Below, piece by piece: positions 1 through 64,000 of a stretch of 64,000 bases of DNA (positions are counted from its first letter, which is position 1; each line of letters opens with the position of its first letter). The notes under the pieces are model-generated. The model had not been told where the DNA came from. It ran no database searches and worked only from the letters and a program-made list of their open reading frames with translations. The stretch comes from Acetivibrio saccincola (GTDB taxonomy: Bacteria > Bacillota > Clostridia > Acetivibrionales > Acetivibrionaceae), in contig NZ_CP025197.1 of NCBI RefSeq assembly GCF_002844395.1, positions 1,736,001-1,800,000 of the forward strand. Direction: 5' to 3'. Position numbers and translations under genes: made by a program.

Positions 1-144
1 AAATTTAAATATTACATTGTCCATGAAAGCAGAACCTGACTATTAAAATAAATTTTTTAAATGCCTGTATTTTAAGTTATATTTGTCATGATATATGATA
101 TGGGGGGTATATGTTAGAAGAGAAAGTTTGTATATTAAAAGAGC

Positions 145-195
145 AATATCCAGGATATTAGCAGAAGTAAAATACCTGCTAATATCCTGGATATT
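145..195. terminator. Strong bidirectional hairpin terminator
   Basis: A perfect 20-bp inverted repeat (145-164 paired with 176-195) has an 11-base loop and T-rich flanks on both sides. It lies 10 bases beyond the stop codon of the minus-strand protease and probably ends that transcript. Direct sequence observation; termination is inferred. Confidence 0.85.
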
Positions 196-205
196 TATTT
201 AGCTT

Positions 206-1822
206 TTATTTTTTCAAAGAATAAATGTCTATAATTTCCAAAATGTGCATTTGAAGCAGGGTATAATCAAAAGAATTGATTTCGCCGTCATTATTTATAT
301 CTGCAGCATTTTTTCCTTCTATGGAAGGGAAATCATCTATCACTTCTAAAATATATCTAGATATTAAAGTTAAATCAGCTGAGTTAATGGAGCCGTCCCT
401 GTTTACATCCCCTAAAGTATATGAGTGAGGATTGGTGTCATCAGTATTTTTTACAGCCAGTAAAGCAGCATGTGCATCCAGCAAGCCATGACCAAAATAA
501 TTCTTATTGCCTAAATCCCGGGCAGTTTCCGTTAAAATCCTGCGTACATCTTCTGGGGATATGTCTTTGTCTAAGGATCTTATAAGACCTGCAACTGCTG
601 AAACCTGAGGGGCAGAGCTGGATGTTCCTGAAAAATGCGCGTATTTATTGCCCGGTATTGCGCCGTATATAAATGTACCCGGGGCTACTATATCAATTTT
701 ATCACCATAGTTAGAAAAATCCGCCTTATTCATATTCATGTCTACAGCGCCTACAGCAATAACAGTATCATAAGCTGCCGGATACATAACCTCATCTTTG
801 TTGTCATTTCCGGTTGCCGATACTAAAATGGAGCCATTTGAAAATGCAAATTCACAGGCAGCATTAAGCCCTCTGGAAAAAAACTCTCCTCCAAAAGACA
901 TATTTATAACGTCTGCATTTATGCCGGAAGCGTATAATATAGCTTTCTGAATATCATAAGATGACCCTAAACCGTCTTTGTTTAAAACCTTTATAGGGAT
1001 AATTGTTGCTTTTTTCATAACACCTGAAATTTTGCCATAACTTGCAATGACACTAGCAACATGTGTTCCATGTGCTCCTTCATCCATTATGCCGTTCCCT
1101 ATATAAGTTTTTGCCAAGTCTGTGTTTACCAGGTTTTTAAGACTTTCATGATTATAGTCTATTCCGGAATCTAAAACAGCAATTTTAACATCTTCATGAC
1201 CGGTTGATATGTTCCATGCATCAGGAATGTTAATCATGTTTAAGTACCATTTTTGATAGCTGTGCATACTTGTTGTATCCTCTGCCAGTGCTTTCAGGAT
1301 ATAGTTTGGTTCAATGTATTTGACATTGTAATGGTTTTCGGTAAGAATCTTTTCAAGATTTTTAATGGCGGTTTCTATAGATTGATATTTATCGGGGTAT
1401 TCCACCAACATAACATTACCTATATTTTGAAGAATTTTTTCTTTGAAATGTCCGTCATAACTTTGAATTTTGAAAGATTTATCATAATTTAAAAGATTAT
1501 CGTAATTAAAATGGCTGTCATAGTTTTGAATTGAGAAAGTATAATTTTGAGTATGGTGGTGAGTATATATATCATTGTCAAGGGAGTCTACTACATTAAA
1601 TCCGTTTAATTTCATAATTGAAATGGCATCCGGTATTGAATTATTTGTACTTTGGGCAGAAAAAACGTTTCTGTCTTCTATGCAGACAACAAGCTGTCCT
1701 TCAATGTGGTCAATTAGCCGTGTTCTTGTGTTTTTATCAAACTCCGGATTTGCACTTAATGTAAGACTAGACGATAAAAACACCAAAATGATGATAAAAA
1801 AAATAAATCTTTTGGGCTTCAA
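206..1822 (-). CDS. Secreted subtilisin-like (S8) protease with C-terminal type I dockerin
   Basis: 538 residues. An N-terminal hydrophobic signal segment (about 5-23) is followed by a propeptide-like region and an S8 catalytic domain (about 185-455) with an intact triad: Asp218 in AVLDSG, His251 in HGTH, Ser401 in SGTSSSAP, and Asn339 as oxyanion residue. Residues 470-530 form a type I dockerin with two calcium-loop repeats (DVNRDGSINSAD and DINNDGEINSFD). The start is TTG, chosen for the purine-rich GGGGGG ribosome site just upstream. It should be exported and docked onto a type I cohesin, so it is probably a cellulosomal protease. Residues 93-127 carry an odd near-repeat (FSIQNYDSHF / FKIQSYDGHF). 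The natural substrate is not evident. Confidence 0.92.
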   Translation of the reverse strand: MKPKRFIFFIIILVFLSSSLTLSANPEFDKNTRTRLIDHIEGQLVVCIEDRNVFSAQSTNNSIPDAISIMKLNGFNVVDSLDNDIYTHHHTQNYTFSIQNYDSHFNYDNLLNYDKSFKIQSYDGHFKEKILQNIGNVMLVEYPDKYQSIETAIKNLEKILTENHYNVKYIEPNYILKALAEDTTSMHSYQKWYLNMINIPDAWNISTGHEDVKIAVLDSGIDYNHESLKNLVNTDLAKTYIGNGIMDEGAHGTHVASVIASYGKISGVMKKATIIPIKVLNKDGLGSSYDIQKAILYASGINADVINMSFGGEFFSRGLNAACEFAFSNGSILVSATGNDNKDEVMYPAAYDTVIAVGAVDMNMNKADFSNYGDKIDIVAPGTFIYGAIPGNKYAHFSGTSSSAPQVSAVAGLIRSLDKDISPEDVRRILTETARDLGNKNYFGHGLLDAHAALLAVKNTDDTNPHSYTLGDVNRDGSINSADLTLISRYILEVIDDFPSIEGKNAADINNDGEINSFDYTLLQMHILEIIDIYSLKK

Positions 1823-2188
1823 ATAAATACCCCCCTTTATTTAAAAAATATATATATATTAAATTATACAGCAAATTCTGACAATTTACCAAGAAATATA
1901 TGTAAAAAAATAAAATTAATCACCTAAGGAGAAGGAACAAGTGTCATATTAATGTATTAATATAAATATGAAATACGAGTATGAATATAGGTATGAGTAT
2001 TATATAAATATAAGGTTTGACAAGAGGGTTATATCAATATAGAATTAGGTTATCAAATGGAATTTAAGTCAATTTTAAAAAAGCAAATTTGGAAGTTTGC
2101 TTTGATATTTTATTTAGAATTTATTGAAAATAAAACTTAACAGAAAAAATCAAAAGAAAAAAATAAAAGAAAAAGAAAGGAGCTTAAT
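1823..2188. other. AT-rich divergent intergenic region
   Basis: This 366-base gap separates the divergent protease and GH8 genes. It is very AT-rich, with loose repeats of TATGAATAT/TATGAGTAT type around 1960-2010. A small hairpin (AAAGCAAA at 2080-2087 with TTTGCTTT at 2096-2103) precedes T-rich sequence. No coding region is convincing; both promoters presumably lie here. Confidence 0.5.
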
Positions 2189-3319
2189 ATGAAGGGAGCA
2201 TTTTACACAGGAAAATACAGAAACATATTTAAAGAATTTGGCTATTCTGAAAAGGAAATTGAGAAAAAGATTGAAGATGCGTATAATACAATTTTCTATG
2301 GTTCAGATGATGAGAGATTGTACCATCAAGTTGGGGACGATATGTCATATTTTTTAGATACCGGGAATAATGATGTGAGAACTGAGGGAATGTCATATGC
2401 CATGATGATGTGTGTACAAAGAAATTGGAGAAAGGAATTTGACTGCCTTTGGAAGTGGGCTAAAAAATATATGTGGATGGAAGAAGGGGAAAATGCCGGC
2501 TACTTTGCATGGTCTGTAGCACCTGACGGGACAAAAAACTCCTACGGCCCGGCACCTGACGGGGAAGAGTACTTTGCCATGGCGTTGTTTTTTGCGTGGA
2601 AGCGCTGGGGTGACGGTGAAGGTATTTTTGAATATTCCAAAGAAGCCAGGGATATATTAAGAGAATGCTTACATAAAGGAGAAGACGGGAAACCGGGACA
2701 TCCAATGTGGAATCCAAATAACAAGCTTATTAAGTTTGTTCCGGGTATGGAGATTACAGATCCATCGTATCATTTGCCTCATTTTTATGAATTATTTGCC
2801 CTGTGGGCGGATGAAGAAGACAGGGAGTTTTGGAAAGAAGCTGCCAAAGCCAGCAGGGAGTACTTAAAGAAAGCCTGTCATCCTGTTACAGGTCTTGCAC
2901 CGGAGTATGCACATTATGACGGGACACCTTACATGAAAGATAACAGGCAAAGGTACTATAGTGATTCCTACCGTGTAGCTGCCAACATCGGTCTGGATTA
3001 TGAATGGTTTGGTGTAGATGACTGGCAATGCACATGTGCTGATAATATACAAAGGTTTTTCTGTGAAACCGTTGAAGGTAAAATAGACATGGTGTACGAA
3101 ATAGACGGGACAATTATTGATGAAAAAGCACTGCATCCTGTTGCAATTATTGCTACAAATGCCCAGGCCTCTTTAGCTGCTAAGGGGAAATACAGAAAAG
3201 AATGTGTTGATTTATTTTGGAATACACCATTAAGGACAGGCAACAGGCGTTATTATGACAATTGCCTGTATCTCTTTGCGCTGTTGGCACTAAGCGGAAA
3301 TTATAGAATATGGAAGTAG
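2189..3319 (+). CDS. GH8 reducing-end xylose-releasing exo-oligoxylanase (Rex-like)
   Basis: 376 residues, single GH8 domain, no signal peptide, so cytoplasmic. Rex enzymes remove xylose from the reducing end of xylo-oligosaccharides by inversion. The catalytic acid Glu66 (RTEGMSY) and base Asp259 (YYSDSYRV) line up with the Rex pair, and His316 (ALHPVA) matches the histidine that blocks the reducing-end side in Rex enzymes. Length is as expected. The start follows an AAGGAG site 7 bases upstream. A terminator follows at 3438-3486, so the gene looks monocistronic. It complements the secreted xylan-degrading GH10 and GH43 proteins in this window. Confidence 0.93.
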   Translation: MKGAFYTGKYRNIFKEFGYSEKEIEKKIEDAYNTIFYGSDDERLYHQVGDDMSYFLDTGNNDVRTEGMSYAMMMCVQRNWRKEFDCLWKWAKKYMWMEEGENAGYFAWSVAPDGTKNSYGPAPDGEEYFAMALFFAWKRWGDGEGIFEYSKEARDILRECLHKGEDGKPGHPMWNPNNKLIKFVPGMEITDPSYHLPHFYELFALWADEEDREFWKEAAKASREYLKKACHPVTGLAPEYAHYDGTPYMKDNRQRYYSDSYRVAANIGLDYEWFGVDDWQCTCADNIQRFFCETVEGKIDMVYEIDGTIIDEKALHPVAIIATNAQASLAAKGKYRKECVDLFWNTPLRTGNRRYYDNCLYLFALLALSGNYRIWK

Positions 3320-3437
3320 GCAGTTTACATTAAATAAGCTTGTTAAGTTGTTGATAAAGGTTGAATATAAATTTGTTCTAAAAAGTATGATGTAAATAAC
3401 TTAAATAAAGTATGAATATAAATTACTGACAGGATAA

Positions 3438-3486
3438 TTAGAATGAATGGTATATGTAAAAAAGTATGCCATTCATTCTAAATTTT
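3438..3486 (+). terminator. Intrinsic terminator after GH8 gene
   Basis: A 13-bp inverted repeat (3438-3450 paired with 3469-3481) followed by ATTTTT. It is the first strong hairpin after the GH8 stop. Confidence 0.75.
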
Positions 3487-3525
3487 TAAATAAAGTAAAG
3501 CGATGTTAACTATTGTATTTAAAAA

Positions 3526-3640
3526 ATTTTTAGAGGGCGAGAAGTGGTTGATTTTATTGCAGGCATGACTGATGATTACTTCAACAGGGAATTTGAAGAT
3601 TATGTGATACCTAAGAGCTTTGGCGCAAGAATTACATAAA
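3526..3640 (+). pseudogene. C-terminal remnant of a dGTPase-type HD phosphohydrolase
   Basis: The frame from about 3526 to the stop at 3640 reads VVDFIAGMTDDYFNREFEDY and then IPKSFG, which resembles the last 30 or so residues of deoxyguanosinetriphosphate triphosphohydrolase-like HD proteins. The HD metal-binding part is absent and there is no start with a ribosome site. I read it as a truncated relic. Identity rests on motif recall only. Confidence 0.5.
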
Positions 3641-3664
3641 AAATTTTGTGAAAGGAAAATATGA

Positions 3665-4117
3665 ATGGATTACAGGAAACTTATGGATCTGGTTTATGTA
3701 GAATTAGTTGGTTTAACTGAGCCGGAAGCCAATTCATTAAGGTTATATTTTAAAAAATGTAAAATCAGTGGCAAATCAGAAAATTTAATTATTAATAAAC
3801 ATATTATAGAAAATCTATATCCAATTATAGAGGATGAGAAGATGCCAGTTATACAGATGGACTTTGACAGCTATATTGCATACTCAGTAACTAATGAATC
3901 TTTTACCTCTTGGGATGATTATGAGGAATTCGAGGGAAAGGCTTTTAGGATTTATAAGAGATCCCGGTATTTGGATTTTATAAAAGTACATACATTTGCA
4001 TGTGATGATTATCCGGGGCATTTTGAACACTATGGAATTGTGTGTTTAGATCATATTGTTAACGTTGTTTCGGTTGAAAAACCTGTTATAAATGAAGTAA
4101 AAATGAAAATTCCATAG
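3665..4117 (+). CDS. Hypothetical protein, 150 residues
   Basis: An intact soluble ORF preceded by an AAAGGAAA ribosome site. No signal peptide or membrane segment and no motif I recognise; acidic overall with an aromatic-rich centre (SWDDYEEFEGKAFR). It sits among broken genes, directly before a BlaI remnant that follows within 3 bases. Its size, acidity and setting would suit a stand-alone immunity-like or sensor protein, but that is speculation. A different in-frame start is unlikely because the open frame begins close by. Confidence 0.6.
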   Translation: MDYRKLMDLVYVELVGLTEPEANSLRLYFKKCKISGKSENLIINKHIIENLYPIIEDEKMPVIQMDFDSYIAYSVTNESFTSWDDYEEFEGKAFRIYKRSRYLDFIKVHTFACDDYPGHFEHYGIVCLDHIVNVVSVEKPVINEVKMKIP

Positions 4118-4119
4118 TT

Positions 4120-4296
4120 TATCCGTTAATTGAACGGGAACAGGTTATACGCTCAGAAAGTGAAGAACATATTAATAAGTTCCATGATGGTTCATTAAAG
4201 CTTTTTTTCTCTACATTTCTTAAAAAAGAAAAACTCACCGATGATGAAATAATAGCTGCTGTTATAATATTGAAAAACTCAGTACAATTTCTATAA
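4120..4296 (+). pseudogene. BlaI/MecI-type repressor, C-terminal fragment
   Basis: A 58-codon frame without its own start encodes IEREQVIRSESEEHINKF and then GSLKLFFSTFLKKEKLTDDE, matching the dimerisation half of BlaI/MecI/CopY repressors. The DNA-binding winged helix is missing. It overlaps the start of a BlaR1-type remnant (4266 on), the usual blaI-blaR1 order, so this is a decayed signalling pair. Confidence 0.7.
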
Positions 4297-4727
4297 TTTC
4301 TTACATATGGCTGTTGATTTCTTTGGTGCTGCTAAGTTTTGGCATATATGCATATTTGAAAGCTTCTAAAAGACTAAAAACAGCCGTTCTATATAATGAT
4401 GACGGATTGGTTAAAGAGTGTGGCAGCAAGCTGAATTTTAAACGAAAAATAAATGTTTTTATTTCTGAAAGAATAGATTACGCCTATTGTAGCTGGTATT
4501 GCAAATGTACGGATAATACTTCCTGATTTTCTTGCTAATAGATGTGACAGTTAAATATTGCTGCAAAACAAAATGCCTTAATGTATGGAGGATTTCTTGG
4601 ATTTGGAGAAAGTAATGTCAAGGATAGAATCAAGGGAATAATGAAATTTAAAAAATACGGGGTATGGATGAGTATTTTTGTGTTTTTTATGCTTGTTATT
4701 CTTGGGCTTATACTTTTAACAAACTAA
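4266..4727 (+). pseudogene. BlaR1/MecR1-type M56 peptidase sensor, frameshifted and internally deleted
   Basis: The first frame reads a membrane helix (WLLISLVLLSFGIYAYLK) and a region typical of M56 proteins up to INVFISERID near 4476. A frame change follows to TPIVAGIANVRIILPDFLAN, then a stop. From 4563 another frame gives the M56 tail FGESNVKDRIKGIMKFKK plus a last membrane helix ending at 4727. The HExxH zinc-protease segment between these parts is gone. The order after the BlaI fragment supports the call. It cannot work as a sensor protease. Confidence 0.7.
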
Positions 4728-4829
4728 CAAACGGTAAAACAGGGATGTTAATGAGGGTATGTCAGCGACGGTTGATAATACAAATTTAACTGATACGGCG
4801 AAAAACAACGGTGACTATACTACCAATGA

Positions 4830-5724
4830 AAAAATACAATTAATGAAGGGGATAAAATCAGTGAACTTAAAGCACATGTTGCTGCCATGGAAGAACTTTT
4901 GGTAAACAGCGGTTTTCGGTACATGACTGATGAGGAAATGGAGGAAATATTAAATACCTTGCCTGAAATTATACGTGACAATTACCATGGTGTGGGGCGT
5001 ACAGATAATAACGGTAGCGGGTATGTTTTGCTTACCTGTAAAAGCGGCGGGAAGAGGCTGCCGGAATACACAAGCCTTTATCAAACAAGCTTTAACGATA
5101 TAAATGAATGGGTTTTAGAGGATTCCCAAGGGAAAGAAATTGGCCGTTTTTCTAAGGGTATATATGCAAACTATTACAATAACAAAGACATTCTTTTTAT
5201 AGCAGTGGGTGAAACAACACCAAATATAGATCAGATTATAACGATTAAAAGATTTCAGCTTTCAGGAAATCACAAATATATTAAGAATGCAAAGGAAGTA
5301 ATAAAGAGGGGAAATTCCTTATTTGAATTGGAAGTATATCCACAAATTGCAGTAACAATGATTATTGACGGTATCAGTATAAATGAGTATGTTCTTTTGG
5401 AAGAAACCCTTATAAAAGGCATGAAAGAAAAGCTTGACAGTATTGAAAAAACAAACTGTGATACTAGTACTCTTATTGTTCTCAAATGCAAAATATAACG
5501 GTTTAACAGGTTGCCCTTTTACCGCTTCCATTTATCTTACCCGTAAGGACGGAAAGTTAATTAATTTACAGATAGCCACCGATAGTTGTGAAGTTATGAT
5601 TCTTGGTAATTCTGCCGTTTATTATTACGGGCAGGAAACAAGAGATTCTGGTACGGAAGATATTGTTAGCCGTCAGGATATTCTTAAAAAAATTTTCTAT
5701 CAGATTAACTTGGAGGAAAAATGA
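4830..5724 (+). pseudogene. Frameshifted extracytoplasmic domain, possibly the BlaR1-like C-terminus
   Basis: A frame open from 4830 (best ATG 4887) ends at 5498. A second frame from about 5434 to 5724 continues plausible protein (NAKYNGLTGCPFTASIYLTR) and has no start of its own. The two look like one gene broken near 5475. Upstream, 4750-4850 also encodes Asn/Thr-rich linker-like sequence in a shifted frame, consistent with the region after the last membrane helix of the M56 remnant. I do not recognise the domain. Confidence 0.5.
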
Positions 5725-5873
5725 AAGACATATTGATAAAAAAGTAAAAACAACTTTAAAGAAAAATATAATTTAACTTGAATTCAAAACAAAGTAAAGA
5801 TATGATAAAAGAAGAAAAGTTAATTTAAGAGATGCTGTTTTGGTACTATATTTTGAAGTTTGGAGGAGATGGA

Positions 5874-6335
5874 ATGAAACTTGCAGAAGCACTGATATTA
5901 AGAGCAGATTATCAGAAGAGGCTTGAACAAATCCGGGAAAGATTAATTAGAAACGCTAAAGTTCAGGAAGGAGAAAAACCTTCAGAAAATCCCTATGATT
6001 TATTGAATGAAATGAATGACCTTATAAATAAACTTACTGATATTGTACAAAAAATTAATAGAACTAATTCATTAACTATAGTAGAAAATGGGAAAACCAT
6101 CACGGACTTATTAGCAAAAAGAGATTCAATTTCTCAAAAAAGAAGCATTCTGGAGTCCTTGATAAATGCGACAACAATTAAACTTGACAGGTATAGTAAA
6201 TCAGAAGTGAAATATTTCAGTACAGTAGATGTGGCAAAAATACAAAAAGAAATAGATACGTTGTCTAAGGAATACAGGGAAATTGATACAAAAATTCAGG
6301 AAAACAATTGGAAAATTGAGTTAAAAGAAGATTAA
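5874..6335 (+). CDS. DIP1984-family (DUF6847) protein
   Basis: 153 residues from ATG 5874, chosen because TGGAGGAGATGG lies just before it and the family typically begins MKLAEALILRAD; an upstream start at 5832 has no ribosome site. The sequence is almost wholly helical and charged, with a conserved N-terminal block (QKRLEQIRERL, NAKVQEGE) and a central KINRTNS motif. The molecular function is unknown. From recall, comparative genomics places this family beside RtcB-type RNA ligases, slipins and RlaP nucleotidyltransferases. Here it is followed at once by a tRNA-like RNA element and 1.3 kb later by an RlaP-like gene. It is intact while its upstream neighbours are broken. Confidence 0.8.
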   Translation: MKLAEALILRADYQKRLEQIRERLIRNAKVQEGEKPSENPYDLLNEMNDLINKLTDIVQKINRTNSLTIVENGKTITDLLAKRDSISQKRSILESLINATTIKLDRYSKSEVKYFSTVDVAKIQKEIDTLSKEYREIDTKIQENNWKIELKED

Positions 6336-6336
6336 T

Positions 6337-6468
6337 AGTGAAAGAAAATTTATGGATATAGATGGTAACTGGAACATTAGAAGCGAGTACAACCCGCCTA
6401 CTGGGTAAAGTAGGATGATGGTCAGCGTGAGGGGCCACGCTATGTAGGTTCGACTCCTACTTTTATTG
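6337..6468 (+). ncRNA. Candidate tRNA-like structured RNA (D-arm, middle arm, canonical T-arm)
   Basis: Three consecutive perfect hairpins can be drawn. Arm 1: CCTAC (6397-6401) with GTAGG (6410-6414), loop TGGGTAAA containing GG like a D-loop. Arm 2: AGCGTG (6424-6429) with CACGCT (6436-6441). Arm 3: GTAGG (6444-6448) with CCTAC (6456-6460), loop TTCGACT, a canonical T-loop. A weak 7-bp closing stem with G-U pairs is possible between 6337-6343 and 6461-6467. There is no CCA end, the acceptor stem is poor, and there is a 50-base insert before arm 1, so this is not an ordinary tRNA. Y-RNA-like (YrlA) RNAs of Ro60 systems also mimic tRNA this way. Its boundaries are uncertain. Confidence 0.55.
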
Positions 6469-6532
6469 TTATGCCTTGTAATGTAACAGGGGCACAATTT
6501 ATTGTTAAAGTTACTACCATGTACTGGTCTGA

Positions 6533-7285
6533 TGTTTTAGTGAGGGTGGGAACGGGGATTTAAAAAAAGAAAGAGTTCCTGTATATTCAGCTGAAAAGAA
6601 GTTAAAATCAGGAATAAGTGATGATGGAAGCATTGTAGAGGGGTTTGATGGATTTGTTTTATTAATACTGCTATATGTATTAACAGTTATAAGTTTTGTT
6701 CCAATTTCTAAATTATATATGTCTACAAAATTATTTGGAAACGCAAGTAATATTGCAAAAAAATGGACTGAAATAATTTGCTGTGCATTTGAAAAGGGTG
6801 TATACGACCATAACGTGTATTCAGATACATATAAAAAAATCTATGGCCTACCACCTAAAGGCGGGCGTCTGCTGGATTTTTCAAATTTTTATCAGATTTC
6901 ATTAGTTTCAGATAATTTAGAGGATAAAACTGCTTCAGCGTTAATGGATTACATTTTGCATAAAAAGACAGGTATTTATTATATCTATGACAGACAATTA
7001 TCTATATTGCCGGAAGTGTTTAAATCAAAAGAAGCAAGCAAGTACATTGCGGCTATTGAGCTATTGTCAGAATACAAAAACCCGGGATGCAAAGAAAAGC
7101 TTATGTTTGTAGTTGAATGGCTGAACACTCAAAAGGAAGGTGAGGGATACTGGGATATGGGAACAACTGTGAAAGACGGTGTTAGATTTCCTTTATCTAA
7201 TTCATGGCGTAAAAAAGAATTGAGGGTAAAGGACTGTACATATAGGATATCAAGACTTATGAAAAATTTAGTTATTGATAAATAG
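6533..7285 (+). pseudogene. Headless hypothetical ORF, probably N-terminally truncated
   Basis: The frame is open from 6533 to 7285 but has no start codon before ATG 6719, which lacks a ribosome site. Sequence upstream of that ATG encodes coherent protein including a hydrophobic stretch (FVLLILLYVLTVISFVPIS), so the real gene was longer. From 6719 there are 188 residues. The last third (FVVEWLNTQKEGEGYWDMG and the following PLSNSWRKKE) resembles alpha/alpha-toroid repeats seen in prenyltransferase-like hypothetical proteins. I cannot assign a function. A shortened protein from 6719 might still be made. Confidence 0.45.
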
Positions 7286-7596
7286 TTTTTTGATATGTTT
7301 GTGTCTATTATAAAATGCATAATACATAGTTTTAATTAGGATAAATAGAAATGTTATTTCAACTTGAATATGGAATGAAAGAAATCGTGATATGTAAAGT
7401 AAAGTTAATTTCAGAAAAGCAGTTAAGGCAATTGTCGTAGAAATGGACAGATTATTATGGTAAAATCTAATAAAGGGATTTTGAATTTCCAGATAGCTGG
7501 ATAAGACTTTGTAAAAACCGGCAAAATATATATTTTAAGTTAGAATTTAATTAGAATTTTTACACTATAATAATTTTCATAGGGGTGAGACTTAGG
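7286..7596 (+). other. Intergenic stretch with decayed coding traces
   Basis: About 310 bases between the headless ORF and the nucleotidyltransferase. Between 7410 and 7530 broken frames give protein-like fragments (LRQLS, KWTDYYG, FPDSWIRLCK) separated by stops, suggesting a decayed gene. The last 60 bases must carry the ribosome site of the next gene. No clear promoter. Confidence 0.3.
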
Positions 7597-8367
7597 TTGA
7601 GGGATACAATAATTAAAAAACTTGAAGAAATAGAAAGGGAAAATGACGTTAAGATCCTTTATGCCGTTGAATCCGGCAGCCGGGGCTGGGGATTTGAATC
7701 TCCTGACAGTGATTATGATGTTCGTTTTATTTATATTCATAAACCTGATTGGTATTTGTCAATACAAAGTAGAAAGGATGTTATAGAACTTCCTATTAAT
7801 GATTTGTTGGATATTAACGGTTGGGATATAAGAAAAACATTGGTGCTATTTAGTAAATCAAATCCTACCCTTTTAGAATGGCTGACTTCTTCCATTATTT
7901 ATAAGCAAAGCGGTAATTTTATAGAAGCACTTAAAACATTACAAGAAGAATATTTCAGATCGGCTTCGTGTGTATATCATTATTTGCATATGGCTGAGGG
8001 CAATTATAGGGAATATTTAAAAGGCGATCTTGTAAAATTAAAAAAGTATTTTTATGTGCTTAGGCCAATAATGGCCTGTATGTGGGTAGAAAAATATAAA
8101 ACGCAGCCTCCTATGCTTTTTGAAACACTGCTTAACTCATTGATTACAGATCCTGTTCTTTTAAAAGAGATTAATAATTTACTAAGACAAAAAAGAATAA
8201 GTAAAGAAATGGATGAAGGATATAGAATTGATGTAATAAATGAGTTTTTAGAAGAGAAGATACTCTATTTTAACGAATATGTCAAACAATTAGACAGTGA
8301 TACAAGCAAAAATGTGGAGCATTTAGACAGGTTATTTAGAGAAACATTACAAGAAGTCTGGAGATGA
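7597..8367 (+). CDS. RlaP-like nucleotidyltransferase (PF10127 type)
   Basis: 256 residues from TTG 7597, preferred because AGGGGTGAG lies 7 bases upstream; GTG 7585 in the same frame is the alternative. The N-terminal half is a DNA-polymerase-beta-like nucleotidyltransferase fold with the GSRGWG motif followed by the metal-binding pair in SDSDYDVRF, then a helical C-terminal half. This family (YcgL/RlaP, RNA ligase-associated polymerase) is proposed to add nucleotides to or mark RNA ends in repair systems. Catalytic residues look complete. With DIP1984 and the tRNA-like RNA upstream it suggests an RNA repair or maintenance locus, although no RtcB ligase is in this window. Confidence 0.8.
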   Translation: MRDTIIKKLEEIERENDVKILYAVESGSRGWGFESPDSDYDVRFIYIHKPDWYLSIQSRKDVIELPINDLLDINGWDIRKTLVLFSKSNPTLLEWLTSSIIYKQSGNFIEALKTLQEEYFRSASCVYHYLHMAEGNYREYLKGDLVKLKKYFYVLRPIMACMWVEKYKTQPPMLFETLLNSLITDPVLLKEINNLLRQKRISKEMDEGYRIDVINEFLEEKILYFNEYVKQLDSDTSKNVEHLDRLFRETLQEVWR

Positions 8368-8413
8368 ATACTGCATCAAGAGTAAATTGGAGAGATAAGA
8401 GGAGGCTGTAATT

Positions 8414-8905
8414 ATGTCAAGATCAACAAAAACTAATCTAAAACAGTCAAATAATGATAACCCATTTTATGATTTAAGAAAAATGGTGTTTTCATTAAAT
8501 GTAGGAACTTTAGGACTGGAAGTTGTAAAATCCGGTATATCCCTATGTACTGTAATGGAATGGGAAATATCCGGTTCTGTTGCAACCCTGGTTTCAGTAA
8601 TTGATGGTTCTACAAGCCTTTACTTGAGCACAGGTGGGGGAATAATAGGTGGTGGAGGACATCAAAATGTTGTTGAAGCCAGTTCTGCTTTCCGTGAAGC
8701 ATCGGAGAAATATTTAAGCCGGATGAAAAAAGACAGTGATTTTAAACTTCCGGAAAATGGTCATGTTTGTTTTTATGTCGTAACTACAGATGGAGTATAT
8801 AAGTATGATGGTTTGGAAAAGGATATGGTTAGTCAGAGAGATGAATTTAGTCAGCTTTTTTTCTTAGGACAAAATACCATTACAGAGTTAAGAAAAATCG
8901 TTTAA
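8414..8905 (+). CDS. Hypothetical protein, 163 residues
   Basis: Intact ORF with an excellent AGAGGAGG site 9 bases before ATG, 46 bases after the RlaP-like gene. No signal peptide. It has a glycine-rich centre (STGGGIIGGGGHQ) between strand-rich halves and a VCFYVVTTDGVYKYDG segment. I do not recognise the family. An SseB-domain remnant lies 115 bases downstream, so it may belong to a secretion- or polymorphic-toxin-type accessory cassette. It could also be co-transcribed with the nucleotidyltransferase. Confidence 0.65.
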   Translation: MSRSTKTNLKQSNNDNPFYDLRKMVFSLNVGTLGLEVVKSGISLCTVMEWEISGSVATLVSVIDGSTSLYLSTGGGIIGGGGHQNVVEASSAFREASEKYLSRMKKDSDFKLPENGHVCFYVVTTDGVYKYDGLEKDMVSQRDEFSQLFFLGQNTITELRKIV

Positions 8906-9020
8906 TAACTATTTGGTAATTAAAACAAAATGTAACAATTTAAATTGAGAGATAGACAGACAAGGAAAAACTTGATAAAATATGAAGTGTATTAGATTTT
9001 TATATTTTTGGGGGTGCCGC

Positions 9021-9220
9021 ATGATTGATGTAAATAAGCCTGTAACAAATCCGGAAAGTGGTCAAAAAACAATGAACAGACACTGATTTCTACCTATGAA
9101 GATTTAAAAGCCATGCTAATGTCATCAGATGGAATAATGGGTTTTGTTATTAATCCTTACAGTCAGAATATAGTTATCACACCTGATATTATGGAGTATA
9201 TGTCAAGAAAAAATAATTGA
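9021..9220 (+). pseudogene. SseB-like domain protein, frameshifted fragment
   Basis: ATG 9021 follows a GGGGGTG site and starts MIDVNKPVTNPESGQK, then a stop arises after an A-run near 9065. Shifting frame there restores LISTYEDLKAML and GFVINPYSQNIVITPD, the typical end of the SseB N-terminal domain, before a stop at 9218. About 130 bases of non-coding sequence with further SseB-like traces follow. The N-terminus and the frame are broken, so the gene is dead. Confidence 0.55.
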
Positions 9221-9347
9221 TTTCTTTGGCGATGAAATTACGCTGTCTCCCCAAATTGCTTAAAATAGCCCAAAATTACTTAGGAGAAAAAGTAAAAAAA
9301 GCCCTATGTAAATAGGATGATATAAATAAAACGGGGGGGTTATAATT

Positions 9348-12300
9348 GTGAAAAAAAAGCTGTCTATTTTATTGCTTATATCAATAGTTGTGTGGATAAT
9401 TATAGGAGGACCATTCCTTAGTGCAACGGGCAGCGGCGTAACTATTTTAGGTTATGAAGACCAGATTATAGAAACTGCCAAAAGCATGTTAACAATTCCT
9501 AATTCAAATGATATCCGGGGAAATATTACACTGCCTACAAAGCTTAATGTCAACGGAAATATAGTAAACATTTCATGGACAAGCGACAAACCCCATGTGA
9601 TAAATACCAATGAAATTCAAAATTCAAACTACTACAGTACCCCGCCGGGTGTTGTAACAAGGCAGGCAGCTGATACAGATGTAACTTTAACTGCCTTTCT
9701 TTCCTATGGAATGTCAACCGGCACGGTGAATATAAAAGTTAAAGTAAAGGCAAAACCTGTACCGGTTAAAGAATCAGACTATAAAGGATATTTATTTGCA
9801 TATTTTAGCGGTGCCAACAGGCCGGATGCAGAACAAATTTATTTTGCTGCAAGTGAGGACGGCCTCTTCTGGACGGAACTTAACAAGAACAATCCTGTAC
9901 TGGTTTCAAATGTGGGGGACAAAGGAGTAAGAGACCCGTTTATTATTCGTTCCCCGGAAGGAGATAAATTCTACATGGTTGCAACAGACCTTAGAATTGC
10001 AAACGGGGCAGGATGGACTGCGGCACAGCGTTCAGGAAGCAAATGTGTTGTTGTGTGGGAGTCAAATGACCTGGTAAACTGGTCAAAAGAAAGACTTGTT
10101 AAGGTGGCAAGGGACGATGCAGGGTGTACATGGGCTCCTGAAATTGTATATGACGACATAACAGGGGAGTATGTACTTTTTTGGGCGTCAAGGGTGGCAC
10201 AGGACAATTATGCAAAACAAAGGATATATATGGCTAAAACCAGAGATTTCTACACTTTCACAGAACCTGTTTTGTGGATAGAAAAATCCCATGATGTAAT
10301 TGATACCACTGTAATAAAGCATAATGGAATGTATTACAGGTTTTCAAAAAATGAATCAAATAAAACCATTTTTATAGAAAAGGCAAGTCAGTTCCTCAGT
10401 AACAACTACCAACAGGTTTTTTCGCAAAGTGTGGGCAGCTTAAGTGGTGTTGAAGGACCGGCTGTTTTTAAATTTAACGGGGAAAATAAATGGTGTCTTT
10501 TACTGGATGATTACGGTGGAAGCGGATATTTTCCAATGGTCACTCACGACATTTCCACAGGGGAATTTACAAAACTCTCCCCGTCACAATATTCCCTGCC
10601 TTCAGCGCCACGGCACGGAACAGTGATTCAAATTACCCAATCTGAATATGATGCTGTTATGGAAAAATGGGCCGGAAGGCAAAAACCCCAAAAAGATCCG
10701 GTACTTGAATATAAATTTGATGAAAGATTATCCGGCAGGACTATTGTCGATACTTCAGGAAACAACAACACAGGCACTTTAAACGGTAATGCAACCTATG
10801 TAATGGACAGGAAGAAAAATTCACAAGTTTTGTATTTAGACGGTACCTCAGGTACATTTGCTGCTTTTCCCCAGGGCTTTTTTGACGGGATGAGTACAAT
10901 GACAATTTCAATGGATATAAAGCCTGTTACTGTTTCAGGTAATTTTTTCACCTTTACCATAGGAAAAGACAATGTAAAATACATGTTTTTAAGAACAAGG
11001 GATACTGAAATAAGAAATGCCATTACATTAAATTCCTACGGCAGTGAACAGGATGCAAAAATAACTACAGCCCCTATAGCAAATAAGTGGATGAATATAA
11101 AGCTTGTAATTACACCAAGAACCATGGCAATTTATAAAGACGGCTATCTTCTTGGGAAAAACAACAATATATCCATTTCAGTTTCAAATTTAGGCTCTGA
11201 TTTATTGGCGTATTTAGGAAAATCCTTTTATTCAGCAGATCTTTATTTTAAAGGATATTTTGATAATGTGAAGGTATACAACCGTGCTCTTTCACAAGAA
11301 GAAATTGAAAAGGAATTTGGCATTAAAAATGAAGCCATAAAAATAATAAGTGCAGAAGATGTTGTGATAAAAATAAATAAGGGAGAAGAGATTAAGCTTC
11401 CTTCAAGGGTAAATGTAAAATACAGCAACGGAACTTCCGGTACTGCCAGGGTGGTATGGGATTCATTTGATGAAAAAGAGCTTCTCAATTCAGGCAGTAT
11501 AACGGTGGAAGGGACTTTATATAACAATGAATATAATAATCCTCTCATATTAAACAGGGCGGACCCTTTCATATACAGACATACTGACGGCTACTATTAC
11601 TTTACCGCATCATATATGGACGCCTCTTCCGGACGCAATAATGTGGGTATGTACCAGTATGACCGGATTGTAATAAGAAGGGCAAAAACCATTGAAGGCC
11701 TTTCTTCTGCAGAGGAAAAAGTAATATATACAAAAGCTCCGTTGGAAGGAAACAAAAGTCCCCATGTCTGGGCGCCGGAAATACACTTTATTGACGGGGA
11801 TTGGTATATTTATTATGCAACTACGGCATCCAATACCGATGTATGGCAAATACGCCCCCATGTGTTAAAGTGTCCGGGGAATTTGGATCCAATGGTAAAA
11901 TCAAATTGGCAGGACTTGGGTCAGATGAGAAAGGTAAATCCTTCAGATATGGCCTTTAGAGGTTTTTCACTGGATGCAACGGTTTTTGAACATAAGGGCG
12001 TAAGATATTTGGTTTGGGCTCAAAATGACCCTTACTCTAATTTGTATATTGCCAGGATGGTGGATCCTATAACCATTGATAATGCAGTAAAAATCGCCGA
12101 ACCTGTTTACGATTGGGAAAAGCAGGGACACCAAGTAAATGAGGGAGCAGCTGTAATTAAGAGAAACGGCAAAATATTTCTCACTTACTCTGCCAGTGCT
12201 ACAGATGCATCTTACTGTGTCGGGCTTTTAACAGCTGATGAAAACAGCAATTTATTAAACCCTGATTCATGGGTAAAAAAACCTGAACCTATTATGTGGT

Positions 12301-12770
12301 CTAATGCATCAACGGGTCAATACGGTCCCGGGCATAATTCATTTACAGTTTCAGAAGACGGTGTGGATGATATTATTGTGTACCATGCAAGGAGAGAAGA
12401 AAGGTATATAAGCAACAATTATGAACCCCTTTACGATGCAGGCAGGCATACCCGTATACAGAAACTATACTGGAATCCTGATGGCACCCCTTATTTTGGC
12501 ATACCGGCTCCGGACGGGAAGGTGGTATCCCAAATAAAGGTAAGTGCAAAGATTATAAATGAAATGCAAACAGGTATAAAAGGCGACATCAACGGGGACG
12601 GGGAAGTGGATTCAAGGGACTGTGCCATGTTGACAAGACATTTATTAAACATAACCGAACTTTCAGAGAAGGTACACTTTAATGCTGATGTTACCGGTGA
12701 CGGGGTTATAGATTCAAGGGATTATTCATTGATGATAAGATTTATACTCGGGGTTATACCTTCACTTTGA
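9348..12770 (+). CDS. Secreted double-GH43 arabinofuranosidase/xylosidase-type enzyme with LamG-like domain and dockerin
   Basis: 1140 residues, GTG start after a GGGGGGG site. Order: signal segment (1-27); atrophied bacterial Ig-like domain (about 35-135); first GH43 five-bladed propeller (about 145-440) with Asp196 (VRDP), Asp319 (IDTTV) and Glu369 (GVEGPA) as the likely catalytic triad; LamG/concanavalin-like domain (about 447-660); short Ig-like linker; second GH43 (about 735-1070) with Asp739 (RADPF), the Asp of SLDATVF and the Glu of VNEGAAV; type I dockerin (about 1080-1138, repeats DINGDGEVDSRD and DVTGDGVIDSRD). Both propellers appear active. Arabinose or xylose side chains of arabinoxylan are the probable targets. 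It converges on the thiamine transporter operon with only 42 bases between. Confidence 0.9.
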   Translation: MKKKLSILLLISIVVWIIIGGPFLSATGSGVTILGYEDQIIETAKSMLTIPNSNDIRGNITLPTKLNVNGNIVNISWTSDKPHVINTNEIQNSNYYSTPPGVVTRQAADTDVTLTAFLSYGMSTGTVNIKVKVKAKPVPVKESDYKGYLFAYFSGANRPDAEQIYFAASEDGLFWTELNKNNPVLVSNVGDKGVRDPFIIRSPEGDKFYMVATDLRIANGAGWTAAQRSGSKCVVVWESNDLVNWSKERLVKVARDDAGCTWAPEIVYDDITGEYVLFWASRVAQDNYAKQRIYMAKTRDFYTFTEPVLWIEKSHDVIDTTVIKHNGMYYRFSKNESNKTIFIEKASQFLSNNYQQVFSQSVGSLSGVEGPAVFKFNGENKWCLLLDDYGGSGYFPMVTHDISTGEFTKLSPSQYSLPSAPRHGTVIQITQSEYDAVMEKWAGRQKPQKDPVLEYKFDERLSGRTIVDTSGNNNTGTLNGNATYVMDRKKNSQVLYLDGTSGTFAAFPQGFFDGMSTMTISMDIKPVTVSGNFFTFTIGKDNVKYMFLRTRDTEIRNAITLNSYGSEQDAKITTAPIANKWMNIKLVITPRTMAIYKDGYLLGKNNNISISVSNLGSDLLAYLGKSFYSADLYFKGYFDNVKVYNRALSQEEIEKEFGIKNEAIKIISAEDVVIKINKGEEIKLPSRVNVKYSNGTSGTARVVWDSFDEKELLNSGSITVEGTLYNNEYNNPLILNRADPFIYRHTDGYYYFTASYMDASSGRNNVGMYQYDRIVIRRAKTIEGLSSAEEKVIYTKAPLEGNKSPHVWAPEIHFIDGDWYIYYATTASNTDVWQIRPHVLKCPGNLDPMVKSNWQDLGQMRKVNPSDMAFRGFSLDATVFEHKGVRYLVWAQNDPYSNLYIARMVDPITIDNAVKIAEPVYDWEKQGHQVNEGAAVIKRNGKIFLTYSASATDASYCVGLLTADENSNLLNPDSWVKKPEPIMWSNASTGQYGPGHNSFTVSEDGVDDIIVYHARREERYISNNYEPLYDAGRHTRIQKLYWNPDGTPYFGIPAPDGKVVSQIKVSAKIINEMQTGIKGDINGDGEVDSRDCAMLTRHLLNITELSEKVHFNADVTGDGVIDSRDYSLMIRFILGVIPSL

Positions 12771-12812
12771 TTTTATTTAAATGATTATATTTTTGATTAT
12801 GTTTATATGATT

Positions 12813-13565
12813 TTATTTAAGTGCCTTTAATATAATGTTTTTATAATTTAAAAACTCCTGTGTTGTAAGAATTTCCCGTGTCCTGGGTCTTTTAAGACCG
12901 ATATCCACTGTGGCAGTGACGGAAGCTGGTCTTTTAGACAGTACATAAACCCTGTCTGAGAGAATAACAGCTTCGTCAATGTCATGGGTGATAAAGAGCA
13001 CGGTTTTTTTGTGTTCATTAAGTACCCCTAACAGCCATTCCTGCATTTCCATGCGGGTTATTGCATCTAATGCGCCAAAGGGTTCGTCCAAAAGCATTAT
13101 ATCGCTGTTCATTAAAAAGGTTCTAAGGAGGTTTGCACGCTGTCTCATTCCACCTGATATTTCAGAGGGGTAGAAATTTTCAAACCCCTCAAGTCCAAAT
13201 TCCTTAATTAATCTTGATAAGTTTAAATCCTGTAATTTATCAAGCTTTCCACTAATCTCAGGTGCAAGAGTGATGTTTTTGTACACAGTGCGCCAGGGCA
13301 TTAAGAGGTCCTTTTGAGGCATGTAGGCAAATTGTGCTGAAGTTTTGGAAAGTTTTCTGCCGGAGACTAAAATGTCCCCGGTAAAGTCTTTTTCCAAACC
13401 AACTAAAATTCTAAGTATTGTGCTTTTGCCGCAGCCACTGGGACCTATTAAAGACACAAATTGGTTTTCCTTGAGGGTTATATTTATATTCTTTAACACC
13501 TCAAGGGGTTTGTTATTATGTATAAATGTTTTGCTTAAATTTTTAAGTTCAATTTTAGTACTCAT
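12813..13565 (-). CDS. thiZ: ABC transporter ATP-binding protein, thiamine pyrimidine precursor uptake (ThiZ-like)
   Basis: 250 residues with Walker A GPSGCGKST (41-49), Q-loop near 84, signature SGGMRQR (137-143), Walker B IMLLDEP (156-162) and the H-loop histidine in VLFITHD. It belongs to the nitrate/sulfonate/taurine-type ATPase group. Downstream of the TPP riboswitch and 9 bases after the substrate-binding gene, it is the energy subunit of the ThiXYZ-like importer for formylaminopyrimidine or related HMP precursors. Substrate is inferred from the riboswitch and partners. Confidence 0.88.
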   Translation of the reverse strand: MSTKIELKNLSKTFIHNNKPLEVLKNINITLKENQFVSLIGPSGCGKSTILRILVGLEKDFTGDILVSGRKLSKTSAQFAYMPQKDLLMPWRTVYKNITLAPEISGKLDKLQDLNLSRLIKEFGLEGFENFYPSEISGGMRQRANLLRTFLMNSDIMLLDEPFGALDAITRMEMQEWLLGVLNEHKKTVLFITHDIDEAVILSDRVYVLSKRPASVTATVDIGLKRPRTREILTTQEFLNYKNIILKALK

Positions 13566-13573
13566 TAATTAAT

Positions 13574-14632
13574 TTACTCTCCTTGCAAAAACTCATTGGT
13601 AAATGCTTTTTCCACATCAATAGGGGAAGGGATGAATTCATTTTGGTAAAGCCAGTTCATATACCTTTCCCACACTTCTTTTTTTTGCATACCCCAGTAT
13701 GGAGCGTCATCCTGGTACTTTGAAGCAAGATACTTTTGGCTTTTTACAACAAGTTCCCTGTCAAGCTCCGGTGCAAGTTCTAAAAGGCATTCTGCGGCCT
13801 CGTCAGGATTTTCCATTGCAAATTTATAACCTTCCTGTACAGCCCTCATAAAGCTTTTAACAAGTTCAGGGTTGTTGTTGATATTGTTTTCGTTTGTTAT
13901 TATTACAGGAGTGTAGTAGTCAAAGATGTCTGAAAGCTCCCTTAGGGAAATATAGTTGATTTCTGCTCCTTTATTTGTGGCATTTATATAATCCCAACCT
14001 TCAAAAATCCAGGCAAAGTCAATTTGACCTGTTTCACTGGCGGTTAAGAAGTCCAAAGTACCTGTAGTAAGTATTTCAACCTTTTCCGGATCCCCTCCGG
14101 CATCTTTTACAATTTGCTTTACCATTGCAGTTTCAACTTCAGAACCCCAACCGCCGTACTTTTTACCTTCAAAATCCTTAGGGGAATTTATTCCCTTTGA
14201 CTTCAGTGAGCCAAATCCGGAGGTGTTGTGCTGGATTACAGCTGCAATTGAAACTATAGGTATATCTGCAGAACGTGCAAATGTAACTCCTTCTTGATAA
14301 CTTATACCAAACTGGGCGGTATTTGATGCCACAAGCTGGTCGGCGGAAGATTCACCGGGCTGTATTATAGAAACATTAAGACCTTCTTTTTCAAAAAAAC
14401 CCTTTACCTTTGCCACATAAACCCCGGTGTGATTTGTATTGGGAGTCCAGTCTAATACAAATGTTACATCTTGCAAATTATCAGTACTGTCTAAATTATC
14501 AGTACTCCCTTTTGAAGGTATGGTATCCTCCGGCTCTACAGTTTCCTGCTTTGTACAGCCTGACAGAAGACTTGTCAAAGACAGGCTAATAATAATCAAT
14601 GTAAATAATAGCTTTAGTATATTTTTTTTCAT
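13574..14632 (-). CDS. thiY: NMT1/THI5-like substrate-binding lipoprotein (ThiY-like)
   Basis: 352 residues from ATG 14632, chosen because AAAAGG lies 8 bases upstream; a start at 14656 would run through the permease end. The signal peptide ends in lipobox LLSGC, so it is lipid-anchored outside the membrane. The mature protein has the NMT1/THI5 pattern: LDWTPNTNHTGVYVAKVKGF near the N-terminus and the GGWGSEVE loop. Family members bind pyrimidine precursors of thiamine. It overlaps the permease stop region slightly, indicating tight operon coupling. Confidence 0.9.
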   Translation of the reverse strand: MKKNILKLLFTLIIISLSLTSLLSGCTKQETVEPEDTIPSKGSTDNLDSTDNLQDVTFVLDWTPNTNHTGVYVAKVKGFFEKEGLNVSIIQPGESSADQLVASNTAQFGISYQEGVTFARSADIPIVSIAAVIQHNTSGFGSLKSKGINSPKDFEGKKYGGWGSEVETAMVKQIVKDAGGDPEKVEILTTGTLDFLTASETGQIDFAWIFEGWDYINATNKGAEINYISLRELSDIFDYYTPVIITNENNINNNPELVKSFMRAVQEGYKFAMENPDEAAECLLELAPELDRELVVKSQKYLASKYQDDAPYWGMQKKEVWERYMNWLYQNEFIPSPIDVEKAFTNEFLQGE

Positions 14633-14637
14633 GTTAA

Positions 14638-15399
14638 TCATCCTTTTAACTCCCATTTTATTGTTTTCTTTTCTATTATGCTTATAATTGCAAATAATAA
14701 AATACTAAAAAGTGAAATTATCACAATATCTGCAAACATTGCAGCAGTTTTAAAGGATTTCATTGAGCGGGTGAGGAAAATACCTAGTCCCTTTTGTGCC
14801 CCGGTCCACTCAGACATTACAGTCCCCATTACGGCATATGCCGCTGCAAGCTTTAGTCCTGAAAAGAAGTGGACCAATGCTGAGGGGAGTTTTACTTTGG
14901 TAAAAATCTGCATCCTGCTTGCATTCATGCATTTAAGAAGTTCTTCAAAGTCTCTGTCATATGAGTTTAATCCTTCCGTAAGGCTAAGAGCCACAGGGAA
15001 GAAAACCACCAGCACACAGACAATTAATTTTGACACAATACCTATCCCAAACCAAATTGTAATTAATGGGGCAATTACAATTATTGGTACGGTTTGAGAA
15101 AGCACCATAAAAGGGTAAAAGATGCTGCGTATAATTTTAAAATTGCTCATTATTACAGACAATAAAACCGCCAATATTACACCTAATATAAAGCCTAAAA
15201 CAGTTTCGGTTATTGTTGTAATTGAGTGGGAAAGGAGTAAATCCTTAGACTTTATAAACTCATTTAAAATAGCCGAAGGTGCCGGCAGGACATATTCTTT
15301 TATATCTTTTACTTTTACAACCACTTCCCACAAAATGACAAAAAGTACAAGGGCTATGGACGGATAAATGGGATTACCTGTACTTGGAAATCTTTTCAT
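14638..15399 (-). CDS. thiX: ABC transporter permease (ThiX-like)
   Basis: 253 residues, six hydrophobic segments, with the EAA-type cytoplasmic loop (MNASRMQIFTKVKLPSALVH). It is a binding-protein-dependent inner-membrane component of the nitrate/taurine permease type. It overlaps the upstream thiamine-binding gene by 26 bases and is followed at once by the ThiY-like gene. The TPP riboswitch at the head of the operon points to thiamine-precursor transport. Confidence 0.9.
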   Translation of the reverse strand: MKRFPSTGNPIYPSIALVLFVILWEVVVKVKDIKEYVLPAPSAILNEFIKSKDLLLSHSITTITETVLGFILGVILAVLLSVIMSNFKIIRSIFYPFMVLSQTVPIIVIAPLITIWFGIGIVSKLIVCVLVVFFPVALSLTEGLNSYDRDFEELLKCMNASRMQIFTKVKLPSALVHFFSGLKLAAAYAVMGTVMSEWTGAQKGLGIFLTRSMKSFKTAAMFADIVIISLFSILLFAIISIIEKKTIKWELKG

Positions 15400-15661
15400 C
15401 CATGGTCACGCCTTCCTCTTTGTAGTCAATTTTAACTACAGATACAACCCTTTTTGCCCCTTCCTGCGTACAGATTTTTTGTGCCTTTTTGACAATTTCC
15501 AAAAGGGTGTCCAAGTCCCCTTCCATAGTTGTTTCCATTGGACCTACTTCATATTTGACACCGCTTTCTTTTATCATTTCAATTACCTTGTCCACAACAG
15601 GATAAACCCTTTCTTCAGGTACACTTGGCAAAACCTGAAGTGATACATTTATATTTGCCAT
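15374..15661 (-). CDS. MTH1187/YkoF-type thiamine-binding protein
   Basis: 95 residues, the normal size for the MTH1187 (DUF77) thiamine-binding fold: an alpha/beta ferredoxin-like domain with VSLQVLP at strand 1, YPVVDKVIEMI and VGPMETTMEGD, the usual motif region. First gene of the operon, start after AAGGAGC. The family binds thiamine or its pyrimidine and may act as a cytosolic carrier. Its end overlaps the permease start. Confidence 0.88.
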   Translation of the reverse strand: MANINVSLQVLPSVPEERVYPVVDKVIEMIKESGVKYEVGPMETTMEGDLDTLLEIVKKAQKICTQEGAKRVVSVVKIDYKEEGVTMDEKISKYR

Positions 15662-15771
15662 ATTTTTAAAGCTCCTTTCCTATTTGAAATCCATATTATA
15701 TTTTTTTAATTACATAAACTAATATTTCATAAACTAACATTAGACAAATCAATATTTTATTATTCAAATTA

Positions 15772-15797
15772 ACAAAAAACCGCCCAACATAGGCGGT
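15772..15797 (-). terminator. Riboswitch-controlled intrinsic terminator
   Basis: On the minus strand ACCGCC pairs with GGCGGT (15797-15792 with 15784-15779) and is followed by a run of T. It sits between the TPP aptamer and the first gene, the expression-platform position. Confidence 0.85.
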
Positions 15798-15811
15798 AAA
15801 ATGCTATTTAC

Positions 15812-15897
15812 TCTATCCCTACGCTGGTATTATCCAGATCAGGTTATGCGGGTTGCGGAAAACTCCGCTCTCAGCCGGAAAACCAGCACCCCGTGTG
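15812..15897 (-). promoter_or_regulatory. TPP (thi-box) riboswitch
   Basis: Minus strand reads GGGGTGC, GGCTGAGA, ACCTGATCTGGATAATACC and AGCGTAGGGA in the right order and spacing for the TPP aptamer. High thiamine pyrophosphate should favour the terminator immediately downstream and switch off the thiamine-precursor transporter operon. Sequence is conserved; mode of action follows from family knowledge. Confidence 0.95.
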
Positions 15898-16019
15898 TGT
15901 TTATTATTTAATTTTTATTAATAATAGCATAATGGAAAAGTAAATACAAGCTATACAAAGATTATAGTATATTATTTTTATTCAAATGTATTTCTTTAAA
16001 TAAAAATAATTAAAAATAA

Positions 16020-16048
16020 TTGATTTTATTTGATTATTATGGTAAAAT
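16020..16048 (+). promoter_or_regulatory. Candidate sigma-A promoter of the STM3941-family gene
   Basis: TTGATT (16020-16025), 17-base spacer, TAAAAT (16043-16048), 41 bases before the ATG. Confidence 0.5.
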
Positions 16049-16088
16049 TAACATATAAACTAATATAGATTGAGAAGGGGATTTAGAA

Positions 16089-16604
16089 ATGGATAAGATA
16101 GTTATTAAACAGAATCAATTAAAACAGTTTTCGCTGCTATTACTCAGTATTATAATGGTTGTATCATCAGTTTTTGTGTTTTTTATCAACATGCCTATAT
16201 TTGGTATTACTTTTGTTAGTAAAATAATAGGAGCTGCTGGAATTATATTTTTTGGAGCTGCTTCAATTTATATAATTAAATGCTTTATAAAACCTAAAGC
16301 TGTCCTTGTTATTGACCGGAATGGTATTACAGATAACTCCAGTGCTGTTAGTATTGGTTTTATTCCATGGCATGATATAAAATCAGTCTACATTAAAGAT
16401 GTGCTTAATGAGTCTTTTATTTGTATTGATGTTGAAAATATAGAAGAAAAACTAAAAGGTTTATCTTCATTTAAAAAAAACATGATAAAGAGGAATTTAA
16501 AAACAGGAGCCCCGCCGGTGTCAATAACACTTGGATCAACTAGCTATAAACCGGAGAAGGTTTTAGAAATTATTAAAAATTACAAAGAAGTTTATAATCA
16601 ATAG
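16089..16604 (+). CDS. STM3941-family membrane protein
   Basis: 171 residues. A short cytoplasmic start is followed by two membrane helices (about 14-33 and 39-65), then a PH-like soluble domain with PKAVLVIDRNGITDNSS and FIPWHDIKSVYI, the features of the STM3941 family. Function unknown. Ribosome site GAAGGGG precedes the ATG. A truncated paralogue follows 100 bases later, so this was a tandem duplication. Confidence 0.75.
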   Translation: MDKIVIKQNQLKQFSLLLLSIIMVVSSVFVFFINMPIFGITFVSKIIGAAGIIFFGAASIYIIKCFIKPKAVLVIDRNGITDNSSAVSIGFIPWHDIKSVYIKDVLNESFICIDVENIEEKLKGLSSFKKNMIKRNLKTGAPPVSITLGSTSYKPEKVLEIIKNYKEVYNQ

Positions 16605-16703
16605 GGATGTTCTCTTTACGTCCTATTGTCCTGTCTACAAGAGAAAGAAATCACCTAAATTTAATTTAAATCATTATAATTTACTTAAAAGAGGTTTATT
16701 ACA

Positions 16704-16926
16704 ATGAATGAAAAAAAGATAGTTATAAAGCAAAGCACATCAAAACAGTTATTATATGTATTACTCAGTATTATAATGACTGCGACATCAGTCTATGTGT
16801 TTTCCAGCAGCAGGTTATTATTTGGAATTAAATACATGAACAAAATAATAGGTATCGCCGGAATTATCTTTTCCGGTAGAAGTTTTAGACATTATTAGAA
16901 AGTATAAAGATGTTTACAGCAGTTAG
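16704..16926 (+). pseudogene. STM3941-family paralogue with internal deletion
   Basis: The first 55 codons are closely similar to the N-terminus of the gene upstream (KIVIKQ, SIIMTATSVYVF, NKIIGIAGIIF). The sequence then jumps straight to the family C-terminus in another frame (VEVLDIIRKYKDVYSS, stop 16924-16926). About 95 codons, the whole soluble core, are missing and the frame is lost at the junction near 16873. A 64-residue two-helix peptide could be made up to 16898. Confidence 0.75.
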
Positions 16927-16948
16927 GTTACTTACAGTTTAAACTCAT

Positions 16949-16976
16949 AAAAGAGCTGGCATTTGCCAGCTCTTTT
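16949..16976. terminator. Bidirectional terminator between STM3941 remnant and mtnP
   Basis: A perfect 13-bp stem (16949-16961 with 16964-16976) flanked by A and T tracts can end transcripts on both strands: the plus-strand remnant and the minus-strand mtnP. Confidence 0.85.
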
Positions 16977-17061
16977 ATAAGTACAGTATATTTAAATTAT
17001 TTAACAAGAGTATCAATAAAAAAGAGTCATCTATTTGTCTATCTATTTTAAATTTAAAAGT

Positions 17062-17871
17062 TTACGGTAAAGACAATTCCTTTAAGTCAAACTCAGGGCA
17101 GTCACAGTTTTTTGAGTCTGTGTCAATTCTTTTAATAATTTCAAACAGCATTTTTTTAACTTTTTCATTATTTTCGTCAAATACCTTTAAAACTTCCTCT
17201 TCAGTAACAGGCGCTATATCGTCACGTCCTTCAAGTCCTGCATCATAATCTGTGATAAGGGCTATATTTGCATAGCATATTCCCAGTTCTTTTGCAAGGT
17301 AAACTTCGGGGTATTGAGTCATATTTATTACATCCCAGCCCATTTTACTAAACCATCTGCTTTCGGCAACTGTTGAAAACCTAGGTCCCTGAATAACAAC
17401 TACAGTTCCCTTTTCATGAGTTGTAATTCCTAAATCTTTTCCTGCATTTATAGCAATTTGTCTAAGTTCAGAACAATAGGGATGGGCAGAACTGATATGC
17501 TTAGTTACAGGACCGTCAAAAAAGGTGTCTTTACGTCCTGTTGTCCTGTCGACAAACTGATCGCATATCACAAAATCCCCAGGCTTTATTTCAGGCTTTA
17601 AACTCCCTGAAGCCGTAGGTGCAAGTATTTTTTTTGCCCCCAACATTTTCATTGCATAAAGATTGGCCCTGTATGGAATCATATGCGGTGGGAATTGATG
17701 TGCCTTGCCGTGGCGGGGCAAAAAAGCAATTTTCTTTCCTGCATAATCAGCAATGGCTATTTTGTCGCTGGGTTTTCCATAAGGAGTATCAACTTCTATT
17801 TCCACTACATTTGATAAAAAAGAATAAAATCCTGAACCGCCGAATACACCTATATCAACTTTGTAGTCCAT
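17062..17871 (-). CDS. mtnP: S-methyl-5'-thioadenosine phosphorylase
   Basis: 269 residues of the purine nucleoside phosphorylase superfamily. Phosphate-site Gly/Ser (GVFGGSGFYSF) and RHG, the TASGSL segment, the base-binding NMTQYPE motif and TDYDAG, the Asp-Tyr-Asp signature typical of MTA phosphorylases, are all present. It splits 5'-methylthioadenosine into adenine and methylthioribose-1-phosphate for methionine salvage. Start follows AGGAGGAAC. Monocistronic, with a terminator at 16949-16976. Confidence 0.93.
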   Translation of the reverse strand: MDYKVDIGVFGGSGFYSFLSNVVEIEVDTPYGKPSDKIAIADYAGKKIAFLPRHGKAHQFPPHMIPYRANLYAMKMLGAKKILAPTASGSLKPEIKPGDFVICDQFVDRTTGRKDTFFDGPVTKHISSAHPYCSELRQIAINAGKDLGITTHEKGTVVVIQGPRFSTVAESRWFSKMGWDVINMTQYPEVYLAKELGICYANIALITDYDAGLEGRDDIAPVTEEEVLKVFDENNEKVKKMLFEIIKRIDTDSKNCDCPEFDLKELSLP

Positions 17872-18084
17872 ATTTGTTCCTCCTGTTTTAAAAATAATAC
17901 AGCTTTACTAAACATAGCTTTATTATATTTGTAAATAGTAAAAGTTTCAACATAATATTAAACCGTCATTTTTTTTCTTCCATAATAAACATCAAATAAA
18001 AAGTTATCCTTTGTATAAATTAATTAATACTTTTTTATTCTTTATAAGTTTTATAAAAATATGAGTTTAAATAAGGAGGAAAAA

Positions 18085-18774
18085 ATGATGGATAATAATA
18101 TAGATAACAGCGCACAAAGCAATATAACCAATAATATAAATGAATTGAAAATAGATACATTAAAGCAATTACTTCATAAGCAAAAAGAAGAAATTGAAAA
18201 TACAATAAATAATATGAAAAACCATAAGATTGCAGAACAAGATGTGGATTCTCCCGGTGAACTGTCTAATTATGATAACCATCCTGCAGAAATTGCAACG
18301 GAATTATTTCAGTTTGAGCTAAATAATGCCCTTAAAGTACATGAAGAGCATCTGTTACAGGAAATAAATGAAGCTTTGGACAAAATAGATAATGGTAAAT
18401 ATGGAAAATGTGAGATTTGTGATGAAGAAATTTCATATGAAAGGCTTGAAGCACTGCCTTATTCCAGGCTTTGCATTGATTGTGAAAAAGATAGGGAGGA
18501 AAAAATGGCAACTTTAAAGAATCAGAGACCTGTAGAGGAAAAGGTTATAGATATACCTATAGGAAGAAAGTATCTTAATTCAAGGGAAGATGATGAATTT
18601 GAAGGAATAGACCAGTTAAATGATCTTTTAAAACAGGGTTCAGCAGACACTCCCCAGGATATGGGCGGATATGAAGACTATGAAGAATTCTATACAAATA
18701 AATTGGACAGACAAGGAATAGTGGATCCTATGGGTAATATATCTAATGAACAGTATAAAAATCAACTTCCGTAA
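18085..18774 (+). CDS. TraR/DksA-type C4 zinc-finger protein (YteA-like)
   Basis: 229 residues from ATG 18085, just after AAGGAGG; ATG 18088 is also possible. The N-terminal half is a long coiled coil (about 20-110) with a conserved DSPGELSNYDNHPAE motif. A zinc finger follows, CEIC and, about 20 residues on, CIDCE. The tail is acidic. YteA-like members are sporulation-associated regulators in Bacillus and are thought to act through RNA polymerase like DksA. Divergent from mtnP; a terminator follows at 18828. Confidence 0.85.
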   Translation: MMDNNIDNSAQSNITNNINELKIDTLKQLLHKQKEEIENTINNMKNHKIAEQDVDSPGELSNYDNHPAEIATELFQFELNNALKVHEEHLLQEINEALDKIDNGKYGKCEICDEEISYERLEALPYSRLCIDCEKDREEKMATLKNQRPVEEKVIDIPIGRKYLNSREDDEFEGIDQLNDLLKQGSADTPQDMGGYEDYEEFYTNKLDRQGIVDPMGNISNEQYKNQLP

Positions 18775-18827
18775 AAAAAGGTGGTTTTAAGACATATAGG
18801 TTTTACACAAAAAATGTGAGTAAAAAC

Positions 18828-18855
18828 AACGCGGGTAAAAACCTGCGTTTTTTGT
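18828..18855 (+). terminator. Intrinsic terminator after the zinc-finger gene
   Basis: AACGCGGGT (18828-18836) pairs with ACCTGCGTT (18841-18849) with one G-U pair, loop AAAA, followed by a T run. Confidence 0.8.
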
Positions 18856-19417
18856 ATTAAAAGACTGTAAACAAGGGAAAACAATAGGTAATTCGATAAT
18901 ATTTTTATTTTAAGTACATAAAAATAAAAACTAAGTACCCAAAAATTTGAGAGTATGCGCATATATTTAAAGGTAGTCGAAAAATTTATATTCATATATC
19001 CAAAAAATTAGAATATGTGGTATTATAAATATAGATATATAAGATGTACTGTTAAAAAAGAATATTAAAATAAAAATAACAAGAAAGATGCACCTATACG
19101 CTTTATATAATTGTATTTTATTATTTAAGTAAAATCATTTGTATAACCAAACTAAATAAATAAGGCAATTAACCAAACGCAATAATTAACGTATTAAACT
19201 TTATGTAAGTTTCATTAAAAACCTTATCTAAACATTGGACAAACTTCTTCTAAACTTTATCTAACATTCATCTAACATTCCATATATCTGTTATAAAAAT
19301 CTTTATTACACCACTAAATGTGCCAAATACTACTATAAAAAGCAGATTATTTAGTTTTTGGTGTACAATAATTTTACTTATTTAAAATAAAAATTATCAA
19401 AAAGGAGTGGTAAAGTA
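18856..19417 (+). promoter_or_regulatory. Long AT-rich leader/promoter region of the GH9 gene
   Basis: About 560 bases without a credible gene. It contains a T-rich/A-rich inverted repeat near 18901-18932, and two perfect tandem copies of the 11-mer ATCTAACATTC (19259-19280) with a related copy ATCTAAACATT at 19226-19236. These may be regulator sites. The ribosome site AAAGGAGTGG precedes the GH9 start. Confidence 0.4.
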
Positions 19418-22400
19418 ATGGCCAAAAAAAGCTTGACACTATTTTTGGTACTTGCTATGGTTTTGACTCTTTTGACACCGCAAGTACTGGCGACAGGAGC
19501 CGGAGAAGGGGATGACTCAGAAGCTTTAGTACTGCCTGAGTTCATGTACGGTGACTTAGATGGGGATGAAAAAGTTACAAGCATTGACTACTCAATAATT
19601 ATGAAACACATTTTATATGAAGAAAGATTATTGCCTGGTTCCTGGCAATTTAAAGTTGCAGATGTAAGCGGAGACAATTTAGTTGATACTATTGACGCAG
19701 CATTGGTAAGCAGGTATATACTTGAAGTGATAAGTAAGTTTCCTGCTGAAGATAAAGAAGAAGATCCGGATGAGCCAAAAGTTATAACGGAAAAAACCGA
19801 TACCGTTGCCGGATGGACTTTGTATACTCTGTCCCATACAAGTGCTGAAATGAAAGCTTCAAAACTAACTGGAGCAGAAGTAAGAATTTATGATACAGGA
19901 ACTTCAGAGGATGACATACAGCTTATATACGAGGATCTTTTTGAACTGGATAAAGGAGAGTACAATTTATCCGTTTCCCTTGGAGGCTCACCTGATTTTT
20001 CTGAAAAACTCCGCAGTGTACGCGTTGTTTTAGAAAAAGATGATATAAACGGGGAAGTTATTTTAGATCAGGTGGTACCTGTTACATTAGCTGAAACTCC
20101 GGAGTCCGTTGAGATTCCTTTTGCAGTTGCTGAAGACGTACCTGCAAAATTTTCCATACGTTTAGGATATTTTGACCAAGATGAATTTATAGGGTATCAT
20201 GCTGTAAAAGTAAGTAATCTTGCTATTGAAAGAACAGGAGACTATCAAGACCCAAGTGATCCGGGTGAAGTAGTTATTGATCCAGACCGCTTTAAAAACA
20301 GGGTTCCTAACGGTGATTTCTCAAAAGGAATAAACGGCTGGTGGAGCAATGAATGTACCCTTACAGTTGAAGATGGCGTCGGTGTAGTTGAACTTGAAGG
20401 CGGTTCAGTGGATCCGTGGGATGTTATGATTGGCTATTATCAGGTATTCCAGCTGGAAGGCGGAGTAAATTACCAGGTTTCATTTGATATAGCAAGTGAG
20501 ATTGAGCAAAATATAAGGTTCCAGATAGTAAATGCTGACGAAAAAGATGCAGAAGTATTTGGAAAAACTATTACAGTTCCTGCAGGAAGTGAACTTGTTA
20601 CATTTACATTTGATGACTTTGAACCAATTGATGATTTTGGTGCAAAATTTGCATTCCAACTGGGTTCATTTGGCGAAGAAGGAGAAGTATACAACATCTA
20701 TGTAGATAATGTTGAAATAAAAGAAATACCGAACATTGTTTATGCAGATGTTGCCAATGGAAGCTTTACAGGAAGGACAAATGCATGGTGGGCTTCTGAT
20801 ACATGTGTTTTAACAGCAGATAACGGTTATGCTTCAATAGAAATTGAAGGCGGTCATGAAAACCCATGGGATGTAATGATGGGTAACTGGCGTGCTTTCA
20901 TTGTAGAACCTGGAAGAACATATACAATTTCCTTTGATATAGCATCTGATATAGATAAAACAGCAATATTCCAGATTGTTGACCCTTCAAAACCTGATGA
21001 GGAAAATGAAATATATAGAAAAGTATTTGAAATAGCTGCAGGCGAAGAATTTAAGAATGTAGTATTTGACGATTTTGAGGTGCCTGAAGAAATTGACGTA
21101 CTTTTACAATTCCAGCTTGGTGGTTTTGGTGAAGAAGGAGAAACATATTTTGTATACCTTGACAATGTAGAAGTTTACTATATTGACTATGGTACCGGAA
21201 CAAAGAAAGAAGACCCTGAAGGAAATATGATAAGAAATGCGGACTTTTCATCAGGAACCAGAAATTGGGGACTATTTACAATGGCTGATGCAGAGGCAAC
21301 ATTCAAAGTTGAGGATGAAGAAGCAGTAATACATATTACTAATACAGGTACTGAAGATTATTCAATTCAGTTCTACCAAGACGGTGTAAAACTTTATGAA
21401 GGAAATAAGTACAAGCTTTCCTTCAGGTATAAAGGAAATGTGGACCGGAGTGTACAAGTACGTATTCAGGAAAACGGAGGATTCTATATAGGCTACCTTG
21501 AAGACAGAATAAGAATGTCTGAAGAATGGCAGACTTATGAAAAAGAGTTTACCATGATGTATGAAGACGATACACTTGCACGCTTCTGCTTCAATTTAGG
21601 AGTGTACGGAGAGCCGACTGAAGTTGACGAGTATTTCTACTTTGATGATTTCAACCTTGTTATGACAGAAGGTACCCTTCCGGAAGAGGAAAAGGAAAAT
21701 CCTATACGCTTAAATCAAATTGGGTACCGTCCGGAAGATAACAAAGTTGCATTTGTAATTTCAGATGAGCGTACATTCAGGCTCTATACAGAAGATGACC
21801 AGCTTGTGTTTACCGGAAACCTTTCATTATACAGCAAAGATAAAGACGGTAATCCGGTTGTAGACCCTAATAGCGGTGATATTACACGTGCAGCTGACTT
21901 TACTTCTTTTGACTACAACGGAAACTACTACGTGAAAGTAAGAAATGATGTATCACCGGTATTTGGTATAGCTGAGGATGTATATGATGAAGTAACTAAA
22001 GCAGTGTTAAAGATGTTCTACTATCAAAGAAGCGGTGAATTGGAAGCAGAATATGTAGGTGAACTGTTTGCACGTGAAGCAGGTCATACTCAAAAAGCTT
22101 CCTACTATGATCCGGATGACCCTGTATATGGAGATGTGGAAATAGATGTACACGGCGGATGGTACGATGCGGGTGATTTTGGAAGATATATCACTCCTGC
22201 ATCAAAAGCGGTTGCAGACTTGTTATTGACTGCAGAACATTTCCCAACTACACAGGAAATTGATTTTGGAGGACCGGAAAAACTACTGGGTGAAATAAGA
22301 TACGAACTGGAATGGATGCTAAAAATGCAAAATCCTGAAACAGGCGGTGTATACCACAAAGTTACTGCAAAAGACCATGCACCTATGACTATTTTACCTC

Positions 22401-23329
22401 ATGAGGATAAATCACCATTGTATTTGTCACCTGTATCAGCACAGGCAACAGGGGACTTTGCAGCAGTTATGGCATATGCATACAGAATGTACAAAGATAT
22501 TGATGAAGAATTTGCAAATCAGTGTCTGGATGCAGCAATATTTGCATGGGAATGGCTGGAAGAAAATCCAACTGTAAACAGGTACACTGATCCGTCATTC
22601 TTCACAACCGGAACATACAATGATGTCAGTGCGACGGACGAACGCTACTGGGCAGCAGCAGAACTATATAAAACCACCGGAGACGAGAAATATCTGAAAT
22701 ATATGGAAGACAACTATCTTCCAAAACCAGGTTTTGGATGGGTAGAAATGGGCTCTTATGCACATGTGGCAATACTCACTAATCCTTTAATTGAAGAAGA
22801 CACCGAATTGTATCAAAAAACTAAGAATGCATTTATAAACAATGCACAAAGTATATTAAAAATATGGGAAAAAGACGGATACAAAGTTGCATTAGACTAT
22901 TATGTATGGGGCAGCAATAAAGATTTAGCTGACCGGGCTATGATGCTGATATTTGCAGATATGATAGAGCCGGATCCAAGATATAAAGAAGCTGTTTTAG
23001 ACCAGATACATTATTTCCTTGGAAGAAATGCAAACGATATAAGCTATGTAACAGCATTCGGGGAAAAGAGCGCACAAAATCCTCACCACAGACCTTCAGC
23101 TGTACTTGAAACCACTGTACCGGGTATGCTTGTAGGTGGTCCTAATGCAGAAATAATGAATGAAATATGGGATCCTGTTTCCCAGATGGTAGATGAAAAT
23201 ACACCACCGGCAAGGCGTTATGCAGACGTAACTGGAAGTTATGCTACCAACGAAATCTGTATTTACTGGAACTCACCACTGGCGTATGTACTAGGATATG
23301 TATATTCCTTAAATACAGTAGCTGAATAA
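19418..23329 (+). CDS. Multimodular cellulosomal GH9 glucanase with N-terminal dockerin and four CBM4/9-like modules
   Basis: 1303 residues. Order: signal peptide (1-26); type I dockerin (about 44-108, repeats DLDGDEKVTSID and DVSGDNLVDTID); four beta-sandwich modules of CBM4/9 type (about 118-275, 295-440, 442-592, 600-755), the second and third being close duplicates; CelD-type Ig-like domain (about 762-850); GH9 catalytic domain (about 855-1300). Catalytic Asp917 and Asp920 lie in WYDAGDFG, His1223-His1224-Arg1225 in PHHR, and the acid Glu1279 in TNEICIYW. The layout resembles CelK/CbhA-type cellobiohydrolases, but there the dockerin is at the C-terminus. Exo or endo action cannot be told from sequence alone. 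Confidence 0.93.
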   Translation: MAKKSLTLFLVLAMVLTLLTPQVLATGAGEGDDSEALVLPEFMYGDLDGDEKVTSIDYSIIMKHILYEERLLPGSWQFKVADVSGDNLVDTIDAALVSRYILEVISKFPAEDKEEDPDEPKVITEKTDTVAGWTLYTLSHTSAEMKASKLTGAEVRIYDTGTSEDDIQLIYEDLFELDKGEYNLSVSLGGSPDFSEKLRSVRVVLEKDDINGEVILDQVVPVTLAETPESVEIPFAVAEDVPAKFSIRLGYFDQDEFIGYHAVKVSNLAIERTGDYQDPSDPGEVVIDPDRFKNRVPNGDFSKGINGWWSNECTLTVEDGVGVVELEGGSVDPWDVMIGYYQVFQLEGGVNYQVSFDIASEIEQNIRFQIVNADEKDAEVFGKTITVPAGSELVTFTFDDFEPIDDFGAKFAFQLGSFGEEGEVYNIYVDNVEIKEIPNIVYADVANGSFTGRTNAWWASDTCVLTADNGYASIEIEGGHENPWDVMMGNWRAFIVEPGRTYTISFDIASDIDKTAIFQIVDPSKPDEENEIYRKVFEIAAGEEFKNVVFDDFEVPEEIDVLLQFQLGGFGEEGETYFVYLDNVEVYYIDYGTGTKKEDPEGNMIRNADFSSGTRNWGLFTMADAEATFKVEDEEAVIHITNTGTEDYSIQFYQDGVKLYEGNKYKLSFRYKGNVDRSVQVRIQENGGFYIGYLEDRIRMSEEWQTYEKEFTMMYEDDTLARFCFNLGVYGEPTEVDEYFYFDDFNLVMTEGTLPEEEKENPIRLNQIGYRPEDNKVAFVISDERTFRLYTEDDQLVFTGNLSLYSKDKDGNPVVDPNSGDITRAADFTSFDYNGNYYVKVRNDVSPVFGIAEDVYDEVTKAVLKMFYYQRSGELEAEYVGELFAREAGHTQKASYYDPDDPVYGDVEIDVHGGWYDAGDFGRYITPASKAVADLLLTAEHFPTTQEIDFGGPEKLLGEIRYELEWMLKMQNPETGGVYHKVTAKDHAPMTILPHEDKSPLYLSPVSAQATGDFAAVMAYAYRMYKDIDEEFANQCLDAAIFAWEWLEENPTVNRYTDPSFFTTGTYNDVSATDERYWAAAELYKTTGDEKYLKYMEDNYLPKPGFGWVEMGSYAHVAILTNPLIEEDTELYQKTKNAFINNAQSILKIWEKDGYKVALDYYVWGSNKDLADRAMMLIFADMIEPDPRYKEAVLDQIHYFLGRNANDISYVTAFGEKSAQNPHHRPSAVLETTVPGMLVGGPNAEIMNEIWDPVSQMVDENTPPARRYADVTGSYATNEICIYWNSPLAYVLGYVYSLNTVAE

Positions 23330-23368
23330 AGCAAAAAAGTAAATATAAATGCAGATTTTATAAAAACA

Positions 23369-23408
23369 AAAATCAGGATGTATATATATACATCCTGATT
23401 TTATTTTA
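23369..23408 (+). terminator. Intrinsic terminator after GH9 gene
   Basis: A perfect palindrome spans 23369-23402 (stem arms AAAATCAGGATG and its complement around a TA-rich loop), followed by TTATTTTATT. Confidence 0.85.
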
Positions 23409-24044
23409 TTATATTATTTGTAAATATGTAATAGTATTCAATAAAGATGTGTTTTTTTACATATTTTATTCTAAAAAACCTTACAAAATTAATTTTTTGG
23501 TGTAATAAAATACGTTTGTATTGACTTTTTAAAAGCCTTCTGCTAGTATAAATCATTGTTGAAAGATGGGCAGAATTATCATATAATTATATTAAGGAGA
23601 ATGCTTATTAATACACAGTTAACTTGAAACTTAATGCTCCTTTAAAACTATTAAAAAAGTTTGTGTTAATTATACAGGCTAATAATTTTAAATTATATAT
23701 ATAAAATTATGAAAATAAAAATATGTAGGGTATATGCTAATTATTAGCTATTGTCAGTAAATACGTCAGTTTTAAAACATACCAGCCTTTTACCTAATAT
23801 TCCTGATATGAAAATTCTGCTATCTTCCCTGTGATTTTGTGCTTTTAAGCATTGCCATTTATGTGATTATTTGGAATAGTTTATTAATATTTATTTTTAT
23901 ATAACAATTAAATACAATAGCATGCTAAATACTTTATATGTCAAATATGAAGGAAGGGAGGTAAAATAATTATTACTGACATTTTGACATATATACGGCA
24001 TGCCGGTTATCTACGAATTTTTTGGGAGGAGATGAGATTTTAAC
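23403..24044 (+). promoter_or_regulatory. Long leader region of the four-cohesin scaffoldin gene
   Basis: About 640 bases without a gene. A sigma-A-like promoter can be read as TTGACT (23521-23526), 17-base spacer, TAGTAT (23544-23549), which would leave a 5' untranslated region near 490 bases. No riboswitch class was recognised. A GGGAGGAG site lies about 15 bases before the ATG, a little far. Confidence 0.4.
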
Positions 24045-26252
24045 ATGAAAAAAAATATTTGTAGGGTTTTAGTTGTCGCGCTTTTGCTGACATCGGTGTT
24101 TGCTATTTCTAATTTAGACTCTGTTTTAGACGCTTTTAGCTCAATATCCGGTTCCAAAAACGGTTCTGTAAATGCCAAGACAATAGAAAATTATCTTTCT
24201 TTGGAGTTTGACAAAGAAAAGGCACAGGTTGGTGAAATAATATTAGCAAAGGTCAATGCATATAGTATTGACAATTTAGCAGGATTTCAGATTAATATAA
24301 AATATGATCCTGAAATCTTAGAAGCAGTAGACCCTGATACAGGTACTCCAATGAAAAGAAAAACTTTCCCTAAAGATGGGGATATTTTAGTTAATGACAA
24401 CTACAAAGTTTTGACAATGGCCTCAAATAATATTGAAGAGGGAATTTTAAATTTTGGAAAGACATATACATTTTTTGATGAGTACAGGAAATCAGGTAAT
24501 GGTGAAAATACCGGTACTTTAGCTGTAATCGGGTTTAAAGTATTAAAAGAAGAACCCGTTTCTGTCGGATTTGAAGATACAGTTACAATGCCAGGTGGCA
24601 TATCAGGAACTTTACTCTATGATTGGAAAGGTAACAGGATTACCAATTATACCACATCACAGCCTTTCACAATTAATGAAAAAGATTCAGAGGATGGAAA
24701 TGATACATACGGCAGCCTTTCCCTGGAGTTAGATAAAACTTATGCTGAGGTTGGGGATGTTATAGAAGCTGTCATAAAAGTTGACAATATCAATTATTTA
24801 TCAGCTTTTCAGCTCAATATAAAATACGATCCTGAATTTTTGCAGCCTGTTAACCCTGATACATTAGAGCCATTTAAGGCAGGCACAGTGCCGGAAGGCG
24901 GTACACTTGTGGTAAACGAAGAATACATGCCTTTTAAAATTGCAGCAAATGATGCTGAAAAAGGAATATTAAATTTTGGAAAATCCTACTCACTGCTTAA
25001 TGATTACCGATTAAGCGGACAAGGAGAAGGTAGTACAGGTACTTTAGGTACAATCGGATTTAAAGTATTAAAAGAAGGAAATACAAGTATTAGTTTTGAA
25101 GATACAATTACAATGCCAAACAGCATTTCAGGTACAATGCTATATGACTGGTATGGGAACAAAATTACAAATTATTCGGTAATACAGCCGGAAATTATCA
25201 TCATATCCCAGTCAGATGATGGCCCGGTGGAAACTCCAAGTCCGGAGGAACCTGGATATATAGAAATTAAATTAGACAAAACATCAGCTAAGGCAGGGGA
25301 AATTATAAAAGCTTATATTAATGTAAACGGTATACCTAACCTTGCAGCTTATCAGCTAAATATAGAATATGATGCTAATGTACTGGAGCCGGTTGATGTT
25401 AATACAGGGCAACCTTTCCGTGAAAATACGTCACCAAGTAACGGGGATGTATTAATGAATCAGGAATTTGGCATTATATCCATGGCTAGTAACAATTTAT
25501 CAAAGGGAATACTTAATTTTGGTAAAGCATATAGCTATATGGAAGAGTATAGACTGAGTGGAAAACCTGAGGAATCAGGAACTATCGGGGTAATAGGCTT
25601 TAAAGTGCTAAGAGAGGAAAGCACAAATATCAGGTTTGAAAACACAAGTACAATGCCAAACGGCATTTCAGGCACGTACCTCAGCAACTGGTATGGTGAA
25701 AGACTTACAAATTACAGAATAATCCAACCGGAAACAATAAATGCTTCTTCAAGTGTTTCAGAAAATAATGTATCTATAGTGGTGGATAAAAGCAGTGCTA
25801 AAGCAGGGGAAATAATAACAGCAACATTCTTACTCAAAGGTGTTGAAAATTTTGCAGGTTACCAGCTAAATGTACAATATGACCCTGAAGTTTTAGTTCC
25901 TGTACAGCCATCAGGTGAGGTTTACGGTAAGCGCACAATGCCAGGAGGCAGCACCGTTATTAATAACGAAGAATTCTTACCAATATCAGTTGTTTCCAAT
26001 GATTTAGAAGCAGGAAGATTGGCTTTTGGAAAATTATATGTGGATATGACTTCTTTAAGAAGCAGTGGTTATAGTGAAGACGGCGGTGTTTTAGCAGAAA
26101 TTTCATTTAAAGTGTTAAAAGAAGAAAGAACGGAAATTACATTTGAAAGAAGACCTTCAGCATCAGGTACTACTTTAGGAGTAATGATCTTTAACTGGGA
26201 CGGTTATGAAATACCTGATTGCAAAGTGCAGGAATCGGTTGTAATCAACTAA
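24045..26252 (+). CDS. Secreted scaffoldin with four type II-like cohesins
   Basis: 735 residues: signal segment (about 6-30), then four cohesin modules (about 48-215, 223-385, 400-570, 577-735), each with the pattern GFQ/YQLNIKYDPE, a G(I/R)L(N/A)FGK segment and GTLxxIGFKVLKE. The sequence pattern (AGYQLNIKYDP, TMPxGISGT, DWYG) matches type II cohesins such as those of OlpB/SdbA rather than type I. There is no dockerin, CBM, SLH, sortase or membrane anchor, so it would be a free, cell-detached scaffoldin holding type II dockerins of primary scaffoldins. The fourth module is the most divergent. A single-cohesin lipoprotein gene follows. Confidence 0.9.
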   Translation: MKKNICRVLVVALLLTSVFAISNLDSVLDAFSSISGSKNGSVNAKTIENYLSLEFDKEKAQVGEIILAKVNAYSIDNLAGFQINIKYDPEILEAVDPDTGTPMKRKTFPKDGDILVNDNYKVLTMASNNIEEGILNFGKTYTFFDEYRKSGNGENTGTLAVIGFKVLKEEPVSVGFEDTVTMPGGISGTLLYDWKGNRITNYTTSQPFTINEKDSEDGNDTYGSLSLELDKTYAEVGDVIEAVIKVDNINYLSAFQLNIKYDPEFLQPVNPDTLEPFKAGTVPEGGTLVVNEEYMPFKIAANDAEKGILNFGKSYSLLNDYRLSGQGEGSTGTLGTIGFKVLKEGNTSISFEDTITMPNSISGTMLYDWYGNKITNYSVIQPEIIIISQSDDGPVETPSPEEPGYIEIKLDKTSAKAGEIIKAYINVNGIPNLAAYQLNIEYDANVLEPVDVNTGQPFRENTSPSNGDVLMNQEFGIISMASNNLSKGILNFGKAYSYMEEYRLSGKPEESGTIGVIGFKVLREESTNIRFENTSTMPNGISGTYLSNWYGERLTNYRIIQPETINASSSVSENNVSIVVDKSSAKAGEIITATFLLKGVENFAGYQLNVQYDPEVLVPVQPSGEVYGKRTMPGGSTVINNEEFLPISVVSNDLEAGRLAFGKLYVDMTSLRSSGYSEDGGVLAEISFKVLKEERTEITFERRPSASGTTLGVMIFNWDGYEIPDCKVQESVVIN

Positions 26253-26270
26253 ATCGGTTGTAATCAACTA
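26233..26270. repeat. Perfect 19-base tandem duplication across a stop codon
   Basis: AATCGGTTGTAATCAACTA occurs at 26233-26251 and again at 26252-26270. The TAA stop of the scaffoldin spans the junction, so the duplication leaves the protein end unchanged. Confidence 0.9.
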
Positions 26271-26312
26271 ATTAATATTTTAAATATATATTATAAATTT
26301 ATAATTTAATAT

Positions 26313-26358
26313 AAAAGCCGCATATAATGATTTATACATTATTTTGTGGCTTTTTTCT
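26313..26358 (+). terminator. Intrinsic terminator after scaffoldin gene
   Basis: AAAAGCCGCA (from 26313) pairs with TGTGGCTTTT (to 26354) around an internal TAATG/CATTA stem, followed by T-rich sequence. Confidence 0.8.
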
Positions 26359-26459
26359 TTTGTTAAAATGTGATAAAAACAATTGAATTTTAGTTAATAT
26401 TGTGTTATAAAAGAATTCAAGGAATAGTGTAAATAACTTTATTTTAGGAGATGATATTA

Positions 26460-27290
26460 TTGTACAATAATAAAAAAATAATTTTGCTTTTGGCATCAAT
26501 TTTTATGATTTTTTCTGTTTTAACCGGATGCAGCTCAAATAAAGACAAGGACAAACAAGGAGATGACCCTGTTGTCACAGATTCTGACATTTCAAGGAAA
26601 GACCAAAGTGCGGAACAAGGCGGCAATGAAGGAGGAAAAGATAATATTACAGGTGATAACGGGGAAACTAACGGTAAAAGCCCTGGCGGGGAGGAAGACA
26701 GCATAGGTGTTGCCCCAAAAACAACTGAAGAAGACAAAAGATTGGTAAAGGATGTAAATATAGAAAGCATACCTGTTCCCAATGAACCTTCAACAAGCAA
26801 TTACATATATTTAAAGGTTGATAAAAACCAGGGAGAAGTAGGGGATGTTATAAAGGCAGAAATCAGCATAAACCTTGCAGCTAATTTTGCAGGCTACCAG
26901 CTAAATTTAAAATACGACCCGGAGGTGCTGCAGGCTGTAAACTACGAAACACATGAGCCATTTGATAAAGGGACAAGGCCACCCGGGGCTACAATACTTA
27001 CAAACCAGGAATATCTTCCAATGAATCTTGTAGATAATGATATAGCAAACGGGATTTTAAATTTCGGAACTACCTATACCAACTATCCGGATTATAAAGC
27101 TTCAGGTGTAGCTGAAAAAAGCGGTGTTTTGGCTGTAATAGGCTTTAAAATATTAAAAAAAGAAACCACTGTAATTGGTTTTGAAAACGGTGAAGCCATG
27201 CCTACGGGAAAACAGGGTACAATGCTGTTTAACTGGGATGGCAACAGGCTTTCAAGTTATGAAGTTGTGGGAGTTCAAAAAATAAATTAA
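26460..27290 (+). CDS. Lipoprotein with a single type II-like cohesin
   Basis: 276 residues from TTG 26460, preferred because TTTAGGAG then lies 9 bases upstream; ATG 26451 abuts that site. The signal peptide ends in lipobox VLTGC, so the protein is lipid-anchored on the membrane. A disordered Lys/Asp/Gly-rich linker (about 25-110) spans the wall, followed by one cohesin (about 118-276) of the same type II-like pattern as the scaffoldin upstream (AGYQLNLKYDPE, GILNFGTTY, VIGFKILKK). It would tether a type II dockerin to the cell by lipid rather than by SLH repeats. The terminator between the two genes suggests separate transcripts. Confidence 0.88.
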   Translation: MYNNKKIILLLASIFMIFSVLTGCSSNKDKDKQGDDPVVTDSDISRKDQSAEQGGNEGGKDNITGDNGETNGKSPGGEEDSIGVAPKTTEEDKRLVKDVNIESIPVPNEPSTSNYIYLKVDKNQGEVGDVIKAEISINLAANFAGYQLNLKYDPEVLQAVNYETHEPFDKGTRPPGATILTNQEYLPMNLVDNDIANGILNFGTTYTNYPDYKASGVAEKSGVLAVIGFKILKKETTVIGFENGEAMPTGKQGTMLFNWDGNRLSSYEVVGVQKIN

Positions 27291-27300
27291 AAATCCTCCC

Positions 27301-27330
27301 TTGACATTAAAATATACCATATTGTATAAT
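27301..27330 (+). promoter_or_regulatory. Consensus sigma-A promoter for the ileS leader
   Basis: TTGACA (27301-27306), 18-base spacer, TATAAT (27325-27330), directly upstream of the T-box leader. Confidence 0.8.
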
Positions 27331-27344
27331 TTCTCTTAAATGAC

Positions 27345-27675
27345 CAAAACTTTAATAGCGTTAAAAACGATGAATAGAAGGAGTAGAAAATTATTCTTTT
27401 TAAGAGAGCAGGTGGCTGGTGCGAACCTGTAAAGGTAATTTTCGAAAATCATCTAGGAGTTGCTTTGCCGAAAGAAAGAAATTTCCACTAAGCAAAGCCG
27501 GGTAACCCGTTATGTTAATTGAGTGATTTATTTAATATATAAATCAGGCTATATTCAAATGGCATTAATGCTGCCTTGGTAATAAATGCCGCTGGGTTTA
27601 TATATTAATAAATAAAGTGGGTGGTACCGCGTGAGTTAAAGCTCTCGTCCCTTTTTTCAGGATGAGGGCTTTTTG
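27345..27675 (+). promoter_or_regulatory. T-box leader controlling ileS
   Basis: The conserved T-box TGGGTGGTACCGCG is at 27618-27631. The terminator pairs AAAGCTCTCGTCC (27638-27650) with GGATGAGGGCTTT (27660-27672) and ends in T. A long stem I region begins near 27345 with AGTAGAAAA and contains ATC in the AATCATCTAGG segment, a plausible isoleucine specifier. Uncharged tRNA-Ile should stabilise the antiterminator and raise ileS expression. Confidence 0.92.
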
Positions 27676-27735
27676 ATTATAAATAATATTTTTGAAAACA
27701 ACATAAAAGTTTAAATTATAAATGGAGGTATAAAT

Positions 27736-30528
27736 ATGTCAGTTGATTATGGAAAAACACTAAATTTACCAAAAACCGATTTTCCCATGAGAGGGAATCT
27801 TCCTCAAAGGGAACCGGAGTTTTTGAAGAAATGGGAAGATATGGATATTTATAAAAAACAGCTTGCGAAAAATGAAGGAAAGCCTGTTTTTATCCTACAT
27901 GACGGACCTCCCTATGCAAACGGGGGAATACATCTTGGAACTTCTTTAAACAAAATACTAAAGGACATAGTTATAAAGTACTACAGTATGAAAGGATACA
28001 AAACCCCTTATGTTCCAGGCTGGGATACTCACGGTCTTCCCATTGAACAAAGGGCAATAAAAGAACTGGGCTTAAAGAGGCACGAAGTAGGACCTGTAAA
28101 GTTCAGGAATGCCTGCAGGGATTTTGCCCTAAAGTACCTGGATATACAAAGAAATGCTTTTAAAAGGCTTGGAGTACGCGGTGATTGGAATAACCCTTAT
28201 GTAACTTTAGAGCCTGAATTTGAAGCTAAACAAATTGAAGTATTTGGAGAAATGGCAAAAAAAGGATATATTTATAAGGGATTGAGACCTGTATACTGGT
28301 GTCCTCAGTGTGAAACAGCACTTGCAGAGGCTGAAATAGAGTATTTAGAGGATACCACTTTATCTATATATGTTAAATTTAACGTAAAAGATGACAAAGG
28401 TAAATTTAAATCAATAACTGATAATGTAAATGATATTTATTTTGTAATATGGACTACAACTACCTGGACGCTCCCTGGAAACTTAGCTATATGTTTAAAT
28501 GCAGAATTTGATTATGCTGTAGTAAAAGCCGGTAATGAGTACTATGTAGTGGCAGAAGAATTAATAGAAAATGTTATGAAAACAGCAGAAATTGAAGAAT
28601 ATCAAGTGGTGGAAAGGTTTAAAGGAGAGGAATTGGAAGGAATTTTGTGCAGGCATCCTTTCCTTGACAGGGATTCGGTGATAATAACAGGTGACCATGT
28701 AACTTTAGAAGCGGGTACCGGTTGTGTTCACACTGCTCCGGGTCATGGTGCAGAGGACTTTGAAGTGTGTAAAAAATACGATATTCCTGTAATTGTACCT
28801 GTTGACGATAAAGGATATCTGACAGAGGAGGCAGGACAGTTTGCAGGTCTTTTCTACGAAAAATCAAATGCTGCCATTATTGAACAGCTAAAAGAAACAG
28901 GGCATCTTCTGACATCTGAAAAAATAGATCACCAATACCCTCATTGCTGGAGATGTAAAGAACCAATAATTTTCAGGGCTACAGAGCAGTGGTTTGCATC
29001 TGTGGAAGGTTTCAGGGATGAGGCAATTAAAGCTATTGACACAGTTAAGTGGGTTCCTGAATGGGGAAAAGACAGGATAACAGCAATGGTTAGAGACAGA
29101 GGGGACTGGTGTATTTCTAGACAGAGAATATGGGGAGTTCCAATTCCTATATTTTACTGCAAAGAATGTAATAAAGAGCTTATAAATGATCAAACAATAG
29201 AAGCGGTGGCAAACCTCTTTAAGGAAAGAGGCTCTAATGCATGGTATGAGGTGGATACAAAGGACATTCTACCTGAAGGCACTAAGTGTGAATGTGGATG
29301 CAGTGAATTTGAAAAAGAACAGGATATAATGGATGTGTGGTTTGACTCAGGTTCTACCCATGCAGCGGTTTTAGAAACTATTGAGGGATTGTATTCACCT
29401 GCTGATATGTATTTAGAAGGAAGTGACCAGCACAGAGGTTGGTTCCAGTCTTCCCTTCTTACTTCCGTTGCAACCAGGGGAAGGGCACCTTATAAAATTG
29501 TCCTGACCCATGGATATGTTGTTGATGGTGAAGGAAGGAAAATGTCTAAATCTTTAGGAAACGGGATTGACCCTGAAGATGTTATAAAAGAGTATGGAGC
29601 TGATATTTTAAGGCTTTGGGTTGCGTCTTCAGATTATAAGAGCGATATTAGAATTTCAAAAGACATACTAAAACAGCTTTCTGAGGTTTATAGAAAAATC
29701 AGGAATACATGCAGGTTTATCCTTGGAAATATAAATGATTATGACCCTAATAAGGACAGTGTGGAATATGACAAATTATACGAACTTGATAAATGGGCTC
29801 TTATGAAGCTTAACAAGCTGATAAGAGTGGTGGATGACGCATACAGCCGGTATGAGTTCCACCTAATGTTCCATGCAATACACAATTTCTGTGTTATAGA
29901 TATGAGTAACTTCTATCTTGATATAATAAAAGACAGACTTTATACTTCAAAGGCAGATTCTATAGGAAGAAGGGCTGCACAGACTGCTATGTTTGAAATA
30001 TTAGATGCTTTGGTTAAGATGCTGACTCCTGTACTTGCTTTTACAACTGAGGAAATATGGCAGCACATGCCCCACAAAGAAGGGGACGACGCTGAAAGCG
30101 TGCAGCTAAACTACTGGCCTGTTATAAATGAAACATATGATAATAAAGAGTTAGAAGAAAAGTGGGCAAAAATAATAAGAATCCGTCAAGTGGTTTCAAA
30201 GGCTTTAGAAATTGCAAGGACAGAAAAGCTAATAGGGCACTCATTAAATGCCAAAGTAAACATATACACAAATGAATCCCACTACGATTTCTTAAAGTCA
30301 ATAGAAAAAGACTTAGTTACAATTTTTATAGTGTCCGATGTAGAAATTGTAAATTCAGAAAAAGTAGAAGGAAAGTTCTATGAAGATGAAGAATTTGAAG
30401 GATTAAAGGTTGTAGTATCCCAGGCAGAAGGGGAAAAATGTGAAAGATGCTGGATGATTAGCAAGACGGTAGGAGAAGATGAAAAGCATCCTTCAATTTG
30501 TGAAAGGTGCAGAGCTGTAATTGAATAG
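27736..30528 (+). CDS. ileS: Isoleucyl-tRNA synthetase
   Basis: 930 residues, full-length bacterial IleRS. Class I signatures: PPYANGGIHLGTSLNK (the HIGH motif is HLGT here) and KMSKS at 602-606. The editing domain (about 190-390) contains the TWTLPGN motif and GTGCVHTAPGHGAED. The C-terminal zinc finger CERC...CERC is intact. It charges tRNA-Ile with isoleucine in the cytoplasm. Ribosome site TGGAGG 8 bases before ATG. Regulated by the T-box upstream. Confidence 0.97.
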   Translation: MSVDYGKTLNLPKTDFPMRGNLPQREPEFLKKWEDMDIYKKQLAKNEGKPVFILHDGPPYANGGIHLGTSLNKILKDIVIKYYSMKGYKTPYVPGWDTHGLPIEQRAIKELGLKRHEVGPVKFRNACRDFALKYLDIQRNAFKRLGVRGDWNNPYVTLEPEFEAKQIEVFGEMAKKGYIYKGLRPVYWCPQCETALAEAEIEYLEDTTLSIYVKFNVKDDKGKFKSITDNVNDIYFVIWTTTTWTLPGNLAICLNAEFDYAVVKAGNEYYVVAEELIENVMKTAEIEEYQVVERFKGEELEGILCRHPFLDRDSVIITGDHVTLEAGTGCVHTAPGHGAEDFEVCKKYDIPVIVPVDDKGYLTEEAGQFAGLFYEKSNAAIIEQLKETGHLLTSEKIDHQYPHCWRCKEPIIFRATEQWFASVEGFRDEAIKAIDTVKWVPEWGKDRITAMVRDRGDWCISRQRIWGVPIPIFYCKECNKELINDQTIEAVANLFKERGSNAWYEVDTKDILPEGTKCECGCSEFEKEQDIMDVWFDSGSTHAAVLETIEGLYSPADMYLEGSDQHRGWFQSSLLTSVATRGRAPYKIVLTHGYVVDGEGRKMSKSLGNGIDPEDVIKEYGADILRLWVASSDYKSDIRISKDILKQLSEVYRKIRNTCRFILGNINDYDPNKDSVEYDKLYELDKWALMKLNKLIRVVDDAYSRYEFHLMFHAIHNFCVIDMSNFYLDIIKDRLYTSKADSIGRRAAQTAMFEILDALVKMLTPVLAFTTEEIWQHMPHKEGDDAESVQLNYWPVINETYDNKELEEKWAKIIRIRQVVSKALEIARTEKLIGHSLNAKVNIYTNESHYDFLKSIEKDLVTIFIVSDVEIVNSEKVEGKFYEDEEFEGLKVVVSQAEGEKCERCWMISKTVGEDEKHPSICERCRAVIE

Positions 30529-30547
30529 CAGATGTTTTTATATAAAC

Positions 30548-30580
30548 AATATGGCCACATGTTAAAAATGTGGTCATATT
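30548..30580 (+). repeat. Inverted repeat between ileS and aroB
   Basis: AATATGGCCACAT pairs with ATGTGGTCATATT around a short A-rich loop, forming a strong hairpin 20 bases past the ileS stop. There is no T run after it, so it may be a processing or attenuating hairpin rather than a full terminator. Confidence 0.6.
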
Positions 30581-30626
30581 GGATATATACATATTGGACA
30601 TATTTTTTTATAAAGGTGGAGTGTCA

Positions 30627-31709
30627 ATGACTAAACTAAATATCAATTTAGGTGAGAGAAGTTATCCAATTTATATAACAACTGATTATAACGGCATAGG
30701 GAAGGCTATTGATGATGCGGCACTTAAAGGAAAGTATGTTATGATAACCGATACCAATGTGGACAAATATCAGGCAGATGAGTGTATGAAAGCTTTTGAA
30801 AGTGTCGGTTTAGATGTTAAGAAGTTTGTTATTGAAGCGGGTGAAAGCAACAAAAACCTTGATACGGTAAGACAAATTTATGACTTTCTAATTACCCTTA
30901 AACTAGATAGAAATGCTACAATTATAGCATTAGGCGGGGGAGTAGTGGGAGACATTGCAGGATTTGTAGCCTCTACTTTTCTTAGGGGGATTAATTTTGT
31001 ACAAATCCCCACAACCCTTCTTGCACAGTCTGACAGCAGTGTGGGAGGAAAAGTGGGGGTGGATTTTAAAGGACACAAAAACATAATTGGCTCCTTTTAC
31101 CAGCCAAAACTGGTATATATAAATGTTAATTCCCTCAAAACCCTTCCTAAAAGGGATCTTTCCTCCGGACTTGCGGAAGTTGTAAAACATGGTATCATAA
31201 AAGATGAAGAATTTTATGAGTATATTGATGAAAATGCCGAGAAGATTATGAATTTAGATGAAAGGGTTCTGCAGTATATTGTAAAGGTGAACTGCTCTAT
31301 TAAAGGCAGTGTTGTTGAAAAAGACGAGAGGGAGAGTGGACTTCGGGCAATTCTTAACTTTGGCCATACCATAGGTCATGCAATTGAAACAGTGATGGAT
31401 TTTAAACTACTTCACGGCGAGTGTGTTTCTTTAGGAATGGTAGCTGTTTTTAACTTGGCAAATTATCTTGACCTTATAGATGATTACGCAACCCAAAAAG
31501 TTAAAGAAACTTTAGAAAAAATAAACCTGCCTGTTTCCCTAAAAGGTATTGATGTGGAAAAAGTATATAACCAGATGTTTTACGATAAAAAAATAGTAGG
31601 GGATAAACTGAAATTTATCTTGCCAAGGAAAAAAATAGGGGAAGTAGTCCAGTGTACATTAGAGGATGAGAATTTAATTAAAAAGGCTATTGAAAGTCTA
31701 GACAATTAA
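30627..31709 (+). CDS. aroB: 3-dehydroquinate synthase
   Basis: 360 residues from ATG 30627, chosen because AAAGGTGGAG lies upstream and family proteins start near here; an earlier start at 30570 lies in the hairpin region. Features: NAD-binding GGGVVGDIAGFVAS, the TTLLAQSDSSVGGKVGVD block, and metal ligands in GLAEVVKHG and NFGHTIGHAIE. It converts DAHP to 3-dehydroquinate, step 2 of the shikimate pathway, in the cytoplasm. The rest of the pathway is not in the window; the gene lies between ileS and hydrogenase-maturation genes. Confidence 0.96.
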   Translation: MTKLNINLGERSYPIYITTDYNGIGKAIDDAALKGKYVMITDTNVDKYQADECMKAFESVGLDVKKFVIEAGESNKNLDTVRQIYDFLITLKLDRNATIIALGGGVVGDIAGFVASTFLRGINFVQIPTTLLAQSDSSVGGKVGVDFKGHKNIIGSFYQPKLVYINVNSLKTLPKRDLSSGLAEVVKHGIIKDEEFYEYIDENAEKIMNLDERVLQYIVKVNCSIKGSVVEKDERESGLRAILNFGHTIGHAIETVMDFKLLHGECVSLGMVAVFNLANYLDLIDDYATQKVKETLEKINLPVSLKGIDVEKVYNQMFYDKKIVGDKLKFILPRKKIGEVVQCTLEDENLIKKAIESLDN

Positions 31710-31736
31710 ACATTTTAACATGCAAGGGGTTTTTAT

Positions 31737-31985
31737 ATGGAGAAAAACAGAGTGGCTGTTTTAGGAATAGTGGTTAACAACCGCGAGGAAACTTCCAGAA
31801 AAATAAATAATATACTAAGTGATTTTGGTCATATAATTGTAGGGAGGATGGGCATTCCCTATAAGGAAAAGGGTATATCGGTTATATCCATTATTGTAGA
31901 CGGTACCAATGACGAAATAGGGGCGCTGGCCGGTAAGTTGGGAAACATCAATGGTGTAAAGGCAAAGGTTGCCATTACTTATTAA
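31737..31985 (+). CDS. TM1266-type putative regulator of iron-only hydrogenase
   Basis: 82 residues, a small ferredoxin-like ACT/NikR-type domain, with RVAVLGIVVNNRE at the start and GRMGIPYKEKGISVISIIVDG in the middle, as in the TM1266 family that sits beside [FeFe] hydrogenase maturases. Ribosome site AAGGGG before ATG. It precedes the HydE fusion gene by about 140 bases, supporting the role. The ligand and DNA target are unknown. Confidence 0.85.
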   Translation: MEKNRVAVLGIVVNNREETSRKINNILSDFGHIIVGRMGIPYKEKGISVISIIVDGTNDEIGALAGKLGNINGVKAKVAITY

Positions 31986-32125
31986 AATTATATAAAAACT
32001 CTTTAATACTAAATAAAAAAGTCTTAAGGAGTTTTATAGTTTTATGAGACAGGAGTTTTATGAGACAAGGAAAGTCAAAGATAAGGGGGGAAGTCCAAGG
32101 GACTTTTTTGAAAGGATGTGTATAT

Positions 32126-33409
32126 GTGGAGGAAAAATTTTATTTAATACTGGCAAAAAATAGTGCCCAGATGCTTTTAATAAACAAGCTATTAAGGGAA
32201 AACGGAATAGAGACGGATTTAGTTCCCTCCCCGCCGGAATCAGGTACAGTATGTGCTATAGCTATAAAAATACAGGGTGTAAACCTTGAAAAGGCTAAAA
32301 ATATACTTTTTGAAAATCAGATTGAAGTAAGAGGCATATATGAAGACAAAAAAATGAAGCTTCAGGGGCTTATTGATAAAAAACTTGGGGCTTCTGTATC
32401 AAAGGAATTTTTGGATATTTTAAAAAAGATTGAAGACGGGGACGAACTTTTAGAAAAAGAAATTGTATACCTTCTTTCAACGAAAGACATAAAAGAAATT
32501 GAAAGTATTTATGCTGCAGCTGACAGGATAAAGAGAGAGACTGTGGGAAATGTGCTGGAAATAAGGGGTGCCATTGAGTTTTCCAATTACTGCTGTAAAA
32601 AGTGCAAATACTGCGGTATAAATTCACAAAACAAAATTGAAAGGTATAGAATGAATGAAGAAGAAATAATGGAAGTAGTGGGGTATCTGAATAAAATTGG
32701 CTTAAGAACAGTGATACTCCAGTCAGGGGAAGACCCTCACTGGGGAACGGAAAGACTTATACAGCTTATAAAGAGGATAAAAAAAGAAACCGGCATGAGA
32801 ATAACCCTGAGTGTGGGGGAAAAATCCTTTGAAGAGTATGAAAGTTTAAAATTAGCGGGTGCAGACAATTACCTTTTAAAAATCGAGACAACAAACAGAA
32901 AGCTTTTTAAGACAATTCATCCGGACGGGGATTTTGATTCAAGGCTTAAATGTTCTAGGTGGCTAAAGGAATTAGGCTACATAAATGGTTCGGGAAACAT
33001 TATTGGAATTCCCGGTCAGACTATAGAGGATATTGCCCGGGATATACTTTATTTTAAAGAAATGGGTATTAATATGATAGGAATAGGACCTTTTATTCCT
33101 GCAAAAGGTACCGTCTTTGAAAATATGCCCCCTGGTGATATTGACCTTACTATAAGAACTATGGCGGTTACAAGAATTGTGTGCAAAAAAGTATACATAC
33201 CTTCGACTACAGCATTGGCATCTTTAAGTAAAGATGCCCAGATCAGGGCTTTAAAGGCAGGGGCAAATACCATTATGCTAATTAATACACCGGCAAAATA
33301 CAGAACAAATTATATGATTTACAATGATAAAAATATGGTGGACATTGATTCTGCTATTTATGCAGCTAAAAAAGCAGGTTTAGAACTTCCAAAATACCTG
33401 AAGCTTTAA
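32126..33409 (+). CDS. hydE: [FeFe] hydrogenase maturase HydE fused to an N-terminal Se/S-carrier-like (DUF3343) domain
   Basis: 427 residues from GTG 32126, preferred because the DUF3343 family begins at MEEKFYLI and AAAGGA lies 9 bases upstream; ATG 32060 in the same frame would add 22 unlikely residues. Residues 1-70 form a DUF3343/Se-S carrier-like domain keeping its cysteine (SGTVCAIA). Residues 75-427 are HydE: radical SAM cluster motif CCKKCKYC (CxxxCxxC), IPGQTIEDIA, and the C-terminal biotin-synthase-like region. HydE acts in making the dithiomethylamine-bridged H-cluster. HydE proteins normally lack the extra domain. The next gene is a cysteine desulfurase, fitting a sulfur-delivery idea. 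Confidence 0.88.
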   Translation: MEEKFYLILAKNSAQMLLINKLLRENGIETDLVPSPPESGTVCAIAIKIQGVNLEKAKNILFENQIEVRGIYEDKKMKLQGLIDKKLGASVSKEFLDILKKIEDGDELLEKEIVYLLSTKDIKEIESIYAAADRIKRETVGNVLEIRGAIEFSNYCCKKCKYCGINSQNKIERYRMNEEEIMEVVGYLNKIGLRTVILQSGEDPHWGTERLIQLIKRIKKETGMRITLSVGEKSFEEYESLKLAGADNYLLKIETTNRKLFKTIHPDGDFDSRLKCSRWLKELGYINGSGNIIGIPGQTIEDIARDILYFKEMGINMIGIGPFIPAKGTVFENMPPGDIDLTIRTMAVTRIVCKKVYIPSTTALASLSKDAQIRALKAGANTIMLINTPAKYRTNYMIYNDKNMVDIDSAIYAAKKAGLELPKYLKL

Positions 33410-33476
33410 AATTTCCTGAAGTGTTTTAAATTTTTCTAAAATGTATTTAAGACTGATTAATAGAGGGTGGGTTACT

Positions 33477-34625
33477 ATGATATATTTTGACAATGCTGCA
33501 ACTTCATTTCCAAAGCCTAAAAGAGTTTATGAGGAAATGCTTTGGTGTATGGAAAAATATTGTGCAAACCCTGGCAGGGGTGGACATAAAATGTCCCTTG
33601 AATCAGGAAGGGCAGTACTTAAAGTAAGAGAGATTATTTCAGACTTTTTTAATATAAAAAACCCCATGCAGGTTGTATTTACCAAAAACGCCACAGAGGC
33701 AATTAACATTGCAATAAAAGGCGTGTTAAAGGAAGGGGACCATGTAATAACCACTTGCATGGAGCATAATTCTGTAATAAGACCCCTAAAGGCCTTGGAA
33801 AAAGAAAATATTATAGAACTTACCATTGTGCCGGGGGATGAATTTGGCGAAGTAGACGCAGAAGACATTAGAAGGGCTATAAAAGGTAATACTAGGCTTA
33901 TTGTAAGCACTCTGTCATCAAATGTAAACGGTATTATAATGCCGGTTAAGGATATTGGCTCCATTGCAAAGGAAAAGGGGGTTTTGTTTTTAGTTGATGC
34001 AGCCCAGGGAGCCGGAAGTATAAAAATAGATGTAGAGGAATTAAATATTGACATGCTGGCATTTCCAGGTCATAAAGGTCTTTTAGGACCTCAGGGGACA
34101 GGAGGGCTTTATGTCAGGGAGGGAATAAAAATTAATCCCTTGATTCTTGGTGGAACAGGCAGTAATTCTGAAAGTTTTATGCAACCTGAAACATTTCCTG
34201 ATATATTTGAAAGCGGTACAATAAATACTCCCGGAATAGTTGGGTTAGGCTATGGGATTGAGTATATCAACAGAATGGGACTGGACAATATTAACATATT
34301 AAAACATAAACTTGTAAAAACAATTTATGAAGGTTTATCAGAGCTTAGAAATGTCAAAATATACAGCAGACCGGAAATTTCAAAAAACTCCGGGATTATT
34401 GCTTTTAATTTTGATGATGTGGAATCAAATGAAGTGAGCTATGTACTGGATAAAGTGTACAATGTAGCCACCCGTTCCGGGCTTCACTGTTCACCTTTGG
34501 CACACACTAAATTAAAAACAATAAAAACCGGTGCAGTAAGGATTAGTGTGGGATGCTTTAATACTTTAGAAGAAGTAAAAATAGTTTTAAAGTTTTTGAA
34601 GGAAATTTCCGACAATACTATATAA
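33477..34625 (+). CDS. Cysteine desulfurase-family PLP enzyme
   Basis: 382 residues from ATG 33477, with GAGGGTGGG upstream; TTG or ATG starts near 33441 only add unrelated residues. Class V aminotransferase fold: YFDNAATSFPKP, TKNATEAINI, THCMEHNS-like segment (TTCMEHNSVIRP), PLP lysine in FPGHKGLLGPQG, and the catalytic-loop cysteine in RSGLHCSPLAH. It belongs to the group often found with DUF3343/YedF and selenium genes. It follows the Se/S-carrier-HydE fusion by 67 bases and may feed persulfide to that domain; housekeeping Fe-S or selenium roles are alternatives. Confidence 0.9.
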   Translation: MIYFDNAATSFPKPKRVYEEMLWCMEKYCANPGRGGHKMSLESGRAVLKVREIISDFFNIKNPMQVVFTKNATEAINIAIKGVLKEGDHVITTCMEHNSVIRPLKALEKENIIELTIVPGDEFGEVDAEDIRRAIKGNTRLIVSTLSSNVNGIIMPVKDIGSIAKEKGVLFLVDAAQGAGSIKIDVEELNIDMLAFPGHKGLLGPQGTGGLYVREGIKINPLILGGTGSNSESFMQPETFPDIFESGTINTPGIVGLGYGIEYINRMGLDNINILKHKLVKTIYEGLSELRNVKIYSRPEISKNSGIIAFNFDDVESNEVSYVLDKVYNVATRSGLHCSPLAHTKLKTIKTGAVRISVGCFNTLEEVKIVLKFLKEISDNTI

Positions 34626-34939
34626 GTGCTGGTAGACATAAATTATTCGCATAAATTTATTAAAAAAAATATTTTTCCAGTTTTTGCTCTAATAAAAATA
34701 AATTATAAAAAATAATGTACCTATAAAAGTAAATATACTAGTATTAAAATTATTTATATGCTATAATTAAAAAAGCATACAAGTTTATTTAAAAGTGGCA
34801 TATCTATATTATATAAAAAAGTTATAAATTTTATAAAAATTATATAATAAATATGTTGTGCCCTATGTTATTATAAAGTATAATTATATACAGTTTATGT
34901 TTAAAACACATATGTTTTGCACTTAAGGGGGATATGTAA
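34626..34939 (+). promoter_or_regulatory. AT-rich intergenic region with a promoter for pilM
   Basis: 314 bases without a gene, extremely AT-rich. A sigma-A promoter can be read as TTGTGC (34856-34861), 17-base spacer, TATAAT (34879-34884), about 55 bases before the pilM start. No terminator hairpin with clear T run was found after the desulfurase gene. Confidence 0.55.
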
Positions 34940-36052
34940 ATGTTTTGGGATTTGTTTTTCAGGAAAACTTCAATGGTTTGTATTGATGTAGGGTATAGGA
35001 ACATTAAGGTAGTTGAGGTATCGGTAAGAAAAAACAATAATATTTTTATCGAAAATTACGGGATAGTATCAACTCCTCCAGACTGTATTAAGAATGGTGC
35101 AATATATGACGTGGAAAGGGTTTTAAGAGTTATAAAATCCGTTATAAGAGAAGAAGGTATGAAAGCAAAAAATGCTAAAATAATTATGTCTGGTACCAAT
35201 ATTATTACCCGAATTTACATGATAGACAAACAAGAAGGTGAAAGTGAAGACTTTACAATTAAAAATAGTATGCCCAATTTTCTTCCTGTTGATATTAATA
35301 ATTACCGAGTGGACTATAAGGTCCTTCAAACTGTCAGAGAAAACAACAAGGAAAAATATAAAGTCTTTGTTACCGCTGTACCTCGCAAAATCCTGGAAAG
35401 CTATATAGAAGTTTTGCAAGGTCTTGATTTAAAGCCTCTAGCTGTTGATATACCTGCAAACAGTACCGCTAAATTCTTCAACAGGGAAATTTATACAAAG
35501 GACATGGACGAATACTACTCGAAGAGAAGAAACAGACATAAAAATGTTGAAAGTGATACTTTTGCAGTGCTGGATTTTGGTTCAGAGACAACAATAGTTA
35601 ATTTTTTGAAGGATAGAATATTAGAATTTAATAAAGTTATTCTATCTGGCAGTTCCAATATAGACAACCATATAGCAAATGAGATGAACATTAGTCTTCA
35701 GGAAGCAGAAAGGCTAAAGAAGACCTATGGAATGACACGGCCTACCAGTGTTTCTAAAAGGGATCACGTTATAACTTACGGCAAAGTGAGTAGTTTTATA
35801 GAAAGACTTGTAAGGCAGATTGCCAAGTGTTTTGAATTTTACATTGAAAGATGCTATGGTTCACCAATTTCCAAGATTTTTATCATTGGTGGAGGCTCGC
35901 AGTTAAGTGGTTTGGATCAATACTTATATTCAGTGTTTAAAGTTCCGGTATATCCCATAGGACTTCTTAATTTAAAGGGTGTTGAACTAAGAAAGAATCT
36001 TGACAGAGAAAAGCTTAATTACTTAATCAACTCTGTAGGAATCTCCCTTTAA
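34940..36052 (+). CDS. pilM: PilM-like type IV pilus assembly ATPase-fold protein
   Basis: 370 residues with the actin/FtsA-like fold: phosphate-1 motif CIDVGYRNIKVVEV near the start, second phosphate motif AVLDFGSETTIVNF (about 211-224), and adenosine motif FIIGGGSQLSGL (about 314-325). PilM is the cytoplasmic clamp that binds PilN in type IV pilus or competence machinery. No pilN, pilO or pilQ is adjacent: a terminator follows at 36112. The AGGGGG site precedes the ATG. An orphan copy or a different partner is possible. Confidence 0.85.
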   Translation: MFWDLFFRKTSMVCIDVGYRNIKVVEVSVRKNNNIFIENYGIVSTPPDCIKNGAIYDVERVLRVIKSVIREEGMKAKNAKIIMSGTNIITRIYMIDKQEGESEDFTIKNSMPNFLPVDINNYRVDYKVLQTVRENNKEKYKVFVTAVPRKILESYIEVLQGLDLKPLAVDIPANSTAKFFNREIYTKDMDEYYSKRRNRHKNVESDTFAVLDFGSETTIVNFLKDRILEFNKVILSGSSNIDNHIANEMNISLQEAERLKKTYGMTRPTSVSKRDHVITYGKVSSFIERLVRQIAKCFEFYIERCYGSPISKIFIIGGGSQLSGLDQYLYSVFKVPVYPIGLLNLKGVELRKNLDREKLNYLINSVGISL

Positions 36053-36111
36053 TAAATAGTGTTTTAGATTATATTTACATGTAAGTGCAAAACCTCTAAT
36101 AAATATATATG

Positions 36112-36142
36112 AAAAGTACCTGAAGTTTATTGGTGCTTTTTT
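36112..36142 (+). terminator. Intrinsic terminator after pilM
   Basis: AAAAGTACC (36112-36120) pairs with GGTGCTTTT (36132-36140), followed by further T. Confidence 0.8.
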
Positions 36143-36284
36143 AATGCTAAACTTCTTTGGTTTAAGAAAATTTTCCCGCAAACCGGAAAGTTTTCTTTAA
36201 ATCCGGGTATTTTAACAGGTGGTGGATTTTTTTATACCATCTATAGTATAATTAATAGAGGAAAATTTTTTGGGAGTGGGTTAT

Positions 36285-36455
36285 ATGAATGATAAAACAA
36301 TAAGGAATATCATAGTTATTTTGATTTTAATTGCTTTAGTGGTTATTGCCGTAAAGGTAATTGGGAAGATAGTGGCTGTACTTTTCCCGGTTGCCGTTGT
36401 AATTATCGCCGCATATATAGTATACAGGTTTGTAACCGGTAAGAAATTTCCTTAA
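36285..36455 (+). CDS. Small two-helix membrane protein, 56 residues
   Basis: ATG 36285 lies behind GGGAGTGGG. The peptide has a lysine-bearing start and two hydrophobic helices (about 8-25 and 29-48) ending in a basic tail TGKKFP. No family recognised; low-complexity valine/isoleucine-rich. It is a plausible small integral membrane protein, transcribed alone between pilM and the Rrf2 gene. Confidence 0.6.
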   Translation: MNDKTIRNIIVILILIALVVIAVKVIGKIVAVLFPVAVVIIAAYIVYRFVTGKKFP

Positions 36456-36518
36456 ATAAATATATAATTTTTTTATAATTAAGATGCATTATAAATATGC
36501 TCTTTTTTTTTATATCTA

Positions 36519-36547
36519 TTGACATTGATAGCTAAATATAGTATGAT
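36519..36547 (+). promoter_or_regulatory. Sigma-A promoter of the Rrf2-cysK operon
   Basis: TTGACA (36519-36524), 17-base spacer, TATGAT (36542-36547), about 50 bases before the Rrf2 start. Confidence 0.8.
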
Positions 36548-36597
36548 AAAAACAAGGCGAATAAAACATATAGGAATACTAGGTTATAGGTGATGAT

Positions 36598-37044
36598 ATG
36601 AAAATTTCTACAAAAGGAAGATATGGTCTTAGGGCTATGCTGGATTTGGCGGTAAATGCAAGAGGAGAACATGTTTCATTAAACAGTATAGCTGCAAGGC
36701 AAAATATCTCTGAAAACTACTTAGAGCAGGTTTTTTCCCTTCTTAGAAAAGCCGGGCTTGTTAAAAGCATTAAAGGTCCCCAGGGTGGATATACATTAGG
36801 GATGGAACCTTCAAAAATAAAAGTGGGGGATATTTTGAGGGTTTTAGAAGGTGACCTTTTGGTAGTTGATGAAAAAAACAATGAAATTTTAAAGGACAAT
36901 AATTTTGAATACTGTTTACAGCTTAATGTATGGAATAAAATGAACGAAAGTATAAATGCTGTAGTGGATTCAATGACTTTAGAAGATTTGTTGCAGGAGT
37001 ACAGGAAAATTAACACCAATCAGTCTTATATGTATTATATTTAA
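36598..37044 (+). CDS. Rrf2-family transcriptional regulator, CymR-like
   Basis: 148 residues. An N-terminal winged helix [18 protein letters not shown], recognition region [19 protein letters not shown] and wing [10 protein letters not shown]. Of the three cysteines used by IscR-type members for an Fe-S cluster, only one is present (YCLQL), so cluster binding is unlikely. It lies 20 bases before cysK; CymR of Bacillus works with CysK to repress cysteine-supply genes, making that role the best guess. It probably also represses its own promoter. Confidence 0.9.
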
Positions 37045-37064
37045 AGAAGACAGGAGGTTTTACA

Positions 37065-38003
37065 ATGGGAATGAGAAAAATAGCCCAAGACATTACACAA
37101 CTTATAGGAAACACACCTATGCTGGAATTAACCAATTATAATAAAATAAATAAACTTGAGGGAAAGCTTATTGGAAAACTTGAATATTTTAACCCTGGGG
37201 GCAGTGTTAAGGACAGAATCGGATATGCAATGATAAAAGACGGGGAAGAGCGAGGGCTTATTAACAGCGAAACGGTAATTATAGAGCCAACAAGCGGGAA
37301 TACAGGGATTGCCCTGGCCCTTGTATCTGCAGCTAAAGGATACAGGCTTATCCTTACAATGCCGGACACCATGAGTATAGAAAGAAGAAATCTTCTAAAA
37401 GCCTTGGGTGCGGAAGTTGTTCTAACACCTGGAATTGACGGCATGAAGGGAGCCATTGAAAAAGCTTACCAGCTGGCGGAGGAAATCCCTAATTCATTTA
37501 TCCCGCAGCAGTTTGACAATGAGGCAAATCCTAAAATTCACAGGGAGACAACGGCAGAAGAAATATGGAGGGACACCGGTGGAGAAGTAGATATATTTGT
37601 AGCCGGTGTTGGAACAGGAGGTACAATTACAGGTATAGGAGAGGTATTAAAGGAAAGAAAACCTTCTGTTAAAATTGTAGCCGTTGAGCCTGATAGTTCT
37701 CCCGTACTTTCAGGAGGAAAACCCGGTCCCCACAAAATACAGGGAATAGGCGCAGGATTTGTTCCTAAGATATTAAACAGGGATATAATTGATGAAGTTA
37801 TAAGAGTAAAAGATGAAGATGCCTTTGAAGCTTCAAGAAACATCTCTAAAACCGAAGGGCTTTTGGTTGGAATATCATCAGGTGCAGCTTTATATGCGGG
37901 TACGGTGCTGGCAAAAAGACCTGAAAATAAAGGGAAAAATATAGTTGTTCTCCTGCCTGATACAGGAGAAAGGTATCTTTCAACCACTCTTTACTCTGAT
38001 TAA
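37065..38003 (+). CDS. cysK: Cysteine synthase (O-acetylserine sulfhydrylase)
   Basis: 312 residues, complete CysK. PLP lysine Lys49 in NPGGSVKDR; substrate loop [10 protein letters not shown]; phosphate-binding GTGGTITG; and SSGAA region. It makes cysteine from O-acetylserine and sulfide. Ribosome site CAGGAGG before the ATG. It forms a two-gene operon with the CymR-like regulator, ended by a terminator at 38035. Confidence 0.97.
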
Positions 38004-38034
38004 TATAATTAGATTAATATAATTAATTTTAAAA

Positions 38035-38075
38035 AAGGCTTTAAAGTGGTACATTATCTTTAAGGCCTTTATTGT
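38035..38075 (+). terminator. Intrinsic terminator after cysK
   Basis: AAGGCTTTAAAG (38035-38046) pairs with CTTTAAGGCCTT (38058-38069), one G-U pair, then TATTGTTTT. Confidence 0.8.
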
Positions 38076-38197
38076 TTTGCCAACTTTTAAAATATATTAT
38101 ATAGTATTGAATGCGGGCTATTTTTTAAATTGCTTTAGGACATGATAAATTAATAATTTATCTTAATAATTATCTTTTAAAAATACGGAGGTTTTTA

Positions 38198-39610
38198 ATG
38201 AAACAAGCTAATCCATTGGAGAAAGAGAAAATATTCACTCTTCTTATGAAGTTTTCTATACCTGCCATTGTGGGCATGGTGGTAAATGCCCTGTACAATA
38301 TTGTAGACAGGATGTTTATAGGAAGAAGCAGTGACTTGGCATCAAAGGGTCTTGAGGCCATTACTATAACCCTTCCCATAACTTTTATACTTATGGCAAT
38401 AGCTATTTTATTTGGGGTAGGTGGATCTACCTTATTTTCCATAAGGCTGGGTGAGAAAAAACAGGATGAAGCAGAAAAAGTCCTTGGGCACGGGGTTTTA
38501 CTCCTTATTATATCCGGACTTATATTTATGTTTTTGGGACAGGCTTTTCTGCTACCTTTGTTATCTGTATTTGGCGCTAAGGAGGAAATAATGCCCTATG
38601 CGGTAGAATATATGAGAATTATATTTTTTGGGGCTGTCTTTCAAATATTGGGCATGGGCTTAAATAATTTTATCCGGGCTGACGGAAGCCCTAATTATGC
38701 GATGGTATCCATGTTTTTAGGAGCGGGGATAAATATTGTATTGGATTATGTCTTTATTTTTATATTCAAGATGGGAATGGCAGGGGCAGCCCTTGCCACC
38801 ATTTTAGCCCAACTGGCTGCAGTTATATGGGCAGTTTACTACTTTATAGGCAGTAAAAAGAGTATGGTAAAGCTTAAATTTAAAAATATGAAACTGGAAT
38901 TTAAAATAGTAACCACTATTTTTTCCCTTGGAATACCGGGTTTTTTGCTGCAGCTGGCTAACAGTTTATTAAATGCTGTCCTGAATAAAAGCCTTCTCTT
39001 TTACGGCGGAAATGTTGCAGGAATGGGTATAGTAAATAGCGTCCAATCCCTCCTTGTCCTGCCTGTTATAGGTATCAAGCAGGGTGTTATGCCTATTATA
39101 AGCTTTAATTTCGGGGCAAAAAAATACAACCGTGCAAAAGAAGCTGTTAAGCTTGCCATACTAGCGTCCACACTGGTTGTAGTTACAGGATATATAATAA
39201 TCAGGGCATTTCCGGAAGCAATAATAGGAGTCTTTAATAAAGAGGCGGATGTACTGGAGTTTGGAAGTTATGCACTGGTTACGTGGTTTTTATGTGCTCC
39301 TGTCATTGGCTTTCAGGTTATTGCCTCAAACTTTTTTCAGGCCGTTGGAAGGCCAAAGACTGCAACTTTTTTGACCCTCACGAGACAGATTATACTTTTA
39401 ATTCCTGCAATTATTATTTTCCCAAGGTTCTGGGGAATAAAAGGACTTCTTCATGCAGCACCTTTTGCGGACTTTCTTTCGGCACTGATAACGGGTATAT
39501 GGTTTTATTTTGGAACGAGAAGCTTAAAGGAAAAAATCCATGAGCCGGCTGATAAACCGGATGGCAAGGTATGCAGAACAAAGAGATGCTATGGCGGGAA
39601 CAAATTATAA
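38198..39610 (+). CDS. MATE-family multidrug/sodium efflux transporter
   Basis: 470 residues with twelve hydrophobic segments in two halves. The N-terminal PAIVGMVVNALYNIVDRMFIG motif and the NFGAKKYNRAKEA loop after helix 7 are typical of MATE proteins of the MepA/VmrA branch. It exports cationic drugs or metabolites by ion antiport. Start with a CGGAGG site. The final 25 residues are hydrophilic and cysteine/lysine-rich, slightly longer than usual. No regulator is adjacent. Confidence 0.92.
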   Translation: MKQANPLEKEKIFTLLMKFSIPAIVGMVVNALYNIVDRMFIGRSSDLASKGLEAITITLPITFILMAIAILFGVGGSTLFSIRLGEKKQDEAEKVLGHGVLLLIISGLIFMFLGQAFLLPLLSVFGAKEEIMPYAVEYMRIIFFGAVFQILGMGLNNFIRADGSPNYAMVSMFLGAGINIVLDYVFIFIFKMGMAGAALATILAQLAAVIWAVYYFIGSKKSMVKLKFKNMKLEFKIVTTIFSLGIPGFLLQLANSLLNAVLNKSLLFYGGNVAGMGIVNSVQSLLVLPVIGIKQGVMPIISFNFGAKKYNRAKEAVKLAILASTLVVVTGYIIIRAFPEAIIGVFNKEADVLEFGSYALVTWFLCAPVIGFQVIASNFFQAVGRPKTATFLTLTRQIILLIPAIIIFPRFWGIKGLLHAAPFADFLSALITGIWFYFGTRSLKEKIHEPADKPDGKVCRTKRCYGGNKL

Positions 39611-39660
39611 ATAATATGCGTCTAATGATATAAATAAAACTTATATGGAGGTTGATTTAT

Positions 39661-40860
39661 ATGACTAAACTCAAAAAAATAATTGCCATAGCTGTTTTTT
39701 GTACAGTAGTGGCTACAAGCATTGTATGGGGGATGATGGGTAACAGTCAGAAGAAAGGTGTTACAATTATTCTAAACGGTAAAGAACTTAAGCTGGATGT
39801 AGAGCCATTTATCGAAAATGACCGGACTTTGATTCCGGTGCGAGGCGTAATGGAAGGTCTTGGGGCTGTTGTTGGCTGGAACGCAAAGGATAGGGTTGTT
39901 ACAGTTGACAAAGAAGATATTAGCATTAAACTTACTATAGGAAGCGATGTTGCAGTAGTAACAAGGGAAGGTGTAAAGGAAGAAAAAATTAAACTAGATG
40001 TTCCTGCAATGATTGTGAATGACAGGACATTTATTCCGGGACGTTTTGTAACTGAAACTATTGGGGCAGATGTTAATTGGAAGCCTGAAATACGCGCTAT
40101 GGTTATAAATACAAAAAAAGATGCTGAGCCGGAATATGAAAGCGGTCAGATAATTGAATATGAAATAGTAAATGCAAAAGAAATAAGTGAAAATGAAACA
40201 TTGTCAAAATGGTATGAGAATAATTATAAAGAAAAGGGCATATATTCAATAGCAGATGGGGAATGGATGTATGTACTTGTTGCTGCAGGAGAAAAAAATA
40301 CCGGTGGATACAATGTAGAGGTGGACAGTGTAGTTAAAACATCTTCTGATACAGCATATGTATATGCAAGGTTGATTTCACCAGATATGTATAGTATTGT
40401 TACTATGGCATTTACATATCCAAATGTATTGATTAAATTCGATAAAAATGATATAGTATTAGTAGAAGGTGAAATAGTTGACAACAAATACAATAAAGAA
40501 CCAATTAAGGATGAAACGGGCGAATCCTTAATGGAAATGGGAAAGGCTATACCTGTTGAGCTTGTTAAAGAAATGAAATTATATACTCTTTTTGACGAAG
40601 AAATAAAAACATTTACAAAAGAAGAAACAGAAAAAATAATAGATATATTAAACTCAAGCAAAACATACACAGGTGTATATATTGCAATGCTGGCGGGAAA
40701 CAACATTAAAATGAAACTAAATACCGGGGAAATGCTTACTTTGACAAGCTATGGAAATGAAGAGCATGTTATACTTTCAGGGGAAGTCAATGGTGAATAT
40801 GTTGGAGGATGTATAATTGCCCCTGAGGTGGGTAAGATACTTTTAGATGTATCATACTAA
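39661..40860 (+). CDS. Secreted protein with copper amine oxidase N-terminal-like (stalk) domain
   Basis: 399 residues from ATG 39661, with TGGAGG 9 bases upstream. A signal segment (about 7-25) is followed by a copper amine oxidase N-domain-like region (about 33-140) with the two hallmark repeats DRTLIPVRGVMEGLGA and DRTFIPGRFVTETIGAD. The C-terminal 250 residues are not recognised and may include a small beta domain (about 280-399). In clostridia such domains act as wall-associated or polysaccharide-binding parts. A strong terminator follows. Confidence 0.85.
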   Translation: MTKLKKIIAIAVFCTVVATSIVWGMMGNSQKKGVTIILNGKELKLDVEPFIENDRTLIPVRGVMEGLGAVVGWNAKDRVVTVDKEDISIKLTIGSDVAVVTREGVKEEKIKLDVPAMIVNDRTFIPGRFVTETIGADVNWKPEIRAMVINTKKDAEPEYESGQIIEYEIVNAKEISENETLSKWYENNYKEKGIYSIADGEWMYVLVAAGEKNTGGYNVEVDSVVKTSSDTAYVYARLISPDMYSIVTMAFTYPNVLIKFDKNDIVLVEGEIVDNKYNKEPIKDETGESLMEMGKAIPVELVKEMKLYTLFDEEIKTFTKEETEKIIDILNSSKTYTGVYIAMLAGNNIKMKLNTGEMLTLTSYGNEEHVILSGEVNGEYVGGCIIAPEVGKILLDVSY

Positions 40861-40897
40861 TTTAGACTTAGCCTTTTTAACATAGATTCACTTTATT

Positions 40898-40941
40898 GGA
40901 CTTCAGTAAGAATTTAAAACTTACTGAAGTCCTCTGTTTTT
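40898..40941 (+). terminator. Intrinsic terminator after the stalk-domain gene
   Basis: A perfect 13-bp stem (40898-40910 with 40920-40932) is followed by TCTGTTTTT. Confidence 0.9.
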
Positions 40942-41047
40942 ATACACTTAAAATCCTATAAAGTCTGATTTTTTTAAATTTAATTTATTTAAAATATATA
41001 ATCCATATAAATTATGGATTATAAAAATTTAAGTTATAAAACACAAG

Positions 41048-41084
41048 AAGGCTGATAAAATACAAAAAATATTTTACCAGCCTT
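41048..41084 (-). terminator. Terminator of the tRNA-Leu transcript
   Basis: A 15-bp stem (41070-41084 with 41048-41062) with one G-U pair, 7-base loop, lies just downstream of the tRNA on the minus strand. Confidence 0.8.
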
Positions 41085-41087
41085 TTT

Positions 41088-41170
41088 TGGTGCGGACGGT
41101 GGGACTTGAACCCACATGCTTTCGCATACGCCCCTCAAACGTACGTGTCTGCCAGTTCCACCACGACCGC
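41088..41170 (-). tRNA. tRNA-Leu, anticodon GAG, CCA encoded
   Basis: The minus strand folds as a class II tRNA. The D-arm contains TGGTGGAACTGGCAGACAC; the anticodon stem TACGT/GCGTA encloses loop TTGAGGG (anticodon GAG, reading CUC/CUU). A long variable arm (GCGAAAGC hairpin region) and T-arm GTGGG-TTCAAGT-CCCAC follow, and CCA is encoded at the end. The acceptor stem GCGGTCG/CGTCCGC has one internal U-U mismatch (position 5). Transcribed alone with its own terminator. Confidence 0.95.
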
Positions 41171-41320
41171 ACGGTGAAAGTTCATTAAAACAAAATAATT
41201 TATCAATTAAGCATATTAAATTATACTAGTATATATTTTTCATGTCAATAGTTTTAAAGAAAAATTTAATATTTGCCATATCAAAAAAATAAATAATTAA
41301 AAAATTAACAAAAAACTATT

Positions 41321-41346
41321 TCAAATTTAAAAAAATTTGATATAAT
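41321..41346 (+). promoter_or_regulatory. Candidate promoter and operator of the ter operon
   Basis: TATAAT at 41341-41346 is a good -10 box. The 20 bases before it form a perfect inverted repeat, TCAAATTT-AAAA-AAATTTGA (41321-41340), covering the -35/spacer region. No clear -35 hexamer is seen, which suits an activated or repressed promoter. The site lies 100 bases before the first ter gene. AT-richness makes chance repeats more likely. Confidence 0.4.
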
Positions 41347-41445
41347 ATTAATAAAATTAATATTATTGATTTTAAAGTAGATTAGCTAGTATTAATAATA
41401 TTTTTTGTAATATTATAAATAGTGTAATTTATTAAAAAGAAAGTA

Positions 41446-41916
41446 GTGATTTTTATTTTTAGGATATTTAAAAGAAAAAAAGAAGAAATAAGAGAGCCTG
41501 AAGTTAAACATAATGACGAAAAACATCAGGTCAGGGAGACTTTAAATGCATCTAAAAAATCACTAATCAGAATTGAAGAAAAACTTTTAGATATTAAAGA
41601 TCATAATATTTTTTCAGACCTTTTATCATTTTTATCGTATTATTATTATATAATTAATTTTTACAACAAAAATATTGAAAAAATTATTTCTGTCAAAGAA
41701 TTAATGCTTTTAAAATATATAGATATGCTTGAGGAAATTTTAGTTAATTTAAAAAATTCGAATGACGATATTAAATACAGAAAAGAACTAAAAAAAACAC
41801 TTCATATTATAAATGAAAAGTTATATACTACTTGTAAGGATATAAATGAAAAAAGTGATTTTGAGTTGGATATAGATTTGAAAACCTTACAGGATTTGAT
41901 AAAATCAGACTTTTAA
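41446..41916 (+). CDS. Hypothetical coiled-coil protein at the head of the ter operon
   Basis: 156 residues from GTG 41446; the ribosome site (AAAGAAAG) is weak. A basic start (FKRKKEE) is followed by helices through most of the length with little hydrophobic sequence except a Tyr-rich stretch (SYYYYIINFYNK). No recognised family. In many ter/tel operons a small XpaC-like protein precedes TelA; this occupies that position but I see no clear XpaC motif. It ends 14 bases before the TelA start. Confidence 0.65.
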   Translation: MIFIFRIFKRKKEEIREPEVKHNDEKHQVRETLNASKKSLIRIEEKLLDIKDHNIFSDLLSFLSYYYYIINFYNKNIEKIISVKELMLLKYIDMLEEILVNLKNSNDDIKYRKELKKTLHIINEKLYTTCKDINEKSDFELDIDLKTLQDLIKSDF

Positions 41917-41930
41917 AGGAGGGATTGATA

Positions 41931-43106
41931 TTGGGTTTTGAAGATTTATTAAACAGCATTGAAAATAATGAAGAGGCAAATAACACAAATGAAAACCTGC
42001 CTGTAAACAGCACCGGCTTAGTTGAATTAAAGAAAAGTGATACAGAAATAACCGTTGATTTATCTAAATTTGATTCCAATCAAATTGCCCAGGTTAATAA
42101 AATAAAAGATAGTATAGATGTTTCAAATTCTAATAGTATAGCTTTTTTTGGCTCTGATGTGCAAAGAAGCATTGCAAAATTTGCAGATGGGATTTTAAGC
42201 GGTGTCAAAACAAAGGACACAGGTGAAGTGGGTGAGAATTTAAGTTTGCTTCTTACGACAATGCAGGGTATTGATATGGACAAACTACAGGAAAAGGAAG
42301 GTATTAAGAGAAAAATTCCTTTTTTAAGGAAAATCTCCAACAATATTTCTGGCTACAAGATAAAACTTGAAGAAGTTACCGAAACAATTGATAGAATTGT
42401 AGTTTCTTTAGACAAAGCCAAAAAAGAATTAATACGTGATATAAATATATTGGATTCTTTATATGATAAAAATTTAGAATATTTAAAAGAGTTGGAAATG
42501 CATATTGCGGCAGGAGAGTTAAAGTTGGATGAGCTTAGGAAAACGGTATTGGCAGAGCTTAAAAATAAAGCAGAACAGACAAAAGACATGCTTGACATTC
42601 AAAAATACAATGATTTTGCCCAGATGCTAAATGAGATGGAAAAGAGGATACATGATTTAAAGCTCAGCAGGGAAATTGCCATTCAAACCCTTCCGCAAAT
42701 TCGTATTATTCAAGGTAATGATAAGGTTCTTGCCAATAAAATTCAAGCAAGTATACTTACTACAATACCTATATGGAAAAACCAGATAGCTCTTACGATA
42801 TCGTTAAACAAGCAAAAAACAGCGTTGGAAATTCAAAAAAAGGTAACAGATACCACTGAGAATTTATTAAGGCAAAATGCAGAACTATTAAAGACAAATA
42901 CAATAGAAATTGCAAAAGAAAGTGAGAGGGGAGTAATCAGTCTTGAAACATTAAAAGAAACTCATAAAAAACTCATTGAAACAATTGAAGAATCAATGAA
43001 AATCTATCAGGAAGGAAAACAAAAGAGAAATGCGGTAGAAAAAGAATTAACCCAGCTTGAAGAAACCCAAAAACAGAAGTTACTATCAATAAGAAATTCA
43101 AGGTGA
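41931..43106 (+). CDS. telA: Toxic anion resistance protein TelA
   Basis: 391 residues from TTG 41931, chosen because AAAGGAGGG lies 8 bases upstream; TTG 41925 touches that site. Nearly all helical, with the TelA family pattern: FGSDVQRSIAKFADGIL, FLRKISNNISGYKIKLEEV, LNEMEKRIHDLKLSREIAIQ, and TIPIWKNQIALTISLNKQ. Cytoplasmic. TelA proteins go with TerD genes in tellurite and envelope-stress responses, but the biochemical role is unknown. The stop overlaps the ribosome site of the next gene. Confidence 0.93.
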   Translation: MGFEDLLNSIENNEEANNTNENLPVNSTGLVELKKSDTEITVDLSKFDSNQIAQVNKIKDSIDVSNSNSIAFFGSDVQRSIAKFADGILSGVKTKDTGEVGENLSLLLTTMQGIDMDKLQEKEGIKRKIPFLRKISNNISGYKIKLEEVTETIDRIVVSLDKAKKELIRDINILDSLYDKNLEYLKELEMHIAAGELKLDELRKTVLAELKNKAEQTKDMLDIQKYNDFAQMLNEMEKRIHDLKLSREIAIQTLPQIRIIQGNDKVLANKIQASILTTIPIWKNQIALTISLNKQKTALEIQKKVTDTTENLLRQNAELLKTNTIEIAKESERGVISLETLKETHKKLIETIEESMKIYQEGKQKRNAVEKELTQLEETQKQKLLSIRNSR

Positions 43107-43110
43107 TTTT

Positions 43111-43905
43111 TTGGACAAAAATAATTGCATAAAATATATGGAAAAGTTTTTTAAGTTGAATACCGATATATTATGGCTTAAAAATCCTGACTTTTTAATG
43201 CAAAGTAGAATTTTCTATTACAGAAGTAATTTTAAAGGAATTAATGATATCAAAATAGCTACTGCAAAATCAAAAAATATAAGCGATGATATTGTATTTG
43301 ATATATATTTTATAAGAGCTGAGTTTGAGACCCTCTTTAGCGGGTATTTTAAAATAGTTCCTGTGACTTCTGCAGCAGAAACTATGTTTGAAGGAGTAAG
43401 TAAATTATGCACCGATTTGGGAGAATACTTTTACTATGTGTACCAAAACAGTGAGTTTTTAAAAATTTATTTTGCAACAGGAAGTGTTGAAAACGCACTA
43501 GAACACCATAATAGGAAGAAGACAAAAGAGGGCGCTTTTGATTTTAATAAATTTAAAGAGGATATGTACTTAGAGATTTCATCCTATTCTCAGGAAGAAC
43601 TTAGGGAAATGGTACTAAATAGGAATTTGACTAAGAAGTATGTATCTAATTTTATAAAATTAAATTCAAAATGTTCTGAATATGTAAAAATGTTTTTAAT
43701 TAATATACTTTCTGAAGTTTATATCAGAAATATTTGCATTATAAATAACGCTTATAATGTGAAAAATTATATTTTAGTTGAGGCACAAAATGCAAAAGTA
43801 AACAGCTATCCTAAGGTATGTGTATATGATGTGATAGAAAAGGCAGTAAAAGAAAATGCTCTGGTGCTTGTAAAATTTAATTATGATTTTAAGACCGGGG
43901 GGTAG
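43111..43905 (+). CDS. Hypothetical protein of the ter operon
   Basis: 264 residues, TTG start 5 bases after telA stops, with AAGGTGA inside the end of telA, so translation is coupled. Soluble, no signal peptide. A mixed alpha/beta sequence with ETMFEGVSKLCTDLGEYFYY and a helical segment (about 140-225). No recognised motif. Tight placement between telA and a TerD-like gene indicates a role in the same stress pathway. Confidence 0.75.
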   Translation: MDKNNCIKYMEKFFKLNTDILWLKNPDFLMQSRIFYYRSNFKGINDIKIATAKSKNISDDIVFDIYFIRAEFETLFSGYFKIVPVTSAAETMFEGVSKLCTDLGEYFYYVYQNSEFLKIYFATGSVENALEHHNRKKTKEGAFDFNKFKEDMYLEISSYSQEELREMVLNRNLTKKYVSNFIKLNSKCSEYVKMFLINILSEVYIRNICIINNAYNVKNYILVEAQNAKVNSYPKVCVYDVIEKAVKENALVLVKFNYDFKTGG

Positions 43906-43909
43906 ATAG

Positions 43910-44470
43910 GTGGGAATTCAAGTAGTTAGCGGGCAAAAAGTTATATTAACTGAGTCTTTAGAAAGTGCAAGTAAATTTATATTTAAAATGGAAATTGAGA
44001 ATAGGTTCAAAGGGACATTTGATATGGATTTATTTGCCGTTAATATAGAAAAAAATGCAATTGCAAACAAAGAAAACATCGTTTTTTACAACAATGTAAA
44101 AGACATTGGAAAAAGCATTTTGTATAGTGAGGTTTATGATTATGAAATATTTGAAAAAAAAATAGACTTAGACATCCGGCTTTTACCTGAAGCTACAGAT
44201 AAAATTGTAATGGCGGCAACTTTATATAGAAATTTACACCACGCTGATAAAGATAAAGAAACAGGATTTACTTTTAGTGCAGTAAATAAAACCACTGGTT
44301 TAAAGATTTTTACCCTAAAGGGCAGTATACCTGCAAATGGGAAAGAAACTTTGGTTTTAGGTGAGGTTTACAGATACAAAGACACATGGAGGTTTAACAC
44401 TGTAAATAATTATTCAGATGAAAACCTTCTGGGTGTACTAAACAATATATACAATGCAAAAGTTTATTAA
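43910..44470 (+). CDS. Divergent TerD-family protein
   Basis: 186 residues, GTG start 2 bases after the preceding stop. It keeps the TerD fold markers in weaker form: FDMDLFAVNIEKN (metal-binding Asp pair), IVFYNN, and the end GEVYRYKDTWRFNTVNN. The [13 protein letters not shown] loop of classic TerD proteins is missing, so calcium binding may be reduced or altered. Probably a specialised partner of the two canonical TerD proteins downstream. A small hairpin (44494-44515) separates it from them. Confidence 0.85.
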   Translation: MGIQVVSGQKVILTESLESASKFIFKMEIENRFKGTFDMDLFAVNIEKNAIANKENIVFYNNVKDIGKSILYSEVYDYEIFEKKIDLDIRLLPEATDKIVMAATLYRNLHHADKDKETGFTFSAVNKTTGLKIFTLKGSIPANGKETLVLGEVYRYKDTWRFNTVNNYSDENLLGVLNNIYNAKVY

Positions 44471-44570
44471 ATTGGAAAAATTTCTTTATATTTCATCCTA
44501 AGTTTATCTAGGATGTACATAGTAAAGAATTACAATAAAACCTATAAAAAAATAGAAAGGAGAATTGAAA

Positions 44571-45149
44571 ATGGCAGTAAGTTTACAAAAGGGACAAAAA
44601 GTTGATTTAACAAAAGGGAATCCTGGTCTTACAAAGATTATGGTAGGATTAGGATGGGATACTAACAAATACGATGGCGGACATGATTTTGACTTAGATG
44701 CTGCAGCTTTTTTAACTGATGAAAATGGCAGGGTAACCAGTGATTTGGATTTTGTATTTTATAATAATCTGCAACATCCTTCCGGCTCTGTTGTCCATCA
44801 AGGGGACAACCTAACAGGAGAAGGCGAGGGGGATGACGAACAAATACTGGTTGATTTAAGTTTAGTACCTCAAAACATATCAAAAATTGCATTTACAGTT
44901 ACAATACATGATGCAGACGTAAGAGGACAAAATTTCGGTCAGGTATCCAATGCATTTATAAGAGTTGTAAATGAAGCTACAGGAATAGAGCTAATAAGGT
45001 ACGACTTAGGAGAAGACTTTAGTATCGAAACAGCTGTGGTGGTTGGTGAATTATACCGCCATGGTGGAGAATGGAAATTTAACGCTATAGGAAGCGGGTT
45101 CCAGGGAGGACTGGCTGCCCTTTGCAGAAACTTTGGAGTAAATGTATAA
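44571..45149 (+). CDS. terD: TerD-family calcium-binding stress protein
   Basis: 192 residues from ATG 44571, behind AAAGGAG. Classic Ter[16 protein letters not shown] start, [14 protein letters not shown] and VFYNN, the acidic loop [15 protein letters not shown], and [16 protein letters not shown]. TerD/TerE domains bind two calcium ions and act in cytosolic stress complexes with TerC or ion pumps. The calcium-pump gene in the same operon fits such a link. Tellurite itself is unlikely to be the natural cue. Confidence 0.95.
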
Positions 45150-45189
45150 ATAAGAAAGCTACTTAGGTTTTATACAGGGTATGATAGAA

Positions 45190-45220
45190 GAATACCTGTC
45201 GGCTTACCCGGCAGGTATTC
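45190..45220 (+). repeat. Intercistronic hairpin between terD copies
   Basis: A 13-bp stem (45190-45202 with 45208-45220) with one G-U pair and loop CTTAC. No T run follows, so it is more likely an RNA-processing or partial-attenuation hairpin. Confidence 0.6.
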
Positions 45221-45250
45221 TATTGACACGGGAAAAGGAGGATTTGATAT

Positions 45251-45856
45251 ATGGCAGTTAACTTACAAAAAGGACAAAGAGTTGACCTTACAAAGGGAAA
45301 TGCAGGATTGACAAAGCTGATGGTTGGTCTTGGATGGGATGAAGCCGAAAAAACCGGAAAAGGAGGTTTTTTTGCAAGCCTTTTTAGCTCACCCCCTCCT
45401 CCTATTGACTGTGATGCCTCAGTACTTATGCTTAACGAAAATGGGAAACTTACAAGAAAAGAAGATTTAATTTATTTTGGAAATTTACGAAGCATGTGCG
45501 GAAGTGTAGTACACACCGGGGACAACCTTACTGGAGAAGGAGAAGGGGATGATGAGGTAATAATTGTAGAAATTAACAAAATTCCTCCTCATATTCACAG
45601 ACTTGTTTTTCTTGTAAATATTTATGATTGTGTTAGAAGAAACCAGCATTTTGGCATGATTAAAAATGCCTTTATCCGGGTGGTGAATGCTTCAAATAAT
45701 CAAGAATTGATAAGGTTCAACCTTTCAGATAATTACCACGGGAAAACTACACTTTTTGCCGGTGAAATTTACAGGTATAATAATGAATGGAAATTTGCTG
45801 CTATTGGTGAAGCAACTAATGATACATCATTAAGAGAAATTGTTAAAAGATACTAA
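45251..45856 (+). CDS. TerD-family protein with inserted proline-rich loop
   Basis: 201 residues, ATG behind AAAAGGAGG. Same N-terminus and acidic loop ([15 protein letters not shown]) as the preceding TerD, so it is a tandem paralogue. Differences: a 15-residue insertion ending FSSPPPP after GWDEA, and the first metal motif changed from DFDLDAAAF to IDCDASVLM, adding a cysteine. Closest in layout to TerZ/TerE-type members of multi-TerD operons. Confidence 0.93.
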   Translation: MAVNLQKGQRVDLTKGNAGLTKLMVGLGWDEAEKTGKGGFFASLFSSPPPPIDCDASVLMLNENGKLTRKEDLIYFGNLRSMCGSVVHTGDNLTGEGEGDDEVIIVEINKIPPHIHRLVFLVNIYDCVRRNQHFGMIKNAFIRVVNASNNQELIRFNLSDNYHGKTTLFAGEIYRYNNEWKFAAIGEATNDTSLREIVKRY

Positions 45857-45914
45857 TACAGATACAAAAATTTTCTTTTAAAAATATAAAGAACTAGAGA
45901 ATAGGAGACGAGAT

Positions 45915-48854
45915 ATGGAGAAGAACAAAAAAATATTCAAAGAGGCAGAAAAGTTAATTAAAGATTTCGGGTCTGATGCTCACAACGGCCTTAGTGAAGA
46001 AGGTGTAAAAAGAAATAGGGAAAAGTATGGAAAAAACGAAATCACACCAAGTGAAAAGGTTCCTGTGTGGAAACAATTTTTAGAACACTTTAAAGATCCT
46101 ACCATTATAATTTTATGTATCTGTGCGCTTGTATCTACAGCAATAGGTATTTACCAAGGTGAATTTCCGTGGGATGGTATTGGTATATTTATTGCCATCA
46201 TTATTGCAACGGGGGTTGGATTTTGGAGCGAATACAAAGCGGATAAAGCCTTTGAGACACTGAAAGAAGATAATGAAAATATTGATGTTAAAGTCATCAG
46301 GGACGGCAGCTTAAAGGTTATTTCCACAAAGGAGCTGGTAGTGGGTGACATTATTGAGCTGGAAAACGGTGATAAAATTCCGGCGGATGCAGTGGTTTTA
46401 AACTGTATCGATTTATTGGTTGATGAATCTTTAATGACCGGTGAATCGGTACCTGTAGAAAAGGGACCTGACAACACTAAGTTAATAGGGGGAACAATGG
46501 TGGTAACAGGCTCTGCAAGGGCTGTTGTTACAAATGTGGGGGACAACATGGAGATGGGCTCAATTTTAAGATCCCTTGCTGACCAGACTCAGGAACAGAC
46601 TCCCCTTCAATATAAGCTTGCAAAGCTGGCAGGTCTTATAAGTGTAGTTGGTACAGTTGCGGCAGTATTGATATTCTTTGCTCTGTTTGCCAACTCAGTT
46701 TTGACCGGTAATTTCGGGGTACTTAGCAATAGCGTCAAAACAGGTACCGTTGTATTTTTAGCTGCAATAGCTGTAATAACCGGCGTATTGCTAATTAAAG
46801 GTAATAAGAAGATAAAAAGAATAGCAACTGTTTTAGGACCTCTTATTGCAGCAATTGGCTTATTATACGTTGCTTTTGCAATTGGGAAACCGGCAGATGC
46901 CATTGAAAGTGCAAAAAGCATACTTGACTTTTTCATTGTAGCGGTAACAATTATTGTGGTGGCTGTACCTGAAGGACTTCCCATGGCGGTTACAATCAGT
47001 CTTGCACTAAGTATGAGAAAAATAAGACGTGACAATAACTTAGTGAGAAAAATGCTTGCTACAGAAACCATTGGTTCTGTAAATGTAATATGCAGTGACA
47101 AGACAGGTACTCTTACAAAAAACCAGATGCAGGTAAGGGAAGTATATTTCAATGGTAAACACTTTGACAGCAGTAATTTTAATGAATTAACCCAAAATCC
47201 AATGTTTGAAGTTATAAAAATATTACTTGCAGCCAACTCCACTGCCAACGTTACAAAGGATAAGGACGGGAATATAGAAATAGTGGGTAACACCACTGAA
47301 GGGGCTATGCTCACTTGGTTAAACGAACTAGGAGTTAATTTCAACACTATTTTGGACATACGTGAAAACATGCCGGTTTATGACAGGCTTTCATTTAATG
47401 CAGATAGAAAAATGATGTCAACGGTTACCGGCTTGGAAAATAGTGATTTGTTTAATTTTAATGAGAATAAGGACAAGGATTCACAAACAATAAAAAGCTG
47501 CAAGGTTGTATTGGCTAAAGGGGCTCCGGAGAGAATTTTAAGCTTATGTACAGGAGTAAGCATTGGAGATAAAATTGAAAGCTTTGAAAAGCACAAAGAC
47601 GATATTAACAATAAACTTTTAGGTCTGTCTGATAAAGCAATGAGGACTATTGCCCTTGCATATAAAGTTGTAGCTGAGGATGAAGTACTGGATAAGGACT
47701 CCATTGAAAAAGATTTAGTATTTGCAGGACTTTTAGGTATAACAGATCCTGTAAGGGAAGATGTACCTCATGCAATTAATGTGGCAAAAGAGGCAGGTAT
47801 AAATGTAATAATGGTTACAGGAGATAATGTGAACACTGCCAGGGCAATTGCAAGGGAAATTAACCTTTTAGAAGAAGACAGCATTGTAATGGAGGGTAGT
47901 GAGTTTAAAGAAAAATCCGACGAAGAAATACTGTCAATACTAAAGAAATTAAGGGTATTGGCAAGGGCAACACCTTCTGACAAAGAGCGCCTTGTATCCT
48001 TAATCCAAAGGACAAAGGAAGTTGTTGCGGTAACAGGGGACGGTACCAATGACGCGCCTGCCCTTAAAAAGGCGGATGTGGGTATTTCCATGGGACTTAA
48101 AGGAACAGACGTTGCAAAAGAAGCCAGTGATATAGTCCTTACTGACGACAACTTTGGAAGTATCGTTAAAGCAGTGCATTGGGGCAGAACCCTTTATGAA
48201 AACGTTCAAAAATTCTTGCAGTTCCAATTGACTATAAACGTATCAGCATTGGCCATTGCATTTTTAAGTCCTATTTTGGAAATGATTTTCCCAAGTGCCA
48301 ACTTCCAGACCATACCTCTTACCGTACTGCAGCTTTTGTGGATAAACCTTGTGATGGACACTTTGGCGGCGTTAGCATTAGGCTTAGAGCCACCAAGGGA
48401 TGGAATAATGAAAGAAAAGCCAAAGAGAAGGGAAGAGTCCTTCCTTACTAAAAATATGTCTTTCAGCATACTGACAACAGGACTTTACTTTACGGTATTT
48501 ATACTTTTACTTCAGGCATTTGACTTTATGGGTGCTTCTAAGCTTGGAGATAAAGGTACGTCTTCTGTACTTTTTACAACCTACGTATTTATGCAGCTGT
48601 TTAATCTTTTAAATTCAAGAAGTCTAAAGCCCGGAGCATCAATATTTGAGAATTTAACCAAGAGTAAAAGTTTCATGGCGATATTTACGGTAATAGTTGT
48701 GGTACAGGTAATTATAACACAGTTTGGAGGAGCTTTTTTCAATACCCAGGCTCTGCCCCTTTACATGTGGGGTAAAATAATTCTGGTAAGCTCACTGACC
48801 TTAGTGGTAGGAGCATTGGTAAGATGGAGCCAGAAACTGTTTATAAAAAACTAA
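45915..48854 (+). CDS. Calcium-transporting P-type ATPase (type IIB, PMCA/LMCA1-like)
   Basis: 979 residues, ten membrane segments. Actuator motif TGES in LMTGESVPV; phosphorylated Asp395 in SDKTGTLT; nucleotide-domain KGAPE; hinge TGDN and GDGTNDAPALKKADVG. The membrane-4 ion site VAVPEGLPMAV is of the PEGL type found in calcium pumps; membrane 6 has NLVMDTLAALALG. About 80-100 residues longer than typical because of an extra hydrophobic insert after helix 3 (about 275-325). It pumps calcium out of the cell. Last gene of the ter operon, 58 bases after the third TerD gene; a terminator follows. Confidence 0.94.
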   Translation: MEKNKKIFKEAEKLIKDFGSDAHNGLSEEGVKRNREKYGKNEITPSEKVPVWKQFLEHFKDPTIIILCICALVSTAIGIYQGEFPWDGIGIFIAIIIATGVGFWSEYKADKAFETLKEDNENIDVKVIRDGSLKVISTKELVVGDIIELENGDKIPADAVVLNCIDLLVDESLMTGESVPVEKGPDNTKLIGGTMVVTGSARAVVTNVGDNMEMGSILRSLADQTQEQTPLQYKLAKLAGLISVVGTVAAVLIFFALFANSVLTGNFGVLSNSVKTGTVVFLAAIAVITGVLLIKGNKKIKRIATVLGPLIAAIGLLYVAFAIGKPADAIESAKSILDFFIVAVTIIVVAVPEGLPMAVTISLALSMRKIRRDNNLVRKMLATETIGSVNVICSDKTGTLTKNQMQVREVYFNGKHFDSSNFNELTQNPMFEVIKILLAANSTANVTKDKDGNIEIVGNTTEGAMLTWLNELGVNFNTILDIRENMPVYDRLSFNADRKMMSTVTGLENSDLFNFNENKDKDSQTIKSCKVVLAKGAPERILSLCTGVSIGDKIESFEKHKDDINNKLLGLSDKAMRTIALAYKVVAEDEVLDKDSIEKDLVFAGLLGITDPVREDVPHAINVAKEAGINVIMVTGDNVNTARAIAREINLLEEDSIVMEGSEFKEKSDEEILSILKKLRVLARATPSDKERLVSLIQRTKEVVAVTGDGTNDAPALKKADVGISMGLKGTDVAKEASDIVLTDDNFGSIVKAVHWGRTLYENVQKFLQFQLTINVSALAIAFLSPILEMIFPSANFQTIPLTVLQLLWINLVMDTLAALALGLEPPRDGIMKEKPKRREESFLTKNMSFSILTTGLYFTVFILLLQAFDFMGASKLGDKGTSSVLFTTYVFMQLFNLLNSRSLKPGASIFENLTKSKSFMAIFTVIVVVQVIITQFGGAFFNTQALPLYMWGKIILVSSLTLVVGALVRWSQKLFIKN

Positions 48855-48874
48855 ATGTAAAACCGGATAAAAAT

Positions 48875-48918
48875 AAAAGGGGCTGTCTTTACTGAATAAG
48901 TAGCAGCCCTTTTGTTTT
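48875..48918 (+). terminator. Intrinsic terminator of the ter operon
   Basis: AAAGGGGCTG (48876-48885) pairs with CAGCCCTTTT (48904-48913), one G-U pair, followed by GTTTT. Confidence 0.8.
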
Positions 48919-49010
48919 GCTGTTTTACCGGTAGTTTAACTTAGTACTTTATTTGGTAGTTTATTTTACCAGCAGCTAATAAGTTTAGACTGGCTGTTTA
49001 AATTGGCTCT

Positions 49011-49832
49011 CTAACTTATAAGCTTGATGCCTTTTGTTAACCTTTCCACTTCTTTTAGTATCTCTTCAGAGGCAGGCAATCCCTGGCTGTCTGTAAAAGT
49101 AATGTGTTTTGGAACTTTTAAAGAACCTTTTTTGTACGAATTGTATATTTCCCCGTGGGATGGGCAAAATGCTATATCAGCATATTTTAGCATGGGTAAA
49201 TCCAGTATGGAGTCACCGGATGCAATTATTATCTTTTTCCCGGTTTTATTTTTAATGTAGTTTAAAGCAGAGGATTTATTTATAAATTCAGGAACTAAAT
49301 AAAGTTTTCTTCCCTGGATGGATATATTCCACCCATATTTTAAAATCCACTTTTTAAAATCATTGATTTCATCTAAGGGTATATTGTCTTTGTCAATAAT
49401 AAAGTAATAAAAAAGATTGTCCGCTTGTCTTTCTTTATAAACCCACTCACTGTTTTTTATTTCATTAAACCGCTCTAAAACTTTTTTAGAAGATATACAT
49501 TCTGATTTAATTTTAAATGAAATAATTTTAGCCCAGTAGCTGTCTGTTTCCCCATTTATAAGTATGTTACCTCCGTTACTAACAATTGCATATTCGGGAA
49601 TAATGATATTTTTTAATAAAGAAATTCTTTTATACTGCTCAATGGTCCTTGTGGTAACAGGGACAAATAGCACCCTGTCAGCAATTTTTTTTAAAATATT
49701 AATGGAAGCTTCCGTCATATAGGATATTTCTTTGTCTTCTTTTTTTTCAATGAGTACAGGGTTATTTTTATAATTTTTTAAAAATCTTTTAGAATATATA
49801 AGAGTCCTGTCCAAATCACTTGCAAAAAGCAT
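49011..49832 (-). CDS. HAD-family phosphatase of the Ter-linked pathway
   Basis: 273 residues. HAD motif I DLDRTLIYS (Asp6/Asp8 region), motif II VTTRT, a Lys in the cap region and motif IV ASGDSILDLPML, as in Cof/sucrose-phosphatase-type HADs with C2 cap. Last gene of the minus-strand operon, 13 bases after the StiP-like gene. In the scheme proposed for Ter-associated operons a HAD phosphatase removes a phosphate from the nucleoside-like product. Substrate unknown. Confidence 0.85.
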   Translation of the reverse strand: MLFASDLDRTLIYSKRFLKNYKNNPVLIEKKEDKEISYMTEASINILKKIADRVLFVPVTTRTIEQYKRISLLKNIIIPEYAIVSNGGNILINGETDSYWAKIISFKIKSECISSKKVLERFNEIKNSEWVYKERQADNLFYYFIIDKDNIPLDEINDFKKWILKYGWNISIQGRKLYLVPEFINKSSALNYIKNKTGKKIIIASGDSILDLPMLKYADIAFCPSHGEIYNSYKKGSLKVPKHITFTDSQGLPASEEILKEVERLTKGIKLIS

Positions 49833-49845
49833 TTTATCACCTCAA

Positions 49846-50967
49846 TTAAAGGGGCTTTATTATTCCGCAGCACTCATATATAAGATCGGTATTTACCTCA
49901 ACGGAAACATTTTTTTCAGAGGCTAAAAGAAGAATATGTTTTAAATTTTTACTGTTTAAATCCCTAACAAGGACTTTCCAGGGGACACGCCTTAACAAAA
50001 CCCTTGTTGTTTCTCCCACACCCGGCTTTATTAAATTTATATCCTTTATACCAAAGGTTTTCTGAATTTTTTCTATGCTCTTTAAACCCAGCCAGGAAAG
50101 GTTAGGGGAGGTGTTTTCCAATTTTTTAGTTTCTTCCTCCACTTCATATTCCACATGGGAAAATTCCTTTACCACGGCATCAATGAAAACATATGACACA
50201 TCTTCTTTTTCAAGCTCCTTGTAGTATTTAGCCCCATGGAAATCATTTTCTTTAATTATATCACATCTGTGAAACGTCCTGCTTACAAGTCCTGAAACGG
50301 TGGAGTTGAGGCAGGCACTGGGAATGAGAAAATCTTCCCGGGTTCCAAAAATTTCTGCACAGTAGCCTGGGTCGGCAAGTACAGCCAAATCACCATTTAA
50401 TTTTATTTTATATTTGTTTTCAAAATTTTTCAAAGCCTCATCTAAAACTATTTTTATCGCCCCTTTGCCTGTCCAGCCGTCGATAAACTGGATATCACAG
50501 CCCGGATGGTTTTTTAAAATGTACAAAAGGGCATTTTCATCTATTCCTTTTCCCCTGATGATGGAAATGCTGTAGTGGGGAAGATTTAAATTATATTTAA
50601 ATTTAATATACCTTTTTATTAGTATCCCCACAGGGGTTCCGGCCCTTGCAAGGGATACAAGTACTAAGTTTTTGTTTCTTTTTTTCATTATTAAATTTGA
50701 TACTACGCCAACGGATATAGCAAGCTTTCTAGAAGACTCATCTAAAGATGAATAAAAAAGATGCATGTATTCCTTTGAAGGTTTGTATTCAATGGGCAGC
50801 ATTTCAGAGTAGTGCCCACCTGATTGAATAATCTTTTCCCTTGTGGCTGTATTATCTTCCTGTACCAGATTGCTTATATCTTTAAGTAAAAATACAACAT
50901 CTTCCTTTGAATAACTGCCTATGGGTGAAGGCTCTTGTATTTTTATATTTTCTAATATTCCGTTCAT
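49846..50967 (-). CDS. StiP-type (PRTase_1) protein with C-terminal PELOTA-like domain
   Basis: 373 residues. The N-terminal domain (about 1-280) is the family annotated as cysteine protease StiP or PRTase_1: GGHYSEMLPIE, LARAGTPVGIL, and a phosphoribosyltransferase-like loop FIDGWTGKGAI. The C-terminal 80 residues (KVLVRDLNSKNLKHILLLA ... ECCGIIKP) look like the PELOTA RNA-binding-like domain that accompanies it. Names conflict: the fold and partner genes favour a PRTase role. Spacing to neighbours (13 and 59 bases) shows one operon. Confidence 0.85.
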   Translation of the reverse strand: MNGILENIKIQEPSPIGSYSKEDVVFLLKDISNLVQEDNTATREKIIQSGGHYSEMLPIEYKPSKEYMHLFYSSLDESSRKLAISVGVVSNLIMKKRNKNLVLVSLARAGTPVGILIKRYIKFKYNLNLPHYSISIIRGKGIDENALLYILKNHPGCDIQFIDGWTGKGAIKIVLDEALKNFENKYKIKLNGDLAVLADPGYCAEIFGTREDFLIPSACLNSTVSGLVSRTFHRCDIIKENDFHGAKYYKELEKEDVSYVFIDAVVKEFSHVEYEVEEETKKLENTSPNLSWLGLKSIEKIQKTFGIKDINLIKPGVGETTRVLLRRVPWKVLVRDLNSKNLKHILLLASEKNVSVEVNTDLIYECCGIIKPL

Positions 50968-51026
50968 TTTCTACACCTGACTTTAATAATTTTCTTACAT
51001 TAGTAATTTTTATTTAATGGTTAACT

Positions 51027-52460
51027 CTATACCAAATTCACAACATAAATCCTTGGAATTTTGGTGAGTTTTAGTTTAGTAAGCAATGGTTCCAATGTTT
51101 TGTCATCAAAATTTCTTTCAAAAAATATATAGAGTTCATCATAATAATTTACAGGTATGTTGTAAATATAATTTGGTACACCAACTTCATTGGGGCTTTT
51201 AAACTTAATTGCACTTTTTATAGCATAGTTTTCTTTATTTATTGGGTAAATAGGGCTTCTGGTGGTGGAATGAAACTTTACCCCATCTCCCATATAAGAT
51301 GCAATTTTCATTGGAATATGCATAAACTCTTCAGTGCCAAGGCACAGAATCCTTTTTCCTTTGCGTATGCTTTTTAAGTAGCCACCAGCTTTTTTAATTT
51401 TTTCCTCTGTATCATTCCATAGGGAAGAGACAATGCCAAATCTTCCTGTGGAGCTTAAATAGCAGGAATTATTGTTCTCTTCATAGGAATGAGTTGATGT
51501 ATAATTCAGGGTATCAAGTTTAAAGTCTTTTAAAGATAATTTAATAATCTCAGGCTCATCTATAAAATTTACTTTATTAATGCTATGATTAATATCATTG
51601 CTATCTGATTTTGCATCAGGGTTTTTTAAGTTAATTTCATCTATAAATGCATTTATAGCATATAAATCTTCATTTACAGAAAATTCTCCAGACAGGAGGG
51701 AGATAAAAGTAATTTCAATACCCAGCTTTTTCTCTAAATGATAAAATAATTTTTTACTTTCTTCAGAGCGCCAGTCCAAAATACTTGCAATAATATATTT
51801 TTTTCTCTTGCTGTATTTATCCATTGAACTTATAATATTGTACAGTGTTTTTCCTGTAGTAATTTCGTCATCTACAATAATAACAGATCCTTTTGAGGAC
51901 TTTAATACATCACTACAGTCATAAAGCCTATGGGAGGTGGCGTGGGAATGTTCCTCCTCAAAGCTTATGGAAGGGTTAATGTCCTGTATATTTTCCCTTG
52001 TAGTGTGAATATAAAAACTGTTGTCTGAGAAAAACTCAAACATGGAATGCCCCAGTGCAGTGGCTGTTTCAGCAAAGCCAACAAAAATCAACTTTTCAGG
52101 GGGCACAATTCTAGAGGAGATAACCTTTTTATAGGTTTCTTTTAGGTTTTGTCCGGTTTTAAGAGCTTCTATAACGTCTTTTTCCACCAAAGATTCTATA
52201 TTATAAATTTTCTTTAAAAACCTAATAGCAAGGGCAGTGCCTGTAAGCATGGGTATAAAAGGGTCAACAGCCAAGTGTTTTCCCAAAACACTGCTTACAA
52301 AAAGAAATCTTCTTTTTGTATTTATCCTCATTGCCATTGAGAATAAATTTTCAATAGGTATATTATACGGATTTTTGCTAACATCTATATCAATTGTCAG
52401 CCCGTTTACAATTTCAAATTTCTTCTTCTGCAAGAAGGTCTGTAAAAGATTTGTTTTCAT
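51027..52460 (-). CDS. Phosphoribosyltransferase with C-terminal TRSP domain
   Basis: 477 residues. The PRTase domain (about 20-300) carries FVGFAETATALGH and the PRPP-binding motif SVIIVDDEITTGKT. The C-terminal part (about 350-477) contains TGRFGIV, LCLGTEEFMHIPM and the TRSP motif region (TTRSPIYP) that names the domain. This pair (PRTase_2-TRSP) is known from Ter-linked operons predicted to make a nucleoside-like molecule. It overlaps the preceding lyase gene by 47 bases, with GGGGTG before the ATG. A later start cannot be excluded. Confidence 0.88.
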   Translation of the reverse strand: MKTNLLQTFLQKKKFEIVNGLTIDIDVSKNPYNIPIENLFSMAMRINTKRRFLFVSSVLGKHLAVDPFIPMLTGTALAIRFLKKIYNIESLVEKDVIEALKTGQNLKETYKKVISSRIVPPEKLIFVGFAETATALGHSMFEFFSDNSFYIHTTRENIQDINPSISFEEEHSHATSHRLYDCSDVLKSSKGSVIIVDDEITTGKTLYNIISSMDKYSKRKKYIIASILDWRSEESKKLFYHLEKKLGIEITFISLLSGEFSVNEDLYAINAFIDEINLKNPDAKSDSNDINHSINKVNFIDEPEIIKLSLKDFKLDTLNYTSTHSYEENNNSCYLSSTGRFGIVSSLWNDTEEKIKKAGGYLKSIRKGKRILCLGTEEFMHIPMKIASYMGDGVKFHSTTRSPIYPINKENYAIKSAIKFKSPNEVGVPNYIYNIPVNYYDELYIFFERNFDDKTLEPLLTKLKLTKIPRIYVVNLV

Positions 52461-53598
52461 GGAACACCCCGTATACTTCTGATCTTTTGATTATATTATA
52501 AGCCCAGCTTAAATGTGGCTTTATTTCATTCATTTTATTAGAGTAGCTGCTTTTAAAAACACCCTTTTCACCACCGTTATTGTCAATTATATTGCATGCA
52601 TCGGTATATTCCTCATGGCTTACAACATAAAGCGCTTCTACAGGAATTATGTGAGTAGGGTGGATGATTGTTTTTCCTATGATGCCATTTGCTTTGTCAA
52701 GTAAAACTTCCCTTATTAAACCGTCAAGGGATTTATTGATTAATTTTTCCCTCAGTTTTATACCAAAACTGCCGTGCTCAGTAAAAGGACTGAGCCTAAG
52801 CTGTGGTTTTAAAAGTCTTTCACCGCTGGAAAAATACTCCCAGACAGGACCTGACAAAACAAAGCCGCTTCCTTTTCTTAAAAACTGGTTTATAATTAAT
52901 TCAATACAATTTCTTATAACAGCTATATCATATATGGTTGTATCTTCGTTTCTTCTTATTCCAAACAAACTACAAAAGTCAGTAGCGCCTATTCTTATAT
53001 TAAGGATATAATTTTTATATTCTTCAAATATTTCTCCAATGTATTTTAAAGAGTGAGAGCGCTTTTCGTGGTAAATAAAATCCTCAGTTTCCAAAATAGG
53101 CATTGCATAAAGGGAAGTATCAAGCCCTTTATTGATTTTTTCCAAGCTTTCAAAATATGTTCTTGCATTGGCGCAGGTAATTTTAGGAAACACAAACCCT
53201 GTAATAACAGAAATATAAGGTGATATTCTTTCAAATATACTGACCATATGAGATTCATTTCTAGGTCTTATGAATATAAGAGGAATATCATCATATGATA
53301 TTTTACCTGATTCAATATGAAAAAATAATTTCTCTACAGTTGACTCAAGGATGCCGTTGGCGTATTCTAAAGATTTATCCCCGATAGCGTCTTCTAAGCA
53401 TATAACAAGGGAAGAGAGACCCTTATGTTTTTTGCTTAATATATCTTCAGCTATTGTAGTCCTTGTTGCAGGCATGTACAAAGTAGCCCCAAGACAATAA
53501 GCCAGAACATCTCTTTTGGTATATTTATTAAATGGCTTTGGGGGAATATAAAAAAAATCTTTTTTTTGTTCTTCTGATAAATAATCGAAAAACACCAT
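52414..53598 (-). CDS. HpcH/HpaI aldolase / CitE-like lyase
   Basis: 394 residues, a TIM barrel of the CitE-like group: MPATRTTIAEDIL, VICLEDAIGD (metal-binding Glu/Asp), the Arg in FIRPRNE, LPILETED-like segment (AMPILETEDFIYH), and IGATDFCSLFG. First gene of the minus-strand Ter-associated operon. In similar clusters this enzyme is thought to make or split a C-C bond in the acyl part of the product. Start after AAAGGTAGG. The palindrome at 53758-53789 lies upstream. Confidence 0.87.
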   Translation of the reverse strand: MVFFDYLSEEQKKDFFYIPPKPFNKYTKRDVLAYCLGATLYMPATRTTIAEDILSKKHKGLSSLVICLEDAIGDKSLEYANGILESTVEKLFFHIESGKISYDDIPLIFIRPRNESHMVSIFERISPYISVITGFVFPKITCANARTYFESLEKINKGLDTSLYAMPILETEDFIYHEKRSHSLKYIGEIFEEYKNYILNIRIGATDFCSLFGIRRNEDTTIYDIAVIRNCIELIINQFLRKGSGFVLSGPVWEYFSSGERLLKPQLRLSPFTEHGSFGIKLREKLINKSLDGLIREVLLDKANGIIGKTIIHPTHIIPVEALYVVSHEEYTDACNIIDNNGGEKGVFKSSYSNKMNEIKPHLSWAYNIIKRSEVYGVFHENKSFTDLLAEEEI

Positions 53599-53757
53599 AA
53601 AAAATCCTACCTTTTTAATATTATATTAATTTGAATTAAACATACCTATATATTATAACATATATTTCGAGTTTTTTAACAAAAAAAATACAAAGTCTTT
53701 TTTAATATGTATTAAGGTCTTTTAGTATATATTTTAGCAGGGAATAAAAAATATATG

Positions 53758-53789
53758 CCATTAGACAAAATAATAATTTTGTCTAATGG
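53758..53789. promoter_or_regulatory. Perfect 14-bp palindrome upstream of the lyase operon
   Basis: CCATTAGACAAAAT (53758-53771) and its exact complement (53776-53789) flank AATA. On the minus strand T-rich sequence follows, so it may be a second terminator for the YARHG gene. Its place 160 bases before the lyase start also allows an operator role. Confidence 0.5.
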
Positions 53790-53801
53790 GAGAGGGATAA
53801 A

Positions 53802-53834
53802 ACAAAAAAATAATAAGGCATTCTAAAATGCCTT
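53802..53834 (-). terminator. Intrinsic terminator of the YARHG gene
   Basis: On the minus strand AAGGCATT pairs with AATGCCTT (53834-53827 and 53822-53815), overlapping the stop codon, followed by TATTATTTTTTTG. Confidence 0.85.
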
Positions 53835-56271
53835 AATTAAAAGCTTTCATTTTCTTTTTATACAGCCAGTAAATTATACATAGAGTTATTAAAAGAACAA
53901 AACATACACAAATAAATAATTTATTAAAATCAAAAGCCGGATTTACTTTATTATTAATTGATTTTGAATATGTATTGTAATACTCAGTTGTATTTTCCGT
54001 CACACAGGTGTTGGTTTTTATTATATCTTTTGCATCCTGGTCATATGAGTAATTTACAAAGTTATCATTATCTATCCATATGCAATTGGCACTTTCAACA
54101 TTTAACGGCACTTTTAAACCGCCGTCTTTGTACACTATATATGAATTTGATTCATATGGCTTTGAATAGTTCATCCTGTGGTATAAAAGCTTGTCACCTT
54201 CATAAGAAAATTTAATATCTTTGGCATTTTCTATATTAGAAAACTTATTTAAAGAATTTGTATTGTAGTTGTAGCAAAAAATTACTTGAGACCCGCTGTA
54301 GATTATATACATATTATTGTGTATTAACTGGGTTTTCCATATAGGCTCATCTAAAGATACTTTTTTTGCTGTAGTGCCGTCAGAAAGATTATATTCGTAT
54401 ATTTCTGAGCCTTTGTAATATAAAATTTTATTATCGGACGGATAAAAGCCCATAAGGTTTCCGTCTTCAATTATTTTCTTTATTGACTGTTCCTTGCTGT
54501 CCATGTGGTAAATAATGTTTCCGGACTGCAGGACCACTGAATTGTCTTCATATACATAAAAGTTTTCAAAATCATTAATAGGTATAACCAAAGTTAAAAA
54601 AGTGCCGTCCTTAGGATTAAAATGATAAATTATATTTGTATCCTTCTTTAAACTCCTGTATTGAAGAGAATCATCATAAGACCATATGAATTGATAATCT
54701 TCCCAGTTTCCGCTGCCTATTAAGTAGGAAGTCCCATTTAGAGTAGATATAAGATATATATCGTCTTCTATAAAGCCTGGAATGCTGCTGCCTGCCATAA
54801 TAACATATTTTCCGTCAGGACTTATGCATTTTAGTTTCATTGATTCTAAATTTGTAAGCCTGAAAATGGAATCATCCTTATCTATAAATAATGTATCTGA
54901 ATTGCCATTGGAAACTTTAATAATCCCATTGGTATAAGCGTACATATTTGACATATTTAAATCGTTTATATCAGTGGATGGTAAACCATCAGAATTGCAA
55001 TTTGTCTTAAATTCAGTGAACTTTTCAGGAAGCCGGATTAATTCTTTAAAGCTTTTACGGTTTTTTTCTATACGTTCCTGCCAGGCTGTAATTTCTGAAT
55101 AGGTGGTATTTATTTCAGAAGAGCTTTTCTTTGTATAGGATATTTTTTGTTCATCATCATATTTTAAGGAATATTCTTTAAGAGCTTTTATAACTTCATC
55201 ATAAGTTTTATTTTCAAAATCTTTCATTGCATCTTCAAATTCTAATATTTGCTTTATATTTATTTTTTCAATTTCGTTTAATTTTGCGTATTCAAAGAAG
55301 ACATCCGGTTCATACCAGCTTTGTATTGTAAAAAAATCATCCCATTTTTCTTCTGAAAAGATATAGCCGTTTCTTGCATAAATTTCATTGCGGATTAATT
55401 CACATACATCCAATCTTTTTTTAATTTCAGAAAGAACCAGTTCTTCGTCAGTGCATTCAAAAAGATATCCGTCAAAGTCCTCAAGCATTGTACCAATATA
55501 GAAAAGTTTTTTATCCCATTTATAACCGTCAGATTCCCTTTGATACGGGGCGTGAAACTTATTCTTTAGTTGGTAAAACTCTGGTACAGGTACATATTTA
55601 ATATATAAATCAAAAGAAGGTTCTATGTTTTTAAACTGCCACTGTATCCCCTTTCCGCTGTAATAATAGTTTTCAGGCACAGCATCTATTTCTAAAGAAG
55701 ATACAGGTTCTGAAAACTCCACATTAACATTTATTTCGTCAATACGACCTTTCCACAGGGCTCCAGTCTTTAAGATATATCTAATACCATCAGGGCTTTT
55801 TAATTTGTATCTTACAAGAAGGGATTTTCTTTCATTTTTCTCAAAATCCACAGTCCATGAATAGTATGAATAATGATAGTAATCCTCTATTCCTGTCAAA
55901 ATCATCCCTTCTTTTAAATTAAGGTTTACATCAAAAGGTGTTAAATCAGGATAAGATAAAACTTCAAAATCCTTTAGATTTTCTTCGTGGTTTGCTGCAT
56001 TTGGAAAGCCCATTTTAATTTGTGCAGCTTCACCTGTATTATGTAAATTAAAAATAACTTCTATCTCGTGGAAGTTATGTGATTTATTCTTAGAAATGTT
56101 GTAGTTAATATTTATAACCTGGGTTTCAAGACGTATATTATTATTATTTAAAGGGTATATGGTATTCCCCGTCATTCCTTTAGAAAGCAGGCTTGCAAAA
56201 GACACCTGGTTTGCACACCAAATAAAAAAAACTAAAACTAAAATAATAATAATTTTTTTAAACTTCAACAC
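53833..56271 (-). CDS. Membrane-anchored extracytoplasmic protein with YARHG domain
   Basis: 812 residues. N-terminal signal segment (about 5-27), a beta-rich domain (about 40-240), a YARHG domain (about 285-345, with IRNEIYARNGYIF and SWYEPD; the name motif is YARNG here), a helical linker (about 350-410), a region of WD/propeller-like strands (about 450-760), and one C-terminal membrane helix (about 780-803) followed by KKKMKAFN. So a large outside domain is held by a single C-terminal anchor. Function is not known; YARHG domains occur in secreted proteins of anaerobes. Not linked by operon to the neighbours. Confidence 0.75.
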   Translation of the reverse strand: MLKFKKIIIILVLVFFIWCANQVSFASLLSKGMTGNTIYPLNNNNIRLETQVININYNISKNKSHNFHEIEVIFNLHNTGEAAQIKMGFPNAANHEENLKDFEVLSYPDLTPFDVNLNLKEGMILTGIEDYYHYSYYSWTVDFEKNERKSLLVRYKLKSPDGIRYILKTGALWKGRIDEINVNVEFSEPVSSLEIDAVPENYYYSGKGIQWQFKNIEPSFDLYIKYVPVPEFYQLKNKFHAPYQRESDGYKWDKKLFYIGTMLEDFDGYLFECTDEELVLSEIKKRLDVCELIRNEIYARNGYIFSEEKWDDFFTIQSWYEPDVFFEYAKLNEIEKINIKQILEFEDAMKDFENKTYDEVIKALKEYSLKYDDEQKISYTKKSSSEINTTYSEITAWQERIEKNRKSFKELIRLPEKFTEFKTNCNSDGLPSTDINDLNMSNMYAYTNGIIKVSNGNSDTLFIDKDDSIFRLTNLESMKLKCISPDGKYVIMAGSSIPGFIEDDIYLISTLNGTSYLIGSGNWEDYQFIWSYDDSLQYRSLKKDTNIIYHFNPKDGTFLTLVIPINDFENFYVYEDNSVVLQSGNIIYHMDSKEQSIKKIIEDGNLMGFYPSDNKILYYKGSEIYEYNLSDGTTAKKVSLDEPIWKTQLIHNNMYIIYSGSQVIFCYNYNTNSLNKFSNIENAKDIKFSYEGDKLLYHRMNYSKPYESNSYIVYKDGGLKVPLNVESANCIWIDNDNFVNYSYDQDAKDIIKTNTCVTENTTEYYNTYSKSINNKVNPAFDFNKLFICVCFVLLITLCIIYWLYKKKMKAFN

Positions 56272-56448
56272 TTAAAATCTCCCCTAATATTCGTTGCATA
56301 CATTGAATAAATGTATGCTTAACGTGGGTTTTTAATTAAAACTATTGTGGTTATCTATAGCAATTTTATCATCTATTTATGAAAATTTCAAGGCTCTAAA
56401 AATATTGAGGATATTTACCCTAAAAATGTTAAATTATTAATAAAACCT

Positions 56449-56489
56449 AAAACCGGCTGTTGTACAAATTTAGTACAACAGCCGGTTTT
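56449..56489. terminator. Bidirectional terminator after the GH10 gene
   Basis: A perfect 17-bp stem (56449-56465 with 56473-56489) with A and T tracts on either side, 45 bases beyond the xylanase stop on the minus strand. Confidence 0.92.
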
Positions 56490-56533
56490 TTTAAATCATA
56501 TATTTTAAAACTTAATGTAATTCATATTTACTT

Positions 56534-58495
56534 TTATTCTACAGGAAAAGAAACGATAATTTCTAAAATGTATCTTTGTAAAATTGCTAAATCTATTGTG
56601 TCAACAAAGCCGTCTCCGTTTAAATCTGCAGGTTTCCATACAGTTGGTGGCTGAGGTACCGGTACACGGATATCATCAATTTCCAGTATGTATTTTACAA
56701 GAATAGCTGCGTCAATTGAATCTATGGTACCGTCATTGTTTAAATCCCCGTATTTTATTTTTTCAGGAGGCAACTCTTCAACTGTTCCGTCAAGTGAAAT
56801 CTTATATGAAGCCGTTCCTTCCCCTGGTTCTAAATAAATACTTACTGAAACAGGAGCGCTACCTGGAGCGGATATTGTCACATCATATTTGCCGTGGAAA
56901 CCTCTGAAAGTATAATTTCCACTGCTATTGGTAGTACCGGAATCATTTGTCCTCCACTCTTCTCTTAGAGCCTGATATCTTAAACCTGCTTCATTTACAG
57001 TCCAGTCATGGTTAACTATTGCTGCATCAGGACCTCTCCAGTGAGAATCTGCATGGAATCCCCACATTAATATACCTTCCACACTTGGATGTGAAAAAGC
57101 AATGCGGTATAAATTTTCAAGGTTGTCAGCACGTAATTTTACATCCTGGGTTGTTGAATCATATTCTGTTATCCATATTGGCAATCCCGTTGAAGCCAAT
57201 GTATTAAGCCTGCTTTCAACTACAACAGGGTCTACAACCTTGTCCTGTGAAAAGTGACCTTGAACTCCTATACCGTATAAATCAACACCGTTTTCTAAAA
57301 ACCAGTTAATTTGCTGTACATATGCATCAGTTTCAGCCTCAGTGATAATATTGTAGTCATTGACAAATAATTTGGTGTCAGGATCTAATTCTTTTGTTCT
57401 GTTAAACATATATAGCCAGATATCTTGTCCTAGCCTGTCTTTAAAAAAGCTTCCGTGCAGCATTTCGTTATTTACGTCCCAGTCAACAAATTTCCCTCTA
57501 AAATGAGGTACTACACTTTCAAGCCTGTCATCTATTGCTTTTTTAAGTTCAGTATTTGAAAGGCTTCTCACCCAGGACGGCACATAGTCCTCAACTTCCC
57601 AGAATATACAGTGACCGCGTACAATAATGTCATTTTCTTTACACCACTCATACATATAATCAGCATCAGTGTAGTTTACATTACCCCTGCTGGTTTCAGT
57701 ATGATACCATTTAGCTTCGTTTTCAAACACAGCCCATTCAAAATTTTCTTTAAAAAACTTAGTGTAACGTTCATCATACATTGCACTTCTTCTAAGAGCT
57801 GAACCAAATGCAAAATGGTTTCTAGTCTGTTTAACTTCAACAGTGGCACCACTCACAGGGTTACCGTTTTTATCTACAACTTTTATTGACGCATCTCTTT
57901 TTCTGTATTGTTCAATTCTTTGGTCTGCAATCTCTCTCCAGTTTCCGGCGTTCATATACATCTCTGTCATCACTATATTGTCTACATAAAAACTATACTG
58001 AGGTTGTGGTCCTTCAACATATACTTCCAATAGTGTAGCAGGTTTTGTTATAGAATAAGAGCCGCTAAAACGGGTCCAAACATTACCTGTCATGTTCATA
58101 ACAGTTATTGTGTCAAATTCAGGTTCGTTGTTGCCTTCAACTCTTTTCATTGTTATTTTTACTTCATGTTCTCCCGGAGCATCAACTTTTACCCATGCTG
58201 AAAACTCATATGCCTTACCTACTTCAATAATGTCAGTTACATCTTGGGCTATACCGTTCCATTCATCTGTCCTGTCATAAACGTAAGCACAGTAGTTTCC
58301 GCTTTGCGGGTCATCACTTACAATTTTAATTGAATGGTTTTCCCCATATGGGTACCACCCTGTTTCATCACCGGTTTCAAAGTCCGGGTTGATAAGAAGA
58401 TTAGGCGAGTCAGATGCAGCCCAAACACTTCCGGCAGGAAGTATCAGGTTTAGCAGCAATGCAACCACAGCCAAAATCTTTACGGTTTTTTTCAT
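56534..58495 (-). CDS. Cellulosomal GH10 endo-xylanase with CBM and dockerin
   Basis: 653 residues. Signal peptide (1-27); CBM22/CBM4_9-type module (about 30-178); GH10 catalytic domain (about 183-515) with acid/base Glu344 in VNNEM and nucleophile Glu444 in WITEYD; small carboxypeptidase-regulatory-like/Ig beta domain (about 518-575, SSGNYTFRGFHGKYDV); type I dockerin (about 583-650, DLNNDGTIDSID and DLNGDGFVDTID). It cuts internal xylan bonds on the cellulosome. GH10 motifs RGHCIFWE and GHFSQD are slightly unusual. The dockerin specificity pairs are Ser-Ile / Thr-Ile, as in the GH9 protein. Confidence 0.95.
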   Translation of the reverse strand: MKKTVKILAVVALLLNLILPAGSVWAASDSPNLLINPDFETGDETGWYPYGENHSIKIVSDDPQSGNYCAYVYDRTDEWNGIAQDVTDIIEVGKAYEFSAWVKVDAPGEHEVKITMKRVEGNNEPEFDTITVMNMTGNVWTRFSGSYSITKPATLLEVYVEGPQPQYSFYVDNIVMTEMYMNAGNWREIADQRIEQYRKRDASIKVVDKNGNPVSGATVEVKQTRNHFAFGSALRRSAMYDERYTKFFKENFEWAVFENEAKWYHTETSRGNVNYTDADYMYEWCKENDIIVRGHCIFWEVEDYVPSWVRSLSNTELKKAIDDRLESVVPHFRGKFVDWDVNNEMLHGSFFKDRLGQDIWLYMFNRTKELDPDTKLFVNDYNIITEAETDAYVQQINWFLENGVDLYGIGVQGHFSQDKVVDPVVVESRLNTLASTGLPIWITEYDSTTQDVKLRADNLENLYRIAFSHPSVEGILMWGFHADSHWRGPDAAIVNHDWTVNEAGLRYQALREEWRTNDSGTTNSSGNYTFRGFHGKYDVTISAPGSAPVSVSIYLEPGEGTASYKISLDGTVEELPPEKIKYGDLNNDGTIDSIDAAILVKYILEIDDIRVPVPQPPTVWKPADLNGDGFVDTIDLAILQRYILEIIVSFPVE

Positions 58496-58840
58496 ACATT
58501 TTTCCCCCTTATTAAAAATTTATAATAAACCTCAAAAATGAGATTCCTTAAGATTCTCAAAATAAACAGCACAAAGCATTTCTGTCTTTAATCTATCTTT
58601 ATTTTTGAATTAAATTTTATTAAATTTTTCCCATATTAAAAAAAAGTTTTTATTCATAGTGCAATTTTATATTTATAATGAAATATTTATAATACAATAA
58701 TATTTTCTATATTAATTATATAATAAATTGCAGAATAAAAAAAGAAATATCATTAAAAATTGACATAACAAAAGAAAGTTAAGGTAAAACACCCGTTAAC
58801 TTTCTTTTATTTAATATTTTATAGAATTTTTAGCGGTATT
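58496..58840. other. Intergenic region between xylanase and purE
   Basis: 345 bases, AT-rich, no gene seen. The xylanase promoter should lie in 58500-58750 on the minus strand, but no clear hexamer pair was found. A terminator hairpin stands at 58770-58808. Confidence 0.5.
58770..58808. terminator. Terminator of the ferredoxin oxidoreductase-purKE gene run
   Basis: A perfect 13-bp stem (58770-58782 with 58796-58808) with T/A flanks, 33 bases after the purE stop on the minus strand. Confidence 0.85.
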
Positions 58841-59308
58841 TTATGAAACGATATCTCTAAACCTGAAATAGGAGTTTATGGTTCTCTGTACATTTGGATC
58901 ATCTAATGCAATGATTTTTGCAGCCAAAAGAGCCGCATTTTCAGCAGCATTAACAGGAACAGTTGCTACAGGTACCCCTGCAGGCATTTGCACAATTGAA
59001 AGCAGCGAATCAAGCCCGTCTAAACTTCTGGATTTAATAGGAACTCCTATAACAGGCAGATGAGTTATTGCAGCTACCATCCCGGGTAAATGGGCAGAAC
59101 CGCCGGCCCCTGCAATTATCACATCAAGTCCTCTTTCTTCTGCTGTTTTAGCATACCGGTACATCTTGTCAGGAGTCCGGTGGGCAGATACAATGCTTAT
59201 TTCATACCCTATCTTCAGCTCGTCTAAAATGGCAGCAGCATTTTTCATAACGGGAAGGTCTGAATCGCTTCCCATAATAATTCCGACTCTTTTTCTATTA
59301 TCATCCAC
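58841..59308 (-). CDS. purE: N5-carboxyaminoimidazole ribonucleotide mutase
   Basis: 155 residues, class I Pur[17 protein letters not shown] with the catalytic His, and [14 protein letters not shown]. It moves the carboxyl group of N5-CAIR to make CAIR in purine synthesis. Starts 22 bases after purK, its usual partner. Last gene before the terminator. Confidence 0.97.
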
Positions 59309-59330
59309 AGATACCGCATCCTTTCAAAAT

Positions 59331-60503
59331 TTAAATTAAAGGTTTTATTTTAATTTTATTTAATGCTTCACGGGCTTTAGCTATGGCTGTATCCCTTGAC
59401 TTATCCAAAACAGTTATATGTCCGATTTTCTTTAAATTTTGAGTAAACTTTTTCCCATAAATGTGGATATAAACATTCTCTTCTTGCAAAGCATTTTCAA
59501 ACCCACTAAAAGTATATTCACCAAAAACTTCATTATTCCCTAAAATATTAACCATTGCACAAGGAGAAAGTAATTTTGTTGACCCCTGGGGAAGTCCTGT
59601 AAGTATCCTTAAAAGCTGCTCGTACTGGGACGTCTCACAGGCTTCTATGGTGTAGTGTCCTGAATTGTGGGGTCTTGGAGCTATCTCATTTATATATACC
59701 TCTCCCTTTTGGTCAAGAAACATTTCAATGCAAAATATACCATAATCGTCAAGAACGTCAACAACTTTCCTGCCCACATATTCAACCTTATCTTTAATTG
59801 TATCATCAATTTGGGCAGGTACTTTTGTTAAAATTAATATATTGTCCCTGTGTACATTTTCCACTACGGGAAAAGTTGTTATGCTGCCATCTAATCCACG
59901 TCCCACAATTATTGACAATTCGCATTTAAAGTCTATAAATTCCTCTACCATAAGCTTTCTGTCTTTAAATGCTTCATAAGCTTTATCTACATCTTCTATA
60001 TTCTTAATGAGCATATTTCCTTTGCCGTCATACCCGCCATGGCAGGTTTTGAGCAAAACAGGAAGACCGTAGCTTTCTATTATATTTAAAATATCTTCTT
60101 TACTTTCCACCTTTTTAAATGACGGTACAGGAAGCCCTGATTCTTTTAAAATTTGTTTTTGTATTAATTTATCCTGTATTTTTTTTAGTGTCCTTCCGGA
60201 AGGATATATTTTATATCCTTCTGACTCTAATTCACATAGTACATCCGCATTAATGTGTTCAAATTCATAAGTCAGTACATGGGTGGATTCAGCAAGTTTC
60301 CTGATTGCATTGTAGTCAGTAAAAGATGCAACTATCTGGTTGTCTGAAACTTGTCCTGCAGGACAAGAAGGTGTGGGATCTAATACCGATACATGGTATC
60401 CCATTCTTTTTGCTTCATAACTGAGCATTCTGCCAAGCTGCCCGCCGCCTACAATCCCGATTTTTGCCGGGGGCATTAATGGATTTATATCTCTTATAGC
60501 CAC
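59331..60503 (-). CDS. purK: N5-carboxyaminoimidazole ribonucleotide synthase
   Basis: 390 residues, ATP-grasp enzyme: GIVGGGQLGRML at the N-terminus, KTCHGGYDGKGN glycine loop, EEFIDFKCELSII, and EIAPRPHNSGHYTIEAC near the C-terminus. It uses ATP and bicarbonate to carboxylate AIR. It lies only 19 bases after the oxidoreductase beta-subunit gene, so purK-purE are probably co-transcribed with that cluster. Confidence 0.96.
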   Translation of the reverse strand: MAIRDINPLMPPAKIGIVGGGQLGRMLSYEAKRMGYHVSVLDPTPSCPAGQVSDNQIVASFTDYNAIRKLAESTHVLTYEFEHINADVLCELESEGYKIYPSGRTLKKIQDKLIQKQILKESGLPVPSFKKVESKEDILNIIESYGLPVLLKTCHGGYDGKGNMLIKNIEDVDKAYEAFKDRKLMVEEFIDFKCELSIIVGRGLDGSITTFPVVENVHRDNILILTKVPAQIDDTIKDKVEYVGRKVVDVLDDYGIFCIEMFLDQKGEVYINEIAPRPHNSGHYTIEACETSQYEQLLRILTGLPQGSTKLLSPCAMVNILGNNEVFGEYTFSGFENALQEENVYIHIYGKKFTQNLKKIGHITVLDKSRDTAIAKAREALNKIKIKPLI

Positions 60504-60522
60504 AAGTACTACCTTCCTTAAC

Positions 60523-61365
60523 TTACTTTAGATTTTTTAAATATTCAGCTGCCTCATTGGACATATACTCTTCAAAAGAATATATATCCTTTTCTGCTTC
60601 TTTTGCAATTTTAACAGTGTGGTCAGGCGGAAACTTCATGTTAGTAGGGCAAGGTGTATAAATCTGTACATAGGTAGGACCTATTTCCCTTGCTACAAGT
60701 ACTGCTTTTCTTACAGCCTGGCCAAGTTTTCTTAGACTTGCAACAGTAACCTTTGCAACATAGTCACAGCCGGATGTCTTTGCAAGTTCAAATACAGGTA
60801 TTTTTTCAAAATTCTTTCCCTTAGGGGCCATGTTTATGACTGTTCCCTTTCTTGTCATACCACTTTCCTGACCGCCGGTATTTCCGTATACTTCATTGTC
60901 CAGCATAATGGTTGTTATGTTTTCCCTGCGGAACCAGGAGTGAAGGGTCATATCCAAGCCGATATCTGCAATACCGCCATCCCCCACCATAACAATAACG
61001 TCTTTTGTTTTATCAGGATGACGCACTTTAAGCATTCTCTTTAAACCTGATGCAACTGAGTTTTGATTTCCAAAGGCTGTGTTGGAGTAATTGAGACCGC
61101 TTTGTGAAAGGGCAAAAAATGAACACCCGGGCGTCCCTATTACAATGGAGTCTTCAGGATTTGGCAGTGATGCAATTGCTAAACGGATTCCTGAAGAAAC
61201 ACCGCAGCCTGCACAGTGAGGATGCTGTTCTATTATTTCTTTAAAAGTTCCCAAGTCATCAACGCTTTTATTTTTACCATATGGCCCGTTATTTACAAGT
61301 TCTTTATATTCTTGCGGTAATATATCTTCAAATTCCTTAACAGGAGTTATTGCTCTTAATGACAT
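60523..61365 (-). CDS. 2-oxoacid:ferredoxin oxidoreductase, beta (TPP-binding) subunit
   Basis: 280 residues. Cysteines for an Fe-S cluster in HPHCAGCG, and TPP motif GDGGIADIGLD ending in DNEVYGNTGGQ. TPCPTN near the C-terminus is typical of pyruvate/ketoisovalerate-type beta subunits. With the alpha, gamma and delta subunits upstream it decarboxylates a 2-oxoacid to acyl-CoA and reduces ferredoxin. Substrate choice (pyruvate or branched/aryl oxoacid) is not clear from sequence. Confidence 0.92.
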   Translation of the reverse strand: MSLRAITPVKEFEDILPQEYKELVNNGPYGKNKSVDDLGTFKEIIEQHPHCAGCGVSSGIRLAIASLPNPEDSIVIGTPGCSFFALSQSGLNYSNTAFGNQNSVASGLKRMLKVRHPDKTKDVIVMVGDGGIADIGLDMTLHSWFRRENITTIMLDNEVYGNTGGQESGMTRKGTVINMAPKGKNFEKIPVFELAKTSGCDYVAKVTVASLRKLGQAVRKAVLVAREIGPTYVQIYTPCPTNMKFPPDHTVKIAKEAEKDIYSFEEYMSNEAAEYLKNLK

Positions 61366-61385
61366 ATTTTCTCCACCTGCCTTTT

Positions 61386-62543
61386 TTATTTGTTTTTGCC
61401 AATTGCTTTTTTAATTTCATTCATGATGATTTCCTTTGGCATTGTCATGCCACCGTAGACCCTTGGACCTTCAATAACCCTGCTGTTGTTATCAATAGCA
61501 GCTTTAATTTCCCTGCAGAGCCATCCCCCTGCATTAAATTCAGGCACCACTATGATATCTGCCTTTTCTGTAGCTTTTATTATTTCCTGTGTAGGGAATG
61601 GACGGATTGATTTAATCTTAATTAATCCTACTTCTATTCCCTCTTTTTCTAAAGCCCTTATAGCCTCCCTTGACTGTGAAACAGCAGTACCTGATGCTGC
61701 AATTAAAACTTTGGCGTTAGGGTTGGTAACTTCAATCATTCCTCCTAAATAACGGTCTATATGTTTTTTAGCACGTTCTGCTGCTGCAAGTATTTCCTGG
61801 TGCCATGTTGCATTGGCTGCATAGCTTGTATAGTTGCTCTTATTTAGCAGAGGATCCCTTGTAACACGTATAGGTGGAGTTTCCATATCAAAAGCCGGAA
61901 CAGGTGCAGACTTTGGATCATACTCCGGCAGCTTGATATCATCCGGAGGAAGCATTACCAAATCACGGGTATGAGTAACAAAAAACCCGTCTGCAAAAAC
62001 CCCCACCGGTAAATGAACTTCAGGTTGTTCCGCTATAACATATGCCTTTAAAATCATGTCAAAATAGTCCTGAGCGTCTTCAGCATGAAACATCAGCATT
62101 CCGGTGTCCAAGAGAAATGCCATTTCAATGTTTTCAGGCTGTATTGACGGTGGAAGTGAAACTCCCCTGCACATAAAAGCACTTACTATTGGCTGGCGTG
62201 AACCTGCCCAGACCGGAAACATTTCCATAGCCCTTAAAGTACCAGGACCGCTTGTGGCAGTGAAAACACGTCCCCCACCTAAAGACGCACCGTGTATTGC
62301 AGCCATAACGGCAAACTCATTTTCAGCACGGTAATAATCTTTTAAATACCCTTTTGCGTACAAATCACCAATTAAATGCATACTTTCACTTTGTGGTGTT
62401 ATAGGATAAGCTATTGCCATATCCACATTTGCCCTTTTAACAGCCTCAGCAACAGCTTCACTTCCTGTTATAAAAGCTTTCTCTCTTGGTGCTTCAAAAA
62501 AAATGTACTCTGGGTTTTTAACACATTGTTCCTTTGCCATCAT
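61386..62543 (-). CDS. 2-oxoacid:ferredoxin oxidoreductase, alpha subunit
   Basis: 385 residues. Pyrimidine-binding region with AIAYPITPQSES and ENEFAVMAAIHGASLGGGRV, TATSGPG motif, then the transketolase C-like domain (about 255-385). Ribosome site GAGGAGAT before the start. Catalyses with the beta subunit. An 85-base gap with TTCTACAC-like repeats separates it from the delta subunit gene. Confidence 0.93.
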   Translation of the reverse strand: MMAKEQCVKNPEYIFFEAPREKAFITGSEAVAEAVKRANVDMAIAYPITPQSESMHLIGDLYAKGYLKDYYRAENEFAVMAAIHGASLGGGRVFTATSGPGTLRAMEMFPVWAGSRQPIVSAFMCRGVSLPPSIQPENIEMAFLLDTGMLMFHAEDAQDYFDMILKAYVIAEQPEVHLPVGVFADGFFVTHTRDLVMLPPDDIKLPEYDPKSAPVPAFDMETPPIRVTRDPLLNKSNYTSYAANATWHQEILAAAERAKKHIDRYLGGMIEVTNPNAKVLIAASGTAVSQSREAIRALEKEGIEVGLIKIKSIRPFPTQEIIKATEKADIIVVPEFNAGGWLCREIKAAIDNNSRVIEGPRVYGGMTMPKEIIMNEIKKAIGKNK

Positions 62544-62628
62544 ATATATCTCCTCGAACTAAAATTTTTATTTTAGATTTTCTACACAATTTTATATTGT
62601 ATGCTATTTCTACACTATTCTAACTATA

Positions 62629-62823
62629 CTATTCTACACTGCCTCTTTCCAATGCTTTTTTAGGACAGACCGATACACATAGGAAACATCCTTTACAGCG
62701 GTTTGTATCAATACAAACCTTTTTATTTTCGGTAAGCATTATTGCATTTGGTTCAGGGCAGGTAAAAATGCATATTTTACATCCTATACACTTTTCCTCA
62801 TCAACTTTAACAGAAAAATACAT
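62629..62823 (-). CDS. 2-oxoacid:ferredoxin oxidoreductase, delta (2[4Fe-4S] ferredoxin) subunit
   Basis: 64 residues with two clusters of cysteines, CIGCKICIFTCPE and CKGCFLCVSVCPK, each a [4Fe-4S] site. It passes electrons from the catalytic subunits to ferredoxin. 15 bases after the gamma gene; an AAGGGGGGC site precedes it. Shorter than many delta subunits (about 100 residues), lacking their N-terminal extension. Confidence 0.9.
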   Translation of the reverse strand: MYFSVKVDEEKCIGCKICIFTCPEPNAIMLTENKKVCIDTNRCKGCFLCVSVCPKKALERGSVE

Positions 62824-62838
62824 ATTCTTTTGCCCCCC

Positions 62839-63504
62839 TTAAATGGAAACCACTTTAACATGTTTCCTGGATTCTCTCACAACTTTCATATTTGTTTCAA
62901 TTAATTGAGTTATCTTATTATATTTTTCTTTTAATGCATCATCTAAAGCCGCTGTAGTACCAGAAGCAACAAATTTTCCCCCGCCAAACCTGTCAATCAG
63001 TGCAGCTTCTAAAGATTCATCTGAAACAATGCCTGTAACCTCAAGAAGTGCCCCAAGCATGGACATATTTGTAGCCAGTTCAGTTCCGGCTACTTCAACG
63101 GATATTTTTGTTGCAGGCACATATGCTATTTTTGCATTTAAATTTTTAAGTTCTTTAACTTCTTCATCACTAAACGGTAAATCTTCATCAGAGTTTATTA
63201 TTATTGTACCGTCAGGCATAAGCCCTTCAAAAAACGGAACTGAGTAACATTTGCCCTGGGTAATTACATGGGGATGAAATACCATAACTATATTCGGGTC
63301 GTGAATTTCTCCCCTCTCATATATTCTTTCAGATGAAATACGCACATAGCTATCAGCAGGAGCCAGCCTCTTTTCTGCACCAAAAAACGGGTTTACGGTA
63401 CTTTGTTTACCATCTCTTGTTGCAGCAAATCCAAGGATGTGGGCAGCTGTCACTACACCCTGGCCTCCTAATCCAGATAGCCTTATTTTGGTTGTTTTAC
63501 TCAC
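62839..63504 (-). CDS. 2-oxoacid:ferredoxin oxidoreductase, gamma subunit
   Basis: 221 residues of the POR gamma family: LSGLGGQGVVTAAHILGFAA at the N-terminus, VNPFFGAEKRLAPADSYVRIS, and a C-terminal Gly-rich segment RFGGGKFVASG. It overlaps the end of the upstream gene by 8 bases, showing translational coupling. It is a structural subunit of the oxidoreductase complex. Confidence 0.9.
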   Translation of the reverse strand: MSKTTKIRLSGLGGQGVVTAAHILGFAATRDGKQSTVNPFFGAEKRLAPADSYVRISSERIYERGEIHDPNIVMVFHPHVITQGKCYSVPFFEGLMPDGTIIINSDEDLPFSDEEVKELKNLNAKIAYVPATKISVEVAGTELATNMSMLGALLEVTGIVSDESLEAALIDRFGGGKFVASGTTAALDDALKEKYNKITQLIETNMKVVRESRKHVKVVSI

Positions 63505-64000
63505 AATGCTTACCTCCTTGCTGGCACTTCATATTTTTGGTAATCTCAGTAAGTTGTCTGATTTTTGCAGCATCCACATCCCTTATTGAGATCATGGCAT
63601 CTTCATTTCCCGTTTCAGTAGAAAGTGAAATGGTATAACAGCTGGTGCCGCCCCTGATAAGTTTTAATGCAATGTTTGCGTAATGGGAATGAACACCCGC
63701 AAAAACACAAACATCTATATTATGGTGCATAATTGTTAAATTAGAATGAATGGGATTTAATTCCACTTCAGGTTCAATTTTAGGATACTTAGGTCTGTAG
63801 TCAGGCATAGGTATTATCTTTGCCCCTACAGTATTTGCAAGTTCTATAAAAGCTTTTGCTTTTTCCTCAACACCATCCATCCAATTCCATAAAATAAGCG
63901 GTCCAGGAACAAAAACCGGATTTTTAGCGGATAACAGCTTTTCTGCCGCCTTTTTCATTCCATCTGTTTCAGGCAGAACACACCCTTCTACCAAAGACTC
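63497..64000 (-). CDS. Carbon monoxide dehydrogenase beta subunit-like protein (5' part outside window)
   Basis: The frame stays open to the window edge, so only the last 167 or so residues are seen. Content: AEKLLSAKNPVFVPGPLILW, then IIPMPDYRPKYPKIEPE and CVFAGVHSHYANIALKLI, resembling the DHS-like nucleotide-fold proteins annotated as CO dehydrogenase beta subunit (CdhB family). The role beside a 2-oxoacid oxidoreductase is uncertain. It overlaps the gamma gene by 8 bases and so leads this operon. Its C-terminus is cysteine/histidine-bearing (KCQQGGKHCE). Confidence 0.65.
   Translation of the reverse strand, partial: ESLVEGCVLPETDGMKKAAEKLLSAKNPVFVPGPLILWNWMDGVEEKAKAFIELANTVGAKIIPMPDYRPKYPKIEPEVELNPIHSNLTIMHHNIDVCVFAGVHSHYANIALKLIRGGTSCYTISLSTETGNEDAMISIRDVDAAKIRQLTEITKNMKCQQGGKHCE

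Follow-up and report, generated by a model that had tools for sequence, protein, structure and literature searches.

The DNA just 3' of the DIP1984 gene of Acetivibrio saccincola encodes a structured RNA of approximately 197 nt that travels with DIP1984 across several bacterial phyla and phages. Its fold consists of a long closing stem, an H-type pseudoknot, a hairpin with a second pseudoknot (PK2), a detachable T-arm and a G-rich tail, and it is not that of a tRNA. With two pseudoknots, an optional tRNA elbow and no match in Rfam 15, this structured class is apparently new. In the window (the whole 64,000-nt stretch of DNA that was analysed), the RNA was located with a covariance model, R1, that was built without the window copy. 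Positions 6363-6559 of the forward strand are the sole R1 match across these 64 kb (cmsearch; 95 bits, E-value: 3e-26), and the runner-up in the whole genome scores 16.2 bits. The original prediction had placed a dedicated, tRNA-like RNA at 6337-6468. A dedicated structured RNA is indeed encoded here, as the match to an independent model and covariation equalled in 0 of 500 shuffles both indicate. Its limits had to be redrawn: the conserved stretch after the DIP1984 stop codon runs far past 6468, and the 3' strands of stems P3 and P2 (6520-6525 and 6529-6541) lie outside the predicted interval. The features of the RNA and its neighbours are collected in Table 1.

Table 1. Features of the DIP1984-associated RNA and neighbouring genes (positions in the window)
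Feature	Position	Strand	Basis or remark
DIP1984 family gene (DUF6847)	5874-6335	+	PF20935, E-value: 2.6e-55; NF038048
Structured RNA, whole model match	6363-6559	+	cmsearch with R1
GGUAR box, conserved	6364-6368	+	G7, G8, T9 and A10 near-invariant in alignment A1; also in A2
Closing stem P2, 5' strand	6368-6380	+	13 pairs with 6529-6541; covariation, same pairs in minimum-energy fold
Stem P3, 5' strand	6386-6391	+	Pairs with 6520-6525; top covarying pairs, minimum-energy fold
H-type pseudoknot, stem 1	CCC 6393-6395 with GGG 6403-6405	+	96.7% paired in A2
H-type pseudoknot, stem 2	CCTAC 6397-6401 with GTAGG 6410-6414	+	Covariation; 6/6 helix pairs in A2 changed on both sides
GG co-occurring with T-loop	6420-6421	+	Co-occurrence among 92 copies; D-loop-like docking inferred
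Hairpin P5	6424-6429 with 6436-6441, loop 6430-6435	+	7/7 helix pairs in A2 changed on both sides
PK2, loop strand GGGGC	6431-6435	+	A2 covariation; placed in window by hand from sequence
T-arm GTAGG-TTCGACT-CCTAC, detachable module	6444-6448 with 6456-6460	+	Sequence, A2 structure, comparison of copies
PK2, downstream strand GCCUU	6473-6477	+	A2 covariation; placed in window by hand
UACUACC box, conserved	6512-6518	+	Alignments A1 and A2
Stem P3, 3' strand	6520-6525	+	Covariation, minimum-energy fold
Closing stem P2, 3' strand	6529-6541	+	Covariation, minimum-energy fold
G-rich 3' tail GAGGGUGGGAACGGGG	6542-6557	+	Conserved in A1 and A2
RlaP nucleotidyltransferase gene, neighbour, not steady partner	7585-8367	+	PF10127, E-value: 1.7e-99

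The DIP1984 open reading frame was listed from 5832; the protein alignment A3 places the conserved start (MKLAEAL) at 5874. ARAGORN called no tRNA at the RNA element, and no Rfam 15 family scored at its cut-off, whether in the element or in the 20 loci tested. Below the cut-offs, at E-values up to 10, only tRNA and a snoRNA matched between 6200 and 6700, the tRNA model (RF00005) scoring 20.4 bits on the element against a cut-off of 29. The folding energy of the window copy is ordinary (z = -1.27) and alone would not have shown the RNA. Elsewhere in the window, a TPP riboswitch (15798-15903, reverse strand) and a T-box leader (27361-27655, forward strand) score over their Rfam cut-offs, and ARAGORN predicts a tRNA-Leu(gag) at 41088-41170.

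The minimum-energy fold of the window copy contains P2, P3, stem 2 of the first pseudoknot, P5 and the T-arm. All three arms that had been read from the sequence (6397-6414, 6424-6441 and 6444-6460) are in place on the forward strand between the DIP1984 and RlaP genes, two of them with a changed identity. The pairs of the supposed D-like arm exist as the second stem of the H-type pseudoknot, and the GG linked to the T-loop is found at 6420-6421 instead. The middle arm is a hairpin, as proposed, whose GGGGC loop can in addition pair with GCCTT at 6473-6477. This PK2 helix is 99.2% paired in A2, where three of its four pairs changed on both sides; two of the five pairs in the window copy are G-U.

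Most relatives carry, in the DNA after the DIP1984 stop codon, GGTAR early, UACUACC later and GAGGG-Y-GGG-NNN-GGGG at the end. The G-rich tail pattern has one match in the window and none in 100 shuffles, and the tail is possibly a protein site or part of a G-quadruplex. It is absent from Acinetobacter/Psychrobacter copies (L082, L083 and L085) and from the similar copies L147 and L148; the folds of all five contain P2 and P3, though R1 missed some of them. Among eight outlying copies that were folded, L165 and L168 have no closing stem in the minimum-energy fold. The GGUAR and UACUACC boxes are strongly conserved and mutually complementary. A pairing between them was considered and rejected, because it must cross the closing stem and because copies such as L006, L027 and L055 do not keep the complementarity. 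The T-arm and the following T-run, listed as terminator-like, were likewise rejected as an intrinsic terminator: covarying stems continue to 6541, and transcription must therefore read through.

The RNA family and its fold are established by comparison of copies. Alignment A2 comprises 33 rows and excludes the window; in it, 90.3% of cells are paired (72.7% when shuffled) under a 41-pair structure that includes both pseudoknots, and sliding this structure by one to three columns gives 36.7-48.3%. A covariance search and compensatory changes had been named as the check on the prediction, and both turned out in favour of a structured RNA: 34 of the 41 pairs changed on both sides, in 277 cells compared with 97 in shuffled alignments, a count that none of 500 shuffles reached. 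The A2 rows were hand-picked for easy alignment, which favours these statistics, and independent searches were made with R1 for this reason.

Covariation was also scored in 71 aligned copies, a set without L001 (a near-copy of the window locus) and without 24 divergent copies; nor did it at any stage include some others, among them L035, L036, L039, L056, L057, L091, L097, L100, L107 and L108. The null was obtained by re-dealing substitutions along a FastTree tree (40 null alignments; our own R-scape-like script, which gives rough E-values). Ten pairs beat every null score, and all of them lie in P2, P3, stem 2 of the first pseudoknot or P5. No pair of stem 1 of that pseudoknot changed on both sides in A2. 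Its best pair in the 71 copies is U-A in 51, C-G in 12 and A-U in one (64/71; rough E-value: 0.05). As pairs outside the helices stand at the next rank (38-56 and 51-56, rough E-values: 0.025 and 0.05; 38-53, 0.225), this best pair is unproved by the 71-copy test alone. Alignment A5 is 92.3% paired with 31 of 32 pairs changed on both sides, the latter equalled by 19 of 500 shuffles; A5 was fitted to the model, so that its counts lean towards the structure.

Relatives were collected by a DIP1984 protein scan of 84,980 species genomes, which gave 97 relatives, with 80 loci kept. R1 was made from the 33 A2 rows, and these 33 seeds match it by construction. With four loci added, R1 matches 46 of the 47 non-seed loci of the 80 kept, L004 reaching only an E-value of 0.39. 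Against 69 loci, including the window's own (L081), 64 match at an E-value of 1 or below, in 66 rows that include second rows of L056 and L061. The copies missed by R1 are L004, L082, L083, L107, L108, L148 and L167, and weak matches are given by L086, L096, L099, L165, L166, L168 and L180. The RNA and DIP1984 occur together on Actinomycetota plasmids (five loci, two of them near-identical; E-values: 1e-18 to 1e-10) and in Picosynechococcus (L084, E-value: 2.5e-9). Enterococcus copies match weakly (L086, E-value: 0.017; L168, E-value: 0.0035).

The RNA is constantly paired with DIP1984. Of 92 aligned copies, 89 share the strand of DIP1984 and begin 4-102 nt past the end of its match. The distance is 313 nt in L164 and 532 nt in L163, and the remaining copy is a second one in L056, located upstream. 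In L056 the two copies (1895-2092 and 2592-2794) flank DIP1984, and the upstream one follows a PARG-like gene. Among 299 genomes of the window's phylum, DIP1984 is over its cut-off in 18 (20 at an E-value of 1e-3) and the RNA matches at an E-value of 0.01 in 19; this search scored eight candidates per genome, so RNAs elsewhere could be missed. In 16 of the 18 genomes the strict search finds the RNA beside the gene, in four of these at E-values of 0.001-0.008 only. The remaining two, G145 and G223, are matched at their own loci (L100, E-value: 3.1e-7; L096, E-value: 0.0027). Three genome matches (model positions 32-106, E-values: 0.007-0.009) are partial and lie apart from DIP1984; for these two reasons they were taken for tRNA-like chance matches, and four of the 16 accepted matches (those at 0.001-0.008) score no better than these. 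No RNA match was obtained in the two of 20 genomes with DIP1984 below the cut-off. DIP1984 is rarer in Pseudomonadota samples, being over the cut-off in 3/299 and 2/321 genomes, with sub-cut-off hits (2 of 5 and 11 of 13, respectively) left aside.

The predicted structure of the DIP1984 protein (pLDDT 93.3) has four long helices. Its sole stand-out fold match is 3kdq (E-value: 7e-10; Z 15.9, rmsd 1.6 over 151 residues), the next other entry having an E-value of 0.73. 3kdq is DIP1984 of Corynebacterium diphtheriae, a member of the same family, deposited as functionally unknown under a title that names no RNA. No fold relative that would hint at tRNA binding stood out besides 3kdq, an absence that is not evidence in itself. 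QEGE, N62, N65, R135, Q142, N145 and W146 are invariant among 36 DIP1984 proteins. The gene occurs in 371 plasmid records, of which 342 are from Acinetobacter; on Acinetobacter plasmids (e.g. H31, H49 and H85) it is sometimes annotated as septicolysin, at odds with its family. Among the literature matches listed, there was no paper on an RNA beside DIP1984.

Gene context was assessed by single-protein tblastn, by which distant relatives could be missed, on 150 locus records besides the window; some of these overlap, some hold sub-threshold DIP1984 only, and their flanks are mostly 3 kb or less. The RlaP protein of the window has no hit in these 150 records, one of which (L134) spans 12.5 kb around a close relative of the DIP1984-RNA unit; in L001, the near-copy of the window locus, too little downstream sequence is included to show whether RlaP is present. 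RlaP, to which the original prediction had tied the RNA as one of the adjacent RNA-end enzymes, was therefore rejected as a steady partner; the steady partner is DIP1984. Other repair-type genes are found in few records: KptA in two (L052 and L080, upstream), a PARG-like gene in ten, mostly labelled Ruminococcus, and RtcB with RtcA in one (L083; RtcA by annotation). As the majority of the 150 records contain none of the five repair-type genes sought, the link to repair rests on few lineages. In L143 and L144, genes resembling those of type III CRISPR lie near a divergent DIP1984-RNA unit.

The rtc genes were found with DIP1984 in Acinetobacter. In L083, ribonuclease Z (rbn) is followed by RtcB, by a hypothetical gene and by DIP1984 and then, past a gap of approximately 260 nt, by rtcA; no rtcR is in view. 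L167 has the same gene order with rtcR divergent upstream, and in both loci the RNA occupies the gap between DIP1984 and rtcA. By megablast, the whole rtcB-rtcA/DIP1984 operon was found in one plasmid record only. The hypothetical gene of L083 (1849-2496) encodes a 216-aa protein without a Pfam match. The L167 record (CAKLQH020000004.1) is labelled Acinetobacter phage MD-2021a; its content, with rtcR, rtcB, pepD and aroA, resembles that of a bacterial chromosome rather than of a phage. In A. baumannii AB0057 exposed to tigecycline, rtcB and the hypothetical gene next downstream were the two most induced genes by RNA-seq (252-fold), according to the available part of that study, which mentions neither DIP1984 nor the RNA (PMC7652931).

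DIP1984 and the RNA are also present together in five IMG/VR viral contigs. R1 matches two of them strongly (L164, E-value: 6e-12; L163, 5e-7) and three weakly (L180, 1.7e-4; L165, 5e-4, a short match; L166, 0.012, with the boxes present in its sequence). In three of the five, the pair lies inside a tRNA array, with 7 tRNA genes in L164, 23 in L165 and 19 in L166, the latter two sets within 8.5 kb; L163 and L180 are not in arrays. A tRNA gene starts 7 nt after the RNA in L164, where the order is DIP1984, RNA, tRNA-Met and RtcB, and 25 nt after it in L165. L166 has a band-7 gene (E-value: 2.5e-5) approximately 1.5 kb beyond the unit. Phages often carry RtcB and band-7 genes (637 and 162 of 50,697 records, respectively), so chance may have contributed to the context of L164 and L166. 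L163 contains a second weak RNA match at 5798-5985. The window DIP1984 protein matched no viral contig, and the L164 and L165 proteins matched only themselves. A pattern scan of the viral contigs gave 11 stretches, two with a DIP1984 hit (L176, which is the L165 contig, and L180) and nine without. Three phage regions without annotated DIP1984 (two with band-7, two with RtcB) gave nothing above 14.1 bits, mostly tRNA T-arms; two of the regions come from phages with tRNA arrays, namely Bongo (RtcB and band-7) and Samisti12 (band-7).

The resemblance to tRNA that had been predicted applies to one module. The T-loop is present in 51 of 92 aligned copies, 50 of which have GG within 9 nt before P5; it is missing in the other 41, of which 14 have this GG (Fisher p = 5.6e-12; second-best dinucleotide, 0.0011). 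These counts replace those of a rule that missed T-loops touching the hairpin (33/33 versus 31/59), and cruder T-loop rules gave 42/43 versus 15/38. A tree of DIP1984 from 90 loci has 17 changes of the T-loop and 22 of the GG, with 11 changes on the same branch and in the same direction compared with approximately two expected by chance. Such joint gain and loss is what docking like that of a D-loop with a T-loop would give, and mimicry of the tRNA elbow is thereby supported at the level of sequence. The T-arm module is optional, so the core of the RNA is something other than tRNA mimicry. Identity with tRNA or tmRNA was rejected, given the missing ARAGORN call and the sub-cut-off RF00005 score. 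With these molecules the RNA has in common a T-arm with a TTCGA-type loop and the co-occurring GG. The acceptor stem, CCA and D-arm of tRNA are absent, the apparent D-arm being a pseudoknot stem; the lack of CCA had been noted correctly, and the weak acceptor stem described with it has no counterpart among the covarying pairs listed.

The model proposed for the RNA is the following. It would most likely assemble with DIP1984 into a ribonucleoprotein, in which the long closing stem enclosing the two pseudoknots could form a rigid core. In many lineages the T-arm would dock with the GG to create a surface like the tRNA elbow. The particle may serve the response to damage of tRNA (or other RNA). 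What it holds or presents could be damaged tRNA, or else enzymes that handle tRNA, the ligase RtcB for example, in a role similar to that proposed for Ro60 with YrlA or Y RNA. We infer the binding of the RNA by DIP1984, its action in trans and its role in repair or quality control from how constantly the two are paired, together with the elbow, the rtc operon and the position inside tRNA arrays of viral contigs. That the two form a ribonucleoprotein for tRNA repair or quality control that acts like Ro60-Y RNA seems to us an evenly balanced proposition. The broader idea, that an undescribed class of particle (DIP1984, a double-pseudoknot RNA and a detachable elbow) takes the place of Ro60-Y RNA in some bacteria and phages, handles damaged tRNA and is carried by phages in tRNA arrays against tRNA-cutting defences, is somewhat more tentative.

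Other roles can be imagined for the RNA. It might be a cis-acting element of the 3' UTR, a structure at the end of the DIP1984 mRNA that the DIP1984 protein binds, thereby regulating how stable this message is or how strongly downstream sequence is expressed. The position shortly past DIP1984 on the same strand in 89 of 92 copies would suit such an element; the gaps of 313 nt (L164) and 532 nt (L163), the extra upstream copy in L056 and the tRNA genes that follow after 7 nt (L164) and 25 nt (L165), as they would follow a gene of a tRNA array, make it unlikely. A decoy, in which the tRNA-like RNA would sequester anticodon nucleases or other enzymes that attack tRNA, would explain the position in viral tRNA arrays and agree with the elbow mimicry, and a comparable idea is raised for YrlA in PMC7790460. 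However, the loop at the anticodon position is engaged in PK2 and the T-arm is optional, and we regard a decoy as distinctly unlikely.

Type III antitoxin RNAs are pseudoknotted, as is this RNA, and DIP1984 is frequent in plasmid records (the 371 above, 342 from Acinetobacter). Both facts are consistent with a stability module of mobile elements such as a type III-like RNA-antitoxin pair. The RNA is, however, usually a single copy located 3' of the protein gene, the window protein has no PADLOC match, and only its own family stands out in the fold search; a stability module is accordingly quite improbable. The first suggestion made for the RNA, that of a substrate or guide for the neighbouring RlaP, draws on their adjacency in the window and is very improbable in view of the 150 other locus records, L134 among them, in which no RlaP was found.

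Under the favoured reading, as a DIP1984 ribonucleoprotein, a widespread protein of unknown function gains both a specific partner RNA and a role that can be tested, and the viral tRNA-array position makes a link to tRNA-targeting defence testable as well. Among the known families whose features could be tested to the end, the DIP1984 RNA belongs to none. A type III toxin-antitoxin system would be expected to carry RNA repeats in tandem, upstream of the gene for a ToxN-like nuclease; here, one copy usually follows the gene. Burroughs and Aravind reportedly described, in NAR in 2016, a novel tRNA-like molecule of SPFH/Band-7 RNA-repair modules. It resembles the DIP1984 RNA in being a tRNA-like RNA tied to repair, and L166 has a band-7 gene close to the unit; in contrast, the band-7 regions of Bongo and Samisti12 give no R1 match above 14.1 bits. 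Identity of the two RNAs is possible, if rather doubtful. Were they identical, the RNA would not be new in print, and the two-pseudoknot fold and the pairing with DIP1984 may still be.

The closest comparison is with Ro60/Rsr and Y RNA/YrlA (rsr-yrlBA-rtcBA), an analogy drawn in the original prediction. In Salmonella, Rsr and Y RNAs are encoded in one operon with rtcBA, and rtcR is divergent (PMC7790460). The likeness holds as far as a protein and a structured RNA with a tRNA-like part lie beside rtcB, rtcA and a divergent rtcR in Acinetobacter (rtcB-hypothetical gene-DIP1984-RNA-rtcA). One viral contig, L164, also has RtcB close to the pair. The likeness does not extend to the components: DIP1984 matches PF20935 only and has 3kdq as its lone fold match, its RNA has two pseudoknots and a long closing stem, and rtc genes are usually not nearby. 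No Ro60 is annotated in the Acinetobacter stretch (L167), and no test made identifies the DIP1984-RNA pair as a relative of Ro60-Y RNA. The pair may offer a second, apparently unrelated answer to the puzzle posed by Ro60-Y RNA, namely what a tRNA-like non-coding RNA is doing in RNA-repair operons.
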